This document shows, in pieces, positions 1-64,000 of a DNA stretch of 64,000 bases. The translations under genes were made by a program, and so were the position numbers. Source of the stretch: Bacteroidaceae bacterium (GTDB lineage: Bacteria; Bacteroidota; Bacteroidia; Bacteroidales; Bacteroidaceae); NCBI GenBank assembly GCA_017469925.1, contig JAFUFK010000011.1, forward strand, positions 1-64,000, given 5' to 3'. The notes beneath the pieces are model-generated. The model was not told the DNA's origin and made no database searches. It worked only from the letters and a program-made list of their open reading frames with translations. Numbering within the stretch: position 1 is the stretch's first letter; every line of letters starts with the position of its first letter.

Positions 1-723
1 GAAGAAGATGGCGGTGTTCTTACCCTCCATGTCGGTGTTGGCCGAGCAGTGCATCGAGGCGATACCCTGCAGGGGCAGGTAGTAGTTCTGCATCGAGAAC
101 ATACCCTTCTTCATCTCACCGCCGTACCAGGTGTTGATGATGACCTGCTCGCGGCTGGTGGTGTTGAAGGCTACGCAAGTCTCCGAGTTCAGACCCAGTT
201 CCTGGTAGTTCTCCACCTTGGCCTTCGAGGCGTTGTAGATGACAAAGTTGGGCTCGAAGCTTTCCAGTTCCTCAGCGGTGGGCTGGATGAACATGTTCTT
301 CACGAAGTGGGCCTGCCAAGCCACCTCCACGATGAAGCGGACGGCCAGGCGGGTAGCCTCGTTGGCACCACAGAAGGCGTCAACGACGTACAGCGGCTTG
401 TTCGAGAGCTCCTTGATGGCGATGTCCTTCACCTGGGCCCAGACAGCCTCCGACATGGGGTGGTTGTCGTTCTTGTAACCCTCGGTAGTCCACCAAACCT
501 TGTCGTGGCTCTGAGCGTCGTCAACGATGTACTTGTCCTTAGGCGAGCGGCCGGTGTAGATACCGGTCATCACGTTCACGGCGTCCAGTTCCGTGTTCTG
601 GCCCTTGTCGTAGCCGGTCAGGCTGGCCTTGGTCTCCTCCTCAAAGAGGAACTCGTACGAAGGATTGTGGGCAATCACGGTCGAGCCGGTGATGCCGTAC
701 TTGGTTAAATCTAAATTTGCCAT
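1..723 (-). CDS. pckA: Phosphoenolpyruvate carboxykinase (ATP), N-terminal part, cut by window edge
   Basis: Reverse-strand reading from an ATG at 723 gives 241 residues running off the left edge. They match the N-terminal half of ATP-dependent PEP carboxykinase, which interconverts oxaloacetate + ATP and PEP + CO2 + ADP. Visible family segments are [48 protein letters not shown] and a closing MHCSAN. In anaerobic Bacteroidales the enzyme usually works in the carboxylating direction during succinate fermentation (family knowledge, not shown here). The leader just before the ATG carries four 8-bp TTAA-type repeats, and a TATTTTTG -7 box lies on the reverse strand at 797-804. The catalytic C-terminal half lies outside the window. 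Confidence 0.95.
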
Positions 724-735
724 AGTTTATAAAAG

Positions 736-767
736 TTTAACGGGTTAACAGGTTAACGGTTTAGCAG
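736..767 (-). repeat. Four degenerate octamers in the pckA leader
   Basis: Four exact 8-bp steps (736-743, 744-751, 752-759, 760-767) read TTTAACGG, GTTAACAG, GTTAACGG, TTTAGCAG on the plus strand. They end about 12 bp before the pckA start. The bases next to the ATG on the coding strand closely match those before trxA and the gene at 12091, which carry similar arrays. Confidence 0.75.
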
Positions 768-796
768 TCGGGGGCATACGTCCCTCTTTTGCGCCA

Positions 797-804
797 CAAA
801 AATA
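797..804 (-). promoter_or_regulatory. Probable pckA -7 box
   Basis: The reverse strand reads TATTTTTG, matching the Bacteroidetes primary-sigma -7 consensus TAnnTTTG, about 73 bp before the pckA start. No TTG is found at the right distance. Instead the -33 region is occupied by the AATTGTG heptamer array. Confidence 0.5.
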
Positions 805-810
805 CAAAAT

Positions 811-845
811 AATTGTGAATTGTGAATTGTGAATTATGAATTATT
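811..845. repeat. Five-unit AATTGTG heptamer array
   Basis: Three exact AATTGTG copies are followed by AATTATG and AATTATT, each at exactly 7 bp. The array overlaps the expected -33 region of the pckA promoter, so a change in copy number could alter that promoter (inference). Confidence 0.7.
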
Positions 846-966
846 TTACCCCGCGACGACACTTTTTTCGTTAAGCCCAACCTTTTGAGAAGTCGGGTTT
901 GCAATTCTCGCGCTAATTATTGCAACTACACTTATTATATTTATAATGAATGAGCCTACACGTAGG

Positions 967-1236
967 CTATTTTGTCCACATTTTTCCTACCTCTCGGGGG
1001 GTGGCCCGGAACCTGCCGCCGGAAGTTATGTTAACCTATCGGCCGAGATAATGTTAACTTCCGGCCATCGGTTAACTTAACCTGGGGGCGTAGGTTAACA
1101 TAACTTCCGGCGCCCCCTTCTAAGGCACGGCGAAATCGCCCCGTTTATTGTTGATAGACAGGTCGTTACGTTTTCGGGCCAGATGCTGCGATGTGGGAGA
1201 CGGGCTCGCCCCGCCGCCCCCGGGCGGTTGTAAGGA
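967..1236. repeat. Dispersed element, copy 1 (about 270 bp)
   Basis: This stretch aligns almost end to end with 46527-46789. Shared landmarks in order are TTTTTCCTACCTCT, GGAACCTGCCGCCGGAAG, the four-unit 23-bp array, CCTGGGGGCGTAGGTTAAC, TTGATAGACAG and GGGCTCGCCCCGCCGCCCC. The two ends are imperfectly inverted (TCCTAC..GGGGGGTGG against the complement of CCGCCCCCGGGCGG..GTAAGGA). No ORF fits its length. It fills most of the 611-bp gap between the divergent pckA and Fic genes. It could be a MITE-like element or a structured transcript. Confidence 0.8.
1020..1115. repeat. 23-bp-pitch palindrome array, locus A (4 units)
   Basis: Eleven-base near-palindromes GTTATGTTAAC, ATAATGTTAAC, GTTAACTTAAC and GTTAACATAAC start at 1025, 1048, 1071 and 1094, exactly 23 bp apart. 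The 12-bp spacers are GC-rich and usually contain GGC or GGCC. Outer units are inverted: CCGGAAGTTATGTTAACCTA is the exact complement of TAGGTTAACATAACTTCCGG, a 20-bp perfect inverted repeat around the two inner units. Confidence 0.9.
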
Positions 1237-1273
1237 TTTTTGCTACAGTTTCAGACAAAGGGGTCTCAAAAAC

Positions 1274-1304
1274 TTGCCGATATCGGCAAAAAAGTGTATC
1301 TTTG
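1274..1304 (+). promoter_or_regulatory. Fic-upp promoter with palindromic operator
   Basis: TTG at 1274-1276, a 20-bp gap and TATCTTTG at 1297-1304 match the Bacteroidetes promoter consensus. The -33 triplet is the left end of a perfect 16-bp palindrome, TTGCCGATATCGGCAA (1274-1289). A half-site, CTTGCCGATA, recurs at 1324-1333, just before the start codon at 1335. A repressor on these sites would block both promoter and start. The HTH-like N-terminus of the Fic protein makes autoregulation a natural guess. Confidence 0.75.
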
Positions 1305-1334
1305 TGGCGCAAACATGACAAAACTTGCCGATAG

Positions 1335-2228
1335 ATGGAGTACATATCTGTGTTGGAATATGCCAAGAAGCATGGAATAAGCGAGCGCACCGCCCGCAAC
1401 TATTGCGCACAGGGAAAGATAGACGGGGCGTTCCTGACAGGGAAGACCTGGAGCATTCCTGACGACGCGCCACTGCCCAAGAGAGGGAAACGGCGAGTCT
1501 CTCCCCTGCTCCAACGCCTGCGCCAAGAGAAGGAGGCAGGACTGAAGGGCGGCATCTATCACCGCACGCAGATTGACCTCACCTACAATTCGAACCACAT
1601 TGAGGGCAGCCGGCTGACGAAGGAGCAGACACGCTACATCTTTGAGACGAATACGCTGGGAGCGACCGCCGAAAACACCGACATCGACGACATCATGGAG
1701 ACGGTGAACCACTTCCGCCTAATCGACTACATTATCGACCATGCACAGGAACGCATCACGGAGTCGCACATCAAGCGGCTGCATGCCATGCTGAAAGCGA
1801 ACACCTCGGACAGCCGAAAGTCGTGGTTTGCCGTAGGAGAATACAAGCGACTGCCCAATGAGGTGGGCGGCGAAGAGACCGCAGCACCGGAGGAGGTGAG
1901 CAGACAGATGAAGACGCTGCTGGCGAGATACAACAACGTGCCGCACCCCCAGCTTCGGGACATACTGGACTTCCACGTGCGGTTCGAGCGCATCCATCCC
2001 TTCCAGGACGGGAACGGGCGCGTCGGTCGCCTGCTGATGTTCTGGCAGTGCCTGGCAACGGAGGTCGTACCCTTCGTGATAACCGAGGACTTGCGTCTGT
2101 TCTACTACCGCGGCATTCAGCATTGGGGACATACCGACGGCTATCTTACCGACACATGCCTGACCGCACAGGACCAATACAAAGCCATATTAAAATACTT
2201 CAAAATAGACTACCATGAAAACGATTAA
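1335..2228 (+). CDS. Fic-domain AMPylase-type protein with N-terminal HTH
   Basis: 297 residues. Residues 1-45 resemble a MerR/HTH_17-like DNA-binding region (ISERTARNYCAQGKIDG). Residues about 75-90 contain SNHIEG, fitting the S/T-x-x-x-E-G/N inhibitory helix, so this looks like a class II (N-terminally self-inhibited) Fic protein. The catalytic loop HPFQDGNGRVGR near residue 220 is complete, with catalytic His and nucleotide-binding GNGR, so NMP transfer is expected. The target is unknown. The gene overlaps upp by 14 bp and shares its promoter. Start: ATG at 1335, right after a half-operator; transcription probably begins near 1311, leaving a short leader. Confidence 0.9.
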   Translation: MEYISVLEYAKKHGISERTARNYCAQGKIDGAFLTGKTWSIPDDAPLPKRGKRRVSPLLQRLRQEKEAGLKGGIYHRTQIDLTYNSNHIEGSRLTKEQTRYIFETNTLGATAENTDIDDIMETVNHFRLIDYIIDHAQERITESHIKRLHAMLKANTSDSRKSWFAVGEYKRLPNEVGGEETAAPEEVSRQMKTLLARYNNVPHPQLRDILDFHVRFERIHPFQDGNGRVGRLLMFWQCLATEVVPFVITEDLRLFYYRGIQHWGHTDGYLTDTCLTAQDQYKAILKYFKIDYHEND

Positions 2229-2871
2229 CCTTAGCGAACAGAACACGGTAGTGAACCACTACCTGGCCGAAATCCGCGACAAGAGTTACCAACGAAACCG
2301 CACCCTCTTCCGCCAGAACATCCGCCGCATCGGCGAGGCGATGGCCTACGAGATTTCGAAGACGCTGGAGTACAGGACGAAACGGGTGACCACCCCGCTG
2401 GGTACGGCAGAGATTCCACTCATGAAGGACGACCTCTTGCTGGCCACCGTGCTCAGGGCCGGACTGCCCTTCCACGAGGGATTCCTCCATGTCTTCGACC
2501 ATGCCGACAATGCCTTCGTCTCGGCCTTCCGCATGTACACCAACCGCGAGCATACGGAGGTGGGCATACATACGGAGTACATGGCCTCGCCCTCGGTGAA
2601 GGGGAAGACCCTGATTATCGTGGACCCCATGCTGGCCACGGGCGGAAGCATGGTGGCGGCCTACGAGGCCCTGCTGAAGACGGGACGGCCCGCGCGGGTA
2701 CACATTGCCTGCGTTATCGGTACACCGGAAGGCGTGGAGATGTTGCAAAAGAACGTTGCAGAGGATGTCACGCTCTGGTGCGCTGCCATCGACCCGGGCA
2801 TGAACGAGCATAAGTACATCGTCCCCGGCTTCGGCGACTGCGGCGACCTGTGCTACGGCGAGAAACTCTAA
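2215..2871 (+). CDS. upp: Uracil phosphoribosyltransferase
   Basis: 218 residues. The enzyme makes UMP from uracil and PRPP in pyrimidine salvage, in the cytoplasm. The PRPP-binding motif IIVDPMLATGGSM lies near residue 137 and the uracil-binding tail PGFGDCGDLCYG closes the protein, both characteristic of UPRTs. Length is normal for the family. The start lies inside the last codons of the Fic gene (14-bp overlap), so translation is likely coupled. A strong terminator hairpin follows 40 bp downstream. Confidence 0.96.
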   Translation: MKTINLSEQNTVVNHYLAEIRDKSYQRNRTLFRQNIRRIGEAMAYEISKTLEYRTKRVTTPLGTAEIPLMKDDLLLATVLRAGLPFHEGFLHVFDHADNAFVSAFRMYTNREHTEVGIHTEYMASPSVKGKTLIIVDPMLATGGSMVAAYEALLKTGRPARVHIACVIGTPEGVEMLQKNVAEDVTLWCAAIDPGMNEHKYIVPGFGDCGDLCYGEKL

Positions 2872-2912
2872 AAACTACCTTATTCAAAGTCGGCAAAGCT
2901 GACGCAAAAAGA

Positions 2913-2943
2913 AAGCCCTCGGACATTTAGAGTCCGAGGGCTT
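2913..2943. terminator. Bidirectional terminator between upp and korB
   Basis: A perfect 12-bp stem, AAGCCCTCGGAC / GTCCGAGGGCTT, with a 7-base loop lies between converging genes. It is A-rich on the upstream side, so it can serve the leftward kor transcript as well as upp. Confidence 0.85.
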
Positions 2944-2971
2944 GTGCTTTGCAACAAGTGTTGCATAATGT

Positions 2972-3976
2972 CTATCGCACTTCCCAAGTGTCGTTGGTCT
3001 CGAGGAGCTCGGCAAAGGAGTGGTAGGGTTTCTTGGCCTTGACCTCTTCGATTTGGGCCTCAACGGCATCGTTGTAAGTGGGTGCTTCGACGTCGCGGAT
3101 TACGCCAAGAGCGATGGGGAATCCGTCGCCGTCGCCCATAAGGGCGAGTTTCAACTGGAGAGTGTTGTCCTCCTGATGGGCATCGTGGACGAGGATGTCG
3201 TCCAAGGTGTAGCCGTCCTTACCAATCTCGACACGCTTCAGGCCGAAGCCGTCCTGCACGAGGCCGTACTCGTTGTTGGGACCGAAGACTAGCGGCTTGC
3301 CGTGCTCGACGTAGATGGCGTTCTGCTGGCGGCCTTCCTTCGAATAGACGCTCTCGTGGGTGCCGTCGTTGAAGATGACGCAATTTTGCAATATCTCGCA
3401 GACGGAGGTGCCTTTGTGGGCGTGGGCGGCCTTCAGGATGGCGATGGTGTCGGGGGCATCGGTGGCTACGGCACGGGCAAAGAAGCGGCCGCGGGCTCCG
3501 AAGCAGAGTTCAGCAGGGCGGAAGGGGTCTTCTACGGTACCGTAGGGGCTGGACTTCGATACAAAACCGCGCGGCGAAGTGGGTGAGTATTGCCCCTTCG
3601 TGAGGCCGTAGATGCGGTTGTTGAGAAGTATCATGTTAAGGTCGATGTTACGGCGGTTGGCATGGATGAAGTGGTTACCGCCAATGGCCAGTCCGTCGCC
3701 GTCGCCAGAGACTTGCCAGACGTCGAGCCGTGGGTTGGCGACCTTGCAGCCAGTGGCAATGGCTGCGGCACGTCCGTGGATGGTGTTCATGCCGTAGGTA
3801 GCCATGTAGTGGGGCAAACGGCTGCTGCAGCCGATGCCGGAGATGACGGCAATGTCCTCGGGTGCTGTACCTATCTCGGCCAGTGCCTTGTGGAACGAGG
3901 CGAGGAAGAAGTGGTCGCCGCAGCCCGGACACCAACGGGGCTGGCCCTTTTTATAATCGGTATTTGTGTATGCCAT
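2972..3976 (-). CDS. korB: 2-oxoacid:ferredoxin oxidoreductase, beta subunit (2-oxoglutarate type)
   Basis: 334 residues. This is the thiamine-diphosphate subunit that, with the upstream KorA, oxidatively decarboxylates 2-oxoglutarate (or a related 2-oxoacid) to the acyl-CoA while reducing ferredoxin. Seen: WCPGCGDHFF at residues 15-24, the TPP/Mg motif SGDGDGLAIGGNH near 90, NNRIYGLTKGQYSPTSP near 120, and a conserved Cys in IGCSSR. It lies 33 bp downstream of korA on the same strand. Substrate choice between 2-oxoglutarate and other 2-oxoacids cannot be fixed from sequence alone. Confidence 0.93.
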   Translation of the reverse strand: MAYTNTDYKKGQPRWCPGCGDHFFLASFHKALAEIGTAPEDIAVISGIGCSSRLPHYMATYGMNTIHGRAAAIATGCKVANPRLDVWQVSGDGDGLAIGGNHFIHANRRNIDLNMILLNNRIYGLTKGQYSPTSPRGFVSKSSPYGTVEDPFRPAELCFGARGRFFARAVATDAPDTIAILKAAHAHKGTSVCEILQNCVIFNDGTHESVYSKEGRQQNAIYVEHGKPLVFGPNNEYGLVQDGFGLKRVEIGKDGYTLDDILVHDAHQEDNTLQLKLALMGDGDGFPIALGVIRDVEAPTYNDAVEAQIEEVKAKKPYHSFAELLETNDTWEVR

Positions 3977-4009
3977 GGGAATTATGGGGTTTTAGAGGAG
4001 TATTAGAAA

Positions 4010-5851
4010 TTATAGGAGAGTACTGAATGCTTCTACCAGTTCGCTAACCACGAACGGCTGGCCCTTCACCTGGTTGAACTGATGGGGAGTAAAGCCATCG
4101 ACCTGGGTGCGGAGGTAGGCTGCAAGCTGGCCCATGTTCTGCTCGGCAACAACAACCTTGGGATAGCGCATAAGCACCTCGGCAGTGTTCTTGGGTAGAG
4201 GACGGATGTAACGGAACTGGGCGAGGGCTACCTTATGACCCTTTGCACGGAGCTCGTCCATGGCCGTGTGCAGGTGGCCGTAGGTGCTGCCGAAGCCAAC
4301 GATGAGCAGGTCGGCATCGTCGCGGTCGCCCAGCACCTCGAGGTCGGGCACGGGGATGCGGTCAATCTTCTCCTGGCGCAGGCGCGTCATGAGGTCGTGG
4401 TTCTCGGGGTCGGTGGAGATGGCTCCCGTCTTGGAGTCCTTCTCCAGTCCTCCCAGGATGTGGGTGAAGCCTTCGCGGCCAGGCACGGCCCAATAGCGAA
4501 CGCCCTCGGCATTGCGCTGGTAGGGAGTCCACTGACCACGCAGCGACTCTGGTACATAAGGTGGCTGGATGGCGGGGTATTCGTCGAGGTTGGGCAGGCG
4601 GAAAGCCGCTGAACCGTTAGCCACGTAGGCATCGGTCAGCAGGACAACGGGGGTCATGTGTTCCAGAGCCATCTTCGAGGCATCGTAAGCCGCATCGAAA
4701 CAGTCGGCGGGGCTGAGGGCTGCCAGTACAGGCAGGGGACTCTCGCCGTTACGGCCATAAAGGACCTGAAGGAGGTCGGTCTGTTCCGACTTCGTGGGTA
4801 GGCCCGTGGCAGGACCGCCTCGCTGGACGTCGAGCACGACAAGGGGCAGTTCCATGATGACAGCCAGGTTCATAGCCTCGGACTTTAGGCAGACGCCGGG
4901 ACCGCTGGTCGAGGTGACGGCCAGTGCGCCAGCAAAGGAGGCTCCAATGGCTGAGGCACAGCCCGAAATCTCGTCTTCGCACTGTACGGTGGTTACGCCC
5001 AAGCTCTTGTGCTTCGAGAGTTCGTGAAGCACGTCGGTAGCAGGGGTGATGGGATAAGAACCGAGGTAAAGCTTCAGCCCAGCCTTTTCGGCTGCAGCGA
5101 TGAAACCATAGGCCGTGGCCTTGTTGCCCGTAATGTCCATGTAGCGGCCGGGGCGCTTGTCGCGCGTATCGATGCGATAGACGTTCAGAGCCGAGGAGTG
5201 GGTGTTGTGGCCATAGTCGTAGCCAGCCCGGATCACTCGGATATTGGCCTCAGCTATGGCGGGCTTCTTGGCGAACTTCTCGCGCAGGAAGTTGAAGGCC
5301 ACGTCGAGGTCGCGAGTGAAGAGCCAGCAAACGAGGCCGACGGCAAACATGTTGCGACACTTGAGCATCGCCTTCACGTCCATACCTGTATCGGCGAGAC
5401 AATCCTTCACCATCGTCGTGAGCGGACAGGCGATGACGCGATCGGGGTCAACACCGAGTTCCTTCAGCGGGTCGTCGGTCTTGAACTCAGCCTTCTGCAA
5501 GTCCTTGGGCCCAAAGGCATCGGTGTCGATGATGACGGTGGCTCCGGGCTTGGCATAGCGAAGCTGTGTCTTGAGCGCAGCCGCATTCATGGCCACAAGT
5601 ACATCGCAGAGGTCGCCAGGGGTATAGACCTGCGAGGCTCCGATATGGACCTGGTAGCCACTGACACCCGTCAGCGAGCCTTGCGGGGCGCGGATGTCGG
5701 CCGGATAGTCGGGAAAAGTACTGATACTGTTACCTACGGTAGCGGAGACCGTAGAAAAAATGTTTCCGGCCAGCTGCATGCCGTCGCCGGAATCGCCTGA
5801 GAAACGGACCACTACACTGTCCAATTCCTTAATCTCCACAGAATTTGTCAT
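4010..5851 (-). CDS. korA: 2-oxoacid:ferredoxin oxidoreductase, fused gamma-alpha subunit
   Basis: 613 residues, a fusion of gamma (about 10-190, beginning FSGDSGDGMQLAGN) and alpha domains (about 220-613, with GSYPITPATDVLHEL, QCEDEISGCASAIGAS and TSTSGPGVCLKSEAMNLA). This is the usual KorA arrangement in Bacteroidetes. It provides the 2-oxoacid/CoA-binding part of the complex with KorB. The start ATG at 5851 follows a six-unit 7-bp repeat array and no clear promoter was found there, so the promoter may lie at or upstream of tRNA-Arg (inference). Confidence 0.93.
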   Translation of the reverse strand: MTNSVEIKELDSVVVRFSGDSGDGMQLAGNIFSTVSATVGNSISTFPDYPADIRAPQGSLTGVSGYQVHIGASQVYTPGDLCDVLVAMNAAALKTQLRYAKPGATVIIDTDAFGPKDLQKAEFKTDDPLKELGVDPDRVIACPLTTMVKDCLADTGMDVKAMLKCRNMFAVGLVCWLFTRDLDVAFNFLREKFAKKPAIAEANIRVIRAGYDYGHNTHSSALNVYRIDTRDKRPGRYMDITGNKATAYGFIAAAEKAGLKLYLGSYPITPATDVLHELSKHKSLGVTTVQCEDEISGCASAIGASFAGALAVTSTSGPGVCLKSEAMNLAVIMELPLVVLDVQRGGPATGLPTKSEQTDLLQVLYGRNGESPLPVLAALSPADCFDAAYDASKMALEHMTPVVLLTDAYVANGSAAFRLPNLDEYPAIQPPYVPESLRGQWTPYQRNAEGVRYWAVPGREGFTHILGGLEKDSKTGAISTDPENHDLMTRLRQEKIDRIPVPDLEVLGDRDDADLLIVGFGSTYGHLHTAMDELRAKGHKVALAQFRYIRPLPKNTAEVLMRYPKVVVAEQNMGQLAAYLRTQVDGFTPHQFNQVKGQPFVVSELVEAFSTLL

Positions 5852-5860
5852 GTTTTGGGA

Positions 5861-5902
5861 GAACTTTAAACTTTAAACTTCGAACTATTAACTTTGAACT
5901 TT
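5861..5902. repeat. Six-unit NAACTNN heptamer array between tRNA-Arg and korA
   Basis: Units start at 5861, 5868, 5875, 5882, 5889 and 5896 at exactly 7 bp: GAACTTT, AAACTTT, AAACTTC, GAACTAT, TAACTTT, GAACTTT. The AACT core is invariant and the flanking bases vary. The same consensus occurs at 45197 and 47706. Confidence 0.85.
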
Positions 5903-5909
5903 ACGAAAG

Positions 5910-5981
5910 TACCCCCGCCGGGAATCGAACCCGGATTGGCGGTTTAGGAAACCGTAGTTCTATCCATTGAACTACAGGGGC
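5910..5981 (-). tRNA. tRNA-Arg (anticodon CCU)
   Basis: Reverse strand folds as a cloverleaf: acceptor GCCCCTG/CGGGGGT, D-arm GTTC..GAAC, anticodon loop TTCCTAA (CCU) and T-arm CCGGG-TTCGATT-CCCGG. No CCA is encoded. A TAAATTTG -7 box lies upstream at 6001-6008 on the reverse strand. It is followed leftwards by korA. Confidence 0.95.
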
Positions 5982-6103
5982 GCCTTGTCAAATACGGATG
6001 CAAATTTAGTGCTTTTTTCCCATTCCCCGAAGCAAAAGCAAGAAAAATGTGTTACAATAGTTAAATAAAGATACGCGCGATACGCGAGAAGGGATACCCA
6101 AAA

Positions 6104-6340
6104 TCAACGGTCTGCGTCGCGAATTTCCTCGAAATCGACGTACTCGCCCTCGTCTTCCGTAAACACCCGTTTCTGCGCTTGCGAGTCGGGATGTGAAGTT
6201 TCATCGCCCTGCAAGGTCGTGCGCTGGCGGGTGTTGATGCCAAAGAGGCGCATGAGCATCTGGATGATGGACAGGCCGAAGCTGGCCACTACGAAGAAGC
6301 CAACAAACAGAAACATGAAAAAACATCCGAGTACGCGCAT
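6104..6340 (-). CDS. Small membrane protein, DUF4834-like
   Basis: 78 residues. One N-terminal membrane helix (CFFMFLFVGFFVVASFGLSI) is followed by a polar acidic tail (EDEGEYVDFEEIRD). The layout resembles the DUF4834 family of small Bacteroidetes proteins; no function is known to me. It lies 28 bp downstream of pssA on the same strand, separated by a duplicated 8-bp unit (6358-6373), so it is probably the third gene of the psd-pssA operon. Confidence 0.7.
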   Translation of the reverse strand: MRVLGCFFMFLFVGFFVVASFGLSIIQMLMRLFGINTRQRTTLQGDETSHPDSQAQKRVFTEDEGEYVDFEEIRDADR

Positions 6341-6357
6341 AGGATGGGCAACGGGAA

Positions 6358-6373
6358 TGGTTAATTGGTTAAT
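6358..6373. repeat. Duplicated octamer TGGTTAAT at the pssA 3' end
   Basis: Two exact 8-bp copies lie back to back. The second copy contains the pssA stop codon (reverse-strand TAA at 6369-6371). It resembles the TTAA-type octamers near pckA, trxA and the gene at 12091. Confidence 0.55.
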
Positions 6374-7082
6374 GGCGGGGGCGGGAAGTGAAGTTTACGT
6401 ATAGCGAGAGCAGGACGTACCAGACAATCATGGCGGCAAGACTGCCCATGCCCCAGGGAAGGGCAAGCAGGATAAGGCAACCAAAGAGGAACGTGTAGCG
6501 AATGTGGTTGTTGCGCCAAGTGTAGTCCTTAAACTTCAAGGCGAAAAGGGGCAACTCGGCCACCAGCAGGAGGCACGAGAGGAACATGAACAGGAAAAGG
6601 AACACGGCATTGAACTTTAGCGAGACCAAGAAGGCATGCTGGCTGACCACAAGCGAGCCCCAGAAGAGGGCATTGGCAGGCGTGGGCAGGCCGATGAACG
6701 AAGAGGTCTGGCGCGAGTCGAGATTGAACTTGGCCAAGCGCAAGGCCGAGAAGGCAGCCATGAGGAAGGCGGTGTAGGGAATCACTTTGGCAAAAGGCTG
6801 GAGCAACTCGGGGTAGTGCACCTCGTGGAAGAGGTAGAAAAGGATGGCCGAGGGGGCCACACCGAAGGTTACGACATCGGCCAGCGAATCGAGTTCCTTA
6901 CCAATGGGCGACGAAACACCCAGCAGGCGAGCGACCATGCCATCGAAGAAGTCAAAGACAGCGCCCAAAATAATCATCACAATGGCCCAACGATAGTTAC
7001 CATAGAAAGCCGCCCCCGTAGCCATGCAACCACAGATGAGGTTGCAGCAGGTGAGCGAGTTCGGAATGTGTTTCTTTATCAT
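6369..7082 (-). CDS. pssA: CDP-diacylglycerol-serine O-phosphatidyltransferase
   Basis: 237 residues, multi-pass inner-membrane protein that makes phosphatidylserine from CDP-diacylglycerol and serine. The CDP-alcohol phosphotransferase signature DG-x2-AR-x8-G-x3-D-x3-D is complete around residues 46-70 ([19 protein letters not shown]). About six hydrophobic helices follow. The start overlaps the psd stop by 4 bp, so product and consumer of phosphatidylserine are translationally coupled. Confidence 0.95.
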
Positions 7083-7768
7083 GAAAGTTTAGCTATAATC
7101 GTTTCGTTGCCCGTCGTCTTCTGACCTAAGCGGACACACACCTCCGCTCCGAGAGGCAAGAAGAGATCAACACGCGAACCCAATTTTATGAATCCCATGT
7201 GCTCGTCGATTTCGTATTCTTCGCCCTCCTCAAGATAAGTGACCACGCGGCGAGCCATTGCACCGGCAATCTGGCGCGTCAGGATTTCCTGACCCTGAGG
7301 GGTCTCGATGACGATAGTGCTCCGTTCATTCTCGATGCTCGACTTTGGAAGCCAGGCTGCGAGATGATTGCCGTCATAGTGGCGCACCATCTTTACGCGG
7401 CCATCGACGGGAATCCAGTTGGCATGTACGTTAAAGGGGCTCATAAAGATGGAAACCTGCAGGCGACGGTCGTGGAAGTATTCCGTCTCCTCCACCTCCT
7501 CAATGACCACTATATGACCATCGGCAGGAGCAATGACTATGCCCGTCGTATCCGACTCGAAGTTGCGAATCGGACAACGGTAGAAGTTGGCTACAAGCAG
7601 ATAGAAGAGAGCACTGAGCGTAACAGCGACGATAAACAATGGCTTCGAATCACAAAAAAGATGAATAGAAAGGCAAATGAGCACCAGCACAACGGCCGAT
7701 ACGGTAAGGATATGAGTGCCTTCGCTGTGGATTCGTATCTTACGCAGTTTCCTAAGTCTTTTTCCCAT
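7079..7768 (-). CDS. psd: Phosphatidylserine decarboxylase
   Basis: 229 residues, the short type. It converts phosphatidylserine to phosphatidylethanolamine at the inner membrane. Two N-terminal membrane segments precede APADGHIVV (about residue 80), [15 protein letters not shown] and the self-cleavage site [13 protein letters not shown] near residue 197, where the Ser of LGS becomes the pyruvoyl group. First gene of the psd-pssA-DUF4834 operon, with a clear promoter upstream. Confidence 0.95.
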
Positions 7769-7814
7769 TTCTCGGTTACAAACTTTCGGGGGACAGATTT
7801 CCCCCTACGTCATG

Positions 7815-7844
7815 CAAAGTTAGTAAGTTTCCGTTATAAAACAA
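7815..7844 (-). promoter_or_regulatory. psd promoter
   Basis: Reverse strand carries TTG (7842-7844), a 19-bp gap and TAACTTTG (7815-7822), matching the Bacteroidetes consensus, about 45 bp before the psd ATG. Confidence 0.7.
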
Positions 7845-7905
7845 AATATATCGAGGCAAAATAAAATCTTTTTGCCGTCACAAGGGTAAAAAGAGTCGAG
7901 ATTAG

Positions 7906-7936
7906 TTGCTACTTTCGAGAAAGAAGTGTAACTTTA
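7906..7936 (+). promoter_or_regulatory. dnaE promoter
   Basis: TTG at 7906-7908, a 20-bp gap and TAACTTTA at 7929-7936. The -7 box differs from TAnnTTTG only at the last base. It lies 31 bp before the dnaE ATG. Confidence 0.6.
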
Positions 7937-7966
7937 TCCCAAATTTCACCTTACTATAGAATTCTT

Positions 7967-10900
7967 ATGCCAGACTTTGTACATCTACATGTGCACACGC
8001 AGTACTCGCTGCTCGACGGACAGGCCAGTATTGCGAAACTGCTGAAGAAAGCCACTGCCGACGGCATGCGAGGCATGGCCATTACCGACCATGGCAACAT
8101 GATGGGGGTGAAGGAGTTTTTCAATGCCTGCAAGAAACTAAATAAGCAACGCAAGGAGGAGGGTCTGGAGCCTTTTAAGCCCATCATCGGCTGCGAAATG
8201 TACGTGGCTCCGCACGCAAAGGAGTCGAAGGACAAGGAACTGGGCGACGGCGTGCGTTACCACCTCATTGTGCTGGCGAAGAACCAGACGGGCTACCACA
8301 ATCTGATAAAGCTTGTCTCAAGGGCTTGGGTCGATGGCTTTTACAACAAGCCCCGAACCGACCACGCCGACCTAGAACGCTACCACGAGGGTCTCATCAT
8401 CTGCTCAGCCTGCCTGGCCGGCGAGGTGCCCCGGAAAATTCATGCCGGCGACGTGGAGGGGGCCGAGGAGACCATCCTTTGGTACAAAAGCATCTTTGGC
8501 GAAGACTACTATCTGGAGTTACAGCGCCACGAAGTCAAGGACCCTCACCAACGTGCCAACCGTGAGACCTATCCCATCCAGCAACAGGTAAACAAGGTTA
8601 TCATAGAACTGGCACATAAGCATGGCATCAAGCTCGTCTGTACCAACGACGTGCACTTTGTTGACGAAGACGATGCCGAGGCCCACGACCGCCTCATTTG
8701 TCTCTCTACCAGCCGAGACCTCGACGACCCCGCCCGCATGCTCTATTCGAAGCAGGAGTGGTTCAAGACACGGGCCGAAATGGAGGCCATCTTCGCTGAC
8801 GTGCCCGAGGCTTTGGAAAACACCATCGAGGTACTCGAAAAGGTGGAGATGTACGACATCGACCACGCTCCCATCATGCCAAACTTCCAAATTCCCGAGA
8901 CGTTCGGAACGGAAGAGGAATATCATAAACGATTTACCGACCAGCAGCTCTTCGACGAGTTTACGCGCGACGAACACGGCAACGTCATTATGTCGCCCGA
9001 AGATGCCGAGAAGAAGGTGCGCAACATGGGCGGGGTGCAGAAACTCTACCGTCTGAAGTTGGAGGCCGACTACCTGACTCACCTAACCATGATTGGGGCC
9101 AAGCGGGTCTATGGCGATCCCGTGTCCGACGAAGTCATGGAACGCCTCACATTCGAACTGCACGTAATGAAGTCGATGGGCTTCCCTGGCTACTTTCTCA
9201 TCGTGCAGGATTACATCAACGCTGCCCGCCACGAACTGGGCGTAAGCGTCGGCCCTGGGCGTGGTTCGGCTGCAGGTAGTGCCGTGGCCTATTGCCTTGG
9301 TATTACGCAGGTCGACCCCATCCGCTACGACCTGCTGTTCGAGCGTTTTCTCAATCCTGACCGTATCTCGCTGCCAGATATCGATGTCGATTTCGACGAC
9401 GACGGTCGCGGCAAGGTGCTCTCGTGGGTAACGCAGAAGTATGGAGAGGAGAAGGTGGCCCATATCATTACCTACGGCACGATGGCCACAAAGATGGCCA
9501 TCAAGGACGTGGCGCGCGTCGAAAAACTGCCGCTCGACACCTCCAACGCCCTCTGCAAACTCATTCCCGACCGCATGCCTGAGGTCAATGGCAAGACCAT
9601 GAAGATGAACCTCCCCAACGTCATCAGCATTGTGCCCGAACTACAACAGGCCGAGGCCTCGCCCGACCCCATCCTGCGCGATACCATCCACTATGCCAAG
9701 AAGTTGGAGGGCAACGTACGCGGTACTGGTGTCCATGCCTGCGGCGTCATCATCTGCCGCGACGATGTTTCGGACTGGGTGCCCATATCGACGGCCGATG
9801 ACAAGGAGTCTGGCGAAAAACTTCTCTGCACACAGTACGAAGGTTCGGTCATTGAGGACACGGGCCTTATCAAGATGGACTTCCTCGGACTGAAGACGCT
9901 CTCGCAAATCAAGGAATGCATACAGAACATCCACGACAGTCTGGGCATCGACATTGACATCGACCACATCGACATCAACGACCCCGCTACCTATAAACTC
10001 TACTGCGACGGACGCACCGTCGGTACGTTCCAGTTTGAATCAGCTGGTATGCAAAAGTATCTGCGAGAACTGCAACCCACGGTCTTCGAAGACCTCATCG
10101 CCATGAATGCCCTCTATCGCCCCGGGCCCATGGACTACATCCCCGACTTTATCGACCGCAAACAGGGCCGCAAGCCCGTCGAGTACGATATCCCTTGCAT
10201 GGAAAAGTACCTCAAGGACACCTATGGTATCACGGTCTATCAGGAGCAGGTCATGCTACTCTCGCGCCAGTTGGCCAACTTCACCCGAGGCGAAAGCGAC
10301 ACTCTGCGCAAGGCCATGGGCAAGAAGTTGAAGGACAAACTGGACCACATGAAGCCCCAGTTCATCAACCAAGGCCAGGCCAACGGCCACGACCCGAAAG
10401 TCTTGGAGAAGATATGGACTGACTGGGAGAAGTTTGCTTCCTACGCCTTCAACAAGAGTCACGCCACTTGCTACTCGTGGGTAGCCTACCAGACGGCCTA
10501 TCTCAAGGCCAACTATCCCGCTCAGTTCATGGCGGGTGTCATGAGCCGAAGCAAGGATATCGCCGAGGTTACCAAGTTCATGAACGAATGTAAGGGCATG
10601 GGCATTGAAACACTCGGTCCCGACGTTAACCTCAGCCGCCACAAGTTCAGCGTTGATCCGAATGGCGACATCCGCTTCGGCCTGACGGCAATCAAGGGAC
10701 TCGGACGCAGTGCAGTCGATGCAATTATTAAGGAACGCGAAAACTGCGGTCCCTATACCGATATCTTCGACTTTGCCAAGCGCATGCCTGCCAGCGCCGT
10801 CAAGCGTAGCGACATCGAATGTCTGGCACTATCCGGAGCCTTCGACTCCTTTGCCCCAGCCATCCATCGCGAACAGTTCTTTGCTCCCAATGCCAAGGGC

Positions 10901-11680
10901 GAAGCTTTCATCGACACGCTTGTACGCTTCGGTATCCAATACCAGCAGGCCGAACAGGAAGCCCAGTTCTCGCTCTTCGGTGGCATGGACGCCATCGACA
11001 TCAATACTCCCGCCATCCCCGAGGCCGCTTCGTGGAGCACGCTCGAACGACTCAACAAGGAGAAGGAGAAGATTGGTATCTACCTCTCGGCCCATCCCCT
11101 CGATGAGTACTCTGTCGTGCTCCGCCACACCTGCAACATGCACGCCAACCAACTCGCCGACCTCACCGAGTTCCAAGGCCACGACGTACGCTTCGGCGGC
11201 ATCGTTACCAATATTCGCAAGGGCATTTCGAAGAAAGGACAGCCCTACGGTATCGTCACCATCGAGGACTACGAGGGCTCCGGCGAACTGCCACTCTTCG
11301 GCGACATGTGGGCCAAGTGGGGCAACTATATGAGCGAAGGCTACACCATCTATGTCAGCGCCTCGGTCCAGCCCGACCGTTTCTCGGGTCGCTTGCGCTT
11401 GCAAATCAACCGCATCGACTTCCTCTCTGACATGCGCGACAAAGCCATCCACTCGCTCACCATCTCCTTCCTGCTCGAAGACCTCGACGACGAGTTCGTC
11501 TTCACCCTCTCCGACTATGCCAAGGCTAATCCCGGTCAGGCGCAACTTATCTTCAACATCCATCAGGTCAGCCACAACGCCAACATCCAAACCGTAGCCA
11601 CCAACCACCGCATAGCCGTTACGCCCCAACTCATCGACCTGCTCGAAAAGACGCCAAACATCACTTACCAAATTACTTAA
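7967..11680 (+). CDS. dnaE: DNA polymerase III alpha subunit
   Basis: 1237 residues, the replicative polymerase catalytic subunit. The N-terminal PHP domain starts FVHLHVHTQYSLLDGQASI with TDHGNMMG. The palm has GPGRGSAAGSAVAY and the catalytic PDIDVDFDDDGRG near residue 470. The fingers/helix-hairpin-helix region follows, and an OB fold (GGIVTNIRKG..KGQPYGIVTIEDY) starts near residue 1080. Length is normal for Bacteroidetes DnaE. Transcribed alone from the upstream promoter, with trxA 45 bp downstream. Confidence 0.97.
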   Translation: MPDFVHLHVHTQYSLLDGQASIAKLLKKATADGMRGMAITDHGNMMGVKEFFNACKKLNKQRKEEGLEPFKPIIGCEMYVAPHAKESKDKELGDGVRYHLIVLAKNQTGYHNLIKLVSRAWVDGFYNKPRTDHADLERYHEGLIICSACLAGEVPRKIHAGDVEGAEETILWYKSIFGEDYYLELQRHEVKDPHQRANRETYPIQQQVNKVIIELAHKHGIKLVCTNDVHFVDEDDAEAHDRLICLSTSRDLDDPARMLYSKQEWFKTRAEMEAIFADVPEALENTIEVLEKVEMYDIDHAPIMPNFQIPETFGTEEEYHKRFTDQQLFDEFTRDEHGNVIMSPEDAEKKVRNMGGVQKLYRLKLEADYLTHLTMIGAKRVYGDPVSDEVMERLTFELHVMKSMGFPGYFLIVQDYINAARHELGVSVGPGRGSAAGSAVAYCLGITQVDPIRYDLLFERFLNPDRISLPDIDVDFDDDGRGKVLSWVTQKYGEEKVAHIITYGTMATKMAIKDVARVEKLPLDTSNALCKLIPDRMPEVNGKTMKMNLPNVISIVPELQQAEASPDPILRDTIHYAKKLEGNVRGTGVHACGVIICRDDVSDWVPISTADDKESGEKLLCTQYEGSVIEDTGLIKMDFLGLKTLSQIKECIQNIHDSLGIDIDIDHIDINDPATYKLYCDGRTVGTFQFESAGMQKYLRELQPTVFEDLIAMNALYRPGPMDYIPDFIDRKQGRKPVEYDIPCMEKYLKDTYGITVYQEQVMLLSRQLANFTRGESDTLRKAMGKKLKDKLDHMKPQFINQGQANGHDPKVLEKIWTDWEKFASYAFNKSHATCYSWVAYQTAYLKANYPAQFMAGVMSRSKDIAEVTKFMNECKGMGIETLGPDVNLSRHKFSVDPNGDIRFGLTAIKGLGRSAVDAIIKERENCGPYTDIFDFAKRMPASAVKRSDIECLALSGAFDSFAPAIHREQFFAPNAKGEAFIDTLVRFGIQYQQAEQEAQFSLFGGMDAIDINTPAIPEAASWSTLERLNKEKEKIGIYLSAHPLDEYSVVLRHTCNMHANQLADLTEFQGHDVRFGGIVTNIRKGISKKGQPYGIVTIEDYEGSGELPLFGDMWAKWGNYMSEGYTIYVSASVQPDRFSGRLRLQINRIDFLSDMRDKAIHSLTISFLLEDLDDEFVFTLSDYAKANPGQAQLIFNIHQVSHNANIQTVATNHRIAVTPQLIDLLEKTPNITYQIT

Positions 11681-11681
11681 C

Positions 11682-11721
11682 CCGCTAAACGATTAAATTC
11701 TTAAACCATTAAACTTTTATA
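11682..11721 (+). repeat. Five NNNNTAAA octamers between dnaE and trxA
   Basis: Exact 8-bp steps: CCGCTAAA, CGATTAAA, TTCTTAAA, CCATTAAA, CTTTTATA (last unit degenerate). The array fills almost the whole 45-bp gap and ends 4 bp before the trxA ATG. Confidence 0.75.
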
Positions 11722-11725
11722 AACT

Positions 11726-12049
11726 ATGGCACTACACATCACATCCGCCAACTACAACGAGATTGTCGGCCAAGGCCGACCCACAGTGATTGACTTCTGG
11801 GCAACCTGGTGCGGCCCCTGCAAGCGCCTTGCCCCCACTATCGAGGAACTTGCCACCGAGTACGCCGGCCGCGTAAACATCGGCAAGTGCGACGTCGAAG
11901 AGGACGGCAACGACGACCTCGCTATGCAGTTCCAGGTCAGCAGCATCCCCTGCCTAATCTTCCTCGACGGCCAAGGCCAGCTCGTCCAGCGCCTCGTAGG
12001 CCTGCAGAGCAAGCCCGCCCTGCAACAGGCTATCGAAAAGTTGCTCTAA
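11726..12049 (+). CDS. trxA: Thioredoxin
   Basis: 107 residues, a single cytoplasmic thioredoxin fold. The active site is WCGPC (Cys29, Cys32) and the cis-Pro is Pro75 in SSIPCLIF. The residue after the cis-Pro is Cys76, where most thioredoxins have Thr; with Cys55 the protein has four cysteines. It carries no signal peptide. Likely a disulfide reductase in the cytosol; a more specialised partner is possible given the extra cysteines. Confidence 0.93.
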   Translation: MALHITSANYNEIVGQGRPTVIDFWATWCGPCKRLAPTIEELATEYAGRVNIGKCDVEEDGNDDLAMQFQVSSIPCLIFLDGQGQLVQRLVGLQSKPALQQAIEKLL

Positions 12050-12084
12050 CCGTTAACCATTAAACGTTAACCGTTAAACTTTTA
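12050..12084 (+). repeat. Five NNNTTAA heptamers between trxA and the next gene
   Basis: CCGTTAA, CCATTAA, ACGTTAA, CCGTTAA, ACTTTTA at exactly 7 bp, ending 6 bp before the next ATG. The preceding 7 bases, GCTCTAA, hold the trxA stop and keep the phase, so the series may start inside trxA. Confidence 0.75.
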
Positions 12085-12090
12085 TACATT

Positions 12091-12423
12091 ATGGCTGATT
12101 TCGAAGACGAACTGCTGCAGGACGCCGAAGACGACCGCCGCACTGTGGAGTACATCCAGAATTACCTGCCCCAGGAACTCAAGGACAAGTTCACCGAAGA
12201 GCAACTCTACTACTTCCTCGACGTCATCGTCGATTACTATGCCGAAAGTGGCATCCTCGAGGCGGAACCTGACGAGGACGGCTCCATCGACATCGACGTA
12301 GAGCAGATTGCCCAACACCTCGCCCAGCAAGCCCGCAAGGACGGGATGGGAGAGTTCTCGGCCGAAGACCTCCGCTGGGTCGTAGAGGGAGAGATGGAAT
12401 ACGCCGAGCAGCAAGAGCAATAA
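12091..12423 (+). CDS. Small acidic protein of unknown function
   Basis: 110 residues, strongly acidic, no signal peptide or membrane segment. It reads as mostly helical (DDRRTVEYIQNYLPQELKDKF, then LYYFLDVIVDYYAESG). I do not recognise a characterised family. It follows trxA by 41 bp on the same strand behind a 7-bp repeat leader, so co-transcription with trxA is likely. No catalytic motif is visible. Confidence 0.75.
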   Translation: MADFEDELLQDAEDDRRTVEYIQNYLPQELKDKFTEEQLYYFLDVIVDYYAESGILEAEPDEDGSIDIDVEQIAQHLAQQARKDGMGEFSAEDLRWVVEGEMEYAEQQEQ

Positions 12424-12535
12424 CCAAACTTGCTTGGGGATTGCCGAGTCGCGAGGTGCAAAGACGAAGTCAATACACCGACAGCCTCGACGACGAGAGA
12501 GACGGTCTGCCAGGAACTCCTTGTTGGTTGCTGGG

Positions 12536-12589
12536 TTAGATTATCATGCCCAGAATCAGCAATGAGATGGCGGGTAAGATCCGTTTCAT
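12536..12589 (-). pseudogene. Possible remnant of a secreted-protein start (17 codons)
   Basis: Reverse strand from ATG at 12589 reads MKRILPAISLLILGMII and then stops. This looks like the n- and h-regions of a signal peptide without a mature protein. It lies just after the 3' end of the BspA-like gene, whose own start is also MKRN. It could be a decayed gene start or chance. Confidence 0.3.
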
Positions 12590-12601
12590 ATTGCTCTATG
12601 T

Positions 12602-15600
12602 TTAAGGTCTTACAATAAGTTTCTGTCTGCCGCGGATGTAGAGGCCGCGCTGGGGGTGCTGGGTCAGGCGGCGACCCGTGAGGTCGTAGATGGGCAGGTC
12701 GGTGGCGCTGCCACGAACAGGGCTGATGCCGTTGCCGTCGAAGGGCAAACGGAAGTGGGCCACGAAGGCCTCGTCGTCGTTCTCCAGCGTCAGGGTGTAG
12801 TCACCCTCGGGATATTCGCTCAGGCGGATGTCGAGAGTCAACAGGTTGTCGGTTCCCAACGTCTGCGAGAAGGCAACCTCTCCAGTGGCATTCGTTATCG
12901 TAGCGCGGTACTGACCGCTCAGTCCGTTCACGCCGAGGCTGGCCATCAGGTCGTCGAACTCGCCCTCTACCCTATCGCCGCCGTCCGCTGCCGCTGGTAC
13001 ACGATAGGCCGTCGGACGCGTCTTCACCACATGTGTGAAGTCCAACTTCTGCTTCTTGACTTCGCTGGCCACGTCCTCATCCCAGTACTGGCTAATGTCC
13101 TCGGTCAGGCTCACATCATTATATAAGGTATCAGTCCCTACGATGCAGGACATAAGGTGTTCGTAGTCATTCTCTTCCAACATCCGCTCCAGACTCTTCA
13201 AGGGGGCGATGCTGCTGCCCACACCCTCTATGTATTCCGAGGGATAGGAGGCTGTTGCATAAGAGGGTGTACCCATTTCTGCCTTTACGTCCAAGTCGAG
13301 ATACTCGAATACATCCAGTTTCGTAACCACACCCTCATAGGCATCCTTTTTCTGATAGGATTTTCCTGCAATGGTGCAACCGAGTATTTGCCAGTTCCGG
13401 TAGAAGTAGGGACTGCAAATCCAGGTCGTATCCCCTGTTTCGGCAGCGAAATCATAAAGCGGTGCTTCGTACCCAATCTCAGGGTATTCGCAAAAGACGA
13501 TGCGGTCATTTTCGTAGAGAGCGGCAACGTATTCAGCCGTGCGGGCTTCCGCCGTCTCAGTACGGCGCATCAACTTATGGGCATGCTGCCCGTTTAGCAG
13601 GGTGGTGTCGCCGTCGAAATAGTAATAGCGCAGGTCTTTGGCCTGTTGGTTGTCAACGTTCATGTTGCCTACCTTCCACACCTTGCCCTCCTCCACAAAG
13701 GGACGGTAGTCGGAGGATGAGCGCCAGGGCACTTCATGTTCACCACTGTAATCAATAGCAATAAATTTGTAGTTGGTATATTCGGCGAGGAAGTGCAGGT
13801 CGAAGTAGAGGTCTATCGTACAGAAGTCCCCACAGTCCGTAGTAGGCTCAACCTCCTCCTTTTCCACGGAGATTTGGTACGTGGCGTTATCGTCTTTGTA
13901 CGGACTTATCTTGCAGTAAACATAGTTGTTGGGGCCGCATTGTATCCACATGCCGCCCCATACGTGCAGTCGTTTGTCCACAATCTCGTAGTTCAGTTCG
14001 TCGTGACCGTAGTAGTTCGCGAGATAGTCTTCCTCGGAAACCTTATCGCCTTTCACAAGTTCCTGACCGAATACGAAATGGCCTCCGCCCCAGACTCCCC
14101 ATATATCAAAGGGATAGAAACCCGAAATATCGCCATCCTCCCAATCCAATCTTGCCATATAGGCCACACTGTAGGACCAAGAACTGGGGGCAGTATTAGA
14201 CACCCATCCCTCCATTGGGCCTTGCCAATCGCCAATGCCCTCTATCCACGTGTGTCCCTGATGCAATCCATTGCCGCCGTGAGCAGCATCGACGGAACTG
14301 AACGTGATGGTGTGCAGGCGGTTGCCCTTCACTACTACCTCACCTTTGCGAGTTACCACACATCGGTCCGCATAAATGCCCCAACCGATATCGAACGTAT
14401 CGCCAACCTCGAGTGTAAAGTCGTAGGCAAGATGCTCCTGTTGCGTCTGTTCGTCATAGACATAGACTCGGCGCTCCTCCTCGCGGAACAGACCACATAG
14501 TTTTTCCTTGTCATAGGAGCCACTATAAAGGCGGGAGAGATCGTTTTTATACATAGGCATATAGGTCTTCCCATCTATCTCTACCTCCGTTGTCGCTGGT
14601 CCAAACAAGTAATCGTCTTCCGAAGAGTACGGTCCCTCGCAAAAGCCTAGTACATGCCACTGCCTATAATTCTCCACAAAGGGGCGGTAGCCATCCGGGG
14701 CTTTGGGGCCCTCGCAGTAGAGGGTGTCAATCGTGTTTCTGTCATTCCATATTTGATAAAGCCCTTTCTTGAAGTTAGGATACTTCAACTCAAAGTCACT
14801 ATATACATCTCCACTTGCATAGATAATATGCGGATGCATTTGCTCAATTTTCATGGCAATAAGATTGTCCTCGGTTATTCGTATTTCTGCACAGGTTGGC
14901 GATGTTTCATCAGAATTATTGTACGAGCCTGAGATGTAAAGTGTATCACCCAAGAAGGTATATGTCCACGGTTTGGGAGTACTATAGGTAGTTTCCGATG
15001 GCTTTATATGCGTCATTTTATAGTCCTCGTCATCGATGTCAAACATGATGTCCTCACCACGATGTTGATAGGTGTGGCACACAGCAACGCGGTTGGGGCG
15101 CTCAGGGAAGTTGCGGAGTCCTTCAGTCACAGACATCGGCAAGATGCCCCAGCAGAGGGAACCTGCGCCCTCCACCCATATATCTTCTTTAGTCCCATCC
15201 TCTGAGTGGAGACGTAAGGCCTTGGGAGTAACCTCTTCTTGATAGTTGCATACATTTTCTCTGAAATCGTCGAAGCAATCGGTTGCCGTAACAACATAGC
15301 GTTCCCCCGTGAGGTCGGTAAACACGTCACCAGTCTTCAGCCCATAGTCGAACAGCAAGACATCCCTCCCTTGTTGGGGGGAATAGAGATATACCTTATC
15401 GCCCTCCTGCCGATAATAAAGAGTATCGACGGGTGTTTCATTAATCGTGCCCTTCAGCACACTATAGTTTGAGGTTATCGACCTATCCCGAACAAACAAC
15501 ATCGTGTAGATTTTATTGTCAATAAGGTCTTTGTCTTCCATCTTGCAGACCTTGTATGACAGATAGTCACTATCGCGATAGTATCGGGTATCCCATTGGT

Positions 15601-17146
15601 GGGCCATTCTTGCGGTCGGGTATGTAAGTTTCTCCTCCTCATAGTCTGGATTGGCCGGGTCTATGATTTTGGGGAAATCTCTCCACACATGAGCCACCCG
15701 GTAATAGAGGCCGCTGCCCGCAGGTACATGCAAGCGCACGTCATTACTCATGTTTCCACCATATAGAACCGCGCTAAAGGGAGACACCTTAGTATAATAA
15801 TCATCATGAGCACGATTCTCCAAGGACAAGGGCTTCGCTTGAGCCACGCGTACGGCCTTCAACCATTTGTTATCGGCGAAGACTCCCTCGCCAATATATT
15901 TAACGTTTTCGCCGAACGATATAGAGTCAACACAGCTCTTCTGAAAGGCAAAGTGCCCTATCGTGTCCAGGCTTTCTGGAAGGGAGAAGTTGGCAAGCGA
16001 AGAACAATCCCTAAATGCATTATCACAAATCTTATGTACCCTCCCCGACATGGTTATCGTCTTCAATTGGTTAAAGTCCGAATACGGCTTTTCTGGTATG
16101 ACCTCCATGTCCAGCATAAGGCCCTCGACATTCTTCGTACCACTGAACGCCCCATCCCCATACGACAAGTTTTCATTAGAAGTAACCACGAGCGACCGTA
16201 GTTGGGGACATTCGCCAAAGGCATAGGAAGCTACCCGCTTTACCGAAGCGGGAATCGCGAGAGATGTCATCTGGTCAGACTTCCACAACGCATAACTACC
16301 TACAGAAGTAACATCATAGGCCTTGCCCTCATACGTGACCGTTTCGGGGATAGCCACATCGCCTATCGGCTGCCGTGGTCCTCTGACCACCTGACACGTA
16401 CCATCTTCATAAAACTCGTAGTACAGGCCGCCGAAGGACTCTGGCTCCGGGAACTCATCAGGTATATCACCGACATGCGCCTCGGCCTCTGCCGCCGTGG
16501 CATAAGGAACAAGAATCAATTTGCACAGCGACAATTGGCGAGTATATATCTTCTCGCGATAAGTCATGCTAGACGGGCCATAACTCAACACCGCCAACTT
16601 CACCACATGGCTCTCCGCAGGGAAAGCCTTTTGCAACAGGATGGTATCCATCCGTTCGCCACTGCTTACATAGCAACACTCATTATTGGGCTGAGCCAGA
16701 ATGACGTCGGCGTTCTCTATCCCGCTATCGGCCGTCACCGGGTTGGGGTTCGACCATTGAGTCGTAGTGAAACGATTCGCATCCTCGTCGTATATGCGGA
16801 ACCTCAGTTGGAACCACGCAGGCAAATGCTGCTCCGATGCCGGCACGGTTACCAAATAGGCATTATAGTAGGCCTTTGGGGTAAGGTTCCAAAACACAAA
16901 ATCCACTTCCGTCTGGCTCGAACTCACCTTAGGCGTCACCTTCAGATAAGGAATATTGTCGCCAGCACCGTTGTCCCAATGTCCTACGCTATAGTTCATG
17001 GTTTCCTCACCATACGAATTCGTGGGAACCTCGTAATAGAGAGAGTCCGTGCACGCAATCTCCATGGGATAAAGTCTTGTGGTCTGTGCCTGTCCTCCCA
17101 GTGCTATCAGGGAGGCAAGGGCAGTGAGAAATAGATTCCTTTTCAT
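12602..17146 (-). CDS. BspA-like leucine-rich-repeat surface protein, T9SS-type tail
   Basis: 1514 residues. The signal peptide ends LIALGGQA, leaving Gln as predicted first mature residue. Residues about 240-450 hold LRR_5/BspA-type repeats (SVGSYALWKSDQMTSLAIPA, ICDNAFRDCSSLANFSLPE). The middle has several repeated extracellular modules of unknown fold, each opening with a GYRPFVENYRQW or DYRPFVEEGKVW segment. The last ~45 residues (LPIYDLTGRRLTQ..RGLYIRGRQKLIVRP) resemble T9SS type A sorting tails, so surface export is expected. It is preceded at 20 bp by a TPR-HTH regulator. Function is probably adhesion or binding, by analogy with BspA. Confidence 0.85.
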   Translation of the reverse strand: MKRNLFLTALASLIALGGQAQTTRLYPMEIACTDSLYYEVPTNSYGEETMNYSVGHWDNGAGDNIPYLKVTPKVSSSQTEVDFVFWNLTPKAYYNAYLVTVPASEQHLPAWFQLRFRIYDEDANRFTTTQWSNPNPVTADSGIENADVILAQPNNECCYVSSGERMDTILLQKAFPAESHVVKLAVLSYGPSSMTYREKIYTRQLSLCKLILVPYATAAEAEAHVGDIPDEFPEPESFGGLYYEFYEDGTCQVVRGPRQPIGDVAIPETVTYEGKAYDVTSVGSYALWKSDQMTSLAIPASVKRVASYAFGECPQLRSLVVTSNENLSYGDGAFSGTKNVEGLMLDMEVIPEKPYSDFNQLKTITMSGRVHKICDNAFRDCSSLANFSLPESLDTIGHFAFQKSCVDSISFGENVKYIGEGVFADNKWLKAVRVAQAKPLSLENRAHDDYYTKVSPFSAVLYGGNMSNDVRLHVPAGSGLYYRVAHVWRDFPKIIDPANPDYEEEKLTYPTARMAHQWDTRYYRDSDYLSYKVCKMEDKDLIDNKIYTMLFVRDRSITSNYSVLKGTINETPVDTLYYRQEGDKVYLYSPQQGRDVLLFDYGLKTGDVFTDLTGERYVVTATDCFDDFRENVCNYQEEVTPKALRLHSEDGTKEDIWVEGAGSLCWGILPMSVTEGLRNFPERPNRVAVCHTYQHRGEDIMFDIDDEDYKMTHIKPSETTYSTPKPWTYTFLGDTLYISGSYNNSDETSPTCAEIRITEDNLIAMKIEQMHPHIIYASGDVYSDFELKYPNFKKGLYQIWNDRNTIDTLYCEGPKAPDGYRPFVENYRQWHVLGFCEGPYSSEDDYLFGPATTEVEIDGKTYMPMYKNDLSRLYSGSYDKEKLCGLFREEERRVYVYDEQTQQEHLAYDFTLEVGDTFDIGWGIYADRCVVTRKGEVVVKGNRLHTITFSSVDAAHGGNGLHQGHTWIEGIGDWQGPMEGWVSNTAPSSWSYSVAYMARLDWEDGDISGFYPFDIWGVWGGGHFVFGQELVKGDKVSEEDYLANYYGHDELNYEIVDKRLHVWGGMWIQCGPNNYVYCKISPYKDDNATYQISVEKEEVEPTTDCGDFCTIDLYFDLHFLAEYTNYKFIAIDYSGEHEVPWRSSSDYRPFVEEGKVWKVGNMNVDNQQAKDLRYYYFDGDTTLLNGQHAHKLMRRTETAEARTAEYVAALYENDRIVFCEYPEIGYEAPLYDFAAETGDTTWICSPYFYRNWQILGCTIAGKSYQKKDAYEGVVTKLDVFEYLDLDVKAEMGTPSYATASYPSEYIEGVGSSIAPLKSLERMLEENDYEHLMSCIVGTDTLYNDVSLTEDISQYWDEDVASEVKKQKLDFTHVVKTRPTAYRVPAAADGGDRVEGEFDDLMASLGVNGLSGQYRATITNATGEVAFSQTLGTDNLLTLDIRLSEYPEGDYTLTLENDDEAFVAHFRLPFDGNGISPVRGSATDLPIYDLTGRRLTQHPQRGLYIRGRQKLIVRP

Positions 17147-17166
17147 GTCGCTATTGTTTTTGTGTG

Positions 17167-18555
17167 TTATATTCTTTCGAGCACCTGCTCCAGTGTCGTG
17201 TCGGGGTCGGACTCGGAGAAGGTTTCCTTTTTCAGTTTCAGTTTACGGTGTTGTACGGCCGAAATGCTGATGCCATAGACGTTGCCGATGGCACGGTTGC
17301 TCAGGTGGAGTCGAGTGAGGATGCACAGGCGCAGGTCGTCGTCACGCAGTTCGGGATGCAGGTCGCGCAGGCGTTCGAAGCGGTCGCCGTCGATGGCATT
17401 CAGAGTGCGCTCTACCTCGCTCCACTCGCGGTCGGAGAGGGCTATGTGCTGGTCGTCGCCCGCATTGAGTTTCTGCACCACCTCGGAGCGTTGTAGGATG
17501 AAGTCCTTGAGGAAGGCGACGGTGGCATCGCGCTGGCGCAACTTCTCGCGCTGAGCCTCGGCCTCGCGCCAGTGGAGAAGGGACTCCCGCCGGCGCTGGC
17601 GCAACTCGCGCAGGGCGATGTAGGCCAATAGCAGAAGCAGGACGAGGCTGGCAACCATCGCAATGAGATGGAGCCGACTTTGATAGCGCATGCGCTCGTT
17701 CTCCTGCTCGTGGGCGAGGGTCGTGCGGTAGTAGGCTTCCTTCTGCCCAAGGGCTTGGAAGTAGAGGTCCTCGGCATGGCCGAAGGCTTCGTCGATGGCC
17801 GTTTCGGCCGCCTCGGTGTCGCTACGCCGAAGGGCCAGTTTGGCCAGGTTGCTTTGTACGATGTAGGCGGCTTGCAGGTCGGCGCCCGTGTCCATCTCGT
17901 GATAGACGCGCTCGGCCTCGTCCAGCGAGTCGCAACTGACCAGACAGCGGGCCAGTACCTGCTGGGCCCCGAGGCGGATGTCGGGCGTGGCCAGTCGGGC
18001 TCCCTCACGGGCATAGCCGAGGGCATCGGCATAGTGTTCCATGGCCCAATGGATATTGGCCAGGGTGGTCAGGGTCTGACTCTCGAGCCCATGGCCGAGC
18101 GTGTCGGCGGCCTCCTGAGCCAGACGATAGGCACGGTGGGCATACTGGAGGGCCGTGTCGAGGGGTTGGTCGTCGTTGTAGGCCTGCTGCGAGGCATAGG
18201 TGGCGATGTAGTCTAATATAATAATGTAATTGCGCGCGTTGTCGGGTCGGCGCTCATACGTCTGCAGGGCTTCCCGGGCCATCTGGAGGGCGCCCGCCGC
18301 ATCGCCCCACGAGAGGCACTCGGCCAGCCGCAGTTGGGAGAGGTAAACGGTGTGGAGGTCACCTTCGCGGCGTCCCTGGCGAATGGCCTGGCGCAGCAGG
18401 GTCTCCCCCTCGCTCGCGCTGTCGCGGTCGAGTGATTCGAGTGCCCGGGCATACAGGTGTTGCGCCTCCTGGCGAGGAGCGTTGCGACGATCGGACTGGC
18501 AGGCTGCGACCAGCGTCAGGGCGAACAGGAGGAAGAGGGTGTGCACGTTCTTCAT
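17167..18555 (-). CDS. Lipoprotein TPR regulator with membrane helix and LuxR-like HTH
   Basis: 462 residues. Lipobox LVAACQSD gives a lipid anchor at Cys19. Residues about 30-280 are TPR-like helices. One membrane helix follows (LIAMVASLVLLLLLAYIAL, about 295-315), then a coiled coil, and a C-terminal HTH (LCILTRLHLSNRAIGNVYGI) typical of response-type regulators. This topology puts TPRs outside and DNA binding inside the inner membrane, a layout seen in Bacteroidetes TPR regulators. It lies 20 bp upstream of the BspA-like gene on the same strand, suggesting it senses something at the envelope and controls that gene. A TAACTTTG -7 box is on the reverse strand at 18579-18586. Confidence 0.8.
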   Translation of the reverse strand: MKNVHTLFLLFALTLVAACQSDRRNAPRQEAQHLYARALESLDRDSASEGETLLRQAIRQGRREGDLHTVYLSQLRLAECLSWGDAAGALQMAREALQTYERRPDNARNYIIILDYIATYASQQAYNDDQPLDTALQYAHRAYRLAQEAADTLGHGLESQTLTTLANIHWAMEHYADALGYAREGARLATPDIRLGAQQVLARCLVSCDSLDEAERVYHEMDTGADLQAAYIVQSNLAKLALRRSDTEAAETAIDEAFGHAEDLYFQALGQKEAYYRTTLAHEQENERMRYQSRLHLIAMVASLVLLLLLAYIALRELRQRRRESLLHWREAEAQREKLRQRDATVAFLKDFILQRSEVVQKLNAGDDQHIALSDREWSEVERTLNAIDGDRFERLRDLHPELRDDDLRLCILTRLHLSNRAIGNVYGISISAVQHRKLKLKKETFSESDPDTTLEQVLERI

Positions 18556-18697
18556 GGCACTTTGCTTGATTCCTGCTGCAAAGTTACGGAGTTTTTGCGT
18601 AACTTGTATCGCTTACCCCATGGAAAAATTAGGCACCCCCGAACCGACGAAAGCGACTGATTATAAGAACTATAGACGATTTCTACGTTCTCGACCC

Positions 18698-18721
18698 CAT
18701 GGAAAAGTGATAATTTCCATG
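18698..18721. terminator. Hairpin downstream of tsaE
   Basis: CATGGAAA / TTTCCATG with an 8-base loop, 19 bp past the tsaE stop. The left arm is part of a duplicated CCCCATGGAAAA (18616-18627 and 18695-18706). It is AT-rich and modest, so its terminator function is uncertain. Confidence 0.45.
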
Positions 18722-18739
18722 TTCCTGCGCCTGGAACCT

Positions 18740-19165
18740 TTATGCAATCATAGTGACCGTACGCGTGCCGTCGGGCTCGGCCTGGATATTGACGCGGAGC
18801 GTGTCGTCGGGCAGGAGGGGCTCGATAAGTTCGGGCCACTCGATGAAGCAGGGACGACCGGAGTAGAGGTAGTCGTCGAAACCGAGGTCCTGAGCTTCCG
18901 AAAGCTGACGGATGCGGTAGAAGTCGAAGTGATAGATGGGGCCGTCCGTGGCCTCATACTCGTTGACGATGGCGAAGGTGGGCGAGGCCACCACGTCGTC
19001 GGTAACACCGAGTTCGTGGCAGAGGGCGCGGACGAAGGTGGTCTTACCTGCCCCCATCGAACCGTAGAAAGCTATGACGGAGCGACCCTGCGCCGCCCGG
19101 AGGAACTCGCGGGCAGCCTCCTCTATAGCCTGCAGCCGGAAGTTGATAGTCGGATGATTCTCCAT
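18740..19165 (-). CDS. tsaE: tRNA threonylcarbamoyladenosine biosynthesis ATPase
   Basis: 141 residues. A P-loop ATPase that helps TsaB/TsaD complete t6A37 on ANN-decoding tRNAs. Walker A is GSMGAGKTT near residue 36; SPTFAIVNEY and YHFDFYRI are the conserved switch and following segments. Length is normal. A TAACTTTG -7 box lies on the reverse strand at 19188-19195. It lies alone between porX and the regulator gene. Confidence 0.95.
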   Translation of the reverse strand: MENHPTINFRLQAIEEAAREFLRAAQGRSVIAFYGSMGAGKTTFVRALCHELGVTDDVVASPTFAIVNEYEATDGPIYHFDFYRIRQLSEAQDLGFDDYLYSGRPCFIEWPELIEPLLPDDTLRVNIQAEPDGTRTVTMIA

Positions 19166-19239
19166 GTTCGTTCTCTCTTTTATGGTGCAAAGTTACAAAA
19201 AAATGGCAAATAAATAATGTTTCCAAGGCGTCCATTTAC

Positions 19240-19342
19240 GTAATATTAACCTACGCGCGTCAGTTAACTTAACTTATGGCGATAAGTTAATATTATCGAT
19301 GGGCGTAAGTTAATATTATTGACAGGCGTAAGTTAATATAAC
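19240..19342. repeat. 23-bp-pitch palindrome array, locus B (5 units)
   Basis: Units GTAATATTAAC, GTTAACTTAAC, GTTAATATTAT, GTTAATATTAT and GTTAATATAAC start at 19240, 19263, 19286, 19309 and 19332, each exactly 23 bp apart. Spacers carry GGCG or GCGCG. The core is more AT-rich than at the other loci, and the array sits between the porX 3' end and tsaE. Confidence 0.9.
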
Positions 19343-19349
19343 ATGCAAC

Positions 19350-19431
19350 CATCACCTCTATAGTCACCCGATAGTAAGCCCCGCTCGCAGGAGACGAGCA
19401 GGAGCGTGCACAAGAGAGGCTACAGGTGATG
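19350..19431. other. Inverted repeat CATCACCT / AGGTGATG next to array B
   Basis: CATCACCT (19350-19357) and AGGTGATG (19424-19431) bracket a 66-base GC-rich interior containing GCTCGCAGGAGACGAGC. The piece ends 14 bp before the porX stop, so a transcribed porX 3' end could fold through it. Confidence 0.45.
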
Positions 19432-19444
19432 CAGGGGCGTTTCC

Positions 19445-21004
19445 TTATCGCTTTTTGGGCCTCAGCGTGATGAGGGGGACGAGCATTTCCTCCATGGAGA
19501 TGCCTCCGTGCTGGAAGGTGTTGCGGTAGTAGGAGACGTAGTAGTTGTAGTTGTTGGGGTAGGCAAAGAAGCTGTCGCCAAGGGCAAAGATGTAGGCCGT
19601 GGAGAGGTTGGGCGAAGGCAGTTGGGCACGCATCGGGTCGCGTATCTCGAAGACCTCCTTGGGGTTGTAGCTGAGGTTCTTGCCCAGTTTGTAGCGGAGG
19701 TTGGTATTGGTGTTCTTGTCGCCAATGACCTTGATGGGGGTGTTGCAGCGGACGGAGCCGTGGTCGGTGGTCAGCACGATGGTGTAGTCGGAGGCGGCGA
19801 GGGCGCGGAAGAGGTCCTTCACGGCGGAGTGGCGGAACCACGAGAGGGTGATGCTGCGATAGGCGGCCTCGTTGTTGGCCAGTTCGCGCACCATGCGGCT
19901 CTCGGTGCGGGCGTGGGAGAGCATGTCGATGAAGTTCAGTACGACGACGTTGAGGTCGTAGCCCTGGAGCGAGGGCAACTGCTGGACAAGTTTCTCAGCA
20001 GCCTGCGAGTCATTAATCTTGTGGTAGGTAAAGGTGTTGCGGCGGCGGTAGCGGTCGAACTGGGTCTTGATGAGGGGTGCCTCGTTGAGGTTCTTGCCCT
20101 CCTCGGAGTCTTCATCGACCCAAAGGTCGGGGAACATCTTGGCGATGAGGTTGGGCATGAGGCCCGAGAAGATGGCGTTGCGGGCGTACTGTGTGGCGGT
20201 GGGCAGGATGCTGAGATAGAGGTCTTCGTCGATGTTGAACTGGTCGGCAATCTCAGCCTGCAGGGTGCGCCACTGGTCGAAGCGGAAGTTGTCGATGACC
20301 AGGAGGAAAACCTTCTCTCCGCGATTGAGGGCCGGGAAGACGCGCGACTTGAAGATGTCGGGGCTCATCAGGGGGCGCTCGTCACCGGGCCCCTCGAGCC
20401 ATCGCATGTAGTTTTTGCGGATGAACTTGCCGAAGCCCAGGTTGGCCTCCTGGCGCTGCATGGCGAGCATCTCGGTCATCTGGCTGTCGGTGGCTGCGAG
20501 GTCCTGCTCCCAGTTGGTCAGGCGGCGATAGACCTCGGTCCAGTCGGCGAAGGTGGTGGCGTCGCTGATTTGCATACCTATCTTGCCGAAATCCTGCTGG
20601 TAGGCGGTCTGCGCCACTTCGGTGACAATCTCGCGCTGGTGGATGTTCTTCTTCAGGGTCAGGAGTATCTGCGTGGGGTTGACGGGCTTGATGAGGTAGT
20701 CGGCAATCTTGGAGCCGATGGCCTGGTCCATGATGTTTTCCTCCTCGCTCTTCGTGACCATGACAACGGGTACGGCGGGCAACACCTCCTTGATGCGGGC
20801 CAGGGTCTCGAGGCCGCTGATGCCAGGCATGTTCTCGTCGAGCAGGATGAGGTCGTAGGCCTGCTCGGCACAGCGTTCGAGGGCGTCGAAACCGTTGGTC
20901 ACGGTGTCAACCGTGTAACCTTTCTTTTCGAGGAAGAGGATATGGGCCTTCAGGAGCTCTATCTCGTCGTCAACCCAAAGAAGTTTATATGAACTCATAG
21001 TCAA
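19445..21004 (-). CDS. porX: T9SS response regulator PorX
   Basis: 519 residues. An N-terminal receiver domain (about 1-120) has WVDDE, the phospho-acceptor Asp56 in LILLDENMPG, and a conserved Lys in LIKPVNPTQ. A large C-terminal PglZ/alkaline-phosphatase-like domain (about 200-519) includes VFLLVIDNFRFDQW and VLTTDHGSV. This two-part layout is specific to PorX, which with PorY controls and associates with the type IX secretion machinery. It starts 3 bp after the porW stop. Its 3' side leads into repeat array B. Confidence 0.93.
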   Translation of the reverse strand: MTMSSYKLLWVDDEIELLKAHILFLEKKGYTVDTVTNGFDALERCAEQAYDLILLDENMPGISGLETLARIKEVLPAVPVVMVTKSEEENIMDQAIGSKIADYLIKPVNPTQILLTLKKNIHQREIVTEVAQTAYQQDFGKIGMQISDATTFADWTEVYRRLTNWEQDLAATDSQMTEMLAMQRQEANLGFGKFIRKNYMRWLEGPGDERPLMSPDIFKSRVFPALNRGEKVFLLVIDNFRFDQWRTLQAEIADQFNIDEDLYLSILPTATQYARNAIFSGLMPNLIAKMFPDLWVDEDSEEGKNLNEAPLIKTQFDRYRRRNTFTYHKINDSQAAEKLVQQLPSLQGYDLNVVVLNFIDMLSHARTESRMVRELANNEAAYRSITLSWFRHSAVKDLFRALAASDYTIVLTTDHGSVRCNTPIKVIGDKNTNTNLRYKLGKNLSYNPKEVFEIRDPMRAQLPSPNLSTAYIFALGDSFFAYPNNYNYYVSYYRNTFQHGGISMEEMLVPLITLRPKKR

Positions 21005-21007
21005 TAG

Positions 21008-23899
21008 TTAAAAACCAAATGGAAAGTCGTCGTAACCAGCCTCCTCTGCCTCGGGCTCGGGCGTGTCGATGACATCGTCGGGGTCGCGCACCTCTATCTC
21101 GGTAGGCTCGTCGATAAGGAGGTCGTCGGGAATCTGCAAGGGGGCGAAGTTCTGGTCGAAGAAGTCCTTATACTCGTCGAAACTGAAGGCGGTGCCCAGG
21201 TGACTGAGGTTCTCGTCGCTGATGAGCAGCGAGCGGATGCCCTCGAGGAGGGTGCGCATGTGCTTGTCGCCATACAGGCGCTGGGCATAGGCGTGGGCCT
21301 CGTCGTAGCTGAGGAAACCGCGGATGCACATCATCGAAAGGCCCTGGTCCTCGAGTATCTCTATCTCGAAGTTACGCACCATGTAACTGGTAAAGTTGTA
21401 GCGGGCCATCTCGTAGAGGAGTTGGTCCTCGTCGAGACTGTTGGTGGGATAGGCCAAGACGAAGTTAAAGGTCGAATAGCGTTCGGCCGAGAGTGTGTCG
21501 GCAGTAGCCGTCGAGTCACCATCGACCCAGTTGGTCTTGCGCCGCTTCCAGATGTCGGAAGCGTTGTACTTGTCGTCGGAGAGCAGGCGCCCTTCTTGCA
21601 GTCCTTTCACGATGAAACCGGCCATTTCTGACACATCTTCCTTGCTGCTCGACTTCACGACTTCCTTCAGCAGGTCGAGGAATTCGGTACGGTGGCCCGT
21701 ATAGAGATAGGTCATGGCACGCAGGAAGGTGATGCGTCCGCGGTGACGTCCGAGGGGGAAGTTCTGGGTGTGATAGTCGTAGTTCCGGGCCACCTCGTCG
21801 TAGCGGTTAGCCTGATAGGCCTCGTAGGTAGCGGCGTAGAGCGAATCTTCGAGGTGCTTGCCGTCGCGCGCCAAGAGCTCGAAATTGGGATTGGCCACGC
21901 GGATGGCATTCTGGTCCTCGGGGAACTCCTCGACGAGCAGCGAGCGATAGTACTGGGCCCGTTCGTCGTCGCCCAGACGCCAATAGAGTAGGAAGAGGTG
22001 GTAATAGACGTCGGCCTTCGACGTAGTCTCGGGGAAGTCGTCGAGCAGGCGCTGGAGTAGGCGCAGGGAGTAGGGATAGTTCTGTATCTTCTCCATCACG
22101 GCGACACCACCCTTGTAGAGGCCCTCCTCAAGGAGTTGGTTCGAGGCGGCCATCTGCTCCTCGGTGAAGGGTATCTGGGCCAGATAGTACTCGCGGTGGT
22201 GGGGGTCGTTGGCCAAAGAGTCGAGACGGCGCTGTTCCTCTTCGTCAACGGCCAGTTCGTCACCGTTCGGGATGGAGTCGCCGCCCTCGCCGTAGTCATA
22301 GTCCTCGAACTCCGAACCGTTGGCCACGGTCTTGTTGCTGCGTCGCCAGTTGTCCTCGTTCTTGCGTTGTCCCCAGCGGCGTTGGAACTCCTGCTTTCCC
22401 GTCATGACGGTCTGCGGATTGTAGAAGTACCATGCCCCTTTCGTCTGCGCAGTGGCAGCAGTCTGCGGAGTGGCCGTGCGGTTGGCGCCCGGGTTGGGCT
22501 GGTTGCCTGCCGAAGGGGTCGTCCCGTTGGCCGCGGCCTTCTTTGCCTCTTCCTTTTCCTTCTTCTTCAGGGCTTCGATGACGCGGTCGATGGCGGCCAG
22601 ATACTTCTCCTCAGGCATCTGGGCAAGGAGTTGCAGACTGTCCTGAAGTTTGATGGTCGAGAGATGGGGAGCCGTCTCGTCGAGTGCCTTCGAGCGCCAT
22701 TCCGACTCCTTGTATTCCTCATGTTCCTTGTCGAGAATGGAGATACACTGCTGGTAGGTGCGCTGGGCATCGATATAGTTCTCGCGCTCCCAGTAGATTT
22801 GGGACAACTTGAGCAGCAGGACGGCCTTGGCCATGCCACTGCGTGTGCTCTCTTCAACACCCTTCTCATAAGCACCTATACACTTCAGCGTGTCGCCCGC
22901 TGTCAGGTGGATGTTGCCGATGGCGTAATAGACCTGGTCGAGATAGTCCTTGTTCTTGTCGCTTTTGGCCATGCGCTGGAGTTTCTTAATCATCTGCTTG
23001 TATTGGCTGCGTGGCATGACCTCGGCCTGGAGGATGCGGGCATTGAAGGCCAGTTCGTATGGCGGATTGCTGCGGATGACCTTGGCCAGCGACTTGTAGG
23101 CTTCGCGGTCCTGACCTATCTCGCGCAGGAGTTGGCCGACAAGGAAGTTCAGACGCGCACGCTGCAACTTGTGCTTGGTCTGTTTGATGGTCTTCCGTAC
23201 CTCAGGAATGGCCTGCTCGTACTGCCCCGTCTCAATGAGATAGGCGGCCCGGGTGGCCGTGAGTTCGCGGCGTCCCTCAGGCGAAATGCTGTCGCGACGC
23301 ATCTTGTCAAGCACATCCTCGGCATCGTAAGGCCAATCGAGTGCCACGTAGCAACGGGCCAGCCAGGCCTTGGCCACACTGCAGACCTCGGGTTGCGTGG
23401 CATAGAGGCGGGTGATATAGTTGAAAGTGCTGGCGGCCTCGATGAAATCGCCCTTATTGAACTGAGACTTGCCCATCATCAGCCAAGCATGGCGCAGGTA
23501 GGGATTGAACTCCTTACGGGCAAGGTACTCCTTCTGCTTCGGGGTGCGCTTCTTGCCGCTGCTTACGTTCGGACGCTTCTTGATGCTATGGAGCTTGATG
23601 GCCTTCTCGGACTTCAGGATGGCGTTGTCGTAGTTGCCCTTGCCCAGATTAGCGGTCTGCTTGTTGGTGCTGATATTTATGGGCAGGAAACGCGTGTAGT
23701 CGTCCTGATGGCCTTTCTCCTGGGCCTCTACACCATCGATGTAAGCCAACTCACCATTATACATGGTGTTGAAGCGGGCAGTCATGGAGTGGTAGAAGCG
23801 TGTGGCCGACGTATTTTTCTTGGTCGAGCAACTGCTAACGAGTAAGAGGCAGACAACCATGCCTGCCCAAAAAAACGTCCTATAGAACTGCCTTATCAT
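21008..23899 (-). CDS. porW: T9SS-associated TPR lipoprotein (PorW/SprE family)
   Basis: 963 residues. Signal peptide with lipobox LLVSSCSTK, so a lipid-anchored envelope protein. Long TPR stretches follow (KSQFNKGDFIEAASTFNYI, YHLFLLYWRLGDDERAQYYR), with a charged Ala/Pro/Thr-rich linker near residues 455-490 and an acidic tail. This matches PorW/SprE, needed for type IX secretion and gliding in Bacteroidetes. It directly precedes porX by 3 bp on the same strand, so structural component and regulator are co-expressed here. Repeat-rich lipoproteins are easily misnamed, but length and the ATRFYHSMTARFNTMYNGEL opening fit this family well. Confidence 0.87.
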   Translation of the reverse strand: MIRQFYRTFFWAGMVVCLLLVSSCSTKKNTSATRFYHSMTARFNTMYNGELAYIDGVEAQEKGHQDDYTRFLPINISTNKQTANLGKGNYDNAILKSEKAIKLHSIKKRPNVSSGKKRTPKQKEYLARKEFNPYLRHAWLMMGKSQFNKGDFIEAASTFNYITRLYATQPEVCSVAKAWLARCYVALDWPYDAEDVLDKMRRDSISPEGRRELTATRAAYLIETGQYEQAIPEVRKTIKQTKHKLQRARLNFLVGQLLREIGQDREAYKSLAKVIRSNPPYELAFNARILQAEVMPRSQYKQMIKKLQRMAKSDKNKDYLDQVYYAIGNIHLTAGDTLKCIGAYEKGVEESTRSGMAKAVLLLKLSQIYWERENYIDAQRTYQQCISILDKEHEEYKESEWRSKALDETAPHLSTIKLQDSLQLLAQMPEEKYLAAIDRVIEALKKKEKEEAKKAAANGTTPSAGNQPNPGANRTATPQTAATAQTKGAWYFYNPQTVMTGKQEFQRRWGQRKNEDNWRRSNKTVANGSEFEDYDYGEGGDSIPNGDELAVDEEEQRRLDSLANDPHHREYYLAQIPFTEEQMAASNQLLEEGLYKGGVAVMEKIQNYPYSLRLLQRLLDDFPETTSKADVYYHLFLLYWRLGDDERAQYYRSLLVEEFPEDQNAIRVANPNFELLARDGKHLEDSLYAATYEAYQANRYDEVARNYDYHTQNFPLGRHRGRITFLRAMTYLYTGHRTEFLDLLKEVVKSSSKEDVSEMAGFIVKGLQEGRLLSDDKYNASDIWKRRKTNWVDGDSTATADTLSAERYSTFNFVLAYPTNSLDEDQLLYEMARYNFTSYMVRNFEIEILEDQGLSMMCIRGFLSYDEAHAYAQRLYGDKHMRTLLEGIRSLLISDENLSHLGTAFSFDEYKDFFDQNFAPLQIPDDLLIDEPTEIEVRDPDDVIDTPEPEAEEAGYDDFPFGF

Positions 23900-23936
23900 T
23901 ATAAATATATAACGCGCGCGAGGCCGATTTATTGTC

Positions 23937-24341
23937 TTAGAGGCCTCTGCGTTCGCCTACAATCATCAAAACCTCGTCTTTCACGCCGTCGGGAATCTCC
24001 ACGCCACGAAGCTGGAGACTACGCACCCAACCCGCCACTTCGTCACTGCGCATCGTATAGAGGATTTCGCGAAATTCCTCGGTTTCATCGACAGAAAAGG
24101 TATCTGACGGACGCCCACGAAAGCGGTCGAGTTCTTCGTCGTTGTAGTACTCGATTTGTTTACTTAGAGCAGCAAGGAGGCTTTCCTTCTCACAAACTTC
24201 GTGCTGACCGCAACACTCCATATCGACGGGATTCAGCACGGGCTCACCAGCAGGCAATCGGCGATTGCGCCACCAACCAGCCACGGCGGCAACCAAGCCC
24301 AACAGGAACAGGGCAAGAAGGATATAAAGTGTCAGTAACAT
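23937..24341 (-). CDS. Small membrane-anchored protein with CCG-x-H-x2-C motif
   Basis: 134 residues. One N-terminal membrane helix (LYILLALFLLGLVAAVAGWW) is followed by MECCGQHEVCEKESL near residue 42, a cluster of three Cys and a His that could bind metal or form disulfides. The C-terminal half is helical and acidic. It overlaps the 3' end of aroA by 10 bp, so it is translated from the aroA transcript. I do not know its function. Confidence 0.65.
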   Translation of the reverse strand: MLLTLYILLALFLLGLVAAVAGWWRNRRLPAGEPVLNPVDMECCGQHEVCEKESLLAALSKQIEYYNDEELDRFRGRPSDTFSVDETEEFREILYTMRSDEVAGWVRSLQLRGVEIPDGVKDEVLMIVGERRGL

Positions 24342-25582
24342 ACGCTGAATCCGGCTTTTTCGAGGTCGTCCCAGAAAGTGGGATACGACTTGCTTACTAC
24401 TTGGGGATTAAGGATTGTAATGGCGCCCGTACGCAGACTGGCCGGAGCAAAGGCCATAGCCATGCGGTGGTCTTCGTACGTGGCAATGGCGGGGCGGTCG
24501 TCACCTTCGGAACGATAAAGCCCTTCCCATGCCATGGCGCTTTCGGTCACCTCCAGGCTCAGACCAAAGTGGCCCAACTCCGTTTCCAAGGCTGCGATGC
24601 GGTCGGTCTCCTTGATGCGAAGGCTTTGTAATCCATACAAGTGGAAGGGAACCTCGAGCATGGCACAAGTCACGGCCACCGTTTGGGCCAAATCGGGTTG
24701 GTGCGTAAAGTCATAGCTAAACCAACAAGTAAGGTTTTGGCCTTTACTCAGACGAACGATGTTCGTGCCCTCCTTGTCTCGGAAGAATTCGGTCACAACA
24801 CCTAACTCATTATATATGTCGCGCACGCGCGCATCGCCTTGCAGACTTTCGTAACAGAGCCCGGGCAAGAGGACCTCAGCATGCGGGTCGTCCGACAAGG
24901 CCACCATTTCGTACCAGTAACTGGCAGCACTCCAGTCGTTCTCAATACGGTAAGGCTGAGGGGTGTAAGGAACGGGGCTGACCCGAATGCTGTCGGCACC
25001 TTCCCACTCCACCTGAGCACCGAAGTCGCGCATCATGGCAATGGTCATGTCGAGGTATGGCCGGCTCACAATCTTGTCGGTAAGGGTTAGGCAAAGTCCC
25101 TTCTTCAGCGTAGGGCCTATCATGAGCAAGGCCGAAATGTACTGCGAACTGACATTGCCCGGCATCGTCAACTGACCGCCCTCCAACTGGTCGTTGCCCG
25201 TGATGCAAAGAGGTGGGAAACCTTCTTCGCCGGCATACGTAATCTGGCCACCCAACTGACGTAGAGCATCGACCAAAACGCCAATCGGACGATGGCGCAT
25301 GCGCTCGGTTCCCGTCAGCATATGTGTGCCGGGAGTTACGGCAAGATAGGCAGTGAGGAATCGCATAGCCGTCCCAGCAGCTCCGATGTCAATGACCTCG
25401 GGCATGTTGCGAAGGGCCGCAAGCATCACACGGGTGTCGTCACAGTCCGACACGTTCTCGGGCACGAATGTGCTATGGCTCAAAGCGTTGATGAGCAAGG
25501 CACGATTACTGATGCTCTTGCTTGCCGGCAGTTGGATGGTGGCATGCAGGCGCTGAGTGGGATAGATTGTCAAGCGGTCCAT
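24332..25582 (-). CDS. aroA: 3-phosphoshikimate 1-carboxyvinyltransferase (EPSP synthase)
   Basis: 416 residues. It joins shikimate-3-phosphate and PEP in the sixth shikimate step. Seen: PASKSISNRALLI (residues 19-31), GAAGTAMRFLTAY near 88, RHRPIGVLVDALRQLG, SSQYISALLM, and LRIKETDRIAALETEL near 325, all EPSPS landmarks. The family DxNPxR-type loops are shortened, which is usual in the Bacteroidetes form. Promoter TTG-N19-TAATTTTG lies directly upstream, overlapping the opposite-facing tRNA-Pro promoter. aroB lies 9.4 kb away. Confidence 0.94.
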   Translation of the reverse strand: MDRLTIYPTQRLHATIQLPASKSISNRALLINALSHSTFVPENVSDCDDTRVMLAALRNMPEVIDIGAAGTAMRFLTAYLAVTPGTHMLTGTERMRHRPIGVLVDALRQLGGQITYAGEEGFPPLCITGNDQLEGGQLTMPGNVSSQYISALLMIGPTLKKGLCLTLTDKIVSRPYLDMTIAMMRDFGAQVEWEGADSIRVSPVPYTPQPYRIENDWSAASYWYEMVALSDDPHAEVLLPGLCYESLQGDARVRDIYNELGVVTEFFRDKEGTNIVRLSKGQNLTCWFSYDFTHQPDLAQTVAVTCAMLEVPFHLYGLQSLRIKETDRIAALETELGHFGLSLEVTESAMAWEGLYRSEGDDRPAIATYEDHRMAMAFAPASLRTGAITILNPQVVSKSYPTFWDDLEKAGFSVCY

Positions 25583-25608
25583 CGGCTCATTTTAATGTTT
25601 TCAGCGAA

Positions 25609-25638
25609 CAAAATTACAAAAAAGTTTGGTCGTAACAA
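25609..25638 (-). promoter_or_regulatory. aroA promoter
   Basis: Reverse strand: TTG at 25636-25638, a 19-bp gap, TAATTTTG at 25609-25616, 27 bp before the aroA ATG. Its -33 element lies between the -33 and -7 elements of the tRNA-Pro promoter on the other strand. Confidence 0.7.
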
Positions 25639-25656
25639 AAAAACATTGTAACTTTG
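25626..25656 (+). promoter_or_regulatory. tRNA-Pro promoter
   Basis: TTG at 25626-25628, a 20-bp gap, TAACTTTG at 25649-25656, about 17 bp before the tRNA 5' end. It is an exact fit to the Bacteroidetes consensus. Confidence 0.8.
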
Positions 25657-25672
25657 CACTCGCAAAACAGAG

Positions 25673-25746
25673 CGGGATGTAGCTCAGCCCGGTAGAGTAC
25701 GCGTCTGGGGGGCGTGTGGTCGCAAGTTCGAATCTTGTCATCCCGA
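25673..25746 (+). tRNA. tRNA-Pro (anticodon GGG)
   Basis: Acceptor CGGGATG/CATCCCG. The anticodon stem CGCGT/GCGTG (with G-U pairs) holds loop CTGGGGG with U33 and anticodon GGG. The T-arm has TTCGAAT. No CCA is encoded. Confidence 0.92.
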
Positions 25747-25754
25747 CTCATGAA

Positions 25755-25784
25755 GAAAGGCACCGAATTGCTTCGGTGCCTTTC
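25755..25784. terminator. Bidirectional terminator between tRNA-Pro and hppA
   Basis: A 13-bp perfect stem (GAAAGGCACCGAA / TTCGGTGCCTTTC) with loop TTGC, followed by CTTTTTC, 17 bp from the hppA stop on the other strand. Confidence 0.9.
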
Positions 25785-25800
25785 TCTTTTTCATTCTGTC

Positions 25801-27984
25801 TTAGGCAAAAAGTACCGTGAGACCAGCCATAACGATGCTCACCATCGACATCAGTTTGATGAGGATGTTGAGCGACGGACCGCTGGTGTCCTTGAAGGGG
25901 TCGCCTACAGTGTCGCCGACGATGGTGGCCTTATGGGCAAACGAGCCCTTGCCACCAAAGTTGCCTTCCTCGACCATTTTCTTCGCATTGTCCCACGAGC
26001 CACCGGCATTGGCCATGAAAACGGCCAACGTGAAGCCGCCGGCCAGTCCGCCTACGAGCAGCCCCAATACACCGGCAACGCCAAGTATCATGCCCACGAC
26101 AATGGGGATGGCAATAGCCAGAAGCGAGGGGAATATCATCTCGTGCTGAGCAGCACGGGTACTAATCTCGACACAACGGCCATAGTCGGGGGTAGCCTTA
26201 CCCTCGAGAATGCCTGTAATCTCACGGAACTGGCGGCGCACCTCCTCTACCATCTTCTGCGCTGCACGTCCCACGGCCTCCATCGTCAGACCACAGAACA
26301 GGAAGGCGGCCATGGCACCGATGAAAGCACCAACAAGCACCTTCGGATTCATCAGGTTTACCTGGAAGTAGTTCATGAAGTCGGGTATAGTAGCCTGCGA
26401 AGCCTGAATAATTTCACCTTTCAGGCTGGTCAGCGTCATACCAGCACGCTCCATGGCAATCTTCACTTCTTCGATATACGAAGCCAGCAGAGCCAGAGCG
26501 GTCAGGGCAGCCGAACCAATGGCAAATCCCTTGCCCGTAGCTGCTGTGGTGTTGCCCAAGGCATCAAGGGCATCGGTGCGGTGACGCACTTCCTCACCCA
26601 ACTCACACATCTCGGCATTACCGCCCGCATTATCGGCTATGGGGCCATAGGCGTCGGTGGCCAGTGTGATGCCCAATGTCGAGAGCATACCTACGGCAGC
26701 AATGCCTATACCATAAAGCCCTTTAGAAAGGGCTTCGGCCGACATGTCGCTATTGAACCCATTGGCACAGAGATAACTGAGCATGATAGCTACACCTATG
26801 GTAATCACAGGAATACAAGTTGATATCATGCCCGTGCCGATACCCTTGATGATAACAGTTGCAGAACCCGTCAGACCTGCCTCCGAAATTTTCTGTGTAG
26901 GCTTGTAAGAGTGAGACGTGTAGTACTCCGTAGCCTGGCCTATGATGACACCGGCTGCCAAGCCCGTGATGACGGAGAACGACAGGCCAAGCCAATTGTC
27001 GATGTCCAACAGATAAAGGATTGCAAAGGTAGCCACGGCGATAAGCAGGGCAGCCACGTTCGTACCCACGCTGAGCGAATGGAGAAGGTCTTTCATCGTA
27101 GCACCTTCCTTCGTACGCACAAGATAGATGCCCAGAATACTGAGGAAGACACCCACGGCCGCAATGAGCATAGGAGCGATAACGGCTTTCAACTGCATTT
27201 CGGGCACCATGGCAAATGCCGTAGCACCAAGAGCTGCCGTCGAGAGTATGCTTCCGCAGTACGACTCGTAGAGGTCGGCACCCATTCCAGCCACGTCACC
27301 CACATTGTCGCCCACGTTGTCGGCAATGGTGGCGGGGTTGCGCGGGTCGTCCTCGGGGATGTCGGCCTCCACCTTACCCACAATGTCGGCCCCCACGTCG
27401 GCGGCCTTCGTATAGATGCCACCTCCCACACGGGCGAAGAGGGCCTGCGTCGAGGCACCCATGCCGAAGGTCAGCATCGTCGTGGTGATGGAGACGAGTC
27501 CGCTGTGGTCGAAGCGGTTCAGGATGAGGAACCACAAGGCAATATCGAGCAAGCCTAGGCCGACAACGGTCAAACCCATCACGGCACCCGAACGGAAGGC
27601 GATGCGTAGTCCGCCGTCCAGACTCTTTCGCGCAGCATTGGCTGTGCGGGCCGAGGCGTAGGTAGCCGTCTTCATACCGAAGAAGCCAGCCAAGCCCGAG
27701 AAGAAGCCACCCGTAAGGAAGGCAAAGGGCACCCAGGTGTTCTGGACATGCAGAACATAGGCCATAAAAGCAAAGATGACAGCCAGTACAATGAAAACAA
27801 TCAGTACCACCTTGTACTGCTGTTTCAGATAAGCCATAGCGCCGCGACGTACGTGTCCGGCAATCTCACGCATACGGGGCGTGCCCTCGTCGGCCCGCAT
27901 CATCGAGCGGAAGAAGTACCACGCCATGCTCAGTGCCACAAGGGAGGCGATGGGCACGAGCCAAAAAGCTACAGGAATGTTCAT
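25801..27984 (-). CDS. hppA: Membrane-bound pyrophosphatase, K+-dependent type
   Basis: 727 residues, about 16 membrane helices. It couples pyrophosphate hydrolysis to H+ and/or Na+ export. Substrate-site motifs are present: DVGADIVGKVEADIPEDDPR and the DNVGDNVGD cluster near residue 230, and a second Asp-rich site near DTVGDPFKDTSGP at the C-terminus. The K+-site segment is GNTTAATGKG: Ala at this position marks the K+-requiring subfamily, while K+-independent enzymes have Lys (family knowledge). Which ion is pumped is not settled by the sequence I can read. A possible -7 box (TAGATTTG on the reverse strand) is at 28024-28031. Confidence 0.94.
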   Translation of the reverse strand: MNIPVAFWLVPIASLVALSMAWYFFRSMMRADEGTPRMREIAGHVRRGAMAYLKQQYKVVLIVFIVLAVIFAFMAYVLHVQNTWVPFAFLTGGFFSGLAGFFGMKTATYASARTANAARKSLDGGLRIAFRSGAVMGLTVVGLGLLDIALWFLILNRFDHSGLVSITTTMLTFGMGASTQALFARVGGGIYTKAADVGADIVGKVEADIPEDDPRNPATIADNVGDNVGDVAGMGADLYESYCGSILSTAALGATAFAMVPEMQLKAVIAPMLIAAVGVFLSILGIYLVRTKEGATMKDLLHSLSVGTNVAALLIAVATFAILYLLDIDNWLGLSFSVITGLAAGVIIGQATEYYTSHSYKPTQKISEAGLTGSATVIIKGIGTGMISTCIPVITIGVAIMLSYLCANGFNSDMSAEALSKGLYGIGIAAVGMLSTLGITLATDAYGPIADNAGGNAEMCELGEEVRHRTDALDALGNTTAATGKGFAIGSAALTALALLASYIEEVKIAMERAGMTLTSLKGEIIQASQATIPDFMNYFQVNLMNPKVLVGAFIGAMAAFLFCGLTMEAVGRAAQKMVEEVRRQFREITGILEGKATPDYGRCVEISTRAAQHEMIFPSLLAIAIPIVVGMILGVAGVLGLLVGGLAGGFTLAVFMANAGGSWDNAKKMVEEGNFGGKGSFAHKATIVGDTVGDPFKDTSGPSLNILIKLMSMVSIVMAGLTVLFA

Positions 27985-28095
27985 AGTGTTTAGATTTATG
28001 AGGTTAATTTGCTATTCCTATGGCAAATCTAAACATTTTTTCACAAACACGGTGCATAAAAGGGGGAGAAAATCATCATTCGCCCCCCAGAAGGG

Positions 28096-28734
28096 CTATT
28101 TTTCGACGCGAAAGCCCCGAATCAGGCAGTGGCTCCATGTCGTTCGGAAGCCAAACCACCCACGCTGGAGGGGCTCGGGGTCGGCGTAGTCAAAGAGCAG
28201 TTCTTCATTTATATAATAACGCGTGCGCGAGGTGGTAGCCTCGATGCGGATGCGATACCACTCATTGGGCCGAAGCAGGTGGGCAGAGTCGGTGTATTCT
28301 GCCAAGAGAGGGGGGTGCGGCCGTCCATTGTAGCGGCGGAAGCGGGTTGTCGTATTCCAGTTCCCCCCATAGCCCACGTAATAGAGCTGAAGGCTTGAAG
28401 CCTGGGCAAAGACTCCGTTGCGCTCAGTAATGCGCGTCAGCACATTGCCATCGGGCACGGTTGGGTCGGTGGCCAGCCAGAAGCAGTTGAGGTCGGAGAG
28501 GCGGTCGGTAGAATCGCGCTGAACGACCATGGCCTCGTAGTGTAGGGTAAAAGGTACGCTTATCGGCTGGCGCCACCAAAGCGTAAGGCCAGCCGATGTG
28601 TGTATCTCGACGGAGTCGTCGTACACCAAGAGATGGGTGTCAGCACTTTCGGCCTCCACCTCCCACAGGTTTTGTGCCTGAGTGGCGAAGGCCGAAAGTA
28701 CAAGGGTCAGCAGAACGAGTATTGTTTTCTGCAT
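28096..28734 (-). CDS. Secreted DUF6250-like (concanavalin-fold) protein
   Basis: 212 residues. The signal peptide ends SAFATQA, leaving Gln as predicted mature N-terminus. The mature part reads as a beta-sandwich (LTLWWRQPISVPFTLHYEAM, RIRIEATTSRTRYYINEELL, GWFGFRTTWSHCLIRGFRV), resembling DUF6250/LamG-type domains often found with polysaccharide-degrading enzymes. No catalytic residues are evident. It lies 16 bp downstream of the lipoprotein gene on the same strand and near the GH43 gene, so a glycan-related role is plausible. Confidence 0.65.
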   Translation of the reverse strand: MQKTILVLLTLVLSAFATQAQNLWEVEAESADTHLLVYDDSVEIHTSAGLTLWWRQPISVPFTLHYEAMVVQRDSTDRLSDLNCFWLATDPTVPDGNVLTRITERNGVFAQASSLQLYYVGYGGNWNTTTRFRRYNGRPHPPLLAEYTDSAHLLRPNEWYRIRIEATTSRTRYYINEELLFDYADPEPLQRGWFGFRTTWSHCLIRGFRVEK

Positions 28735-28750
28735 CTTTCCGTATCAGGTG

Positions 28751-29746
28751 TCAGCGGCGCGTAGTCGTCGAACGGCTGCCACGTGTACTGGTGGTCGGAG
28801 TCGTGTTGCCCGAACGAGTGCCCGTCTGCGTACCGGTCTGTGTTTGCGTGCCGGTTTGCGTCGTCGAACGGCTGCCACGCGTACTAGTGGTCGGAGTCGT
28901 GTTACCCGAGCGAGTGCCCGTCTGCGTACCGGTCTGTGTCTGCGTCCGTGTGCGGGAGGAGGTGCTGCTGGGCTGCGTCGTAGTAGTTGTGGTAGTCTGC
29001 CCACCGCGGGTCGAGCGGTTGTTTATCTGCGGCGAGTGCGTGTTGCCACTATTGTCGCGATAGCGCGGGTCAGACTCACGGTTGTTGCTGTTGCGGTTGT
29101 TGTAGTTGTTGTAGTCGGGCTTCTGGTTGCGGTCGCGCAGGTTCGAACCGAAGTCGTTGCGGCGTCCCTCATTGAAGGTGCGTGAACCAGTGATTCTCGT
29201 GTCGCCCATGTAGCGCTCGTGCTGGTAGCGATTGTTGTAGAAGCCGTTGGTGTAATACGTATGGCTGTGGGCACCATGGTACGACTTGAAGATTGTGGGC
29301 GCATCGTAGTAGTAGAACGAACGGTTGCTGTAGATGGTATATACACGGAAGTTCCATGAGCCACCCGACGTATAGATAGGACGATAGAAGTACTCCCTCG
29401 ACATGAAGCGCAGGTACTGGCTGCGGGTCATGATGCAGCTCAGGTCGGCGTTACGATAGTCGAGATAGCGGTAATAAGCATTGATGGCATCGTAGTAGCC
29501 ATAAGCCACATCGGGCATGAAACTCGATACGTAATAGATGAAGTCGTAGTTGATTTCGTAGCAGTCCTCGTACTGCATGGGCGTAAAGTCGAGTTCGTAA
29601 GCCATGCGGTCGGTCAGGAAGCGTGCGTGGGTACGAATCTTGCTTACCGACATCGAGGATGTTGCTGCTACGGGGGTCGTGGTTGTCACACACCCTTGGA
29701 AGAGGCTCATCAGCATAAAGGCTGTCAGAAGGATTGTCTTTTTCAT
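28751..29746 (-). CDS. Lipoprotein with Tyr-rich core and Thr/Gln/Gly-rich repeat tail
   Basis: 331 residues. Lipobox LFQGCVTT. Residues 25-190 are rich in Tyr, Arg and Asn (EYFYRPIYTSGGSW, SNRSFYYYDAP). From about 190 the chain is low-complexity, and the last ~75 residues contain two near-identical 32-residue copies carrying TGTRSGNTTPTTSTRGSRST (96 bp at DNA level). I do not recognise the family. Such tails are often disordered, surface-exposed or O-glycosylated in Bacteroidetes. The DNA duplication could vary in copy number. Confidence 0.65.
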   Translation of the reverse strand: MKKTILLTAFMLMSLFQGCVTTTTPVAATSSMSVSKIRTHARFLTDRMAYELDFTPMQYEDCYEINYDFIYYVSSFMPDVAYGYYDAINAYYRYLDYRNADLSCIMTRSQYLRFMSREYFYRPIYTSGGSWNFRVYTIYSNRSFYYYDAPTIFKSYHGAHSHTYYTNGFYNNRYQHERYMGDTRITGSRTFNEGRRNDFGSNLRDRNQKPDYNNYNNRNSNNRESDPRYRDNSGNTHSPQINNRSTRGGQTTTTTTTQPSSTSSRTRTQTQTGTQTGTRSGNTTPTTSTRGSRSTTQTGTQTQTGTQTGTRSGNTTPTTSTRGSRSTTTRR

Positions 29747-29831
29747 CGTTCTTTAGTTTTAAGGGTTCAACATCCAGTAACCAATCTCTGATTATAGGAT
29801 GCTTTTTTCTTATTTTGTTTAATTCTCGACG

Positions 29832-30890
29832 TTATTTTTTAGATTTTTTCACTTTTACGGGCCTGACCCCTTCATGGGTGGGACGGACGCGACGAATCGT
29901 GCCGTCGGCATTGAACTCCATACGGTCGATGCACACCTGACGATGGAAGCCCGGGCCATGGGGTTCGGGCAGCAGATAGTCTTTGTTGATGCGGTGATAG
30001 ACAATGTACCACTCGTCACGACCAGGCACTTGCAGGACACTGTTGTGGGCCGGTCCGTAGATTTCCTTATCAGGGTCCTGAATAAGGACGATGGGGTCGT
30101 CGGCCACCGTGATGGGTCCCAAGGGCGAGTCGCTGGTGCCATAGGCCACATGGTAATTGGGCGAACCCGTGTCATCGACACTCCAAAGGAAATAGTACTT
30201 GCCTCCACGATAGAATACATAGGCACCCTCACGGAACTGGTAGTCGCGTAACGAGCCACCGCGAGGTGTCAGCACACGGGTGGTACCAGGGACGAGCGAG
30301 ACCATGTCGTCGGCCAACTCGGCACCGGCCATATAGCCATTGCCCCAGTAGAGGTAACTCTTTCCCGTCTGCGGGTCGGTGAACACATCGACATCAATCT
30401 GCTGGCCGCCACGCACGCCTTCGGGACGCTCGTCCACCAAGGGACGGCCCAAATCGACGAAGGGTCCCGTCGGGCTGTCGCTCACGGCCACGCCAATGGA
30501 CTTGCGGTCCCTGGCCTTGTCGTGACCACTGAAGTAGAAGTAGTACTTGTACGACCCGTCCGGTTGCCGTTTCTCCTCGATACAGGGTGCCCAGGCATTG
30601 CCCGTGGCCCAAGCGACCTGTGAGGTCCCCAGGTCGAGCATGATACCCTCGTGGCGCCAGTTGGTCAGGTCCTTACTCGAAAATACGGTGAAGTAGTATC
30701 CGCCCCACCCTGGCGCACCATCGGTAGTCGAATAGATGTAGAACCTGCCCGTCTGGTGCGAGTAGAGCACTTCGGGGTCAGCATGGAACTCGGGGAGGAT
30801 GGGATTTCCCGAGGTCCGCTGCTTTTTCTCTTTGGCTTGCAGCCCTGCCGTAATCAGCAGGGCTGCAAGTATCACAATAGTCTTCTTCAT
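29832..30890 (-). CDS. Glycoside hydrolase family 43 protein, secreted
   Basis: 352 residues. The signal peptide ends ITAGLQA. The five-bladed propeller has the three GH43 acidic residues: Asp in FHADPEV (base), Asp in QIDVDVF (pKa modulator) and Glu in FREGAYVF (acid). Members cleave beta-xylosides, arabinofuranosides or arabinans; which one cannot be told here. The start codon overlaps the stop of the 1367-residue gene by 4 bp, so the two are translated together. xylB and xylA in the same window fit pentose use. Confidence 0.88.
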   Translation of the reverse strand: MKKTIVILAALLITAGLQAKEKKQRTSGNPILPEFHADPEVLYSHQTGRFYIYSTTDGAPGWGGYYFTVFSSKDLTNWRHEGIMLDLGTSQVAWATGNAWAPCIEEKRQPDGSYKYYFYFSGHDKARDRKSIGVAVSDSPTGPFVDLGRPLVDERPEGVRGGQQIDVDVFTDPQTGKSYLYWGNGYMAGAELADDMVSLVPGTTRVLTPRGGSLRDYQFREGAYVFYRGGKYYFLWSVDDTGSPNYHVAYGTSDSPLGPITVADDPIVLIQDPDKEIYGPAHNSVLQVPGRDEWYIVYHRINKDYLLPEPHGPGFHRQVCIDRMEFNADGTIRRVRPTHEGVRPVKVKKSKK

Positions 30891-33800
30891 TTTACAAGAA
30901 CCTTACGAACAGAGCCATCAGCCATACGGACGATATTGATGCCACGCTGCAACGTATTCAGGCGGGCACCGCTCAGCGAGTAGATGCCGGCAGGCATGGC
31001 GGCAGGCCTTACGGCCACCTCTTCGACACCCGTCAGCAGGTCAACATTGTTGCCGCTTCCATAGTAGTAGAGATTCCATTCGCCTACAACTTCGTAGTCG
31101 TTGGCCAGCACCTTAGTCTTCTTCAGGCCGATGCGCACATTGCCGTCAGCACCTACGTAGAAGGGAAGTTCGTTCAGATAGTACCCGGCCTTAAAGTAAG
31201 CCACCGTCGGGGTTGTACCGTCAGGGGCATACTTGCCATTGCTCAGGGTGTAGCACTTCACGTCATCCACGGGTTCATCAGTAGCATCCTCACAGAGGTT
31301 CATGACGGGCTTCGAATACGTCTCGTCGGCAGTCTTGGCATAGAAGGTCGTCAAGTGCGTTTCTTCGCCTCTAGCAATACGATCTTCCTCCTCGTTGTAG
31401 TAACCTGCACGATAGTAGGTGTGGACGGTTACCTTATACGTACCCTCACGCAGACCGGAAAGGTCCTGATAGAGATCGATGCCGGCACGGTTGTACGAGA
31501 CGGTGTTCTCCTTATAGCCGTTCATGGCACTCGTTACCCAGCCATCGATGGTCTGCGAATTTTTATCGCCGCGGTCGGGGTCGAACTTGTTATTGACGAT
31601 GAGCGACGACATGTCTTGTTCGTCAGCCAGGCCTTCCTGTTCCTCGCCCATATACCAAAGTTTCCATTCGCCCACGACCTCATAGTCGTTGGCATAGGTT
31701 TCCTTCTTCGACAGGCCTATCGTCACCTCGCCGTCCTCGGGAACAGTAAAGCGCAACTCGTTCAAATAGTAGCCAGCCTTGAAGTAGGCAGCCGTAGGCG
31801 ACGTGCCGTCGGGAGCATACTTGCCATTGCTCAGCGTATAGCACTTCACATCATCGACGGGCTGGTCGGTAGCATCTTCGTAGAGGTTCATCACCTTGGT
31901 CTCGAAGCGGTCGGCACTCGTCTGGGCATACAGGGTGGTCAGGTGAGTCTCCTCGCCATTTGCCACGCGGGTCTCTTCCTCGTTATAGTAACCCGCACGA
32001 TAGTAGGTGTGGACGGTTACCTTGTACTTGCCCTTTGGCAGACCAGTCAGTTTCTGGTTCAGTTCGAAGGGAGCACGGTTATACGATACGGTATATTCCT
32101 TATAGCCGTTCATGGCAGTCGTTGTCCAGCCATCGATGGTGCCGTCGTTCTTCGAACCACGATCGGGGTCGAAGTTGCTGTTGACAATAGCCGACGTGTA
32201 GTCCACGGGATTCTCCTCCGAAGCTTCGCCATCGGGGAACAGGATGTTGACTACCATTGCATTCAGGTTTGCTGTTGCCTCTTCGGCTTCGGCAGAGCTG
32301 TAGGCCTGAGTCTGATAGGCATCCATACACTCGTTGTAGAGGGCTTTTGCCTTTTTTATGACATCGGCACCGGCCGTCGTGTTGCCCAGGATAGCCTGAT
32401 CGAGATTGAACAGGGCCACCGCAAGTTTCTGATAGATGGAGGTACCTTCCTCCACGGCCTCTATCTTTTCCTTCAGGTCAATCAGTGCATTGTAGAGGTC
32501 CTCGTCGGCACACTCCGAAGCATAGGTGGCAGCAGTTTCCATTGCATCAAGTTCTGGTTTGCCACAATAGTTCGAGAGCAGTTCGTTGACGGTTACGTTC
32601 GTGTTGGAAATGACCTCACGCAGGGCCTCGACATTCTTCGAGCGGAAAATCAGCTTCACCGGACCAATCCATGCGGCAGAACCGTCGGTAACGCGCAGGT
32701 TGTTCAGGAAGCCCACCTTCATGGTGCCGTCGGTCACCAGTCCATAGACATGGCCTGCATAACGGCCTGCCTGGAAGTAGGTGTAAGCACCTTCGGCGCC
32801 ATCCTTTCCGTCGTTAGGGCCATACAAATCTTTCTCATACAGATAGTCTCCGCTTGTCAAGGGCTCTTCTGACAGGTCGTCGAGGATGCCAGGGAGCTTC
32901 GACTGGTAATTATTGATGTAGGCATAGGCCTTGGCAGCCTCTACATGCTCTGCGTTAAACTCGCCGGCATTGCCTGGACGATACAGGGCATTGTAGTCGA
33001 GTTCGTACAGACCATTTTGCAGGCCTTCCAACTCCTGATATACGTCGAACACCATGTTCCAACCCTGCAGTACGGGACGTCCGCCCGTAGGATAGGTCAG
33101 GCTCGAGGTGGTGGTCCAGCCGGTCGATTGCTCGAAGTTGGGGTTGCGCAGCAGTTCGGTGCAGTCGTCGCCGTCGGCCATGCTGTTGGCCATGGCATCG
33201 GTCAGAATCTTATTGAGATACTCCATTTCGGCCGCAATCTCCTCGGCCGAGAGTGTACCATTCTCCAGGATATAGTCGGAACTTCCGTGTCCGTTGAATC
33301 CCTCGCCCGTAGCGCCGCCGAGGTAGTCGGAAAGCAGGATTATCTCGTCCGAGTCGCTGTCCTTCGTATCCAACCACTCAAAGGCAGCGGTTATGGCTTC
33401 AAAGTACTTGGCATAGGCATCGGCACTCGTCTTCATACCCTCGAGGGCGGGGGCAAACTTCTCCAGTGCATCTATCACGTCGGCAGCAGCCGTTGCCGCT
33501 TGCAGATTGTGTTTCGCAGTCAGGTAGGCCTCATAGACCAAGTGCTGGTAGTAGAATTCTTCGCCAGCCTCCTTCAGGGCTTCATAGTCGGTACCACTCT
33601 CCAGCGCTTCCTTAGCCACGGACTGATAGGCCTCGTCGCCGGTGCCCAGATACATCATTCGCCAGTCGTCCCAGCACATCCAGTCGCCATCCAGCGTCTC
33701 TGTCTTTTGCAGCCCGATTGTCATCTTCTGTCCCGTCTTCACGATGACGTTCAACTGGGTGGGCGCATACTGTCCGGCCTTTACGAAGATGTCGGCCGTG

Positions 33801-34990
33801 TGCATGTTGTCGGGGACAAATCCCACGTTGGTCTCCACGGCTGCGCTCGAGCCCTCAGGAGCCGTTTCCGAAGCGCCGCTGCTCAGCATCGGCAGGGGAG
33901 ACTGGTGGTCCCAGACGGAGCCTGTGACATACAGTTTTCCCTTCTGCCAGGGATTTTCGCCCGTCAGTTCCAGGGTCTCCTGGTACCGGTCGGCATCCTG
34001 CTCCTTCCAGCCTGCGCGATAGAAGCCGGTCACCTGGACACGATATACACCGGCGGGGAGTTCGGGCAGTTGCTGATAGTGGTTGATATTGCCCCAATAG
34101 CGCTCGGCATTGCCATAGCTCTGGAAACCAGGTGTATCGCCACTCCAGCCGTCGTTGTTGTCCTTGTTGTACGAGGGATTTACGATGGTGGTAGAGGTGA
34201 TGTCCACAGGCTTCTCCACGGAGGCGATCTTACCAGCCAGGTTCCATGCGGCATTCTGCAACTGGTCGGTTGTGCTATTGGTATTGTTATACACGGCCGA
34301 AGCCTCGGCGACGTCTGCTCCGCTGGCCTTGGCCGTCTCTATGATCTCTCCCAGTGCAAGGGCAGCATTATAGCGTTTCGTCTCGCTCACATAGGTGTCG
34401 TAGTCGGCGGGCAGGACGAACACCCAACGCGAGTACCAATCGTCGTCGCCAAAGCGGTCGTCCACCTCGGGGCATCCAAGATACAGACGCAGGTCGTCGG
34501 TCACGGGCTTCATGCCGATGAAGTAGCTGCCATACAAGTCGTAGCTCAGGTTCTCGTTGTTCTTTGCAGGCTGGAACTTATATACGTTGTCGCCCACGTT
34601 AACGAACAGGAATCCGCCATATTTCTTCACTTCGTCCGTGTCTATCAGACGATCTACCCAGAAGTTCGACACGCCATCCATGAACATGTATTCCCGGGTG
34701 TTGCCATGGGCCTCGACATAGTTTCCGATGCGATAGGTCTCCCCGTCCCAGACGACATCGTCGAACTCAAACTTCTCCAGCCATATCTTGTGGCCGGTAG
34801 AGGTCACAATGCTGGCGCGCGTGCCCCAATCGTTGGCTCCGGCGAGGAATCCTTCCGCATCGAGGTTATAGAGGTAGTACTCGGTACCCACCGTCAGGGG
34901 CTGGGTCTTCAGAGTGGGTTTTGTCCACTGGCCATAAGCGACTGTGACCAGCATCATGCTCAGCAGAGCAGACAGTAGTTTTTTCATCAT
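30887..34990 (-). CDS. Large secreted modular protein, T9SS-type tail
   Basis: 1367 residues. The signal peptide ends VTVAYG with Gln next. The N-terminal module opens EYYLYNLDAEGFLAG. Carbohydrate-binding-like modules with the pattern LPxGxYxVxVxxFYRAG occur near residues 265-450 and 615-800, and twice near 927-1120 and 1122-1315. The last two are close copies, sharing SNGKYAPDGT and YFKAGYYLNEL. Helical linkers lie between. The tail (GIYSLSGARLNTLQRGINIV..VLVK) resembles T9SS type A signals. No enzyme domain is apparent, so glycan binding is the best guess, supported by coupling to the GH43 gene. Confidence 0.8.
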   Translation of the reverse strand: MMKKLLSALLSMMLVTVAYGQWTKPTLKTQPLTVGTEYYLYNLDAEGFLAGANDWGTRASIVTSTGHKIWLEKFEFDDVVWDGETYRIGNYVEAHGNTREYMFMDGVSNFWVDRLIDTDEVKKYGGFLFVNVGDNVYKFQPAKNNENLSYDLYGSYFIGMKPVTDDLRLYLGCPEVDDRFGDDDWYSRWVFVLPADYDTYVSETKRYNAALALGEIIETAKASGADVAEASAVYNNTNSTTDQLQNAAWNLAGKIASVEKPVDITSTTIVNPSYNKDNNDGWSGDTPGFQSYGNAERYWGNINHYQQLPELPAGVYRVQVTGFYRAGWKEQDADRYQETLELTGENPWQKGKLYVTGSVWDHQSPLPMLSSGASETAPEGSSAAVETNVGFVPDNMHTADIFVKAGQYAPTQLNVIVKTGQKMTIGLQKTETLDGDWMCWDDWRMMYLGTGDEAYQSVAKEALESGTDYEALKEAGEEFYYQHLVYEAYLTAKHNLQAATAAADVIDALEKFAPALEGMKTSADAYAKYFEAITAAFEWLDTKDSDSDEIILLSDYLGGATGEGFNGHGSSDYILENGTLSAEEIAAEMEYLNKILTDAMANSMADGDDCTELLRNPNFEQSTGWTTTSSLTYPTGGRPVLQGWNMVFDVYQELEGLQNGLYELDYNALYRPGNAGEFNAEHVEAAKAYAYINNYQSKLPGILDDLSEEPLTSGDYLYEKDLYGPNDGKDGAEGAYTYFQAGRYAGHVYGLVTDGTMKVGFLNNLRVTDGSAAWIGPVKLIFRSKNVEALREVISNTNVTVNELLSNYCGKPELDAMETAATYASECADEDLYNALIDLKEKIEAVEEGTSIYQKLAVALFNLDQAILGNTTAGADVIKKAKALYNECMDAYQTQAYSSAEAEEATANLNAMVVNILFPDGEASEENPVDYTSAIVNSNFDPDRGSKNDGTIDGWTTTAMNGYKEYTVSYNRAPFELNQKLTGLPKGKYKVTVHTYYRAGYYNEEETRVANGEETHLTTLYAQTSADRFETKVMNLYEDATDQPVDDVKCYTLSNGKYAPDGTSPTAAYFKAGYYLNELRFTVPEDGEVTIGLSKKETYANDYEVVGEWKLWYMGEEQEGLADEQDMSSLIVNNKFDPDRGDKNSQTIDGWVTSAMNGYKENTVSYNRAGIDLYQDLSGLREGTYKVTVHTYYRAGYYNEEEDRIARGEETHLTTFYAKTADETYSKPVMNLCEDATDEPVDDVKCYTLSNGKYAPDGTTPTVAYFKAGYYLNELPFYVGADGNVRIGLKKTKVLANDYEVVGEWNLYYYGSGNNVDLLTGVEEVAVRPAAMPAGIYSLSGARLNTLQRGINIVRMADGSVRKVLVK

Positions 34991-35020
34991 AGTATTAGTT
35001 TAGTTTGGTAGTTATATTAG

Positions 35021-36073
35021 TTAGTATTCGCGGTAGAAGTCGAGCATGTCCATGATTTCCTCCCGTGTGGCGGTCTGGTCGATGCGTATGTCGCCCAGGT
35101 CGCCGAGCAGGGTGAAGTTGATGCGGCCCGAGGTGTTCTTCTTGTCGTGGGTCATCAGTTCGAAGAGGCGCGGGTAGTCGTTGCAGTCGAACGGGAAGCG
35201 CCCATAGTGGTCGCGCACGAACTGGATGGTCTGGTAGAACTTGTCGCGCGGGAATCCTGCGCGCCGGGTGCTGAGGTAAAGTTCGCAGACGAGGCCCCAT
35301 GCCACGGCGTATCCGTGCAGTACGGTACGCTCCTGGGCGAGGGCCATCGACTCGAAGGCATGGCCCACGGTATGGCCCAGGTTCAGGGCCCGGCGGATGC
35401 CGTGCTCGAGCGGGTCGGCATCGACGATGCGTTCCTTGACGGCCACGCTGCGGGCCACCATGCGCTGGAGGTGGCCGTAGTCGATGTCGTCGAGCGGGAA
35501 GCGCATCAGTTCGGCCCACGTGGGTTCGTCACTGATGAGTCCGTGCTTCAGCATCTCGGCGTAGCCGGAGAGGAGGTTCTGGTGGTCGAGGGTGCGCAGG
35601 AACTGGGTGTCGATGATGACCGATGCAGCGCAGTTGAAGACACCGATTTCGTTCTTCAGGCCACCGAAGTTGATGCCCGTCTTTCCGCCCACCGAGGCAT
35701 CGACCATCGAGAGCAGGGTCGTGGGGATGTTGATGTACTGGATGCCGCGCTTAAAGGTGCTGGCGGCGAATCCACCGAGGTCGGTCACCATGCCGCCGCC
35801 CAGGTTCACCATGAGCGAGTGGCGCGTGGCGCCGCCCTGTTGCAGGGCCGTCCAGACGGCGGAGAGCGACTCCAGGGTCTTATGTTCGTCGGTGGCGCCG
35901 ATGGTTATCGTCTGGGCTCCGGCCATGCAGCGCATCGGGGCCAGCAGGGGCCAGCAGAGTTGCAGGGTGGTCGTGTCGCAGAGCACGAACAGACGGTCGT
36001 GGCTGCACCGCCCGATGGCGTCCTCCAGACTGCCCTCCAGATGCTCACTCAGTATCACCTCTTTTCTTTCCAT
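35021..36073 (-). CDS. aroB: 3-dehydroquinate synthase
   Basis: 350 residues from ATG at 36073. It cyclises DAHP to 3-dehydroquinate, using NAD and a metal. Seen: NLGGGMVTDLGGFAAS, the metal/substrate helix SGYAEMLKHGLI, and GHTVGHAFE with metal-binding His. The frame stays open upstream to a TTG at 36103, but that TTG lies inside the -7 box TAAGTTTG of a clear promoter, so it cannot be on the transcript. The ATG about 20 bases after the expected transcription start is the likely start. It is divergent from the FKBP operon across repeat locus D. Confidence 0.94.
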   Translation of the reverse strand: MERKEVILSEHLEGSLEDAIGRCSHDRLFVLCDTTTLQLCWPLLAPMRCMAGAQTITIGATDEHKTLESLSAVWTALQQGGATRHSLMVNLGGGMVTDLGGFAASTFKRGIQYINIPTTLLSMVDASVGGKTGINFGGLKNEIGVFNCAASVIIDTQFLRTLDHQNLLSGYAEMLKHGLISDEPTWAELMRFPLDDIDYGHLQRMVARSVAVKERIVDADPLEHGIRRALNLGHTVGHAFESMALAQERTVLHGYAVAWGLVCELYLSTRRAGFPRDKFYQTIQFVRDHYGRFPFDCNDYPRLFELMTHDKKNTSGRINFTLLGDLGDIRIDQTATREEIMDMLDFYREY

Positions 36074-36100
36074 GAAGTACGATTTTGGCCATTCATTATG

Positions 36101-36131
36101 CAAACTTACTAAAAAAAAGTGTTTCCGACAA
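36101..36131 (-). promoter_or_regulatory. aroB promoter
   Basis: Reverse strand: TTG at 36129-36131, a 20-bp gap, TAAGTTTG at 36101-36108. Decides the aroB start (see aroB). Confidence 0.8.
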
Positions 36132-36540
36132 CGAAATGGGCAATTTCTTTCGCGGGGGCGCGCACGATAGAATATAGTATAGAGGGGCGTATTGTAAAGA
36201 ATTTTCGCACTTCCCGAAAAGTCTCCCCGAACTCACCGCCGCATGTTATATTAACTTGCGGCCACAGGTTAACATAACTCGCGGCCATAGATTAACATAA
36301 CTCGTGGCCGAAGGTTAACATAACTTACAGCCGCCGGTTTCGGGCCCCGTCCGGAGAAGGAAATATCCGTCTGATTTTCAATCTGTTGCCATTTCTCCCA
36401 AAATCCTCCCCTCACCACGGGCCGAACGCAGCCCCCTCTTCACACCATTCGCCGGGAGGGGCCCGCTTGTAACGATTTTTCAAAACCCGCGAATCTCCGC
36501 CCTATGTTATTTTTCTATTAAAAAACCTTAAAGCAGGGCT
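36132..36540. other. Non-coding gap between aroB and the FKBP operon
   Basis: About 400 bp with no plausible gene. It holds repeat array D (36245-36324) within a stretch that follows the same order as the dispersed element at 967 and 46527: CCCGAA..CACCGCCGCATG, array, then GGGCCCGCTTGTAACGATTTTT, which resembles CGGGCGGTTGTAAGGATTTTT of copy 1. It is best read as a diverged third member. Confidence 0.6.
36245..36324. repeat. 23-bp-pitch palindrome array, locus D (4 units)
   Basis: GTTATATTAAC, GTTAACATAAC, ATTAACATAAC and GTTAACATAAC start at 36245, 36268, 36291 and 36314, exactly 23 bp apart. Three spacers share the pattern C(G/A)CGGCCA or GTGGCCG. The first unit is inverted relative to the others. 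Confidence 0.9.
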
Positions 36541-36558
36541 CGTTTCGTTTATTTTCCG

Positions 36559-36566
36559 TATCTTTG
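36559..36566 (+). promoter_or_regulatory. FKBP operon -7 box
   Basis: TATCTTTG followed by an A-rich leader, 45 bp before the first FKBP ATG. No TTG lies 19-21 bp upstream, so the -33 is weak. Confidence 0.55.
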
Positions 36567-36610
36567 CACGCGAAAATTATTATTTCATAATAAAAACAGC
36601 AAAAAAAACT

Positions 36611-37195
36611 ATGGACAAAATCAGTTACGCTCTGGGCCTCGGCATCGGCCAACAGCTTAAGAGCATGAACATTAAGGGATTCAACATCGGCGACTTCACG
36701 AAGAGCATTGCCGACGTCATCGACGGCCAACCTACCCTGATGACGGCACGCGAGGCACAGGAGCTGCTGAACGAATACTTTGCCACGAAGCAGGCCGAGG
36801 AATCGAAACGGGCCATCGAGGAAGGAGCCGTGTTCCTGCGCAACAACGGTCAGCGCGAGGGCGTGGTGACCACGAAGAGCGGCCTGCAGTACGAGGTATT
36901 GCAGGAAGGCACGGGCCGCAGCCCGAAGGCTACCGACCGGGTGCGCTGCCACTACGAGGGACGCCTCATCAGCGGCGACGTCTTCGACAGTTCGTACAAG
37001 CGCCAGCAACCCGCCGACTTCGGCCTCAACCAGGTAATCCCCGGCTGGACGGAAGGCGTGCAGCTGATGAAGGAGGGCGCGAAGTTCCGCTTCTTCATCC
37101 CCTACCTGCTGGGCTATGGCGAGCAGGGGGCCGGCAGTTCCATCCCACCCTACTCTACCCTCATCTTCGACGTAGAATTAATCAAAGTTTTATAA
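36611..37195 (+). CDS. FKBP-type peptidyl-prolyl isomerase, cytoplasmic
   Basis: 194 residues. An N-terminal helical dimerisation part (ISYALGLGIGQQLKSM) is followed by a FKBP domain (about 85-194: RVRCHYEGRL, VFDSSYKRQQPADFGLNQVI, GAGSSIPPYSTLIFDVEL), as in Mip/FkpA proteins. No signal peptide, so cytoplasmic, unlike the two paralogues that follow. First of three FKBP genes in a row on one strand, 23 bp before the second. Confidence 0.9.
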   Translation: MDKISYALGLGIGQQLKSMNIKGFNIGDFTKSIADVIDGQPTLMTAREAQELLNEYFATKQAEESKRAIEEGAVFLRNNGQREGVVTTKSGLQYEVLQEGTGRSPKATDRVRCHYEGRLISGDVFDSSYKRQQPADFGLNQVIPGWTEGVQLMKEGAKFRFFIPYLLGYGEQGAGSSIPPYSTLIFDVELIKVL

Positions 37196-37218
37196 ATCCT
37201 AAAAACACAAAAAACAAA

Positions 37219-38088
37219 ATGAAAAAGTTAAGCATTATCTTCGTGGTGGCCATTGCTGCCATCATTGCATCTTGCGGCAACGGCACCCCCAAGGCCGACC
37301 TCAAGAACGACATCGACACCTTCTCCTATGCCTTCGGCATGGACCGCACACAGGGTCTGAAGGAGTACATGGTCAGCATGGGCGTGGACACCGCCTACAT
37401 GGACGAGTTCATCAAGGGTCTGAACGAAGGCGCCAACGCCAACGACGACAAGAAGAAGGCAGCCTACTTCTTCGGCCTCAACATCGGCCAGCAAATCAGC
37501 CAGCAGATGGTTAAGGGCGTCAACTACGAACTCTTCGGCGAGGACTCGACCCAGAGCATCAGCATGAAGAACTTCATGGCCGGCTTCGTAAGCGCACTCA
37601 CCGAGAAGGGTGGCCTGATGACCCTCAACGAGGCTCAGGTGGTATCGCGCCAGAAGCAGCAGGAAATCAAGAAGGCCCAGATGGAGAAACTCTACGGCCC
37701 CTGGAAGCAGGAGAACGAGGACTTCATGGCTAAGATTGCCAAGCAGGAAGGCCTGTCGAAACTCGACAACGGCGTCTTCTACAAGGTCATCGAGGAAGGC
37801 AAGGGCGAAGTGCCCGCCGACACCAGCCGCGTCAAGGTGAACTACGAAGGCAAGCTCATCAACGACACCATCTTCGACAGTTCGTACAAGCGCAACGAAC
37901 CCACCACGTTCCGTTGCAATCAGGTAATCCCCGGATGGACCAACGCACTGACCCACATGCCCGTAGGCTCGAAGTGGGAGGTTTACATCCCCGCCGACCA
38001 AGCTTACGGGGACCGCGAGGCCGGGCCCGTCATCAAGCCCTTCTCGGCACTGGTATTCACCATCGAACTCCTGGGCATCGAGAAGTAA
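37219..38088 (+). CDS. FKBP-type peptidyl-prolyl isomerase, lipoprotein
   Basis: 289 residues. Lipobox AIIASCGNG gives a lipid anchor at Cys19. A helical FkpA-like N-domain contains a repeated pattern (DTFSYAFGMDRTQGLKEYM and FFGLNIGQQISQQM). The FKBP domain occupies about 185-289 (VKVNYEGKLINDTIFDSSYK). Likely folds or holds envelope proteins in transit. It is 1 bp from the next paralogue. Confidence 0.9.
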   Translation: MKKLSIIFVVAIAAIIASCGNGTPKADLKNDIDTFSYAFGMDRTQGLKEYMVSMGVDTAYMDEFIKGLNEGANANDDKKKAAYFFGLNIGQQISQQMVKGVNYELFGEDSTQSISMKNFMAGFVSALTEKGGLMTLNEAQVVSRQKQQEIKKAQMEKLYGPWKQENEDFMAKIAKQEGLSKLDNGVFYKVIEEGKGEVPADTSRVKVNYEGKLINDTIFDSSYKRNEPTTFRCNQVIPGWTNALTHMPVGSKWEVYIPADQAYGDREAGPVIKPFSALVFTIELLGIEK

Positions 38089-38089
38089 A

Positions 38090-38980
38090 ATGAAAAAGAC
38101 ACTCATCCTCTTAGCGGCGCTGTGCTGTCTGACGGCCAGCGCCGCCAACAAGAAGAAGGCCAAGAAGGTCGCCGCCCCCGTGGAGAAGGTCGATACCGTC
38201 AGCATCAACGACTTCTGTTATGCCCTCGGCAAGGTCAACACACAGGGACTGAAGGAGTATCTCGCCCAACGCATGGGCGTGGATGCCGCCTACATGGACG
38301 ACTTCGTGAAAGGCTTCGACGCAGGCACCCTGACCGAGGCCGACAAGCGCGAGAAGGCTCGCCTGGCCGGACTGGAGATTCGCGAACAGGTGATGAATCA
38401 AATCATCCCCCGATTCTCGAAGCAAATCAACGACTCCGTTGACCTGATGAATGCCGACCGCTTCGTGGCTGGCTTCCGTGCCGGACTGACGGGCGAGAAC
38501 GACGAGATGCCCATCTCGATGGACAGCGCACAGACCATCGTGAGCAAGCAGATGGACTACTACCACAAGGAACAGATGGAACGCAAGTACGGCGCCAACC
38601 GCAAGGCCGGTGAGGAATTCCTGAAGCAGAATGCCAAGGCGAAGGACGTAGTCACTACCCCCAGCGGACTGCAGTACAAGGTGCTCACGAAGGGCGAGGG
38701 CGAAGTGCCCACCGCCTCACAGCGCGTCAAGGTGAACTACGAAGGTCGCCTGCTCGACGGCACCGTATTCGACAGCTCGTACAAGCGTAACGAACCCGCC
38801 ACCTTCGGTTGCAGCCAAGTCATCAAGGGATGGACCGAAGCCCTGACCATGATGCCCGTCGGCTCGAAGTGGGAACTCTACATCCCGCAGGAACTGGCCT
38901 ACGGCGACCGCGAGACGGGCAGCATACCACCTTACTCCATGCTCATTTTTACAGTTGAACTGTTAAGCATTGAAAAGTAA
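38090..38980 (+). CDS. FKBP-type peptidyl-prolyl isomerase, exported
   Basis: 296 residues. The signal peptide MKKTLILLAALCCLTASA has a cleavage-type end and no lipobox, so probably soluble periplasmic. It has the same layout as the preceding gene (FCYALGKVNTQGLKEYL, then FKBP domain with VKVNYEGRLLDGTVFDSSYK and IPPYSMLIFTVELL). The three genes look like tandem duplicates that diverged in location: cytoplasm, lipid anchor, free periplasm. Confidence 0.9.
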   Translation: MKKTLILLAALCCLTASAANKKKAKKVAAPVEKVDTVSINDFCYALGKVNTQGLKEYLAQRMGVDAAYMDDFVKGFDAGTLTEADKREKARLAGLEIREQVMNQIIPRFSKQINDSVDLMNADRFVAGFRAGLTGENDEMPISMDSAQTIVSKQMDYYHKEQMERKYGANRKAGEEFLKQNAKAKDVVTTPSGLQYKVLTKGEGEVPTASQRVKVNYEGRLLDGTVFDSSYKRNEPATFGCSQVIKGWTEALTMMPVGSKWELYIPQELAYGDRETGSIPPYSMLIFTVELLSIEK

Positions 38981-41033
38981 CCGATTCACTACCCTACTGC
39001 TGGGCTGCCTGGCAGTCCTCGCAATCCATGCGCAGGTTGATGAGACGCACGTTCGCCTCACCAACCTGCCGCATGTTTACATCAACACCTTCACGGGCAG
39101 CAGCATCACCAGTAAGGTGAACTACGTCTATGCCCGCATGTGGTACGTCGATGAGCGCGACAGCGTCGCCTTCTACGACTCACTGGAAATCCGCGGACGC
39201 GGCAACTCGACATGGAACCTCGCCAAGAAACCCTACAAACTGAAGTTCCACGAAAAGGAGAAGCTCCTGGGCAAAGGCTATGCCAACACCAAGAAGTGGA
39301 CCCTCATGGCCAACCATGCCGACAAGACGCTCATCCGCAACGCCATAACCAGCCTGCTGGGCGAACGCCTGGGGCTGAAGTTCAATCCTGCCGCAAAGTT
39401 CGTTGACCTCACGCTCAACGACAAGTACGTGGGCAACTACCAGATTTCGGACCACGTCGATGTGCGCCCCCATCGGGTCAACGTCGCCGAGCAGGACTAC
39501 CCCTTACTCGAAGAAAGCAACATCACGGGCGGATACCTGTTGGAGGCCGACGGCTTCTACGACTTCACCAACGGAGTCTCGGGCTTCTACACCCCGAACA
39601 GCAATGTGCCCATCCGCATACACTATCCCGACGAAGACGAAATTGCCAGCACCCAGTACAAATATATCCGCAACAGCGTCTATGACTTCGAGAACCGGCT
39701 CTTCGCCGACTCGTTCAAGGACGCCACGGAAGGCTACCGCCCACGCGTAGATAGCGTTTCCCTGGCCTATTGGTATATTGCCACGGAGGTCAGCGGCAAC
39801 GTCGATGGATTCTTCTCGGCCTATTTCTATAAGGAACGCGACGACGACCGCTTCTTCTGGGGGCCACTCTGGGACTACGACATTGCCTATGGCAACGACG
39901 ACCGCAAGGGCGACACCTCGCGACAGATGATGAAGGACGTGGCCCACGGAGCTGCCATGCGCACCTGGGTCAACCGCATGTGGGAGGACCCCTGGTTCGC
40001 CCGCCTCATCAATCGGCGCTATCAGAAGGCCGTCGATGACGGGCTGGCCGATTACATGATAGAGAAAATCGACAGTCTGGCCAACCTGCTCCAACGCTCG
40101 CAGGCCAAAAACTATGAACTCTGGGGCATCAACCGGAAGACCCTGCGCGAGCGGGTGCTCTACTCCTCTTACGACCAGTACGTCAGCGACCTGCGCTCGT
40201 ACGTCAACACGCACATCGCCTACCTGCAGACGGCCTTTGCCAACCTGCTGCCCGACGAACCCGAACCGCCACAGCCACCTCAGCCCAAGGTGCCCGACTT
40301 CGAGGCCGACACGTTGCTCTACTATACGATTACAAATGTCGGTTCGGGCACAGTCTTCGACATCAATGCCGAGACGGACCAAATCTGCGGCAACCATCGC
40401 GACGAGGAGGCCGAAAGCCAGCAGTGGCGCATCTTCCCCCTCTCAAACGGCTACCTGCACATCGTAAACCGTGCCACGGGCATGGCCCTTTGCGACCCCA
40501 CCGAGGGTGAGCCTACGGCAACAACACTCATCGGCACCCAACTAAGCGTGGCCGCTTCCGACTCACTCGACACCCGTCAGCAATGGGACCTCGTGGCCCA
40601 GAGCGACGAACAGTTCAACGTCATCAACCGCTTCAGCGACCACGAAGCCAACCTGAGCGGAGGCAGCAGCAACAACGGTACACGCATCATCAGCTACACC
40701 AACGACGAGCGCAACACCTCCTCGAAGAACCGCCTTTGGCGCCTGACTGCCGTCGATTCCGTAGAGGTTGACACTCACGACGAATACGATGGTATCGAGG
40801 CTCCCCTACCCGACTATGCCTTGGCTTACGACCCGGCGGGCGAACGCCTGCACTTCGGAAGCGACGACCTGTCGCAGTTGGGTTTCGTAGTACGCGTCTA
40901 TGACCAATCGGGCCGCAACGTCCGTACCTTCCGCGCCACGGAGGAGTGCAGCATGAGCGGACTGCCCCGAGGCCTCTACATCGTCTCGTGGACGGAGCAG
41001 GGCAAGCGCCGCAGCGTGAAGTTTATGAAGTAA
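38970..41033 (+). CDS. CotH-kinase/ricin-lectin secreted protein, T9SS-type tail
   Basis: 687 residues. Start is TTG at 38970: an in-frame TAA at 38964-38966 leaves no upstream ATG, and a signal peptide (LLLGCLAVLAIHA, then Gln) begins right after it. Residues about 60-380 form a CotH kinase-like domain (IRGRGNSTWNLAKKPYKLKF, GPLWDYDIAYGND). Residues about 450-600 are ricin-type beta-trefoil (TVFDINAETDQICGN, QQWRIFPL). The tail RVYDQSGRNVRTF..GLYIVSW resembles T9SS type A signals. CotH proteins phosphorylate proteins in spores; the target here is unknown. It overlaps the upstream FKBP gene by 11 bp. Confidence 0.83.
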   Translation: MKSNRFTTLLLGCLAVLAIHAQVDETHVRLTNLPHVYINTFTGSSITSKVNYVYARMWYVDERDSVAFYDSLEIRGRGNSTWNLAKKPYKLKFHEKEKLLGKGYANTKKWTLMANHADKTLIRNAITSLLGERLGLKFNPAAKFVDLTLNDKYVGNYQISDHVDVRPHRVNVAEQDYPLLEESNITGGYLLEADGFYDFTNGVSGFYTPNSNVPIRIHYPDEDEIASTQYKYIRNSVYDFENRLFADSFKDATEGYRPRVDSVSLAYWYIATEVSGNVDGFFSAYFYKERDDDRFFWGPLWDYDIAYGNDDRKGDTSRQMMKDVAHGAAMRTWVNRMWEDPWFARLINRRYQKAVDDGLADYMIEKIDSLANLLQRSQAKNYELWGINRKTLRERVLYSSYDQYVSDLRSYVNTHIAYLQTAFANLLPDEPEPPQPPQPKVPDFEADTLLYYTITNVGSGTVFDINAETDQICGNHRDEEAESQQWRIFPLSNGYLHIVNRATGMALCDPTEGEPTATTLIGTQLSVAASDSLDTRQQWDLVAQSDEQFNVINRFSDHEANLSGGSSNNGTRIISYTNDERNTSSKNRLWRLTAVDSVEVDTHDEYDGIEAPLPDYALAYDPAGERLHFGSDDLSQLGFVVRVYDQSGRNVRTFRATEECSMSGLPRGLYIVSWTEQGKRRSVKFMK

Positions 41034-41053
41034 AGACAACTACAACATATATT

Positions 41054-42826
41054 ATGGATTTCGACTGGAAAGCAAAGTACGACGCGCTGCACAGCACGTT
41101 TCCTACGCACAAGCGTCGGCCCGTAATCGGCATCACCGGCAACTTTGGCGATAAAGGTTGCGAACTGGCTGAAGGATATTACCGTTCCGTGCTCGAAGCC
41201 GGCGGCACGCCTTTTATCATCCCGCCCTACGAGGACAAGGATGCCCTGCTCGGTGTGCTCGACCATATCGACGGACTGCTGCTCTCGGGCGGCGGCGACA
41301 TCAATCCGCTCTTCCTCAACGAAGACCCTTCTCCCCAATTGGGAAGCATCAATCCTCGTCGCGACCTGCCCGAACTGCTGTTAGTCCGCCTGGCCTACGA
41401 CCGTCAAATCCCGATGTTAGGCATTTGCCGAGGCATCCAGATGCTGGCCGCCGCATTGGACGGCAAGCTCTATCAGGACATCAGTCATGCCCCGTGCAAG
41501 CACGAGAGCGAATGCCCCATCAAGCATGACCAAAGCCTGCCCCGCGAATATGCTTCGCATCGGATTTCGGTAGAGCAGGACAGCACGCTCGAGCACATCT
41601 TCGGCGGCAACCACACATTGTTTGTCAACTCCTTCCACCACCAAGCTGTAGCCGCCCCTGGACCCCACCTCCGCGTGTCGGCCACTGCACCTGACGGCAT
41701 TATCGAAGCCATCGAGAGCACGGAGCACAAGAGCATTCTGGGCGTCCAGTGGCATCCCGAATGTTTTATCTTGCGGGGCGACCGTACGATGCTTCCTCTG
41801 TTCCAGTGGCTCGTGGGCGAAGCCTCATCGTTCCGCGAGGCCATCGAGTTACACGAACGCATCCTCACCCTCGACAGCCATTGCGACACACCGATGTTCT
41901 TCGACCAGGACATCTGCTTCAACCAGCGCGATCCTAGGATTCTCGTCGATTTACACAAGATGACCGAGGGACACCTCGACGCCAGCATCATGGTGGCCTA
42001 CCTGCCTCAGGGCGAACGCGACGACGAAAGCCTGCGTAAGGTTACGGCCAAGACCTATCAGTTGCTCGACGGCATCGAGCATCTCGTTGTCAGCAACAGC
42101 AAGCACATCGGACTGGCTCGTACGCCCGACGAACTCTACCAGTTGAAGGCCGAGGGAAAGAAAGCCATCATGATGGGCATCGAAAACGGCTATGCCATCG
42201 GTCGCGACCTTTCGCTACTCGGACATTTCCGCCGGCGCGGCATCGTCTATATGACACTTTGCCACAATGGCGACAACGACATCTGCGACTCGGCCCGTGG
42301 CAAGGGCGAGCATGGAGGTCTGAGTCCCTTCGGCCGCGAGGTCGTCCGCGAGATGAATCGTCTGGGCATCATGGTTGACCTGAGCCATGCTGCCGAGAGT
42401 AGTTTCTGGGATGCTTTGCAATTGAGTTCGGTACCCATCGTATGCAGCCACTCCAATTGTCGCTCTCTCTGCGACCACCCACGCAACCTTACCGACGAAC
42501 AGATGCGAGCCTTGGCCGAAAGGGGCGGAGTCATGCAAATAACCCTCTACGAAGGTTTCCTGCGTCGCGACGGGCAAGCAACAATCCTCGATGCCGTCCG
42601 ACACATCAACCATGCCGTTGAGGTCATGGGCATCGAGCACGTAGGCATCGGCACCGACTTCGATGGCGACGGCGGTGTGCCTGGCGTGGCCTCGGCCAGC
42701 GAACTTATCAATCTCACGCGCCTCTTACGCCAGGTGGGCTACAACGAGCAGCAACTGCGCATGCTCTGGGGCGAGAACTTCCTCCGCGTGATGCGTGAAG
42801 TACAATTGAATGTTGATGAAAACTGA
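41054..42826 (+). CDS. Fusion of class I glutamine-amidotransferase-like (C26) and membrane dipeptidase (M19) domains
   Basis: 590 residues from ATG at 41054; the open frame upstream belongs to CotH in another frame. Residues about 18-245 are a PuuD/peptidase C26 domain with nucleophile Cys in LGICRGIQMLAAAL and catalytic His in GVQWHPECF. Residues about 270-590 are a renal-dipeptidase-like M19 domain (LDSHCDTPMFFD, MVDLSHAAESSFWD, VGIGTDFDGDGGVPG). A gamma-glutamyl hydrolase joined to a dipeptidase suggests stepwise breakdown of gamma-glutamyl peptides, perhaps glutathione-like or cell-wall peptides (inference). No signal peptide. Confidence 0.87.
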   Translation: MDFDWKAKYDALHSTFPTHKRRPVIGITGNFGDKGCELAEGYYRSVLEAGGTPFIIPPYEDKDALLGVLDHIDGLLLSGGGDINPLFLNEDPSPQLGSINPRRDLPELLLVRLAYDRQIPMLGICRGIQMLAAALDGKLYQDISHAPCKHESECPIKHDQSLPREYASHRISVEQDSTLEHIFGGNHTLFVNSFHHQAVAAPGPHLRVSATAPDGIIEAIESTEHKSILGVQWHPECFILRGDRTMLPLFQWLVGEASSFREAIELHERILTLDSHCDTPMFFDQDICFNQRDPRILVDLHKMTEGHLDASIMVAYLPQGERDDESLRKVTAKTYQLLDGIEHLVVSNSKHIGLARTPDELYQLKAEGKKAIMMGIENGYAIGRDLSLLGHFRRRGIVYMTLCHNGDNDICDSARGKGEHGGLSPFGREVVREMNRLGIMVDLSHAAESSFWDALQLSSVPIVCSHSNCRSLCDHPRNLTDEQMRALAERGGVMQITLYEGFLRRDGQATILDAVRHINHAVEVMGIEHVGIGTDFDGDGGVPGVASASELINLTRLLRQVGYNEQQLRMLWGENFLRVMREVQLNVDEN

Positions 42827-42831
42827 AAGTC

Positions 42832-43839
42832 ATGACACGTACCTTATTCCTTATTTTCTCATTTTCTCCTCTTCTCATTTTCATGACTTCATGTGGCCAT
42901 ACGGCCAAGAATCAGAACGACGTCGATACCATCGCGCTTGAACCCTGCCCTGTGTTCGTAGCCGAGAACGCCATGCACCACATCGAGGCCCAGTGCGCCC
43001 TCGGTCCTCGCGTGCCAGGCACGAAGGCATGGCAACAATGTGGCGACAGCATCGTGGCCTGGTTCACGGAACTCGGACTCGACGTGTCGGAACAGCGCAC
43101 CGAGGTCACCCTCTATGATGGGTCCACCCTGCCCTGCCGCAACATCACGGCCCGACTGAATCCCGACAATCGCGACCGCATCCTGCTCTGTACCCATTGG
43201 GACAGCCGACCCTGGGCCGACAACGACCCTGACGAGCAACACCATCGCCAGCCCGTTCCCGCTGCCAACGACGGAGCCAGCGGAGTGGCCGTCATGCTCG
43301 AGTTGGCTCGTGTCCTGCGTCAGGACAGCGTGGTACGCACGGGCATCGACTTCGTCTGCTTCGACGTCGAAGATGCCGGCACGCCACAATGGTTCGACGG
43401 CGAGGTGGAGAGCGACGAAAGCACTTGGTGCCTGGGCTCACGGCAATGGGCCATGCAGGCCGCCCAGGACGGTTATCAGGCTCGCTTCGGCATCCTCTTC
43501 GACATGGTGGGCGGCCGCGGCAGCACCTTCTCAAAGGAGGGTTACTCGATGTACTATGCCCAACCCGTCGTCGATATGCTATGGCACCTGGCCCAGCAAA
43601 TCGGCTATGGCCACTACTTCCCCCTGCGCGACGGCGGCACCATCACCGACGACCACGCCAACGTCAACCAGATTACCCGTGTGCCCTGCATCGATATCGT
43701 GCCCTACCACACCGACGGGCCCAGCAGTTTCGGCCCCACATGGCACACCCTTGCCGACACGCCCGAGAACATCGACCCCAACGTCCTCGAGGCCGTTGGC
43801 CAAAGTGTATTACAACTTATCTATAACGACGCCAAATGA
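42832..43839 (+). CDS. M28-family glutaminyl-peptide cyclotransferase-like lipoprotein
   Basis: 335 residues. Lipobox FMTSC, anchored at Cys21. Zn-peptidase/QC core: LCTHWDSRPWAD, AANDGASGVAVMLELAR, CFDVEDAG and PTWHTLADTPENID hold the expected Asp, Glu and His ligands. The layout fits bacterial type II glutaminyl cyclases, which convert N-terminal Gln of exported proteins to pyroglutamate. In Bacteroidetes many signal-peptidase I substrates start with Gln. Four secreted proteins in this window do. An aminopeptidase of the same fold is the alternative. Confidence 0.82.
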   Translation: MTRTLFLIFSFSPLLIFMTSCGHTAKNQNDVDTIALEPCPVFVAENAMHHIEAQCALGPRVPGTKAWQQCGDSIVAWFTELGLDVSEQRTEVTLYDGSTLPCRNITARLNPDNRDRILLCTHWDSRPWADNDPDEQHHRQPVPAANDGASGVAVMLELARVLRQDSVVRTGIDFVCFDVEDAGTPQWFDGEVESDESTWCLGSRQWAMQAAQDGYQARFGILFDMVGGRGSTFSKEGYSMYYAQPVVDMLWHLAQQIGYGHYFPLRDGGTITDDHANVNQITRVPCIDIVPYHTDGPSSFGPTWHTLADTPENIDPNVLEAVGQSVLQLIYNDAK

Positions 43840-44258
43840 CAATCAACGAAATACAAGACGAAATCGTCGAAGAGTTCCTGGAACTCGACGACTGGATGGA
43901 CCGCTACCAGTTGCTCATCGACATGGGCAGCGAGCAGGAGCCCCTTCCCGAACGGTATAAGACCGAACAGAACCTCATCGACGGCTGTCAGAGCCGTGTC
44001 TGGCTGCAGGCCGACCTCGTGGACGGTCGCGTCCACTTCCAGGCCGAGAGCGATGCGCTCATCGTGAAGGGCATCGTCACCCTGCTCCTGCGCGTCTTCA
44101 ACGACCAGACGCCGCAAGACATCCTTTCGGCCGACCTCTACTTCATCGAGCGCATCGGTCTGCGCGAGCATCTCTCGCCCACCCGCAGCAACGGCCTACT
44201 GGCCATGCTCAAGCAAATGAAGATGTATGCCCTGGCCTTCTCGACTAAACTTTCCTGA
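43836..44258 (+). CDS. sufE: SufE-like cysteine desulfurase acceptor
   Basis: 140 residues. It accepts sulfur from a SufS-type desulfurase for Fe-S assembly, with active Cys51 in IDGCQSRVWL. Length and the following GIVTLLLRVFNDQTPQDIL fit SufE. The start overlaps the upstream lipoprotein stop by 4 bp. The rest of the suf operon is not in this window. Confidence 0.93.
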   Translation: MTINEIQDEIVEEFLELDDWMDRYQLLIDMGSEQEPLPERYKTEQNLIDGCQSRVWLQADLVDGRVHFQAESDALIVKGIVTLLLRVFNDQTPQDILSADLYFIERIGLREHLSPTRSNGLLAMLKQMKMYALAFSTKLS

Positions 44259-45219
44259 CCGCCCCGTCTTCCTCGCTCCGATGGAGGACGTCACCGACAT
44301 TGGCTTCCGCCTGCTCTGTAAGCAGATGGGGGCCGACCTCGTCTATTCCGAATTCGTATCGAGCGACGCCCTTATCCGCGGTGTCAATCGCTCGTTGGAG
44401 AAGTTGGAGGTATGCGCCGACGAGCGCCCCGTAGCCATACAAATCTATGGCCGCTTCGTCGAGGCCATGCGTGACGCCGCCCAGATTGTAGTCGAGCAGG
44501 CCCATCCCGACCTCCTCGACATCAACTTCGGCTGTCCTGTCAAGCGCGTGGCAGGCAAGGGAGCCGGAGCCGGCATGCTACAGAACATACCCCTCATGCT
44601 CGAGATTACCCGCGCCGTCGTCGATGCCGTCCCCGGCACCCCTGTCACCGTCAAGACACGCCTCGGCTGGGACCACGATCACCGCATCATCACCACCCTG
44701 GCCGAGCAACTTCAGGACTGTGGCATCCAGGCCCTGACCATCCACGGTCGCACCCGCTCGCAGATGTACACCGGCGAGGCCGACTGGACGCTCATCGGCG
44801 AGGTCAAGCGCAACCCGCGCATCCATATCCCCATCATCGGCAACGGCGACGTCACCACCCCCGAGCGGGCCAGCGAATGCTTCGAGCGCTACGGCGTCGA
44901 TGCCATCATGGTCGGCCGCGCCACCTTTGGTCGCCCCTGGATTTTCCGCGAGATTCGCAACCACCTCGACGGTCGCGAAGAAGTGCTCACGCCCGACTGG
45001 AAGCTCGACATTCTGAAGCAGCAGGTCCACATCAGCGTAGAGCGACTGGGCGAGTATCGCGGTATTCTCCATAGCCGTCGCCACCTGGCCGCCTCGCCCC
45101 TCTTCAAGGGCATCCCCAACTTCCGCGAAACCCGCATTCGCATGCTCCGTGCCGAGACCGTTGCCGAGCTGTTCGAGATTATGGACACCGTCAGACCAAC
45201 TCTAAACTCTCAACTATGA
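44227..45219 (+). CDS. dus: tRNA-dihydrouridine synthase
   Basis: 330 residues. An FMN enzyme reducing uridine to dihydrouridine in the tRNA D-loop. Seen: VFLAPMEDVTDIGFR (15-29), DINFGCPVKRVAGKGAGAGM with catalytic Cys near 103, TVKTRLGWD, TIHGRTRSQMYTGEADW, and IIGNGDV near 205, as in DusB-type enzymes. The start at 44227 lies 32 bp inside sufE; it is the only ATG that keeps the conserved N-terminal motif. Confidence 0.93.
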   Translation: MPWPSRLNFPDRPVFLAPMEDVTDIGFRLLCKQMGADLVYSEFVSSDALIRGVNRSLEKLEVCADERPVAIQIYGRFVEAMRDAAQIVVEQAHPDLLDINFGCPVKRVAGKGAGAGMLQNIPLMLEITRAVVDAVPGTPVTVKTRLGWDHDHRIITTLAEQLQDCGIQALTIHGRTRSQMYTGEADWTLIGEVKRNPRIHIPIIGNGDVTTPERASECFERYGVDAIMVGRATFGRPWIFREIRNHLDGREEVLTPDWKLDILKQQVHISVERLGEYRGILHSRRHLAASPLFKGIPNFRETRIRMLRAETVAELFEIMDTVRPTLNSQL

Positions 45220-45231
45220 ACTCTGAACTGC
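45197..45231 (+). repeat. Five NAACTNN heptamers across the dus/U32 junction
   Basis: CAACTCT, AAACTCT, CAACTAT, GAACTCT, GAACTGC at exactly 7 bp, inside coding sequence. They encode the dus C-terminus and, in another frame, the start of the U32 protein, and include the overlapping stop and start ATGA (45216-45219). Same AACT core as at 5861. Confidence 0.8.
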
Positions 45232-46496
45232 GGCATAGCCGCTACGAAATCATGGCCCCCGTGGGCTCCCCCGAGTCGCTGCCAGCAGCCCTGCGTGCCG
45301 GAGCCGACAGCATATACTTCGGCATCGAACGGCTCAACATGCGGGCCCACTCAGCCTCCGTGTTCACCATCAACGACCTGCGACGCATCGCCCGCGAGTG
45401 CAGGACGTTCGGTGTCAAGAGCTACCTTACCGTCAACACCATCATCTACGACGACGACCTCTCCCTCATGCGCCAAATCATCGATGCGGCCAAGGAAGCG
45501 GGCATCACGGCCGTCATAGCCTCCGACGTGGCCGTCATGACCTACTGCCGACAGGTAGGCATGGAGGTACACCTCTCCACCCAACTCAACATCTCCAACA
45601 CCGAGGCCTTGCGCTTCTATGCCCAGTTTGCCGACGTCGTAGTCCTGGCCCGCGAACTGCGCCTCGAACAGGTCGCCGAAATCTATCGCCACATCGAGGA
45701 ACAGCACATCACAGGGCCCTCGGGCCAGTTAGTGCGCATCGAGATGTTCTGCCACGGAGCCCTCTGCATGGCCGTCAGCGGCAAGTGCTACCTCAGCCTC
45801 GACAACATGGGCCGCTCGGCCAATCGCGGCGAATGCATGCAACTCTGTCGCCGTTCGTACACCGTTCGCGACACCGAGACGGGTACCGAACTCCAGGTCG
45901 ATAACAAGTACGTCATGAGCCCAAAAGACTTAAAAACCATCGGTTTCATCGATAAAATGATGCACGCCGGCGTCCGCGTTTTCAAGATTGAGGGCCGCGC
46001 CCGTGGGGCCGACTACGTCGATACCGTAGTCCGCTGCTACCGCGAGGCCATCGCCAGCGTAGAGGAGGGCACGTTCACCGAGGAACGCGTCCGCGAGTGG
46101 GACGAGCGCCTCGCTCGCGTTTTCAATCGCGGATTCTGGGACGGCTACTATCAGGGGCAGTTGCTCGGCGAATGGACGCGGAAGCCCGGTTCCTGTGCCA
46201 CGGAACGGAAGACCTACTGCGGCCGCGCCATCCGCTACTACTCCAGACTTGGCGTCGCCGAGTTCAAGATCGAGGCGTGCGAACTCCACCAAGGCGACCG
46301 CATCCTCGTCACCGGCCCCACCACTGGCGCCCAATACGGCGAGGCCGAGGAGATTCGCTTCGACCTCCGTCCCGTCGAGGTGGCCAAGAAGGGGCAGCAC
46401 ATCAGCATTCCCTTCCCCGTCAAGGTTCGTCACAACGACAAACTCTTCATCCTCACCAGCGAAAATCTGCCCAATATTTTGCCTTCAAAAATCTGA
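45216..46496 (+). CDS. Peptidase U32 family protein (TrhP/YegQ-like)
   Basis: 426 residues. Opens EIMAPVGSPESLPAALRAGADSIYFG; the Cys-rich centre (MFCHGALCMAVSGKCYLS and NRGECMQLCRR) is the U32 signature. Characterised relatives of this size act in tRNA or rRNA hydroxylation (TrhP, RlhA), not proteolysis. Overlap with dus by 4 bp links two RNA-modification genes. Last gene of the long rightward run; repeat locus C begins 31 bp after its stop. Confidence 0.9.
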   Translation: MNSELRHSRYEIMAPVGSPESLPAALRAGADSIYFGIERLNMRAHSASVFTINDLRRIARECRTFGVKSYLTVNTIIYDDDLSLMRQIIDAAKEAGITAVIASDVAVMTYCRQVGMEVHLSTQLNISNTEALRFYAQFADVVVLARELRLEQVAEIYRHIEEQHITGPSGQLVRIEMFCHGALCMAVSGKCYLSLDNMGRSANRGECMQLCRRSYTVRDTETGTELQVDNKYVMSPKDLKTIGFIDKMMHAGVRVFKIEGRARGADYVDTVVRCYREAIASVEEGTFTEERVREWDERLARVFNRGFWDGYYQGQLLGEWTRKPGSCATERKTYCGRAIRYYSRLGVAEFKIEACELHQGDRILVTGPTTGAQYGEAEEIRFDLRPVEVAKKGQHISIPFPVKVRHNDKLFILTSENLPNILPSKI

Positions 46497-46526
46497 CAAA
46501 AAAATTGACTGGGGGCGATTTTTAAC

Positions 46527-46789
46527 ATATTTTGTTCGGATTTTTCCTACCTCTTTGGGGGCGGTCCGGAACCTGCCGCCGGAAGTTATGTTAACCTATC
46601 GGTCGAAATTATGTTAACTTCTGGCCACTGATTAACTTAACCTGGGGGCGTAGGTTAACATAACTTTCGGCAACCCCTTCGAAGGCATAAAGAAAACACC
46701 CCATTTATCGTTGATAGACAGTGTGTTACGCTTTTTGTCGAATGCTGCAATTCGGAGATGGGCTCGCCCCGCCGCCCCGGGCGAAGTTA
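46527..46789. repeat. Dispersed element, copy 2 (about 263 bp)
   Basis: Second copy of the element at 967-1236, with the same order of landmarks and long identical blocks. It fills the gap between the converging U32 and UvrA-like genes and ends on the UvrA stop codon (46787-46789), so it abuts or slightly enters that gene. Confidence 0.8.
46585..46664. repeat. 23-bp-pitch palindrome array, locus C (4 units)
   Basis: GTTATGTTAAC, ATTATGTTAAC, ATTAACTTAAC and GTTAACATAAC start at 46585, 46608, 46631 and 46654. The outer inverted repeat matches copy A except for one change, where CTTCCGG became CTTTCGG; the change still pairs as G-U in RNA. Confidence 0.9.
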
Positions 46790-49060
46790 TAAATAGCGGG
46801 CGGTGAGGGACTCCCGGCAATGGGCCAAGGCCTCGGGCGTACCCTGGAAGACGATGCGCCCACCCTGTTCGCCAGCCCCAGGACCGAGTTCTACGACGTA
46901 GTCGGCAGCACGGATGACGTCGGTGTTGTGCTCGATGACGAAGACCGTATTGCCCCCCTCGCAGACCATGCGACGGAAGAGTTGGACGATGCGGCCCGTG
47001 TCCTTGGGATGCAGTCCGTCGGTGGGTTCGTCGATGACAAAGATTTTGCCCTCTTCGCCCAGCATCGAGGCCATCTTCAGACGGCGCAATTCGCCGCCCG
47101 ACAGGGTGGAGAGGGCCTGATTGAGGTGGAGGTAGCCGAGGCCGACGTCCATCATCGGCTGCAACTTCTCGCTGATGGGCGTGCCCGCGAACTGCTCTAC
47201 GGCTCGCCGCACGGAGAAGTCCATGACCTGGGCGATGGAGTAACTGCCCTGGGGAAGGTCTAAAGTGTATTGCAGCGCTTCGGGCGAATAGCGCAGGCCA
47301 TGGCAAGCCTCACACTGGGTCTCGATGTTGTCCATAAAGGCCATCTCGGCCACGACGACACCCTTGCCGCCGCAGACGGGACAGGCGCCCTTTCCGTTGA
47401 AGGCAAAGTCGGTCTCCTTCTTCTTATATTTACGCGCGAAGAGTTTACGGATGTCGCCCGCCACGTCCATGTAGGTGGCGGGGGTGGAACGCAGGCTCAC
47501 GCCGATGTCCTTCTGCCCAATATAGACGACGGACTGACCGTGTTCGGCCCTCATGCTTTCCATAAGCGAACTCTTGCCCGAGCCGGCCACGCCGCAGATG
47601 ACGCAGAGGCAATGGATGGGCAGGTCGATGCTGACGTCCTGCAGGTTGTGCAGTGTGGCGTGGCGAAGAGGGATGCAGCCTTGCCGCAGTTCTTGACTCG
47701 CCCGAGAACTATGCACTTCGAACTTTGAACTGGACTCTGTCCTTAGGCATTTGCCCGTGTCCGTCCCGCTCTTCAGCAGCGCGTCGTAGGAGCCCTGGAA
47801 GATGATGCGCCCGCCATCGCTGCCGGGGCCGGGACCCATATCGACTATGTGGTCGGCCATGCGAATCATCTCCCGATGGTGCTCGACGAGCAACACCGTG
47901 TTGCCCGCATCGCGCAGACGGCGCACGGAATGCTTCATCAGCTCGATGTCGTGGTTGTGGAGTCCCGTCGAGGGTTCGTCGAGGATATAGAGCACGTCGG
48001 AGAGGCTCGAGTTGATGTACTTGGCAATCTTACAGCGCTGCGCTTCGCCGCCGGAGAGCGTACCCACGGCGCGGTCGAGGCTCAGGTAACCCAGGCCAAT
48101 CTCCTCCAGGGCGGTCAGTCGGGCCGTGATGGCCTGCTTCAGGTCCTGCGCCAGCGGTTGTGTCAGGGAGCGCACCCACTCGTTCAGCTTCGTAATGGAG
48201 AGGGCACAAGCCTCGGCGATGTTCAGCCCGTCGATGCGGCACGAGCGAATCTTCTCGTTCAGGCGTGTACCGTGGCAGTCGGGACACGTGCCCATGCGCA
48301 ACATGGGGTTGAGCACGGCGCTGTGCAACAGGCCCTCCTCCGAATTGATGATGCTGCGGTACATGCGCGGTATGAGTCCCTCGTACTTCGCCGACTTCGG
48401 CCATCCGGCGGGCGGATTCTTCAGGCGTATCTGGGGGCTGTGGAGGAAGAGTTCGAGTTCCTCAGGCGAGTAGTCGCGAATCTTCTTGTCGAGGTCGAAG
48501 AGTCCGCTGCGTGCATAGCGAATCCAGCGCCAGCCGCCCTTGCCGAAGGCAATGTAGTGGATGGTGTCCTCGTCGTTCAGGCTCTTGTCGAAATCGACCA
48601 GTTTGTGGATGTCCAGTTCGCGTATCTCCCCCAGCCCAGAACAGCGTGGGCACGAGCCGTCGGGATGGTTGAAGGAGAACGATTCGGCATAGCCCACAAA
48701 AGGCTGCCCAACACGCGAGAAGAGCAGGCGCAAGAGGGCATAGATGTCGGTGTACGTGCCCACGGTGGAGCGCGAGTTGGTGCCCGGCTTCCGCTGGTCG
48801 ATGACGATGGCGATGGGCAGGTTCTCGATGGCCTCCACATGGGGCCGTCCGTACTTGGGCAGGTATTGCTGTACGAAGGTGGGGAAGGTGTCGTTCAGTT
48901 CGCGTCGCGACTTGGCGGCGATGGTGTCCATGACCAGGCTGCTCTTGCCCGAGCCCGAAACGCCCGTTACCACCGTAATCTGGTGCTTCGGTATCTCGAG
49001 CGACACGTTTTGCAGATTGTTCTCCGTCGCCCCCCGTATGATGATTCGGTCGTTCCGCAT
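46787..49060 (-). CDS. UvrA2-like excinuclease-family ABC ATPase
   Basis: 757 residues. Two ABC ATPase halves: Walker A GVSGSGKSS (about 33-41) with LSGGEAQR, and GVAGSGKSS (about 490) with LSGGELRR. It has zinc-finger-like pairs CPRCSG, CPDCHG, CPVCGG and CEACHG. At 757 residues it is much shorter than housekeeping UvrA (about 940), suggesting loss of the UvrB-interaction insert, as in UvrA2/DrrC-type proteins linked to tolerance of DNA-binding drugs. The linker between halves (SSKFEVHSSRAS) is encoded by NAACTNN heptamers. It lies 9 bp downstream of metG. Confidence 0.87.
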   Translation of the reverse strand: MRNDRIIIRGATENNLQNVSLEIPKHQITVVTGVSGSGKSSLVMDTIAAKSRRELNDTFPTFVQQYLPKYGRPHVEAIENLPIAIVIDQRKPGTNSRSTVGTYTDIYALLRLLFSRVGQPFVGYAESFSFNHPDGSCPRCSGLGEIRELDIHKLVDFDKSLNDEDTIHYIAFGKGGWRWIRYARSGLFDLDKKIRDYSPEELELFLHSPQIRLKNPPAGWPKSAKYEGLIPRMYRSIINSEEGLLHSAVLNPMLRMGTCPDCHGTRLNEKIRSCRIDGLNIAEACALSITKLNEWVRSLTQPLAQDLKQAITARLTALEEIGLGYLSLDRAVGTLSGGEAQRCKIAKYINSSLSDVLYILDEPSTGLHNHDIELMKHSVRRLRDAGNTVLLVEHHREMIRMADHIVDMGPGPGSDGGRIIFQGSYDALLKSGTDTGKCLRTESSSKFEVHSSRASQELRQGCIPLRHATLHNLQDVSIDLPIHCLCVICGVAGSGKSSLMESMRAEHGQSVVYIGQKDIGVSLRSTPATYMDVAGDIRKLFARKYKKKETDFAFNGKGACPVCGGKGVVVAEMAFMDNIETQCEACHGLRYSPEALQYTLDLPQGSYSIAQVMDFSVRRAVEQFAGTPISEKLQPMMDVGLGYLHLNQALSTLSGGELRRLKMASMLGEEGKIFVIDEPTDGLHPKDTGRIVQLFRRMVCEGGNTVFVIEHNTDVIRAADYVVELGPGAGEQGGRIVFQGTPEALAHCRESLTARYL
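47706..47733. repeat. Four NAACTNN-type heptamers inside the UvrA-like gene
   Basis: GAACTAT, GCACTTC, GAACTTT, GAACTGG at exactly 7 bp on the plus strand. They fall in the linker between the two ATPase halves, the least constrained part of the protein, as if an intergenic-type repeat was captured in frame. Confidence 0.7.
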
Positions 49061-49069
49061 TCGGGAGCG

Positions 49070-51127
49070 TCAGCTGATGCGACTGCCGGGCTTCACAGGA
49101 TGTTCCGTGGTGGTGACGGCGATGGTGCCATCATAGTTCTCGGCCGAGAGTATCATGCCCTCGCTGACGAGGCCGTTCTTGAACTCGCGCGGAGCAAGGT
49201 TGGCCACGAAGAGCACCTGCTTGCCGACGAGTTGCTCGGGCTCATACCACTGGCTGATGCCGCTCACGATGGTGCGGTCCTGGAGTCCGTCGGCAATGCG
49301 GAACTTCAGCAGTTTCTTCATCTTGGGCACACGCTCGCACTCCAGGACGGTGCCCACGCGGATGTCCAACTTCTGGAAGTCGTCGAACGCGATGGTGTCC
49401 TTGATAGGCTCTGCCTTGTAGTTGGCGGCCTCGTTGGCCTTGATGGTGTCGGCCAACTTCTGCTGCTGCTGGGCGATGACGTCGTCCTCAATCTTGCTGA
49501 ACAGGAGCGAGGGCTTAGCCAATTGCTTGCCCACGGGCAAGAGGTCGGTGCGGCCGAGCCAGTCCCACTGGAACTCGTCCATGCAAATCATGTCGCGCAG
49601 GCGCTTGCTGCTGAAGGGCAGGAAGGGCTCGAAGGCGATGGCCAGGTTGGCCGTCAGCTGGAGGCTGATGTAGATGATGGTCTTCACGCGCTCGGGGTCG
49701 GTCTTGATGACCTTCCACGGTTCGCAGTCGGCGATGTACTTGTTGCCGATGCGGGCGAGATTCATGGCCTCCTTCTGGGCATCGCGGAACTTGAAGTTCT
49801 CGAGCAGCTGCTCCAGCCGGTCCTTCACGCCTTGGAACTCGGCCAGGGTCTCGCGGTCGTAGTCGGTCAGTTCGCCGCACTCGGGCACGCGGCCCTCGTA
49901 GTACTTCTGCGTCAGTTGCAGGGCACGGTTGACGAAGTTGCCATAGACGGCCACCAACTCGTTGTTGCAACGGGCCTGGAAGTCGGCCCACGTGAAGTCG
50001 TTGTCCTTCGTCTCGGGCGCATTGGCGGTCAGCACATAGCGCAGTTCGTCCTGCCGGTCGGGCAGTTCGTCGAGGTATTCGTTGAGCCAGACGGCATAGT
50101 TCTTCGACGTACTGATTTTGTTGCCTTCGAGGTTCAAGAACTCATTCGAGGGCACGTTGTCGGGCAGGATATAGTCGCCGTGTGCCTTGAGCATGGCGGG
50201 GAAGACGATGCAGTGGAAGACGATGTTGTCCTTGCCGATGAAGTGGACGAGCCGTGTCTCGGGGTCCTTCCACCAGGTCTCCCACGAACCTAACTCAGGA
50301 TGAGCATCACACAATTCCTTCGTATTGGAGATGTAGCCGATGGGGGCGTCGAACCAGACGTAGAGCACCTTGCCCTCTGCCCCTTCTACGGGCACGGGGA
50401 TGCCCCAGTCGAGGTCGCGAGTGACGGCACGCGGGTGCAGTCCGCCGTCGAGCCACGACTTGCACTGGCCATAGACGTTCGGGCGCCACTCCTTGTGCTC
50501 CTCCAGTATCCAGCGTTCGAGCCACGCCTGGTCCTTGTCCAAGGGCAGGTACCAGTGCTTCGTCTCGCGCTTCACCAGGGGGTTGCCCGTCTCGGCGTTA
50601 TAGGGATTGATGAGTTCCTCAGGCGATAGCGTGGCACCGCAGTGCTCGCACTGGTCGCCATAGGCCTCGGGGGCGTGGCAACGGGGACATTCGCCGCGGA
50701 TGTTGCGGTCGGTCAGGAAGTGGCCCGTCTCGGGGTCGTAGAACTGCTCGCTCACCTGCTCCACGAACTTGCCGTCGTCGTACAGTTTGCGGAAGAAGTC
50801 GCTGGCCAGTTGGTGGTGGGTCTTCGACGTCGTGCGGCTATAAATGTCGAACGAGATGCCGAAGCGCTCGAAGGAGTCCTTAATCAGATTGTGATACCTA
50901 TCGACGACCTCCTGCACGGTGATGCCCTCCTTGCGGGCTCGGATGGTGACAGGCACACCATGTTCGTCGCTACCGCCGATGAACAGGACGTCGCGCCCCT
51001 TCAGACGGAGGTAGCGCACATAGATGTCGGCCGGCACATATACGCCAGCCAAATGACCGATATGGACGGGACCGTTGGCATACGGAAGGGCTGCCGTGAC
51101 GGTCGTCCGCTTAAAATTCTTCTGCAT
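49070..51127 (-). CDS. metG: Methionine-tRNA ligase
   Basis: 685 residues from ATG at 51127. Charges tRNA-Met. Seen: [14 protein letters not shown] (HIGH motif), the Zn knuckle [23 protein letters not shown]-type [12 protein letters not shown], and a C-terminal Trbp111-like tRNA-binding domain ([15 protein letters not shown], about 585-685). The frame stays open upstream to 51196, but a complete promoter lies there, so the ATG at 51127 is the start. Confidence 0.96.
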
Positions 51128-51159
51128 ATTATATTGTTTCTTTTTTGTTTTCGCGCGTG

Positions 51160-51190
51160 CAAAGATACGAATAAGCGTGTGATTTTCCAA
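51160..51190 (-). promoter_or_regulatory. metG promoter
   Basis: Reverse strand: TTG at 51188-51190, a 20-bp gap, TATCTTTG at 51160-51167. Exact consensus, 33 bp before the metG ATG. Confidence 0.85.
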
Positions 51191-51248
51191 ATACATTTGA
51201 GAAATACTTTAAAGGGATTCGGCAGAAAAGTTCTCGTCCCCTTCGTCG

Positions 51249-51387
51249 TTCGGCCACGGTGGAACGATGATTCGGCCGCGGTGGAACGTTCGTTCGTCCG
51301 CGGACGAACGATGAGAACCTTTCGTCGTTCCATCGCGATGGAACGTTCGTTCAATGCGCATCGGTCGTTCGTTCAATGCGCATTGAA
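51249..51387. repeat. 22-bp-pitch array of 16-bp palindromes (6 units)
   Basis: Units of form TTC-N10-GAA start at 51249, 51271, 51293, 51328, 51350 and 51372, spaced 22, 22, 35, 22, 22. Three are perfect palindromes with different arms: TTCGTCCGCGGACGAA, TTCCATCGCGATGGAA, TTCAATGCGCATTGAA. The others are near-perfect. Six-base spacers are mostly CGTTCG or CGATGA. Arms change together while symmetry is kept. It lies between the divergent metG promoter and the promoter of the nuclease-fold gene. Confidence 0.92.
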
Positions 51388-51409
51388 CGATGGAAATGTA
51401 TCGATATAT

Positions 51410-51440
51410 TTGGTATATTCCTTGCTTATTCGTACCTTTG
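51410..51440 (+). promoter_or_regulatory. Promoter of the nuclease-fold/dockerin gene
   Basis: TTG at 51410-51412, a 20-bp gap, TACCTTTG at 51433-51440, 26 bp before the ATG. The palindrome array ends 22 bp upstream of the -33 element. Confidence 0.8.
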
Positions 51441-51466
51441 ACCGTCGAACTAATACGGAATACTCT

Positions 51467-54109
51467 ATGAAACGTACTTGTATCAGTCTGCTCCTGACGC
51501 TCCTCTTCCTGCTCCCCGGCACGGGAGCAAGGGCCGCCGGCTACACGGGCAGCACGCCCGCGGCGGGCACGCGGTATTACCTCTATAATGTATATCAGGC
51601 GAAGTTCCTGTCCGACGGAGGCTCCGGGGGCACGCAGCTGTCGCTCTCCGACAGGCAACCCCTGCTTTGCACGCTGGAGGCGAGCGGCAGCGGCTACGTG
51701 CTGGGCACCAGCTACGGCAATCTGCTGGACACGGTGTTCACCCTCGGCGAGGCCGACGAGGGGTACTACCTCGACGGGGCACAGGGTGCCCTGATGTTCG
51801 ACGCGGGCACGGCCTGCACGGTGGCCAACCGCAGCGAGGGCTACAACGCCGACAAGGCGCTCTGGCGCTTCGTCACCGAACAGGAGTATGCCGAGATGCA
51901 GGGGAAGGCACGCTTCACCGTGGCGGCCATGAACGTCGATGGCATGCCGCGCAGCATCAAGGTGGCTGGAATCTATACCGTCAACCTGAACTCCGACGGC
52001 AAGGAGGCCGAAGGGGCCACGGCCATGGGGCAGAAGATGAAGACCCTGGGCTACGACTTCATCGCCGCCAGCGAGGACTTCAACTACAACGACGAAATCA
52101 TGGCCCAGATAGGCGACACTTACAACCAGGGTACCCACCGGGGGAAGATTGACGGCTCGCTGGGCACGGCCATCAATTACCTGGCTAAGAAGACTCTCTT
52201 CGACACCGACGGCCTGAACTTCTTCTGGAAGAAGACCCTGGGAGCGGGCTCCGAAAGCTGGACGGCCTGGAACGAGCATTACGGCTACGACGACCACGAG
52301 GCCGACGGCCTGATAAACAAGGGCTACCGCTACTACCTGGCGACGCTGGCCGACGGCACGCAGGTGGACATCTACATCCTGCACATGGAGGCCGGTTCCG
52401 ACACGGGCGACAACGCAGCCCGAGCCACCCAAATCACGCAACTGGCCAACGCCATACTGGCCTCGGCGGGCAACCGCCCCATCATCATCATGGGCGACAC
52501 CAACTGCCGATACACCCGCGACGCCCTGAAGTCGCGCCTCATCGACGTCATCAATGCCGACGAACGCTTCACCATCCACGACGCCTGGGTGGAACACGGC
52601 CGACAGGGCATCTACCCGACCGGTTCCAATGCCATCATGGCTTCGGAACACGGCTACCGAAAGGGGGAGGTCGTAGATAAGGTGTTCTACATCAACAGCA
52701 CCCGCTCCGACATCCGACTGGTGGCCGAGGCGTACCGCCAAGACCTGTCGTTCGTGAACGACGCGGGCGAGGCCCTGGCCGACCACTGGCCCTGCGTGGT
52801 CGATTTCTCGTACCACACCTACGACCCGGCCATCGACGACCTCACGGACGTGGGCAGCATGGAGGACGTCTTCCTGCGCAACGTAGAGACGGGCTGCTTC
52901 CTGAAGGCAGGCGGCTGGTGGTGTACGCATGCCGTGGCGGGCGACTATGGCAGCGCACTCAACCTCAACCAGTTGCCCAACGGGAAGTATGTCATACAAA
53001 CACCTATGGGATTCCTCAGCCAGGACGACCCCTACATGGACAGGCCCGAGCAGTATTCCTGGACACTCCTTGAGCGCAACGGCCACTACCTCTTAGCCTA
53101 CGAGAGCGGCGGCGCCATGAAGGCCCTGACGGGCAACGCCCCCACCACATTCCCCTACGGGCCCAACAGGCGATACGTCACCTGCGCCGCCCTGAACATG
53201 GACGACCGCTACCAGATGTGGGACATCGTAAGCCGCGAGGAACTCATGGACGAGATGCTGCGAGGGGGCGAGAAACACCCCTACAACTGCACCTTCCTAT
53301 TGCCCGGAGCCAACTTCGACCGCAACGACCCCAAGAGCAAATCGACCGACAACGGCGGAGCATGGTCGTGCAACATCTCGGCCACGGCCAGCAAGATGTG
53401 GTACAACTTCGAGGACGGCAAGGTGGACTATGAGCGAGGCAACTATGTAGGCGAGGTCTATAATGACTCTTACAGCGGTATCACCTCTTACGAAACCCGA
53501 TGGGAGATGGGGCAGACGCTCACCGGACTGCCCAAGGGGCGGTATCGGGTGACCTGCCAGGGATTCTACCGCGACGGCAGCATGAACCAGAACAACCCGG
53601 GCACCATCCACTCCTACCTCTACCTGCGCACCAAAGCGGGGGCAACGGAGGTGAAGACGACGCTCAAGTCGATGTACTCGGCCCAGTGCCAGACGAATCT
53701 GGAGGGCATTATCGGGAACACCGACGCCAACGGCTACTACATCCCGAACACAATGGCCGAAGCCAGCATCTTCTTCAGCCAGGGCTATTACGAGAACGAA
53801 CTGACCATCGACGTTAGCGACGGCACGCTTGGCGTCGCCATCGGAAAACCTGACGTCACGAAGAGCACCAGCGGATGGACGTGCTTCGACAACTTCCAAA
53901 TCTATTACCTCGGTTCGGGCATCGCAGGCGACGTGAATTGCGACGGTCTCGTGACCATTGCCGACGTGACGGCGCTGGTGAACATCATCCTCGGGAAGGA
54001 CGACACAAAACCTTACCAGTACAGCCACGACGCGGCCGACGTGAACCAGGACGACAGCATCACCATCGCCGACGTGACGGCGCTGGTGAACCTGATTCTG
54101 GGTAAGTAA
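51467..54109 (+). CDS. Secreted endonuclease/exonuclease/phosphatase-fold protein with dockerin
   Basis: 880 residues from ATG at 51467. The signal peptide ends GTGARA. An N-terminal module TRYYLYNVYQAKFLSDGG resembles the start of the 1367-residue protein. Residues about 150-440 are an EEP (DNase I-like) domain: AAMNVDGMP, FIAASEDFNYN, YILHMEAGSD, IIMGDTNC, ADHWPCVVDF. A second YLYN-like module (VFLRNVETGCFLKAGG) and a carbohydrate-binding-like module (LTGLPKGRYRVTCQGFYRDG) follow. The C-terminus has two dockerin repeats (GDVNCDGLVTIADVTALVNI and DVNQDDSITIADVTALVNL). Substrate unknown: nucleic acid, phosphoinositide or other phosphodiester. Confidence 0.82.
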   Translation: MKRTCISLLLTLLFLLPGTGARAAGYTGSTPAAGTRYYLYNVYQAKFLSDGGSGGTQLSLSDRQPLLCTLEASGSGYVLGTSYGNLLDTVFTLGEADEGYYLDGAQGALMFDAGTACTVANRSEGYNADKALWRFVTEQEYAEMQGKARFTVAAMNVDGMPRSIKVAGIYTVNLNSDGKEAEGATAMGQKMKTLGYDFIAASEDFNYNDEIMAQIGDTYNQGTHRGKIDGSLGTAINYLAKKTLFDTDGLNFFWKKTLGAGSESWTAWNEHYGYDDHEADGLINKGYRYYLATLADGTQVDIYILHMEAGSDTGDNAARATQITQLANAILASAGNRPIIIMGDTNCRYTRDALKSRLIDVINADERFTIHDAWVEHGRQGIYPTGSNAIMASEHGYRKGEVVDKVFYINSTRSDIRLVAEAYRQDLSFVNDAGEALADHWPCVVDFSYHTYDPAIDDLTDVGSMEDVFLRNVETGCFLKAGGWWCTHAVAGDYGSALNLNQLPNGKYVIQTPMGFLSQDDPYMDRPEQYSWTLLERNGHYLLAYESGGAMKALTGNAPTTFPYGPNRRYVTCAALNMDDRYQMWDIVSREELMDEMLRGGEKHPYNCTFLLPGANFDRNDPKSKSTDNGGAWSCNISATASKMWYNFEDGKVDYERGNYVGEVYNDSYSGITSYETRWEMGQTLTGLPKGRYRVTCQGFYRDGSMNQNNPGTIHSYLYLRTKAGATEVKTTLKSMYSAQCQTNLEGIIGNTDANGYYIPNTMAEASIFFSQGYYENELTIDVSDGTLGVAIGKPDVTKSTSGWTCFDNFQIYYLGSGIAGDVNCDGLVTIADVTALVNIILGKDDTKPYQYSHDAADVNQDDSITIADVTALVNLILGK

Positions 54110-54115
54110 GTGCTG

Positions 54116-54946
54116 CTAAGCCTGGTGAACAGTGATTTGCGGGAAGGGGAAGGAGATGCCTTGGCGGTTGAACTCGGCATAGATGCGCTCCTGAGTCTGG
54201 AAAAATACGTCCCAATAGTTGGCGGCATCGACCCATAGGCGGATGGTCAGGTCAACACTGCTCTCAGCCAACTTCGACAGGGCCACGAAGGGCGTTGCGG
54301 GGTCGGAAAGGATGCGCTCATCCTGGTGGAAGAGTTCGAGCAAGACCGCACGGGCCTTATCGACATCCTCACCATATTCGATGCTGATGACAAGATCAAC
54401 GCGACGCTTCTCCATACGGCTGTAGTTGGTGATGTTGCCACTCGAGAGTGCCCCGTTGGGCAGGAAGATGACCTTGTTATCGACGGTCGTCAGTACGGTG
54501 TGGAATATCTGTATCTCCTTGACGGTTCCGGCCACGCCTTGGGCCTCAACCCAATCACCTACCTTGAACGGTTTGAGCAGGAGGATGATGAGTCCGCCCG
54601 CGAAGTTCTGCAAGTTGCCGCTCAGGGCCATGCCCGCAGCCACGCCGACGGAGGCCAGCAGGGCGGCAAACGACGTCGTATTGACACCCAAGGCCGAGAC
54701 GACGGCAATGATGAGCAGGACGGTGAGCAGGATGTTGACAAACGACTTGATGAAGGACTCGATGGTTGGGTCGAGGCGACGGCGGTCGAGAGCTTTCGAG
54801 ACGAGACGATTGAGGAAAGAAACGAGGAAACGCCCTACAAAATAAATGACGACGGCCAGCAGGATGGACTTGCCCGCCTCGATACAGAACGAGACGCATT
54901 GCCCGATGAGTTGCGTAACCTGAGCCTCAGAAAAGAAAGTTGTCAT
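54116..54946 (-). CDS. mscS: Small-conductance mechanosensitive channel
   Basis: 276 residues. Three N-terminal helices; the pore helix is GVAAGMALSGNLQNFAGGL near residue 100, followed by the beta domain (LKPFKVGDWVEAQGVAGTV) and a mixed C-terminal domain. Standard MscS size and order. Releases solutes on hypo-osmotic shock. A TACCTTTG -7 box is on the reverse strand at 54976-54983. Divergent from xylB. Confidence 0.93.
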   Translation of the reverse strand: MTTFFSEAQVTQLIGQCVSFCIEAGKSILLAVVIYFVGRFLVSFLNRLVSKALDRRRLDPTIESFIKSFVNILLTVLLIIAVVSALGVNTTSFAALLASVGVAAGMALSGNLQNFAGGLIILLLKPFKVGDWVEAQGVAGTVKEIQIFHTVLTTVDNKVIFLPNGALSSGNITNYSRMEKRRVDLVISIEYGEDVDKARAVLLELFHQDERILSDPATPFVALSKLAESSVDLTIRLWVDAANYWDVFFQTQERIYAEFNRQGISFPFPQITVHQA

Positions 54947-55026
54947 ATTGTTTCATTTATGGGTCAAAATTGTTGCAAAGGTACATAATAATTGAAAATA
55001 AAAAATCAATAATTAAAAATATTTCA

Positions 55027-55034
55027 TAACTTTG
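55027..55034 (+). promoter_or_regulatory. xylB-xylA -7 box
   Basis: TAACTTTG in an AT-rich stretch, 26 bp before the xylB ATG. No TTG at the right distance was found. No clear operator palindrome. Confidence 0.5.
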
Positions 55035-55060
55035 TAGCAATACAATTTAAACGCAAGACT

Positions 55061-56524
55061 ATGTACTTACTTGGTTATGACATTGGCAGCAGTTCGGTGA
55101 AGGCCGCATTGGTAGAGACCCAGACCGGACGCATTGCCGCCTCGGCCTTCTATCCCAAGAAGGAAATGCCCATCGCCGCTCCACAGGCCGGGTGGGCCGA
55201 GCAAGACCCCGCCATGTGGTGGGAAAACCTGCGGCTGGCCACGGCCGACGTGCTGCAAAGGACGGGGGCAAAGGGCGACGACATAGAGGCCATCGGCATC
55301 AGTTATCAGATGCACGGACTGGTTGTTGTCGATAAGGCCAGAAAGCCCCTGCGTCCCAGCATCATCTGGTGCGACAGCCGTGCCGTACCCTATGGCGAAC
55401 GGGCCCTGAAGGACCTGGGCGAGGACTACTGTCTGGGCCATCTGCTGAACTCGCCCGGCAACTTCACTGCCTCGAAGTTGGCCTGGGTGCGCGAAAACGA
55501 ACCCGAACTCTTCGGCAAGGTATTCCGCTTTATGCTTCCCGGAGACTACATCGCCCTACGCCTGACCGGCGAGATGACAACCACACTGAGCGGTCTGTCG
55601 GAGGGTATGCTGTGGGACTTCCGCGAGAACAGCATTGCCAACGAACTCATCGACTACTATGGCATCGACCCCACCACGCCCTGCGACCTAGTTAAGACTT
55701 TCGGTCATCAGGGGCAGGTACGCGAAGAGGCTGCCCGCGAACTGGGACTGAAGGTGGGCACCCCCGTGACCTACCGTGCTGGCGACCAGCCCAACAACGC
55801 CCTCTCGCTGGGTGTGATGAACCCGGGCGAAGTGGCTGCTACGGCGGGGACGAGTGGTGTCGTATATGGAATCTTGGACACCATCAACTACGACCCGAAG
55901 AGCCGCGTCAACACCTTTGCCCACGTCAATCACTATCCCGAAGACCCGCGCTTGGGCGTCCTGCTCTGTATCAACGGTACGGGCTGCCTGAATAGTTGGA
56001 TGCACCGCAACGTAGTTCCCAACCTCTCGTACAACGAGATGAACGACCTGGCCATGCAGGCCCCCATCGGTAGCGAAGGACTGTGCGTACTGCCCTTCGG
56101 CAACGGCAGCGAGCGCATGCTCGAGAATCGCAACCCGGGATGCAGTCTGCACGGGCTGAACTTCAACGTCCACACACAGGCTCACTTGCTTCGTGCCAGT
56201 CAGGAAGGCATAGCCTTTGCCTTTGCCTATGGCATGGAAGTGATGCAAGGCATGGGTATGGACATCCGCAAGATTCGTGCCGGCGAGGCTAACCTGTTCC
56301 TCTCGCCCCTCTTCCGCCAGGCCATTGCCGACACGACGGGCGCCACCATTGAACTGTGCGACACCGACGGAGCCGCTGGCGCTGCCCGCGGAGCAGGCAT
56401 CGGAGCTGGCATCTACCAGAATGCCGACGAGGCCATGCAGACCCTGCGCATCGTAGATACCATCGCCCCACGTGACTCCGAGGCCTACCGCACTGCCTAC
56501 CAGCAGTGGAAGGCCCTCCTATAA
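55061..56524 (+). CDS. xylB: Xylulokinase
   Basis: 487 residues. FGGY kinase that phosphorylates D-xylulose. ATP site GYDIGSSSVKAAL at the start, GISYQMHGLVVVD near residue 85, catalytic Asp in RAGDQPNNALSLGV near 245, and ATAGTSGVVYG. Forms an operon with xylA 33 bp downstream, so together they feed xylose into the pentose phosphate pathway. No xylose transporter or regulator lies next to them. Confidence 0.94.
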   Translation: MYLLGYDIGSSSVKAALVETQTGRIAASAFYPKKEMPIAAPQAGWAEQDPAMWWENLRLATADVLQRTGAKGDDIEAIGISYQMHGLVVVDKARKPLRPSIIWCDSRAVPYGERALKDLGEDYCLGHLLNSPGNFTASKLAWVRENEPELFGKVFRFMLPGDYIALRLTGEMTTTLSGLSEGMLWDFRENSIANELIDYYGIDPTTPCDLVKTFGHQGQVREEAARELGLKVGTPVTYRAGDQPNNALSLGVMNPGEVAATAGTSGVVYGILDTINYDPKSRVNTFAHVNHYPEDPRLGVLLCINGTGCLNSWMHRNVVPNLSYNEMNDLAMQAPIGSEGLCVLPFGNGSERMLENRNPGCSLHGLNFNVHTQAHLLRASQEGIAFAFAYGMEVMQGMGMDIRKIRAGEANLFLSPLFRQAIADTTGATIELCDTDGAAGAARGAGIGAGIYQNADEAMQTLRIVDTIAPRDSEAYRTAYQQWKALL

Positions 56525-56557
56525 CTCCTTATCCAACCCTATTAAACCTTATAACCT

Positions 56558-57865
56558 ATGAAACAGTATTTCGAAAACATCGGTAAGATTCCCTTCGAGG
56601 GAGCAGAGAGTAAGAACCCCATGGCTTTCCACTACTACGACCCCGAGCGCGTGGTGATGGGCAAGAAGATGAAGGACTGGCTGCGCTTCGCCATGGCCTG
56701 GTGGCACACATTGTGTGCCGAAGGTGGCGACCAGTTTGGCGGTGGCACGAAGACGTTCCCTTGGAACGACTCGGCCAACCCCGTCGAGGCTGCCAAGCAC
56801 AAGGTTGATGCCGGCTTCGAGTTCATGCAGAAGATGGGCATCCCCTACTACTGCTTCCACGACGTTGACCTCTGCCAGGAGGCCGAAACCGTTGAAGAGT
56901 ACGAGAAGAACCTGAAGGAAGTGGTTGCCTACCTGAAGCAAAAGCAACAGGAGACGGGCATTAAGCTGCTGTGGGGCACGGCCAACGTATTCGGCCACAA
57001 ACGCTACATGAACGGCGCTTCGACGAACCCCGACTTCGACGTTGTGGCTCGCGCCATCGTACAGATTAAGAATGCCATCGACGCCACCATCGAACTAGGC
57101 GGCGAGAACTACGTATTCTGGGGCGGTCGCGAAGGCTACATGAGCCTACTGAATACCGACATGAAGCGTGAGAAAGAGCACATGGCCACCATGCTCCGCA
57201 TGGCTCGCGACTATGCTCGCGCCAAGGGTTTCAAGGGCACCTTCCTCATCGAACCCAAACCCATGGAGCCTTCGAAGCACCAGTACGACGTTGACACCGA
57301 GACCGTTATCGGTTTCCTCCGCGCCCATGGTCTGGACAAGGACTTCAAGGTAAACATTGAGGTAAACCATGCCACACTGGCCGGTCACACCTTCGAGCAC
57401 GAACTGGCTTGCGCCGTCGATGCAGGTCTGCTGGGCAGCATCGATGCTAACCGCGGTGACTATCAGAATGGCTGGGACACCGACCAGTTCCCTATTGACC
57501 ACTTCGAACTCGTACAGGCCTGGATGCAAATCCTTCGCAATGGTGGCCTGGGCACGGGCGGCACGAACTTCGACGCCAAGACCCGTCGCAACTCGACCGA
57601 CCTGGAGGACATCTTCGTAGCTCACATCAGCGGCATGGACGCTATGGCCAAGGCACTGCTCTCGGCCGCCGAACTCATCGAGAAGAGCCCCATCTGCGCC
57701 ATGGTGAAGGAGCGCTACGCCAGCTTCGACCAGGGCGAAGGCAAGCGTTTCGAAGAGGGCAAGATGACCTTCGAGGAGGCTTACGAATATGGTAAGAAGG
57801 TAGGTGAGCCCAAGCAGACCAGTGGCAAGCAGGAACTGTACGAAGCCATCGTTGCCATGTACTAA
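56558..57865 (+). CDS. xylA: Xylose isomerase
   Basis: 435 residues, the longer class II type. Converts D-xylose to D-xylulose with two divalent metals. Seen: [10 protein letters not shown] (catalytic His), [14 protein letters not shown] (metal Glu), [13 protein letters not shown] (metal Glu and Lys), [17 protein letters not shown]-type segment near 270, and GSIDANRGD. Full length, clean operon with xylB. Confidence 0.96.
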
Positions 57866-57878
57866 AGAGAGAGAATAC

Positions 57879-59324
57879 TTACTTAGATGCGATTTGCTGC
57901 GGAGGCCAGTTTACGAGGTAAACGGTCTCCGTAGCTCTTGTCAGGGCGGTATAGAGCCAGCGGAAATAGTCGGGCGAGAGCATGTCCTGCGTGACGTAGC
58001 CTTGGTCGATAAAGACACGTTGCCACTGACCGCCCTGTGCCTTATGGCAGGTTACAGCGTAGGAATACTTCACCTGTAAGGCATTGAAATAGGGGTCTTG
58101 CTTTATCTTCTCGATGAGCTTGCGCCGGTCGTGAATCTCAGGATAGTCTTCACAGACGGCTGTGAAGAGTTGGTTTTGCTGCTCTTGCGTCAGGGCGGGT
58201 GCCTCGCTTTGCAGCGTATCGAGGACGATGGTAGCATCGAGTTCCATGTCGTCGAAGTCGGGGAAGGTCAGGCTGACGTCGGCAAAGCGGAACCCATAGA
58301 GTTCCCGCTCGTTACGGAAACGGCGCACGACACAGACATCGCCATTGGCGATAAAATCGGTAGAATGCGAGGCTTCACCCTCCTCTTCCTCCTGCAACCA
58401 ATAGTAGTTGTTGCGGACGACAATGAGTTGGTCGCCCGAGGTCAGTTCGTCCTCGTAAAAGAGTATGCGCCCACGAATGCCATTATTGAAGAGATTGGCT
58501 CGCTTGTTGCTCCGTGTCACGACGATGGTCTGATCGACTCCGCAACGATAATAGCTTTCCTCCAAGAGTTCGACCAATTCATCGCCAGGCACGACTCGCA
58601 CATCGGGGAAACCCATAATGCGCAATCGTGGGAAATCGCCCATTTCATCGGAAGAAATCAGCCGGCGAAGCATGGTTGCATTCCACAGGATGCCCGAGTC
58701 ATTGACCTGACGGACAACCTGCGTCAGGATGGATTCCCTTACCTCCAGTCCGTAACCCGCCAAAGCCAACGGACTAAGAGCCGGACTTAACTCTTCTCCA
58801 ACGGGAGGCAACTGGGCAGAGTCGCCACAGAGCATCAGGCGACATCCCTCGCCGGCATAGACATAGTGAATCAGGTCGTCGAGCAGGCGTCCCGAGCCAA
58901 ACATACGCCCTGAGATGCCCTCGTTGTTAATCATCGAAGCCTCATCGACGATAAAGAGCGTATTGCGGTGGTTGTTGACGTTCGACTGGAAGTTGGTCAT
59001 CTCCACCGAAAACACCTTCTGGCGGTATATCTTCTTGTGAATCGTATAGGCCACATGGTCGGCATGAAGTGAGAACACCTTAGCAGCTCGCCCTGTCGGA
59101 GCCAGCAACACCACAGGACGACGAAGGGCAACCATGGCACGCACAAGGGCACCGACGAGGGAGGTCTTGCCCGTTCCTGCATAACCCCGTAAGAGGTATA
59201 TTTCTTCACGATTCGTGGAACAGAGAAATTCGCACCATCCCGACACGGTTTGAAGTTGCTCTTCGGTCGGTTCGTGAGCAAATTTATCAAGGATAAAGGC
59301 GGCTAAATCGGCTTTTATTGGCAT
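57879..59324 (-). CDS. RecD-like/UvrD-type ATP-dependent helicase
   Basis: 481 residues. Superfamily 1 helicase: Walker A LRGYAGTGKTSLV near residue 46, APTGRAAKVF, Walker B TLFIVDEASMI, motif III LCGDSAQLPPVGEELSP, and the C-terminal KYSYAVTCHKAQGGQW plus YTALTRATETVYL. Its size and lack of an N-terminal RecD extension make it a stand-alone RecD-like or Dda-like helicase. Likely acts in DNA repair or replication restart; partners are not evident. Confidence 0.87.
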   Translation of the reverse strand: MPIKADLAAFILDKFAHEPTEEQLQTVSGWCEFLCSTNREEIYLLRGYAGTGKTSLVGALVRAMVALRRPVVLLAPTGRAAKVFSLHADHVAYTIHKKIYRQKVFSVEMTNFQSNVNNHRNTLFIVDEASMINNEGISGRMFGSGRLLDDLIHYVYAGEGCRLMLCGDSAQLPPVGEELSPALSPLALAGYGLEVRESILTQVVRQVNDSGILWNATMLRRLISSDEMGDFPRLRIMGFPDVRVVPGDELVELLEESYYRCGVDQTIVVTRSNKRANLFNNGIRGRILFYEDELTSGDQLIVVRNNYYWLQEEEEGEASHSTDFIANGDVCVVRRFRNERELYGFRFADVSLTFPDFDDMELDATIVLDTLQSEAPALTQEQQNQLFTAVCEDYPEIHDRRKLIEKIKQDPYFNALQVKYSYAVTCHKAQGGQWQRVFIDQGYVTQDMLSPDYFRWLYTALTRATETVYLVNWPPQQIASK

Positions 59325-59373
59325 CTTTCTGTAAAAAGTGGCCCAAATTGTGGGTAGTTCAGTTTATTTATTT

Positions 59374-59381
59374 TATATTTG
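59374..59381 (+). promoter_or_regulatory. -7 box for the gene at 59419
   Basis: TATATTTG, 38 bp before the ATG. The nearest upstream TTG is 23 bp away, slightly too far. Confidence 0.45.
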
Positions 59382-59418
59382 CATCACGAAATTACAAATA
59401 ATATTCTAAATACACATC

Positions 59419-60117
59419 ATGAAAAAGCTAATTAATGTAGTTTTGGGCATCTGTGCACTGGCAATGTTGTTCATTTGCTACCGCAGTATCGCCGATCAGC
59501 AGAACTTTGAGGCTGAGGTTAAACAGCGCGAAGCCGACGTGAAGGCTCGCCTTATCGAAATCCGTAAGGCACAGGAAGCCTACAAGGAGCAGTACAAGGA
59601 GTATTGCAGCACTTGGGACAGCCTCATCATCTTCATCAAGGAGGGTCAGCTCCCCACCGTTGTCAAGCAAGGTGTGCTCACAGAGGAGCAGATGGAGAAG
59701 GGCTTGACCGAGGCCAAGGCCGCAGCCATCGTCAATCGTGGCAATGCAGCCGAAATCGCAGCCAATGGCTTGCAGGACTTCCGTCGTGACACCACCTGGG
59801 TATCGCTCATCGACTCCCTTTATCCTGAAGGCTACGACCCCGAGGAAATCCGCTACATTCCTCATTCTGACGCCAAGGATGGCCAGAAGAAAGAGTTTGA
59901 CCTGATTGCTGTTTGGATTAAGACCAAGTCCGATGCCATCATCCCCGTAATGGAATGTGGAGCAGAGGTTGAAAACTACATCTGTGGCGAGAGCAAGTTG
60001 TGGAGCCGCGAGGCTGCCAATCGTCGCGAAATTGCCGAAGGCATGGGCAACTATCCCGGCCTGAAGATTGGTGAAGCTGGTCTGAACTGGAACAACAATG
60101 CTGGCAACTGGGAGTAA
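59419..60117 (+). CDS. Membrane-anchored coiled-coil protein of unknown function
   Basis: 232 residues. One N-terminal membrane helix (VVLGICALAMLFICYRSIA), then a charged coiled coil (about 28-60: EAEVKQREADVKARLIEIRK), then a soluble domain with PEGYDPEEIRYIPHSD. I do not recognise a named family, though the layout looks like a conserved Bacteroidales hypothetical. Its 3' end overlaps the next gene by 20 bp. Confidence 0.7.
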   Translation: MKKLINVVLGICALAMLFICYRSIADQQNFEAEVKQREADVKARLIEIRKAQEAYKEQYKEYCSTWDSLIIFIKEGQLPTVVKQGVLTEEQMEKGLTEAKAAAIVNRGNAAEIAANGLQDFRRDTTWVSLIDSLYPEGYDPEEIRYIPHSDAKDGQKKEFDLIAVWIKTKSDAIIPVMECGAEVENYICGESKLWSREAANRREIAEGMGNYPGLKIGEAGLNWNNNAGNWE

Positions 60118-60808
60118 GCGTCTTACAGAACAAAAACTATCCATCCGGATTTATTCGGATGGATTTTCTTTTTCCACGCCGCAAAGCGAACGTAGTGTAA
60201 CGGTCGGAAGAGGAGAATCGTTGTGCCGTGCCCTAGAGGAAGCTTTCAAGACCAATGCACTCCTGCGCCCCGACTATGACGAGGTGGACGTCTTTGCCGA
60301 CTATCCTTCGACCCGCATTCCCCTGGATGAATTCCGTAGCGAAGAGGCACAAGCGCTATACCGACTGACCTTCGGTCCCGACAGCCTTGCTGGCATGAAC
60401 ATGCACTACGAAATGCTGCCTGCACTGGAGGTCATTGAGGTCTTTGTCATCGCCACCGACATCGAGGTACTGATACTAAAGCATTACCCACATGCCACCA
60501 TCCACAGCTACTTCGGGCAGCTAATCAATCGCATGCTGACCCGCGACAAACGCCGTCAGGACGAGGAGCGCCGACTCTATGCCCACTGCAATGGACGCCA
60601 ACTCTTCATCTTTACCTACAATCAGGGCCGACTGCAATTCGCCAATTCGTTCGAAGCCCGCAACACTGCCAACCAACTTTACTACCTGCTCTTCGTATGG
60701 AAGCAACTGGAAATGCGACCAACAAAGGATACGCTGATACTAATTGGCAAGGACAAACAACTGGAACAGGAACTGGGTAAATACTTAAAGCACATAGAAT
60801 GCGTGTAA
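60098..60808 (+). CDS. DUF3822-family protein
   Basis: 236 residues. It resembles DUF3822, a Bacteroidetes family with an actin/ASKHA-like fold of unknown role. Seen: LSIRIYSDGFSFS, EAFKTNALLRPDYDEV and LLFVWKQLEMRPTKDTLILIG. It sits between the membrane protein and rsmD, overlapping rsmD by 10 bp. DUF3822 next to rsmD is, from memory, a common Bacteroidetes pairing. Confidence 0.8.
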   Translation: MLATGSKRLTEQKLSIRIYSDGFSFSTPQSERSVTVGRGESLCRALEEAFKTNALLRPDYDEVDVFADYPSTRIPLDEFRSEEAQALYRLTFGPDSLAGMNMHYEMLPALEVIEVFVIATDIEVLILKHYPHATIHSYFGQLINRMLTRDKRRQDEERRLYAHCNGRQLFIFTYNQGRLQFANSFEARNTANQLYYLLFVWKQLEMRPTKDTLILIGKDKQLEQELGKYLKHIECV

Positions 60809-61329
60809 TTACTGGAAAATACAAGGGACGTCATTTCGACGTCCCTCGGTCGTTTAGGGCCCGGCCTACCACCGACTTTGCCAAGGAGAGCCTTTTCAAC
60901 GTGCTCATGGGCTACATCGACCTCGATGGAGCCCGTGCGCTCGACCTCTTTGCAGGTACCGGCAGCATCACACTGGAATTACTCTCGCGGGGATGCAACC
61001 GTGTGGTTTCTGTGGAGAAGGACCCAATGCATTACCGTTTCATCACCGGTTTCCTCGACCGCCTTGCCGACCCTGCCGCCTTCCCTGTTCGTGGCGATGT
61101 CTTTAAGTACATCACCACCCTCGGTGAACAGTTCGACTTCATCTTTGCCGACCCTCCCTACACGCTGCCGCAATTAGGTGAGTTGCCAGATCTTATCCTT
61201 GGCCGTAACCTATTACTTCCCGATGGACTCTTTGTGCTTGAGCACGGCAAGTCCAACAACTTTGAGGACCATCCCCGCTTTGTTGAACGCCGCCAATACG
61301 GCAGCGTCAACTTCTCCTTCTTTCAATAA
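60799..61329 (+). CDS. rsmD: 16S rRNA (guanine966-N2)-methyltransferase
   Basis: 176 residues. SAM-dependent methyltransferase for m2G966 of 16S rRNA. Seen: RPTTDFAKESLFNVL, the SAM loop LDLFAGTGSITLEL near residue 50, and catalytic FADPPYTLP near 115. Slightly short but complete. Last of a three-gene overlapping run. It converges with the outer-membrane protein gene, 3 bp apart. Confidence 0.94.
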   Translation: MRVITGKYKGRHFDVPRSFRARPTTDFAKESLFNVLMGYIDLDGARALDLFAGTGSITLELLSRGCNRVVSVEKDPMHYRFITGFLDRLADPAAFPVRGDVFKYITTLGEQFDFIFADPPYTLPQLGELPDLILGRNLLLPDGLFVLEHGKSNNFEDHPRFVERRQYGSVNFSFFQ

Positions 61330-61332
61330 CCT

Positions 61333-64000
61333 TTAGCGTGGGCCACCGCCTCCACCACCACCGCGGCCACCACGACCACCGCCAAAGCCTCCAAAGCCAC
61401 CGCCAGGGAATCCGCCAGGCCCCATCATGCCACGGGCTTCCTTATTACCCAGGAGGTTGAGGGTATAGATGACGTGCACCATGACATAGCTATTGATGGC
61501 ATTGCTCCAGGTATCACTACGCATCGAGGCTGTAATGGCTCGGCTAATGTTAGAGCGTTGCTTCAAGATGTCGTACCACTGGACACTGATAGCAAGGTCT
61601 TGTCCCTTAATCCACTGCCTCAGATTCTGACTAAGTTGGGCATTCCAGATAAGTTCGTTCGTGTTCATCGACTCGTCGGAATAGCCGCGACGGCTCTGCT
61701 GACTGATGTCGGTGGCGAAGGAGAGATTGAAGGGGAAGGTGATGTTAAAGTTTCCACCATAGTTGAAGGTCCAGCTGTCAATGTTGGCGTTGGTCTGCAG
61801 TTTGTTGCGGGCATGCTGATAGTTGAAACCGCTATTCAAGCCGATTTCGTAGGTTCCCGTCTCACCAAAGTCGTTGCGGTAGTTGATGCGAAGGTTATCA
61901 CTCAGGTTCGTATTCTTTGTGGTAGCCTTCTGCAAGGGAACCTGGCGGAAGACCTTATCCAAATCGACCAGAACAGGATTATCGTCACGGAAGATATTAC
62001 CCCAAGTAGAACCATCTGAGTTGCTGCTCTGATAACCTACGTTATTGGCGTAGTTGATGTTGGCTGAATTCATCAGGTTGAGGTGCTTGCCACTATCGAG
62101 GGCTGTGTTGAACATGATGAAGGCGCCAGTATTCCAATTGCCATTGATGTTCATGGGGCGCGTATATCGGGCACCCGACTGAGTATCGTAGATGGTGGCT
62201 GTAGAGATGCTGTTCTTCGTGTTGCTGTAGTTAAGATTCATCGCCCAGCCACGCTGTTTATCGATGTTGTAACCGTTGTAGAAGGCAAACACATTGTTGC
62301 TCCACGAAGAACGCAGCCCAGAGTTTCCGGTCGAGATATTGAGGGGGTCGCTCGAGTCAACGACCTCGAGCAAGTTGGTCATCGAAGGCTGCGACATGCG
62401 GGCATTGTAACGTACGCGCAATTGGCTGGTGTTCGATATCTTCCAACGCATGTCGATACGCGGAGCCCAGTTGAAGGTATGGCGCACGACGGTGGTATCA
62501 AGGCGGTTCTTCTTATAGTCCATGTGTGTGGTCTGGGGTTGGAAGTTGATACCAGCATTCAGTCGCATCTCCTGCCCATTGTCGAACTTACGGTTGTAGC
62601 GAGCCAGGAGGTTTGCGTCGTGGTTGTACTCGCGATAGGTGGCATATTGGCTGTTCTCCCAGTTCTTGATATAGTCGAGGCTGTCGAGTCCTGGCAGATA
62701 ACCGAGGTAGAGCTGTTCCTGAGTGTAATAGCCTTCGTACTTGGTCAGCAGGGAGTCGATGCTGTACATCGAGCGGTCGCTGTCGGAATAGCGATACTGG
62801 AACTGGTACGAGGCCTGCAGGTTCAGGTTTTGGGTAATAGGCTCGGTGTATGAGAGACGGCCCTGCACGTTATACGACGTCGAGGGGGAGAGGTTGTACT
62901 GGTTGGTAAAGGTGTTGCGTTGTTGCTGATAGTAATTGATGAGCGAGCGGCTCCACGACTTTGAGTCAGAGTTCGAATAACGTGCGCCAGCATTCAGTGT
63001 CAGGTTGCGCCCAGGCTTGGCCAAGCGGCGGTTGACCTGCAAGTCTCCATTAAAGTTAGTCGAATGACTCTCACCCATCGACTGGCGGTTATTGTCGTTG
63101 ACGGCAACACTGTCGCGGATGGTACGATTCTCTTCTATATTGTACTGGGCAAGCGGGTCGGAGAAATAGTCGTAAGGATTCTGGTTGAAGGTTACGCTGG
63201 CACTGGAAGCATGGTTCGACGACCAGGAGCGCGAGAAGTTAGGACGGAACATGAGGTTCGTCATCGAATCGACCATCCACTCGAAGCGGAAGTTGGCATT
63301 TACGTCCTGACTCTTATTGAACGACTGGTTGTGGGAGTTGGAGAAAGTCGATGTCGTTTGGTTGAGAAACATCTCGCTGTTGGTCTTCGTCTGTACGTCA
63401 CTATAGCGATGACTATAACGGACATTACCACCCAACTCCAGATAACCGGCATCAGACTCCTTCTTTCCGTTGTCCCAAGCAAAGTTCATGCCATACATGT
63501 CGCTCGTGGTGATACCATTGCCTCCGCCGAAGCCCCATCCTCGACCTCCGCCGCCAGGGAACGAGTTGTCGTTGATGTTGTTACGGCTACCGATGATGGT
63601 CAGTTGCATGTTGTCGGTATAACGGCTGATATTGGCCTTGGCCGTATAACGGTCTTCGGTTCCATAGCCGAGGTCGGCATTGATGAGCCAACCTTCCTTC
63701 ATTCCCTTCTTTACGGTCAGGTCGAGCACGGTCTCTTCCTCACCATCATCGATGCCTGTGATGCGGCTGTAGTCGCTCTTCTTGTCATACGACTTCACCT
63801 TTTCGACCATCTTTGTCGGGATGTTCTTCATCGCCATCTTTGTATCATTATCGAAGAACTCCTTACCTCCCACCATAATCTTCGAGACGGTCTTACCGTT
63901 AATCTTGATGGTCCCGTCATCGCCCACCTCTGCGCCTGGGAGTTTGCGCACGAGTTCCTCAAGGTTCGACCCCTCGGGCAGACGGAAGGCACCGGCGTTA
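61333..64000 (-). CDS. Outer-membrane beta-barrel protein (TonB-receptor-like), 5' end beyond window
   Basis: 889 codons, no start inside the window: reading continues through the right edge (NAGAFRLPEGSNLEELVRKL). It begins with a plug-like region (IKINGKTVSKIMVGGKEFF) followed by an OMP_b-brl_3-type barrel with many Tyr/Asn/Ser-rich strands (LQASYQFQYRYSDSDRSMY, MRLNAGINFQPQT). The last ~35 residues are extremely Gly-rich (GGFGGFGGGRGGRGGGGGGG), replacing the usual aromatic last strand at the very end. A carboxypeptidase-regulatory-like N-domain is expected outside the window. Substrate unknown. Confidence 0.85.
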   Translation of the reverse strand, partial: NAGAFRLPEGSNLEELVRKLPGAEVGDDGTIKINGKTVSKIMVGGKEFFDNDTKMAMKNIPTKMVEKVKSYDKKSDYSRITGIDDGEEETVLDLTVKKGMKEGWLINADLGYGTEDRYTAKANISRYTDNMQLTIIGSRNNINDNSFPGGGGRGWGFGGGNGITTSDMYGMNFAWDNGKKESDAGYLELGGNVRYSHRYSDVQTKTNSEMFLNQTTSTFSNSHNQSFNKSQDVNANFRFEWMVDSMTNLMFRPNFSRSWSSNHASSASVTFNQNPYDYFSDPLAQYNIEENRTIRDSVAVNDNNRQSMGESHSTNFNGDLQVNRRLAKPGRNLTLNAGARYSNSDSKSWSRSLINYYQQQRNTFTNQYNLSPSTSYNVQGRLSYTEPITQNLNLQASYQFQYRYSDSDRSMYSIDSLLTKYEGYYTQEQLYLGYLPGLDSLDYIKNWENSQYATYREYNHDANLLARYNRKFDNGQEMRLNAGINFQPQTTHMDYKKNRLDTTVVRHTFNWAPRIDMRWKISNTSQLRVRYNARMSQPSMTNLLEVVDSSDPLNISTGNSGLRSSWSNNVFAFYNGYNIDKQRGWAMNLNYSNTKNSISTATIYDTQSGARYTRPMNINGNWNTGAFIMFNTALDSGKHLNLMNSANINYANNVGYQSSNSDGSTWGNIFRDDNPVLVDLDKVFRQVPLQKATTKNTNLSDNLRINYRNDFGETGTYEIGLNSGFNYQHARNKLQTNANIDSWTFNYGGNFNITFPFNLSFATDISQQSRRGYSDESMNTNELIWNAQLSQNLRQWIKGQDLAISVQWYDILKQRSNISRAITASMRSDTWSNAINSYVMVHVIYTLNLLGNKEARGMMGPGGFPGGGFGGFGGGRGGRGGGGGGGPR

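Follow-up and report, generated by a model that had tools for sequence, protein, structure and literature searches.

The stretch of DNA considered here (the window, 64,000 nucleotides or 64 kb) carries four intergenic arrays of short near-palindromic units repeated every 23 bp, among at least 40 such arrays parsed in the same genome. We believe the best account of them, and one we would give about an even chance, is that they are non-autonomous, BrickBuilt-like intergenic elements holding phased sites for a candidate dimeric DNA-binding protein. The array core would be a series of short near-palindromic DNA sites, each with an orientation, that follow one another every 22-23 bp, which is about two helical turns, so each site would face the same side of the helix, and this phasing is probably the reason for the pitch. 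The four-unit arrays would be the core of a separate element that has a leader and a tail motif and, in complete copies, end repeats in the same orientation, spread by insertion between genes and presumably mobilised by an enzyme in trans. The array would most likely be a row of phased binding sites for a putative homodimeric protein, either the mobilising enzyme or a chromosome-organising protein.

A sequence-only reading of the window had placed arrays at 1025 (4 units), 19240 (5), 36245 (4) and 46585 (4) with an exact 23-bp step, and all four hold up on the sequence, with pitch 23 throughout. They also lie between genes in varied orientations as it had said: loci A and C are divergent, B is co-directional and D convergent. 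The repeat is a GTTAACWTAAC-like unit plus 12 bp, with units of about 11-15 bp and spacers of 10-12 bp. The spacers are near-palindromic too because any dyad repeated at a fixed period gives this. GTTAWNWTAAC with up to 1 mismatch has 15 sites in the window against 2.8 expected, a count that 0/100 shuffles reach, and all of these sites except one at 31982 (14/15) lie inside the arrays. Among unit pairs less than 60 bp apart in the window (up to 2 mismatches), 13 are at distance 23 and 9 at distance 46, with none at 22 or 24. The remaining distances of 5, 18, 28, 41 and 51 arise because 23 and 46 shifted by 5 are the same palindrome read twice.

All features below are on the plus strand. At locus A the array spans 1025..1104 (units 1025-1035, 1048-1058, 1071-1081 and 1094-1104). 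A direct repeat, TTGTCCACATTTTT, which we call the X end, stands at 972..985, 53 bp before the first unit; the tail motif TTGATAGACAG-GTC-GTTAC follows at 1151..1169 and the right direct repeat TTGTAAGGATTTTT at 1228..1241. The outer units of this array had been described as a perfect 20-bp inverted repeat; we find 42 bp at 81% with a perfect core of 22 bp. Locus B is a five-unit array at 19240..19342 (units at 19240, 19263, 19286, 19309 and 19332) located between tsaE and a porX-like gene, without direct-repeat ends. Locus C has its left direct repeat TTGTAAAGAATTTT at 36192..36205, four units at 36245, 36268, 36291 and 36314 (array 36245..36324), the tail motif CTGATTTTCA-ATCT-GTTGC at 36371..36389 and the right repeat TTGTAACGATTTTT at 36467..36480. 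Locus D has TTGTTCGGATTTTT at 46532..46545, four units at 46585, 46608, 46631 and 46654 (array 46585..46664) and the tail motif TTGATAGACAG-TGT-GTTAC at 46711..46729; no right direct repeat was found within 400 bp (up to 2 mismatches). Loci A and D have 207 bp in common at 86%, non-array flanks included, and are therefore copies of one dispersed element rather than independent loci.

The window holds other repeats as well. Simple repeats of 7 bp and a dispersed repeat of a second kind, TTTATAAAAGTTTAACGG..., lie at 718-765, 811-842, 5862-5903, 11684-11731, 12047-12104 and 45198-45229; the copies of the dispersed repeat at 718 and 11684 match in inverted orientation over 48 bp at 85%. Congener stretches also hold simple repeats of 7-8 bp. 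Alternating purine-pyrimidine runs (GCGCGCACG, ACGCGCGTGCGC), possibly Z-DNA-prone, lie near several arrays (window 36155-36170, L020, L023, L002).

The genome of the window (G000) is assembled to 2.87 Mb in 28 contigs and is 86% complete. A genome scan had been proposed as the check on whether the arrays exceed chance, and they clearly do: the two-unit 23-bp pattern with up to 1 mismatch occurs 111 times on each strand, and its reversed form once. The oriented pattern with up to 3 mismatches gives 78+71 pairs against 0/0 reversed, and a looser pair pattern gives 159 against 27 in the control. The 40 arrays listed comprise 25 with four units, 12 with five, two with two and one with three, and 0/40 lie inside a called gene. 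Their contexts are 14 divergent, 14 co-directional and 12 convergent; the ten gaps of at least 150 bp in the window are 4, 4 and 2 respectively, so no orientation preference is shown.

The four-unit and five-unit arrays differ in their surroundings. An end motif, TTGTAANNATTTTT (up to 2 mismatches), is found in 19/25 four-unit and 0/12 five-unit arrays listed (Fisher p 1e-5), at a fixed offset from one array end that is mostly 53 bp. Fifteen elements have this motif at both ends in the same orientation, as direct repeats, and these elements measure about 256-336 bp from repeat to repeat and are non-coding. Genome-wide, TTGTAARGATTTTT (up to 1 mismatch) has 21 matches, and all of them are within 224 bp of an array. 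The tail motif TGANNNTCANNNNGTTA (up to 1 mismatch) is enriched 20-fold near arrays, and its form TGA...TCA....GTTA is found near 21/40 of those listed. Most four-unit arrays thus form the central part of an oriented element that has a leader and a tail motif and, in complete copies, direct-repeat ends. In the 70 bp outside the end repeats, the range that was searched, 15 G000 and 17 G026 copies show no excess of inverted or direct repeats over mispaired flanks; the true ends may be further out. An outer inverted repeat at locus C, TTCGCGGG/CCCGCGAA, was rejected: 1/15 copies has one of at least 8 bp, as mispaired flanks predict (6.7%). The end repeats are also unlikely to be a target-site duplication since 6/14 G026 copies read AACA on the left and AAGA on the right. 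One mobile element cannot explain all arrays, because the five-unit arrays and the arrays of G131 and G148 are without these ends.

Comparison of orthologous gaps polarizes the history of two loci. The porX-tsaE gap holding array B was compared in 13 close relatives (porX identity 88-91%), 9 of them measurable: it is 279 nt here, -13 to 67 nt in 8/9 and 437 nt in the remaining one, G132. The aroB-FKBP gap at locus C is 537 nt here and 147-160 nt in 6/7 measurable relatives, of 14; that of G014 is 376 nt and carries a different hairpin insert. The alignment at locus C places about 350 extra bases, including the array, ends and tail, between conserved flanks; the DNA missing from the relatives spans 36148..36503, with approximate bounds that extend past the direct repeats. 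These empty sites mean the arrays at both gaps were gained by insertion. At locus D synteny is not kept in relatives and there is no comparable gap. Another intergenic hairpin repeat, CAATTGTCCGTCAAGCG..., occurs in the G014 aroB-FKBP gap (L122 about 1125-1500) and in the G132 porX-tsaE gap (L093), so the same gaps are filled by different palindromic repeats in different species. Downstream of locus C lie three tandem FKBP-type prolyl isomerase paralogues (window 36890-38919), and the relatives likewise have neighbouring paralogues.

The genes porX and tsaE nearly touch in 8/9 measurable relatives, and in the window (19186-19342) tsaE has a box, TAACTTTGC, just downstream of array B that is promoter-like by the Bacteroidetes consensus; the insertion of array B may thus have split an operon. 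The separation of these genes favors the idea that the arrays are selected regulatory or architectural sites, bound by a nucleoid-like or transcription-insulating protein to the benefit of the host, with mobility secondary. So do the terminator-like hairpins of neighbouring genes that flank several five-unit arrays (by eye), and a pitch that is kept while the sequence differs. However, none of the three loci compared has its array at a conserved position, the genes next to the arrays of the window are unrelated and mostly housekeeping, and the orientations follow no rule. We find this idea rather improbable.

The element with direct-repeat ends extends to some congeners. The end motif has 37+33 matches in G026 against 0+1 in the control, is also far above control in G031, G090, G099, G076 and G034, and is at background in other congeners, including G131 and G148. 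Arrays were looked for at its sites in G026, at one site in G031 and at one in G070. Fourteen aligned G026 copies measure 338-360 bp start to start with a mean column identity of 72%; the consensus shows a YTGANAATCANNNGGTTAC-like motif, which most copies retain, and four units with a 22-bp pitch whose sequence bears no relation to GTTAAC. At the G031 site four TTTCCAACTG-type units at 22 bp precede the end motif, while the G070 site has no clear array (by eye). In G014, units GTTATGCAAC/GTTGCATAAC are spaced 23 bp apart, with ATGTAAGGATTTTT after them. The element as a whole is likely to be homologous between G000 and G026, though array and tail motif come in a different order in the two and homology is therefore not proved.

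Six G026 sites with a single strict end repeat were considered as places for an autonomous partner, but at four of them a second repeat is present in diverged form at the usual distance, which makes them full elements. The other two, L238 and L240, have no second repeat there. A longer 22-bp array of about five units, with the end motif on one side only, lies at L240 4837-4943 (G026:C47).

The sequence-only reading had also offered a folded RNA, and here it did not fare well: the covariance check it suggested turned up no compensatory changes within units, within spacers or across the array. Inside units and spacers the observed pairs are near or below expectation at nearly all positions; across the arrays listed, z is 1.2 for the 25 four-unit and -1.9 for the 12 five-unit arrays, with no G-U/A-C bias and so no bias of strand. 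A conserved RNA fold is therefore unsupported. It is true that on each strand the fold of arrays A-D is better than that of shuffles (z -3.7 to -5.5), but single arrays fold well on both strands because any self-complementary array must. RNAalifold on the G026 copies finds changes on both sides in 9/39 predicted pairs, with a covariation term of only -0.45, and a leader hairpin seen by eye in one copy has most of its pairs broken in the others. In several even palindromes the symmetry is perfect right up to the centre, so there is no room for a loop. Rfam finds two tRNAs in the window and nothing else; in seven loci it gives 17 weak matches, all below gathering scores. A structured RNA, or a hairpin acting as RNA, is in our opinion very unlikely.

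The GTTAAC form of the array is lineage-specific. It is strong in 3/139 genomes of the genus, our own included: 111 pairs in G000, 65 in G131 and 38 in G148. One to three plausible pairs each occur in G066, G032, G101, G132 and G144; the other matches in the genus are A+T-rich sequence of another kind. Over 84,980 species the exact two-unit pattern matches 24 stretches in five genomes: RUG12681 (13), SRR5976181_bin.41 (8), RUI437, RUI210 and one Chthonomonas, which looks like chance. The record titles of matching genomes read Bacteroidales, Prevotellaceae or Bacteroidaceae, and the RUG and RUI sets presumably derive from ruminants. There are 0 exact matches in IMG/VR, and element A has no match in plasmid or phage collections. 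Loss of the pitch in related strains would have told against the arrays as first described; the relatives with GTTAAC arrays keep the 23-bp step.

The pitch is more general than the sequence. We scanned non-coding DNA for tandem similarity at lags 17-60, blind to sequence and with simple repeats removed, in 20 congeners sampled by rule (the first 20 kb of contig 1, six contigs being shorter than 20 kb; 35.7 kb non-coding). All 12 of the 12 intergenic tandem-repeat loci are at 21-23 bp, and by eye their sequences differ. Eight further congeners, whose contigs had been met in earlier searches rather than sampled by rule, have 16/20 loci at 21-23, 44 or 46. The simple-repeat filter removed 5/17 loci in the first set and 5/25 in the second. 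At the loosest threshold 11-16 of 13-19 loci fall at 21-23 or 43-46, and at stricter ones all do. These counts are lower bounds, since at its threshold the scan detects only 1/4 of the window arrays. In 24 genomes of other Bacteroidales families (61.6 kb non-coding), 3/3 and 2/4 loci are at the period, the remaining two being at 42. No loci came out of block shuffles of the first stretches.

Could such repeats be neutral minisatellites, made by tandem duplication and quasi-palindrome correction with no protein involved? Some arrays do consist of almost identical tandem units (L044 of G131), and in one G026 copy, whose first unit is degenerate, there is an additional unit of about 22 bp. But one period over differing sequences is left unexplained by such a process, and E. 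coli K-12 has 0 loci at lags 17-60 in 200 kb (28.5 kb non-coding). Different palindromes also share one register: the G131 arrays are mosaics in which GGTTAACTTAACC, GGGATAGTATCCC, GGTTCTAGAACC, AAGGTCTAGACCTT and hybrids of these follow one another in step. We regard neutral minisatellites as unlikely.

Symmetry follows the same spacing. Dyad symmetry exceeds a column-permuted null in 10/28 congener loci (p<0.05; combined p 3e-6); it is not significant individually in the other 18, nor in the 3 order-level loci tested. Past the GTTAAC arrays of G131, other palindromes carry on at steps of 22, 22.5 or 23 bp. Measured blindly, and leaving aside the spacer centre near 11 bp, palindromicity there peaks 22.5 and 23 bp from the last unit (z 7.6 and 6.1). 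In G148 it is raised at 22.5 only (z 3.7). At 44.5 bp z is 3.8 in G131 and 4.1 in G148, where this is the top offset. G000 is raised weakly at 22-23 bp (z 3.4-4.8), with 0/80 flank ends having 5 of 6 pairs, and is not raised at 44-46 bp. A distance histogram of perfect palindromes has no clear peak, and a strict scan for 13-mer palindromes at pitch 23 finds 2 in G001, 1 in G131 and 0 elsewhere, including the window. Our reading is a distance of 22 bp between dyads, to which each odd palindrome adds half a base.

The suggestion of selection on spacing thus comes out stronger than it went in, since a period of 22 +/-1 is kept over congener sequences that differ. It seems to be the spacing itself that is kept, rather than the sequence. 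We would go further only tentatively. There may be a genus-wide, perhaps Bacteroidales-wide, class of arrays in which only the geometry is conserved and the palindromes are free to change, with BrickBuilt as one member; this is possible, at well below an even chance. Such geometry would consist of a fixed 22-bp block between dyad centres, with 1 bp added for odd palindromes. If this is true, it would call for a protein that reads symmetry and helical phase instead of sequence, or alternatively for a family of dimeric DNA-binding proteins that co-evolve fast and assemble with one fixed geometry. The usual classification of intergenic repeats goes by sequence, and a class recognised by spacing and symmetry escapes sequence searches. 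A true spacing rule would point to new DNA-binding machinery in gut bacteria.

A cooperative DNA-binding protein, proposed from the start, is still the likeliest reading of the arrays, but neither that protein nor an autonomous partner was found. Units also vary between arrays and within single arrays, which one sequence-specific protein would not readily tolerate. The defined ends of the four-unit element are a handle for finding the mobilising enzyme.

How do these arrays compare with known systems? CRISPR arrays are regularly spaced too, but spacers here are 10-12 bp, the short gaps by which the sequence-only reading had excluded them, and the palindromic units are of many types. Plasmid iterons and the multi-site ends of Tn7 and Mu have several sites about two helical turns apart, and by analogy the phased sites would act much like these. 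Unlike them, our arrays are dispersed chromosomal copies, and no initiator or transposase gene was found. Compared with MITEs in general, the orthologous empty sites at the aroB-FKBP and porX-tsaE gaps agree, whereas terminal inverted repeats and a target-site duplication are not seen within 70 bp outside the end repeats. None of the titles and abstract openings listed by searches of open-licence PMC literature mentions such arrays in Prevotella or a fixed 22-23 bp period.

BIMEs are intergenic mosaics of several palindrome types, and the G131 arrays resemble them in this. REPs are described as intergenic palindromes (PMC3733652). What sets our arrays apart from both is a fixed pitch of 22-23 with units of about 11-15 bp, and by eye there is no constant tetranucleotide tag at the units. 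REP/BIME units made by a RAYT (Y1) transposase are an extremely improbable explanation. PF01797 is over cut-off in 53/139 genus genomes and in 0/5 of G000, G131, G148, G066 and G032, an absence not significant alone (Fisher p 0.16). G000 has one sub-cut-off Y1 match (E 9.6e-4), and the other four have none at E 0.001; the assemblies are 82-87% complete.

The closest likeness is to BrickBuilt of Porphyromonas gingivalis. BrickBuilt is described as having 19 strictly intergenic copies of a 23-nt unit, AGAYCATARTATCCTCTCRTRTG, with 1 to 22.8 repeats, a leader and tail around the repeats or neither, and IS5-like terminal inverted repeats, GAGACCTTTGCA; 10/19 copies are predicted to be flanked by terminators and/or polyadenylation sites (PMC4596501). 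The same paper mentions 22- and 23-nt tandem repeats in strain W83, and reports no BLASTn match outside P. gingivalis, with P. gulae homologues found by other means (PMC4596501). We computed on the published unit that it has two dyads half a period apart, 9/11 pairs each, which count as one coincidence because a periodic sequence with one dyad has a second. Our arrays share this period and dyad layout, the strictly intergenic location, and a leader and tail that are sometimes missing (the X end is present in 19/25 four-unit arrays listed). They differ in that the unit sequence is unrelated, the ends are direct rather than inverted repeats, and the arrays listed have 2-5 repeats. The IS5-like end GAGACCWTTGCA (up to 2 mismatches) lies near 3/40 arrays listed, 0.7 times background. 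The statement that no named family fits has to be qualified: judged on these comparisons, the arrays have the same architecture as BrickBuilt and are not the same family.
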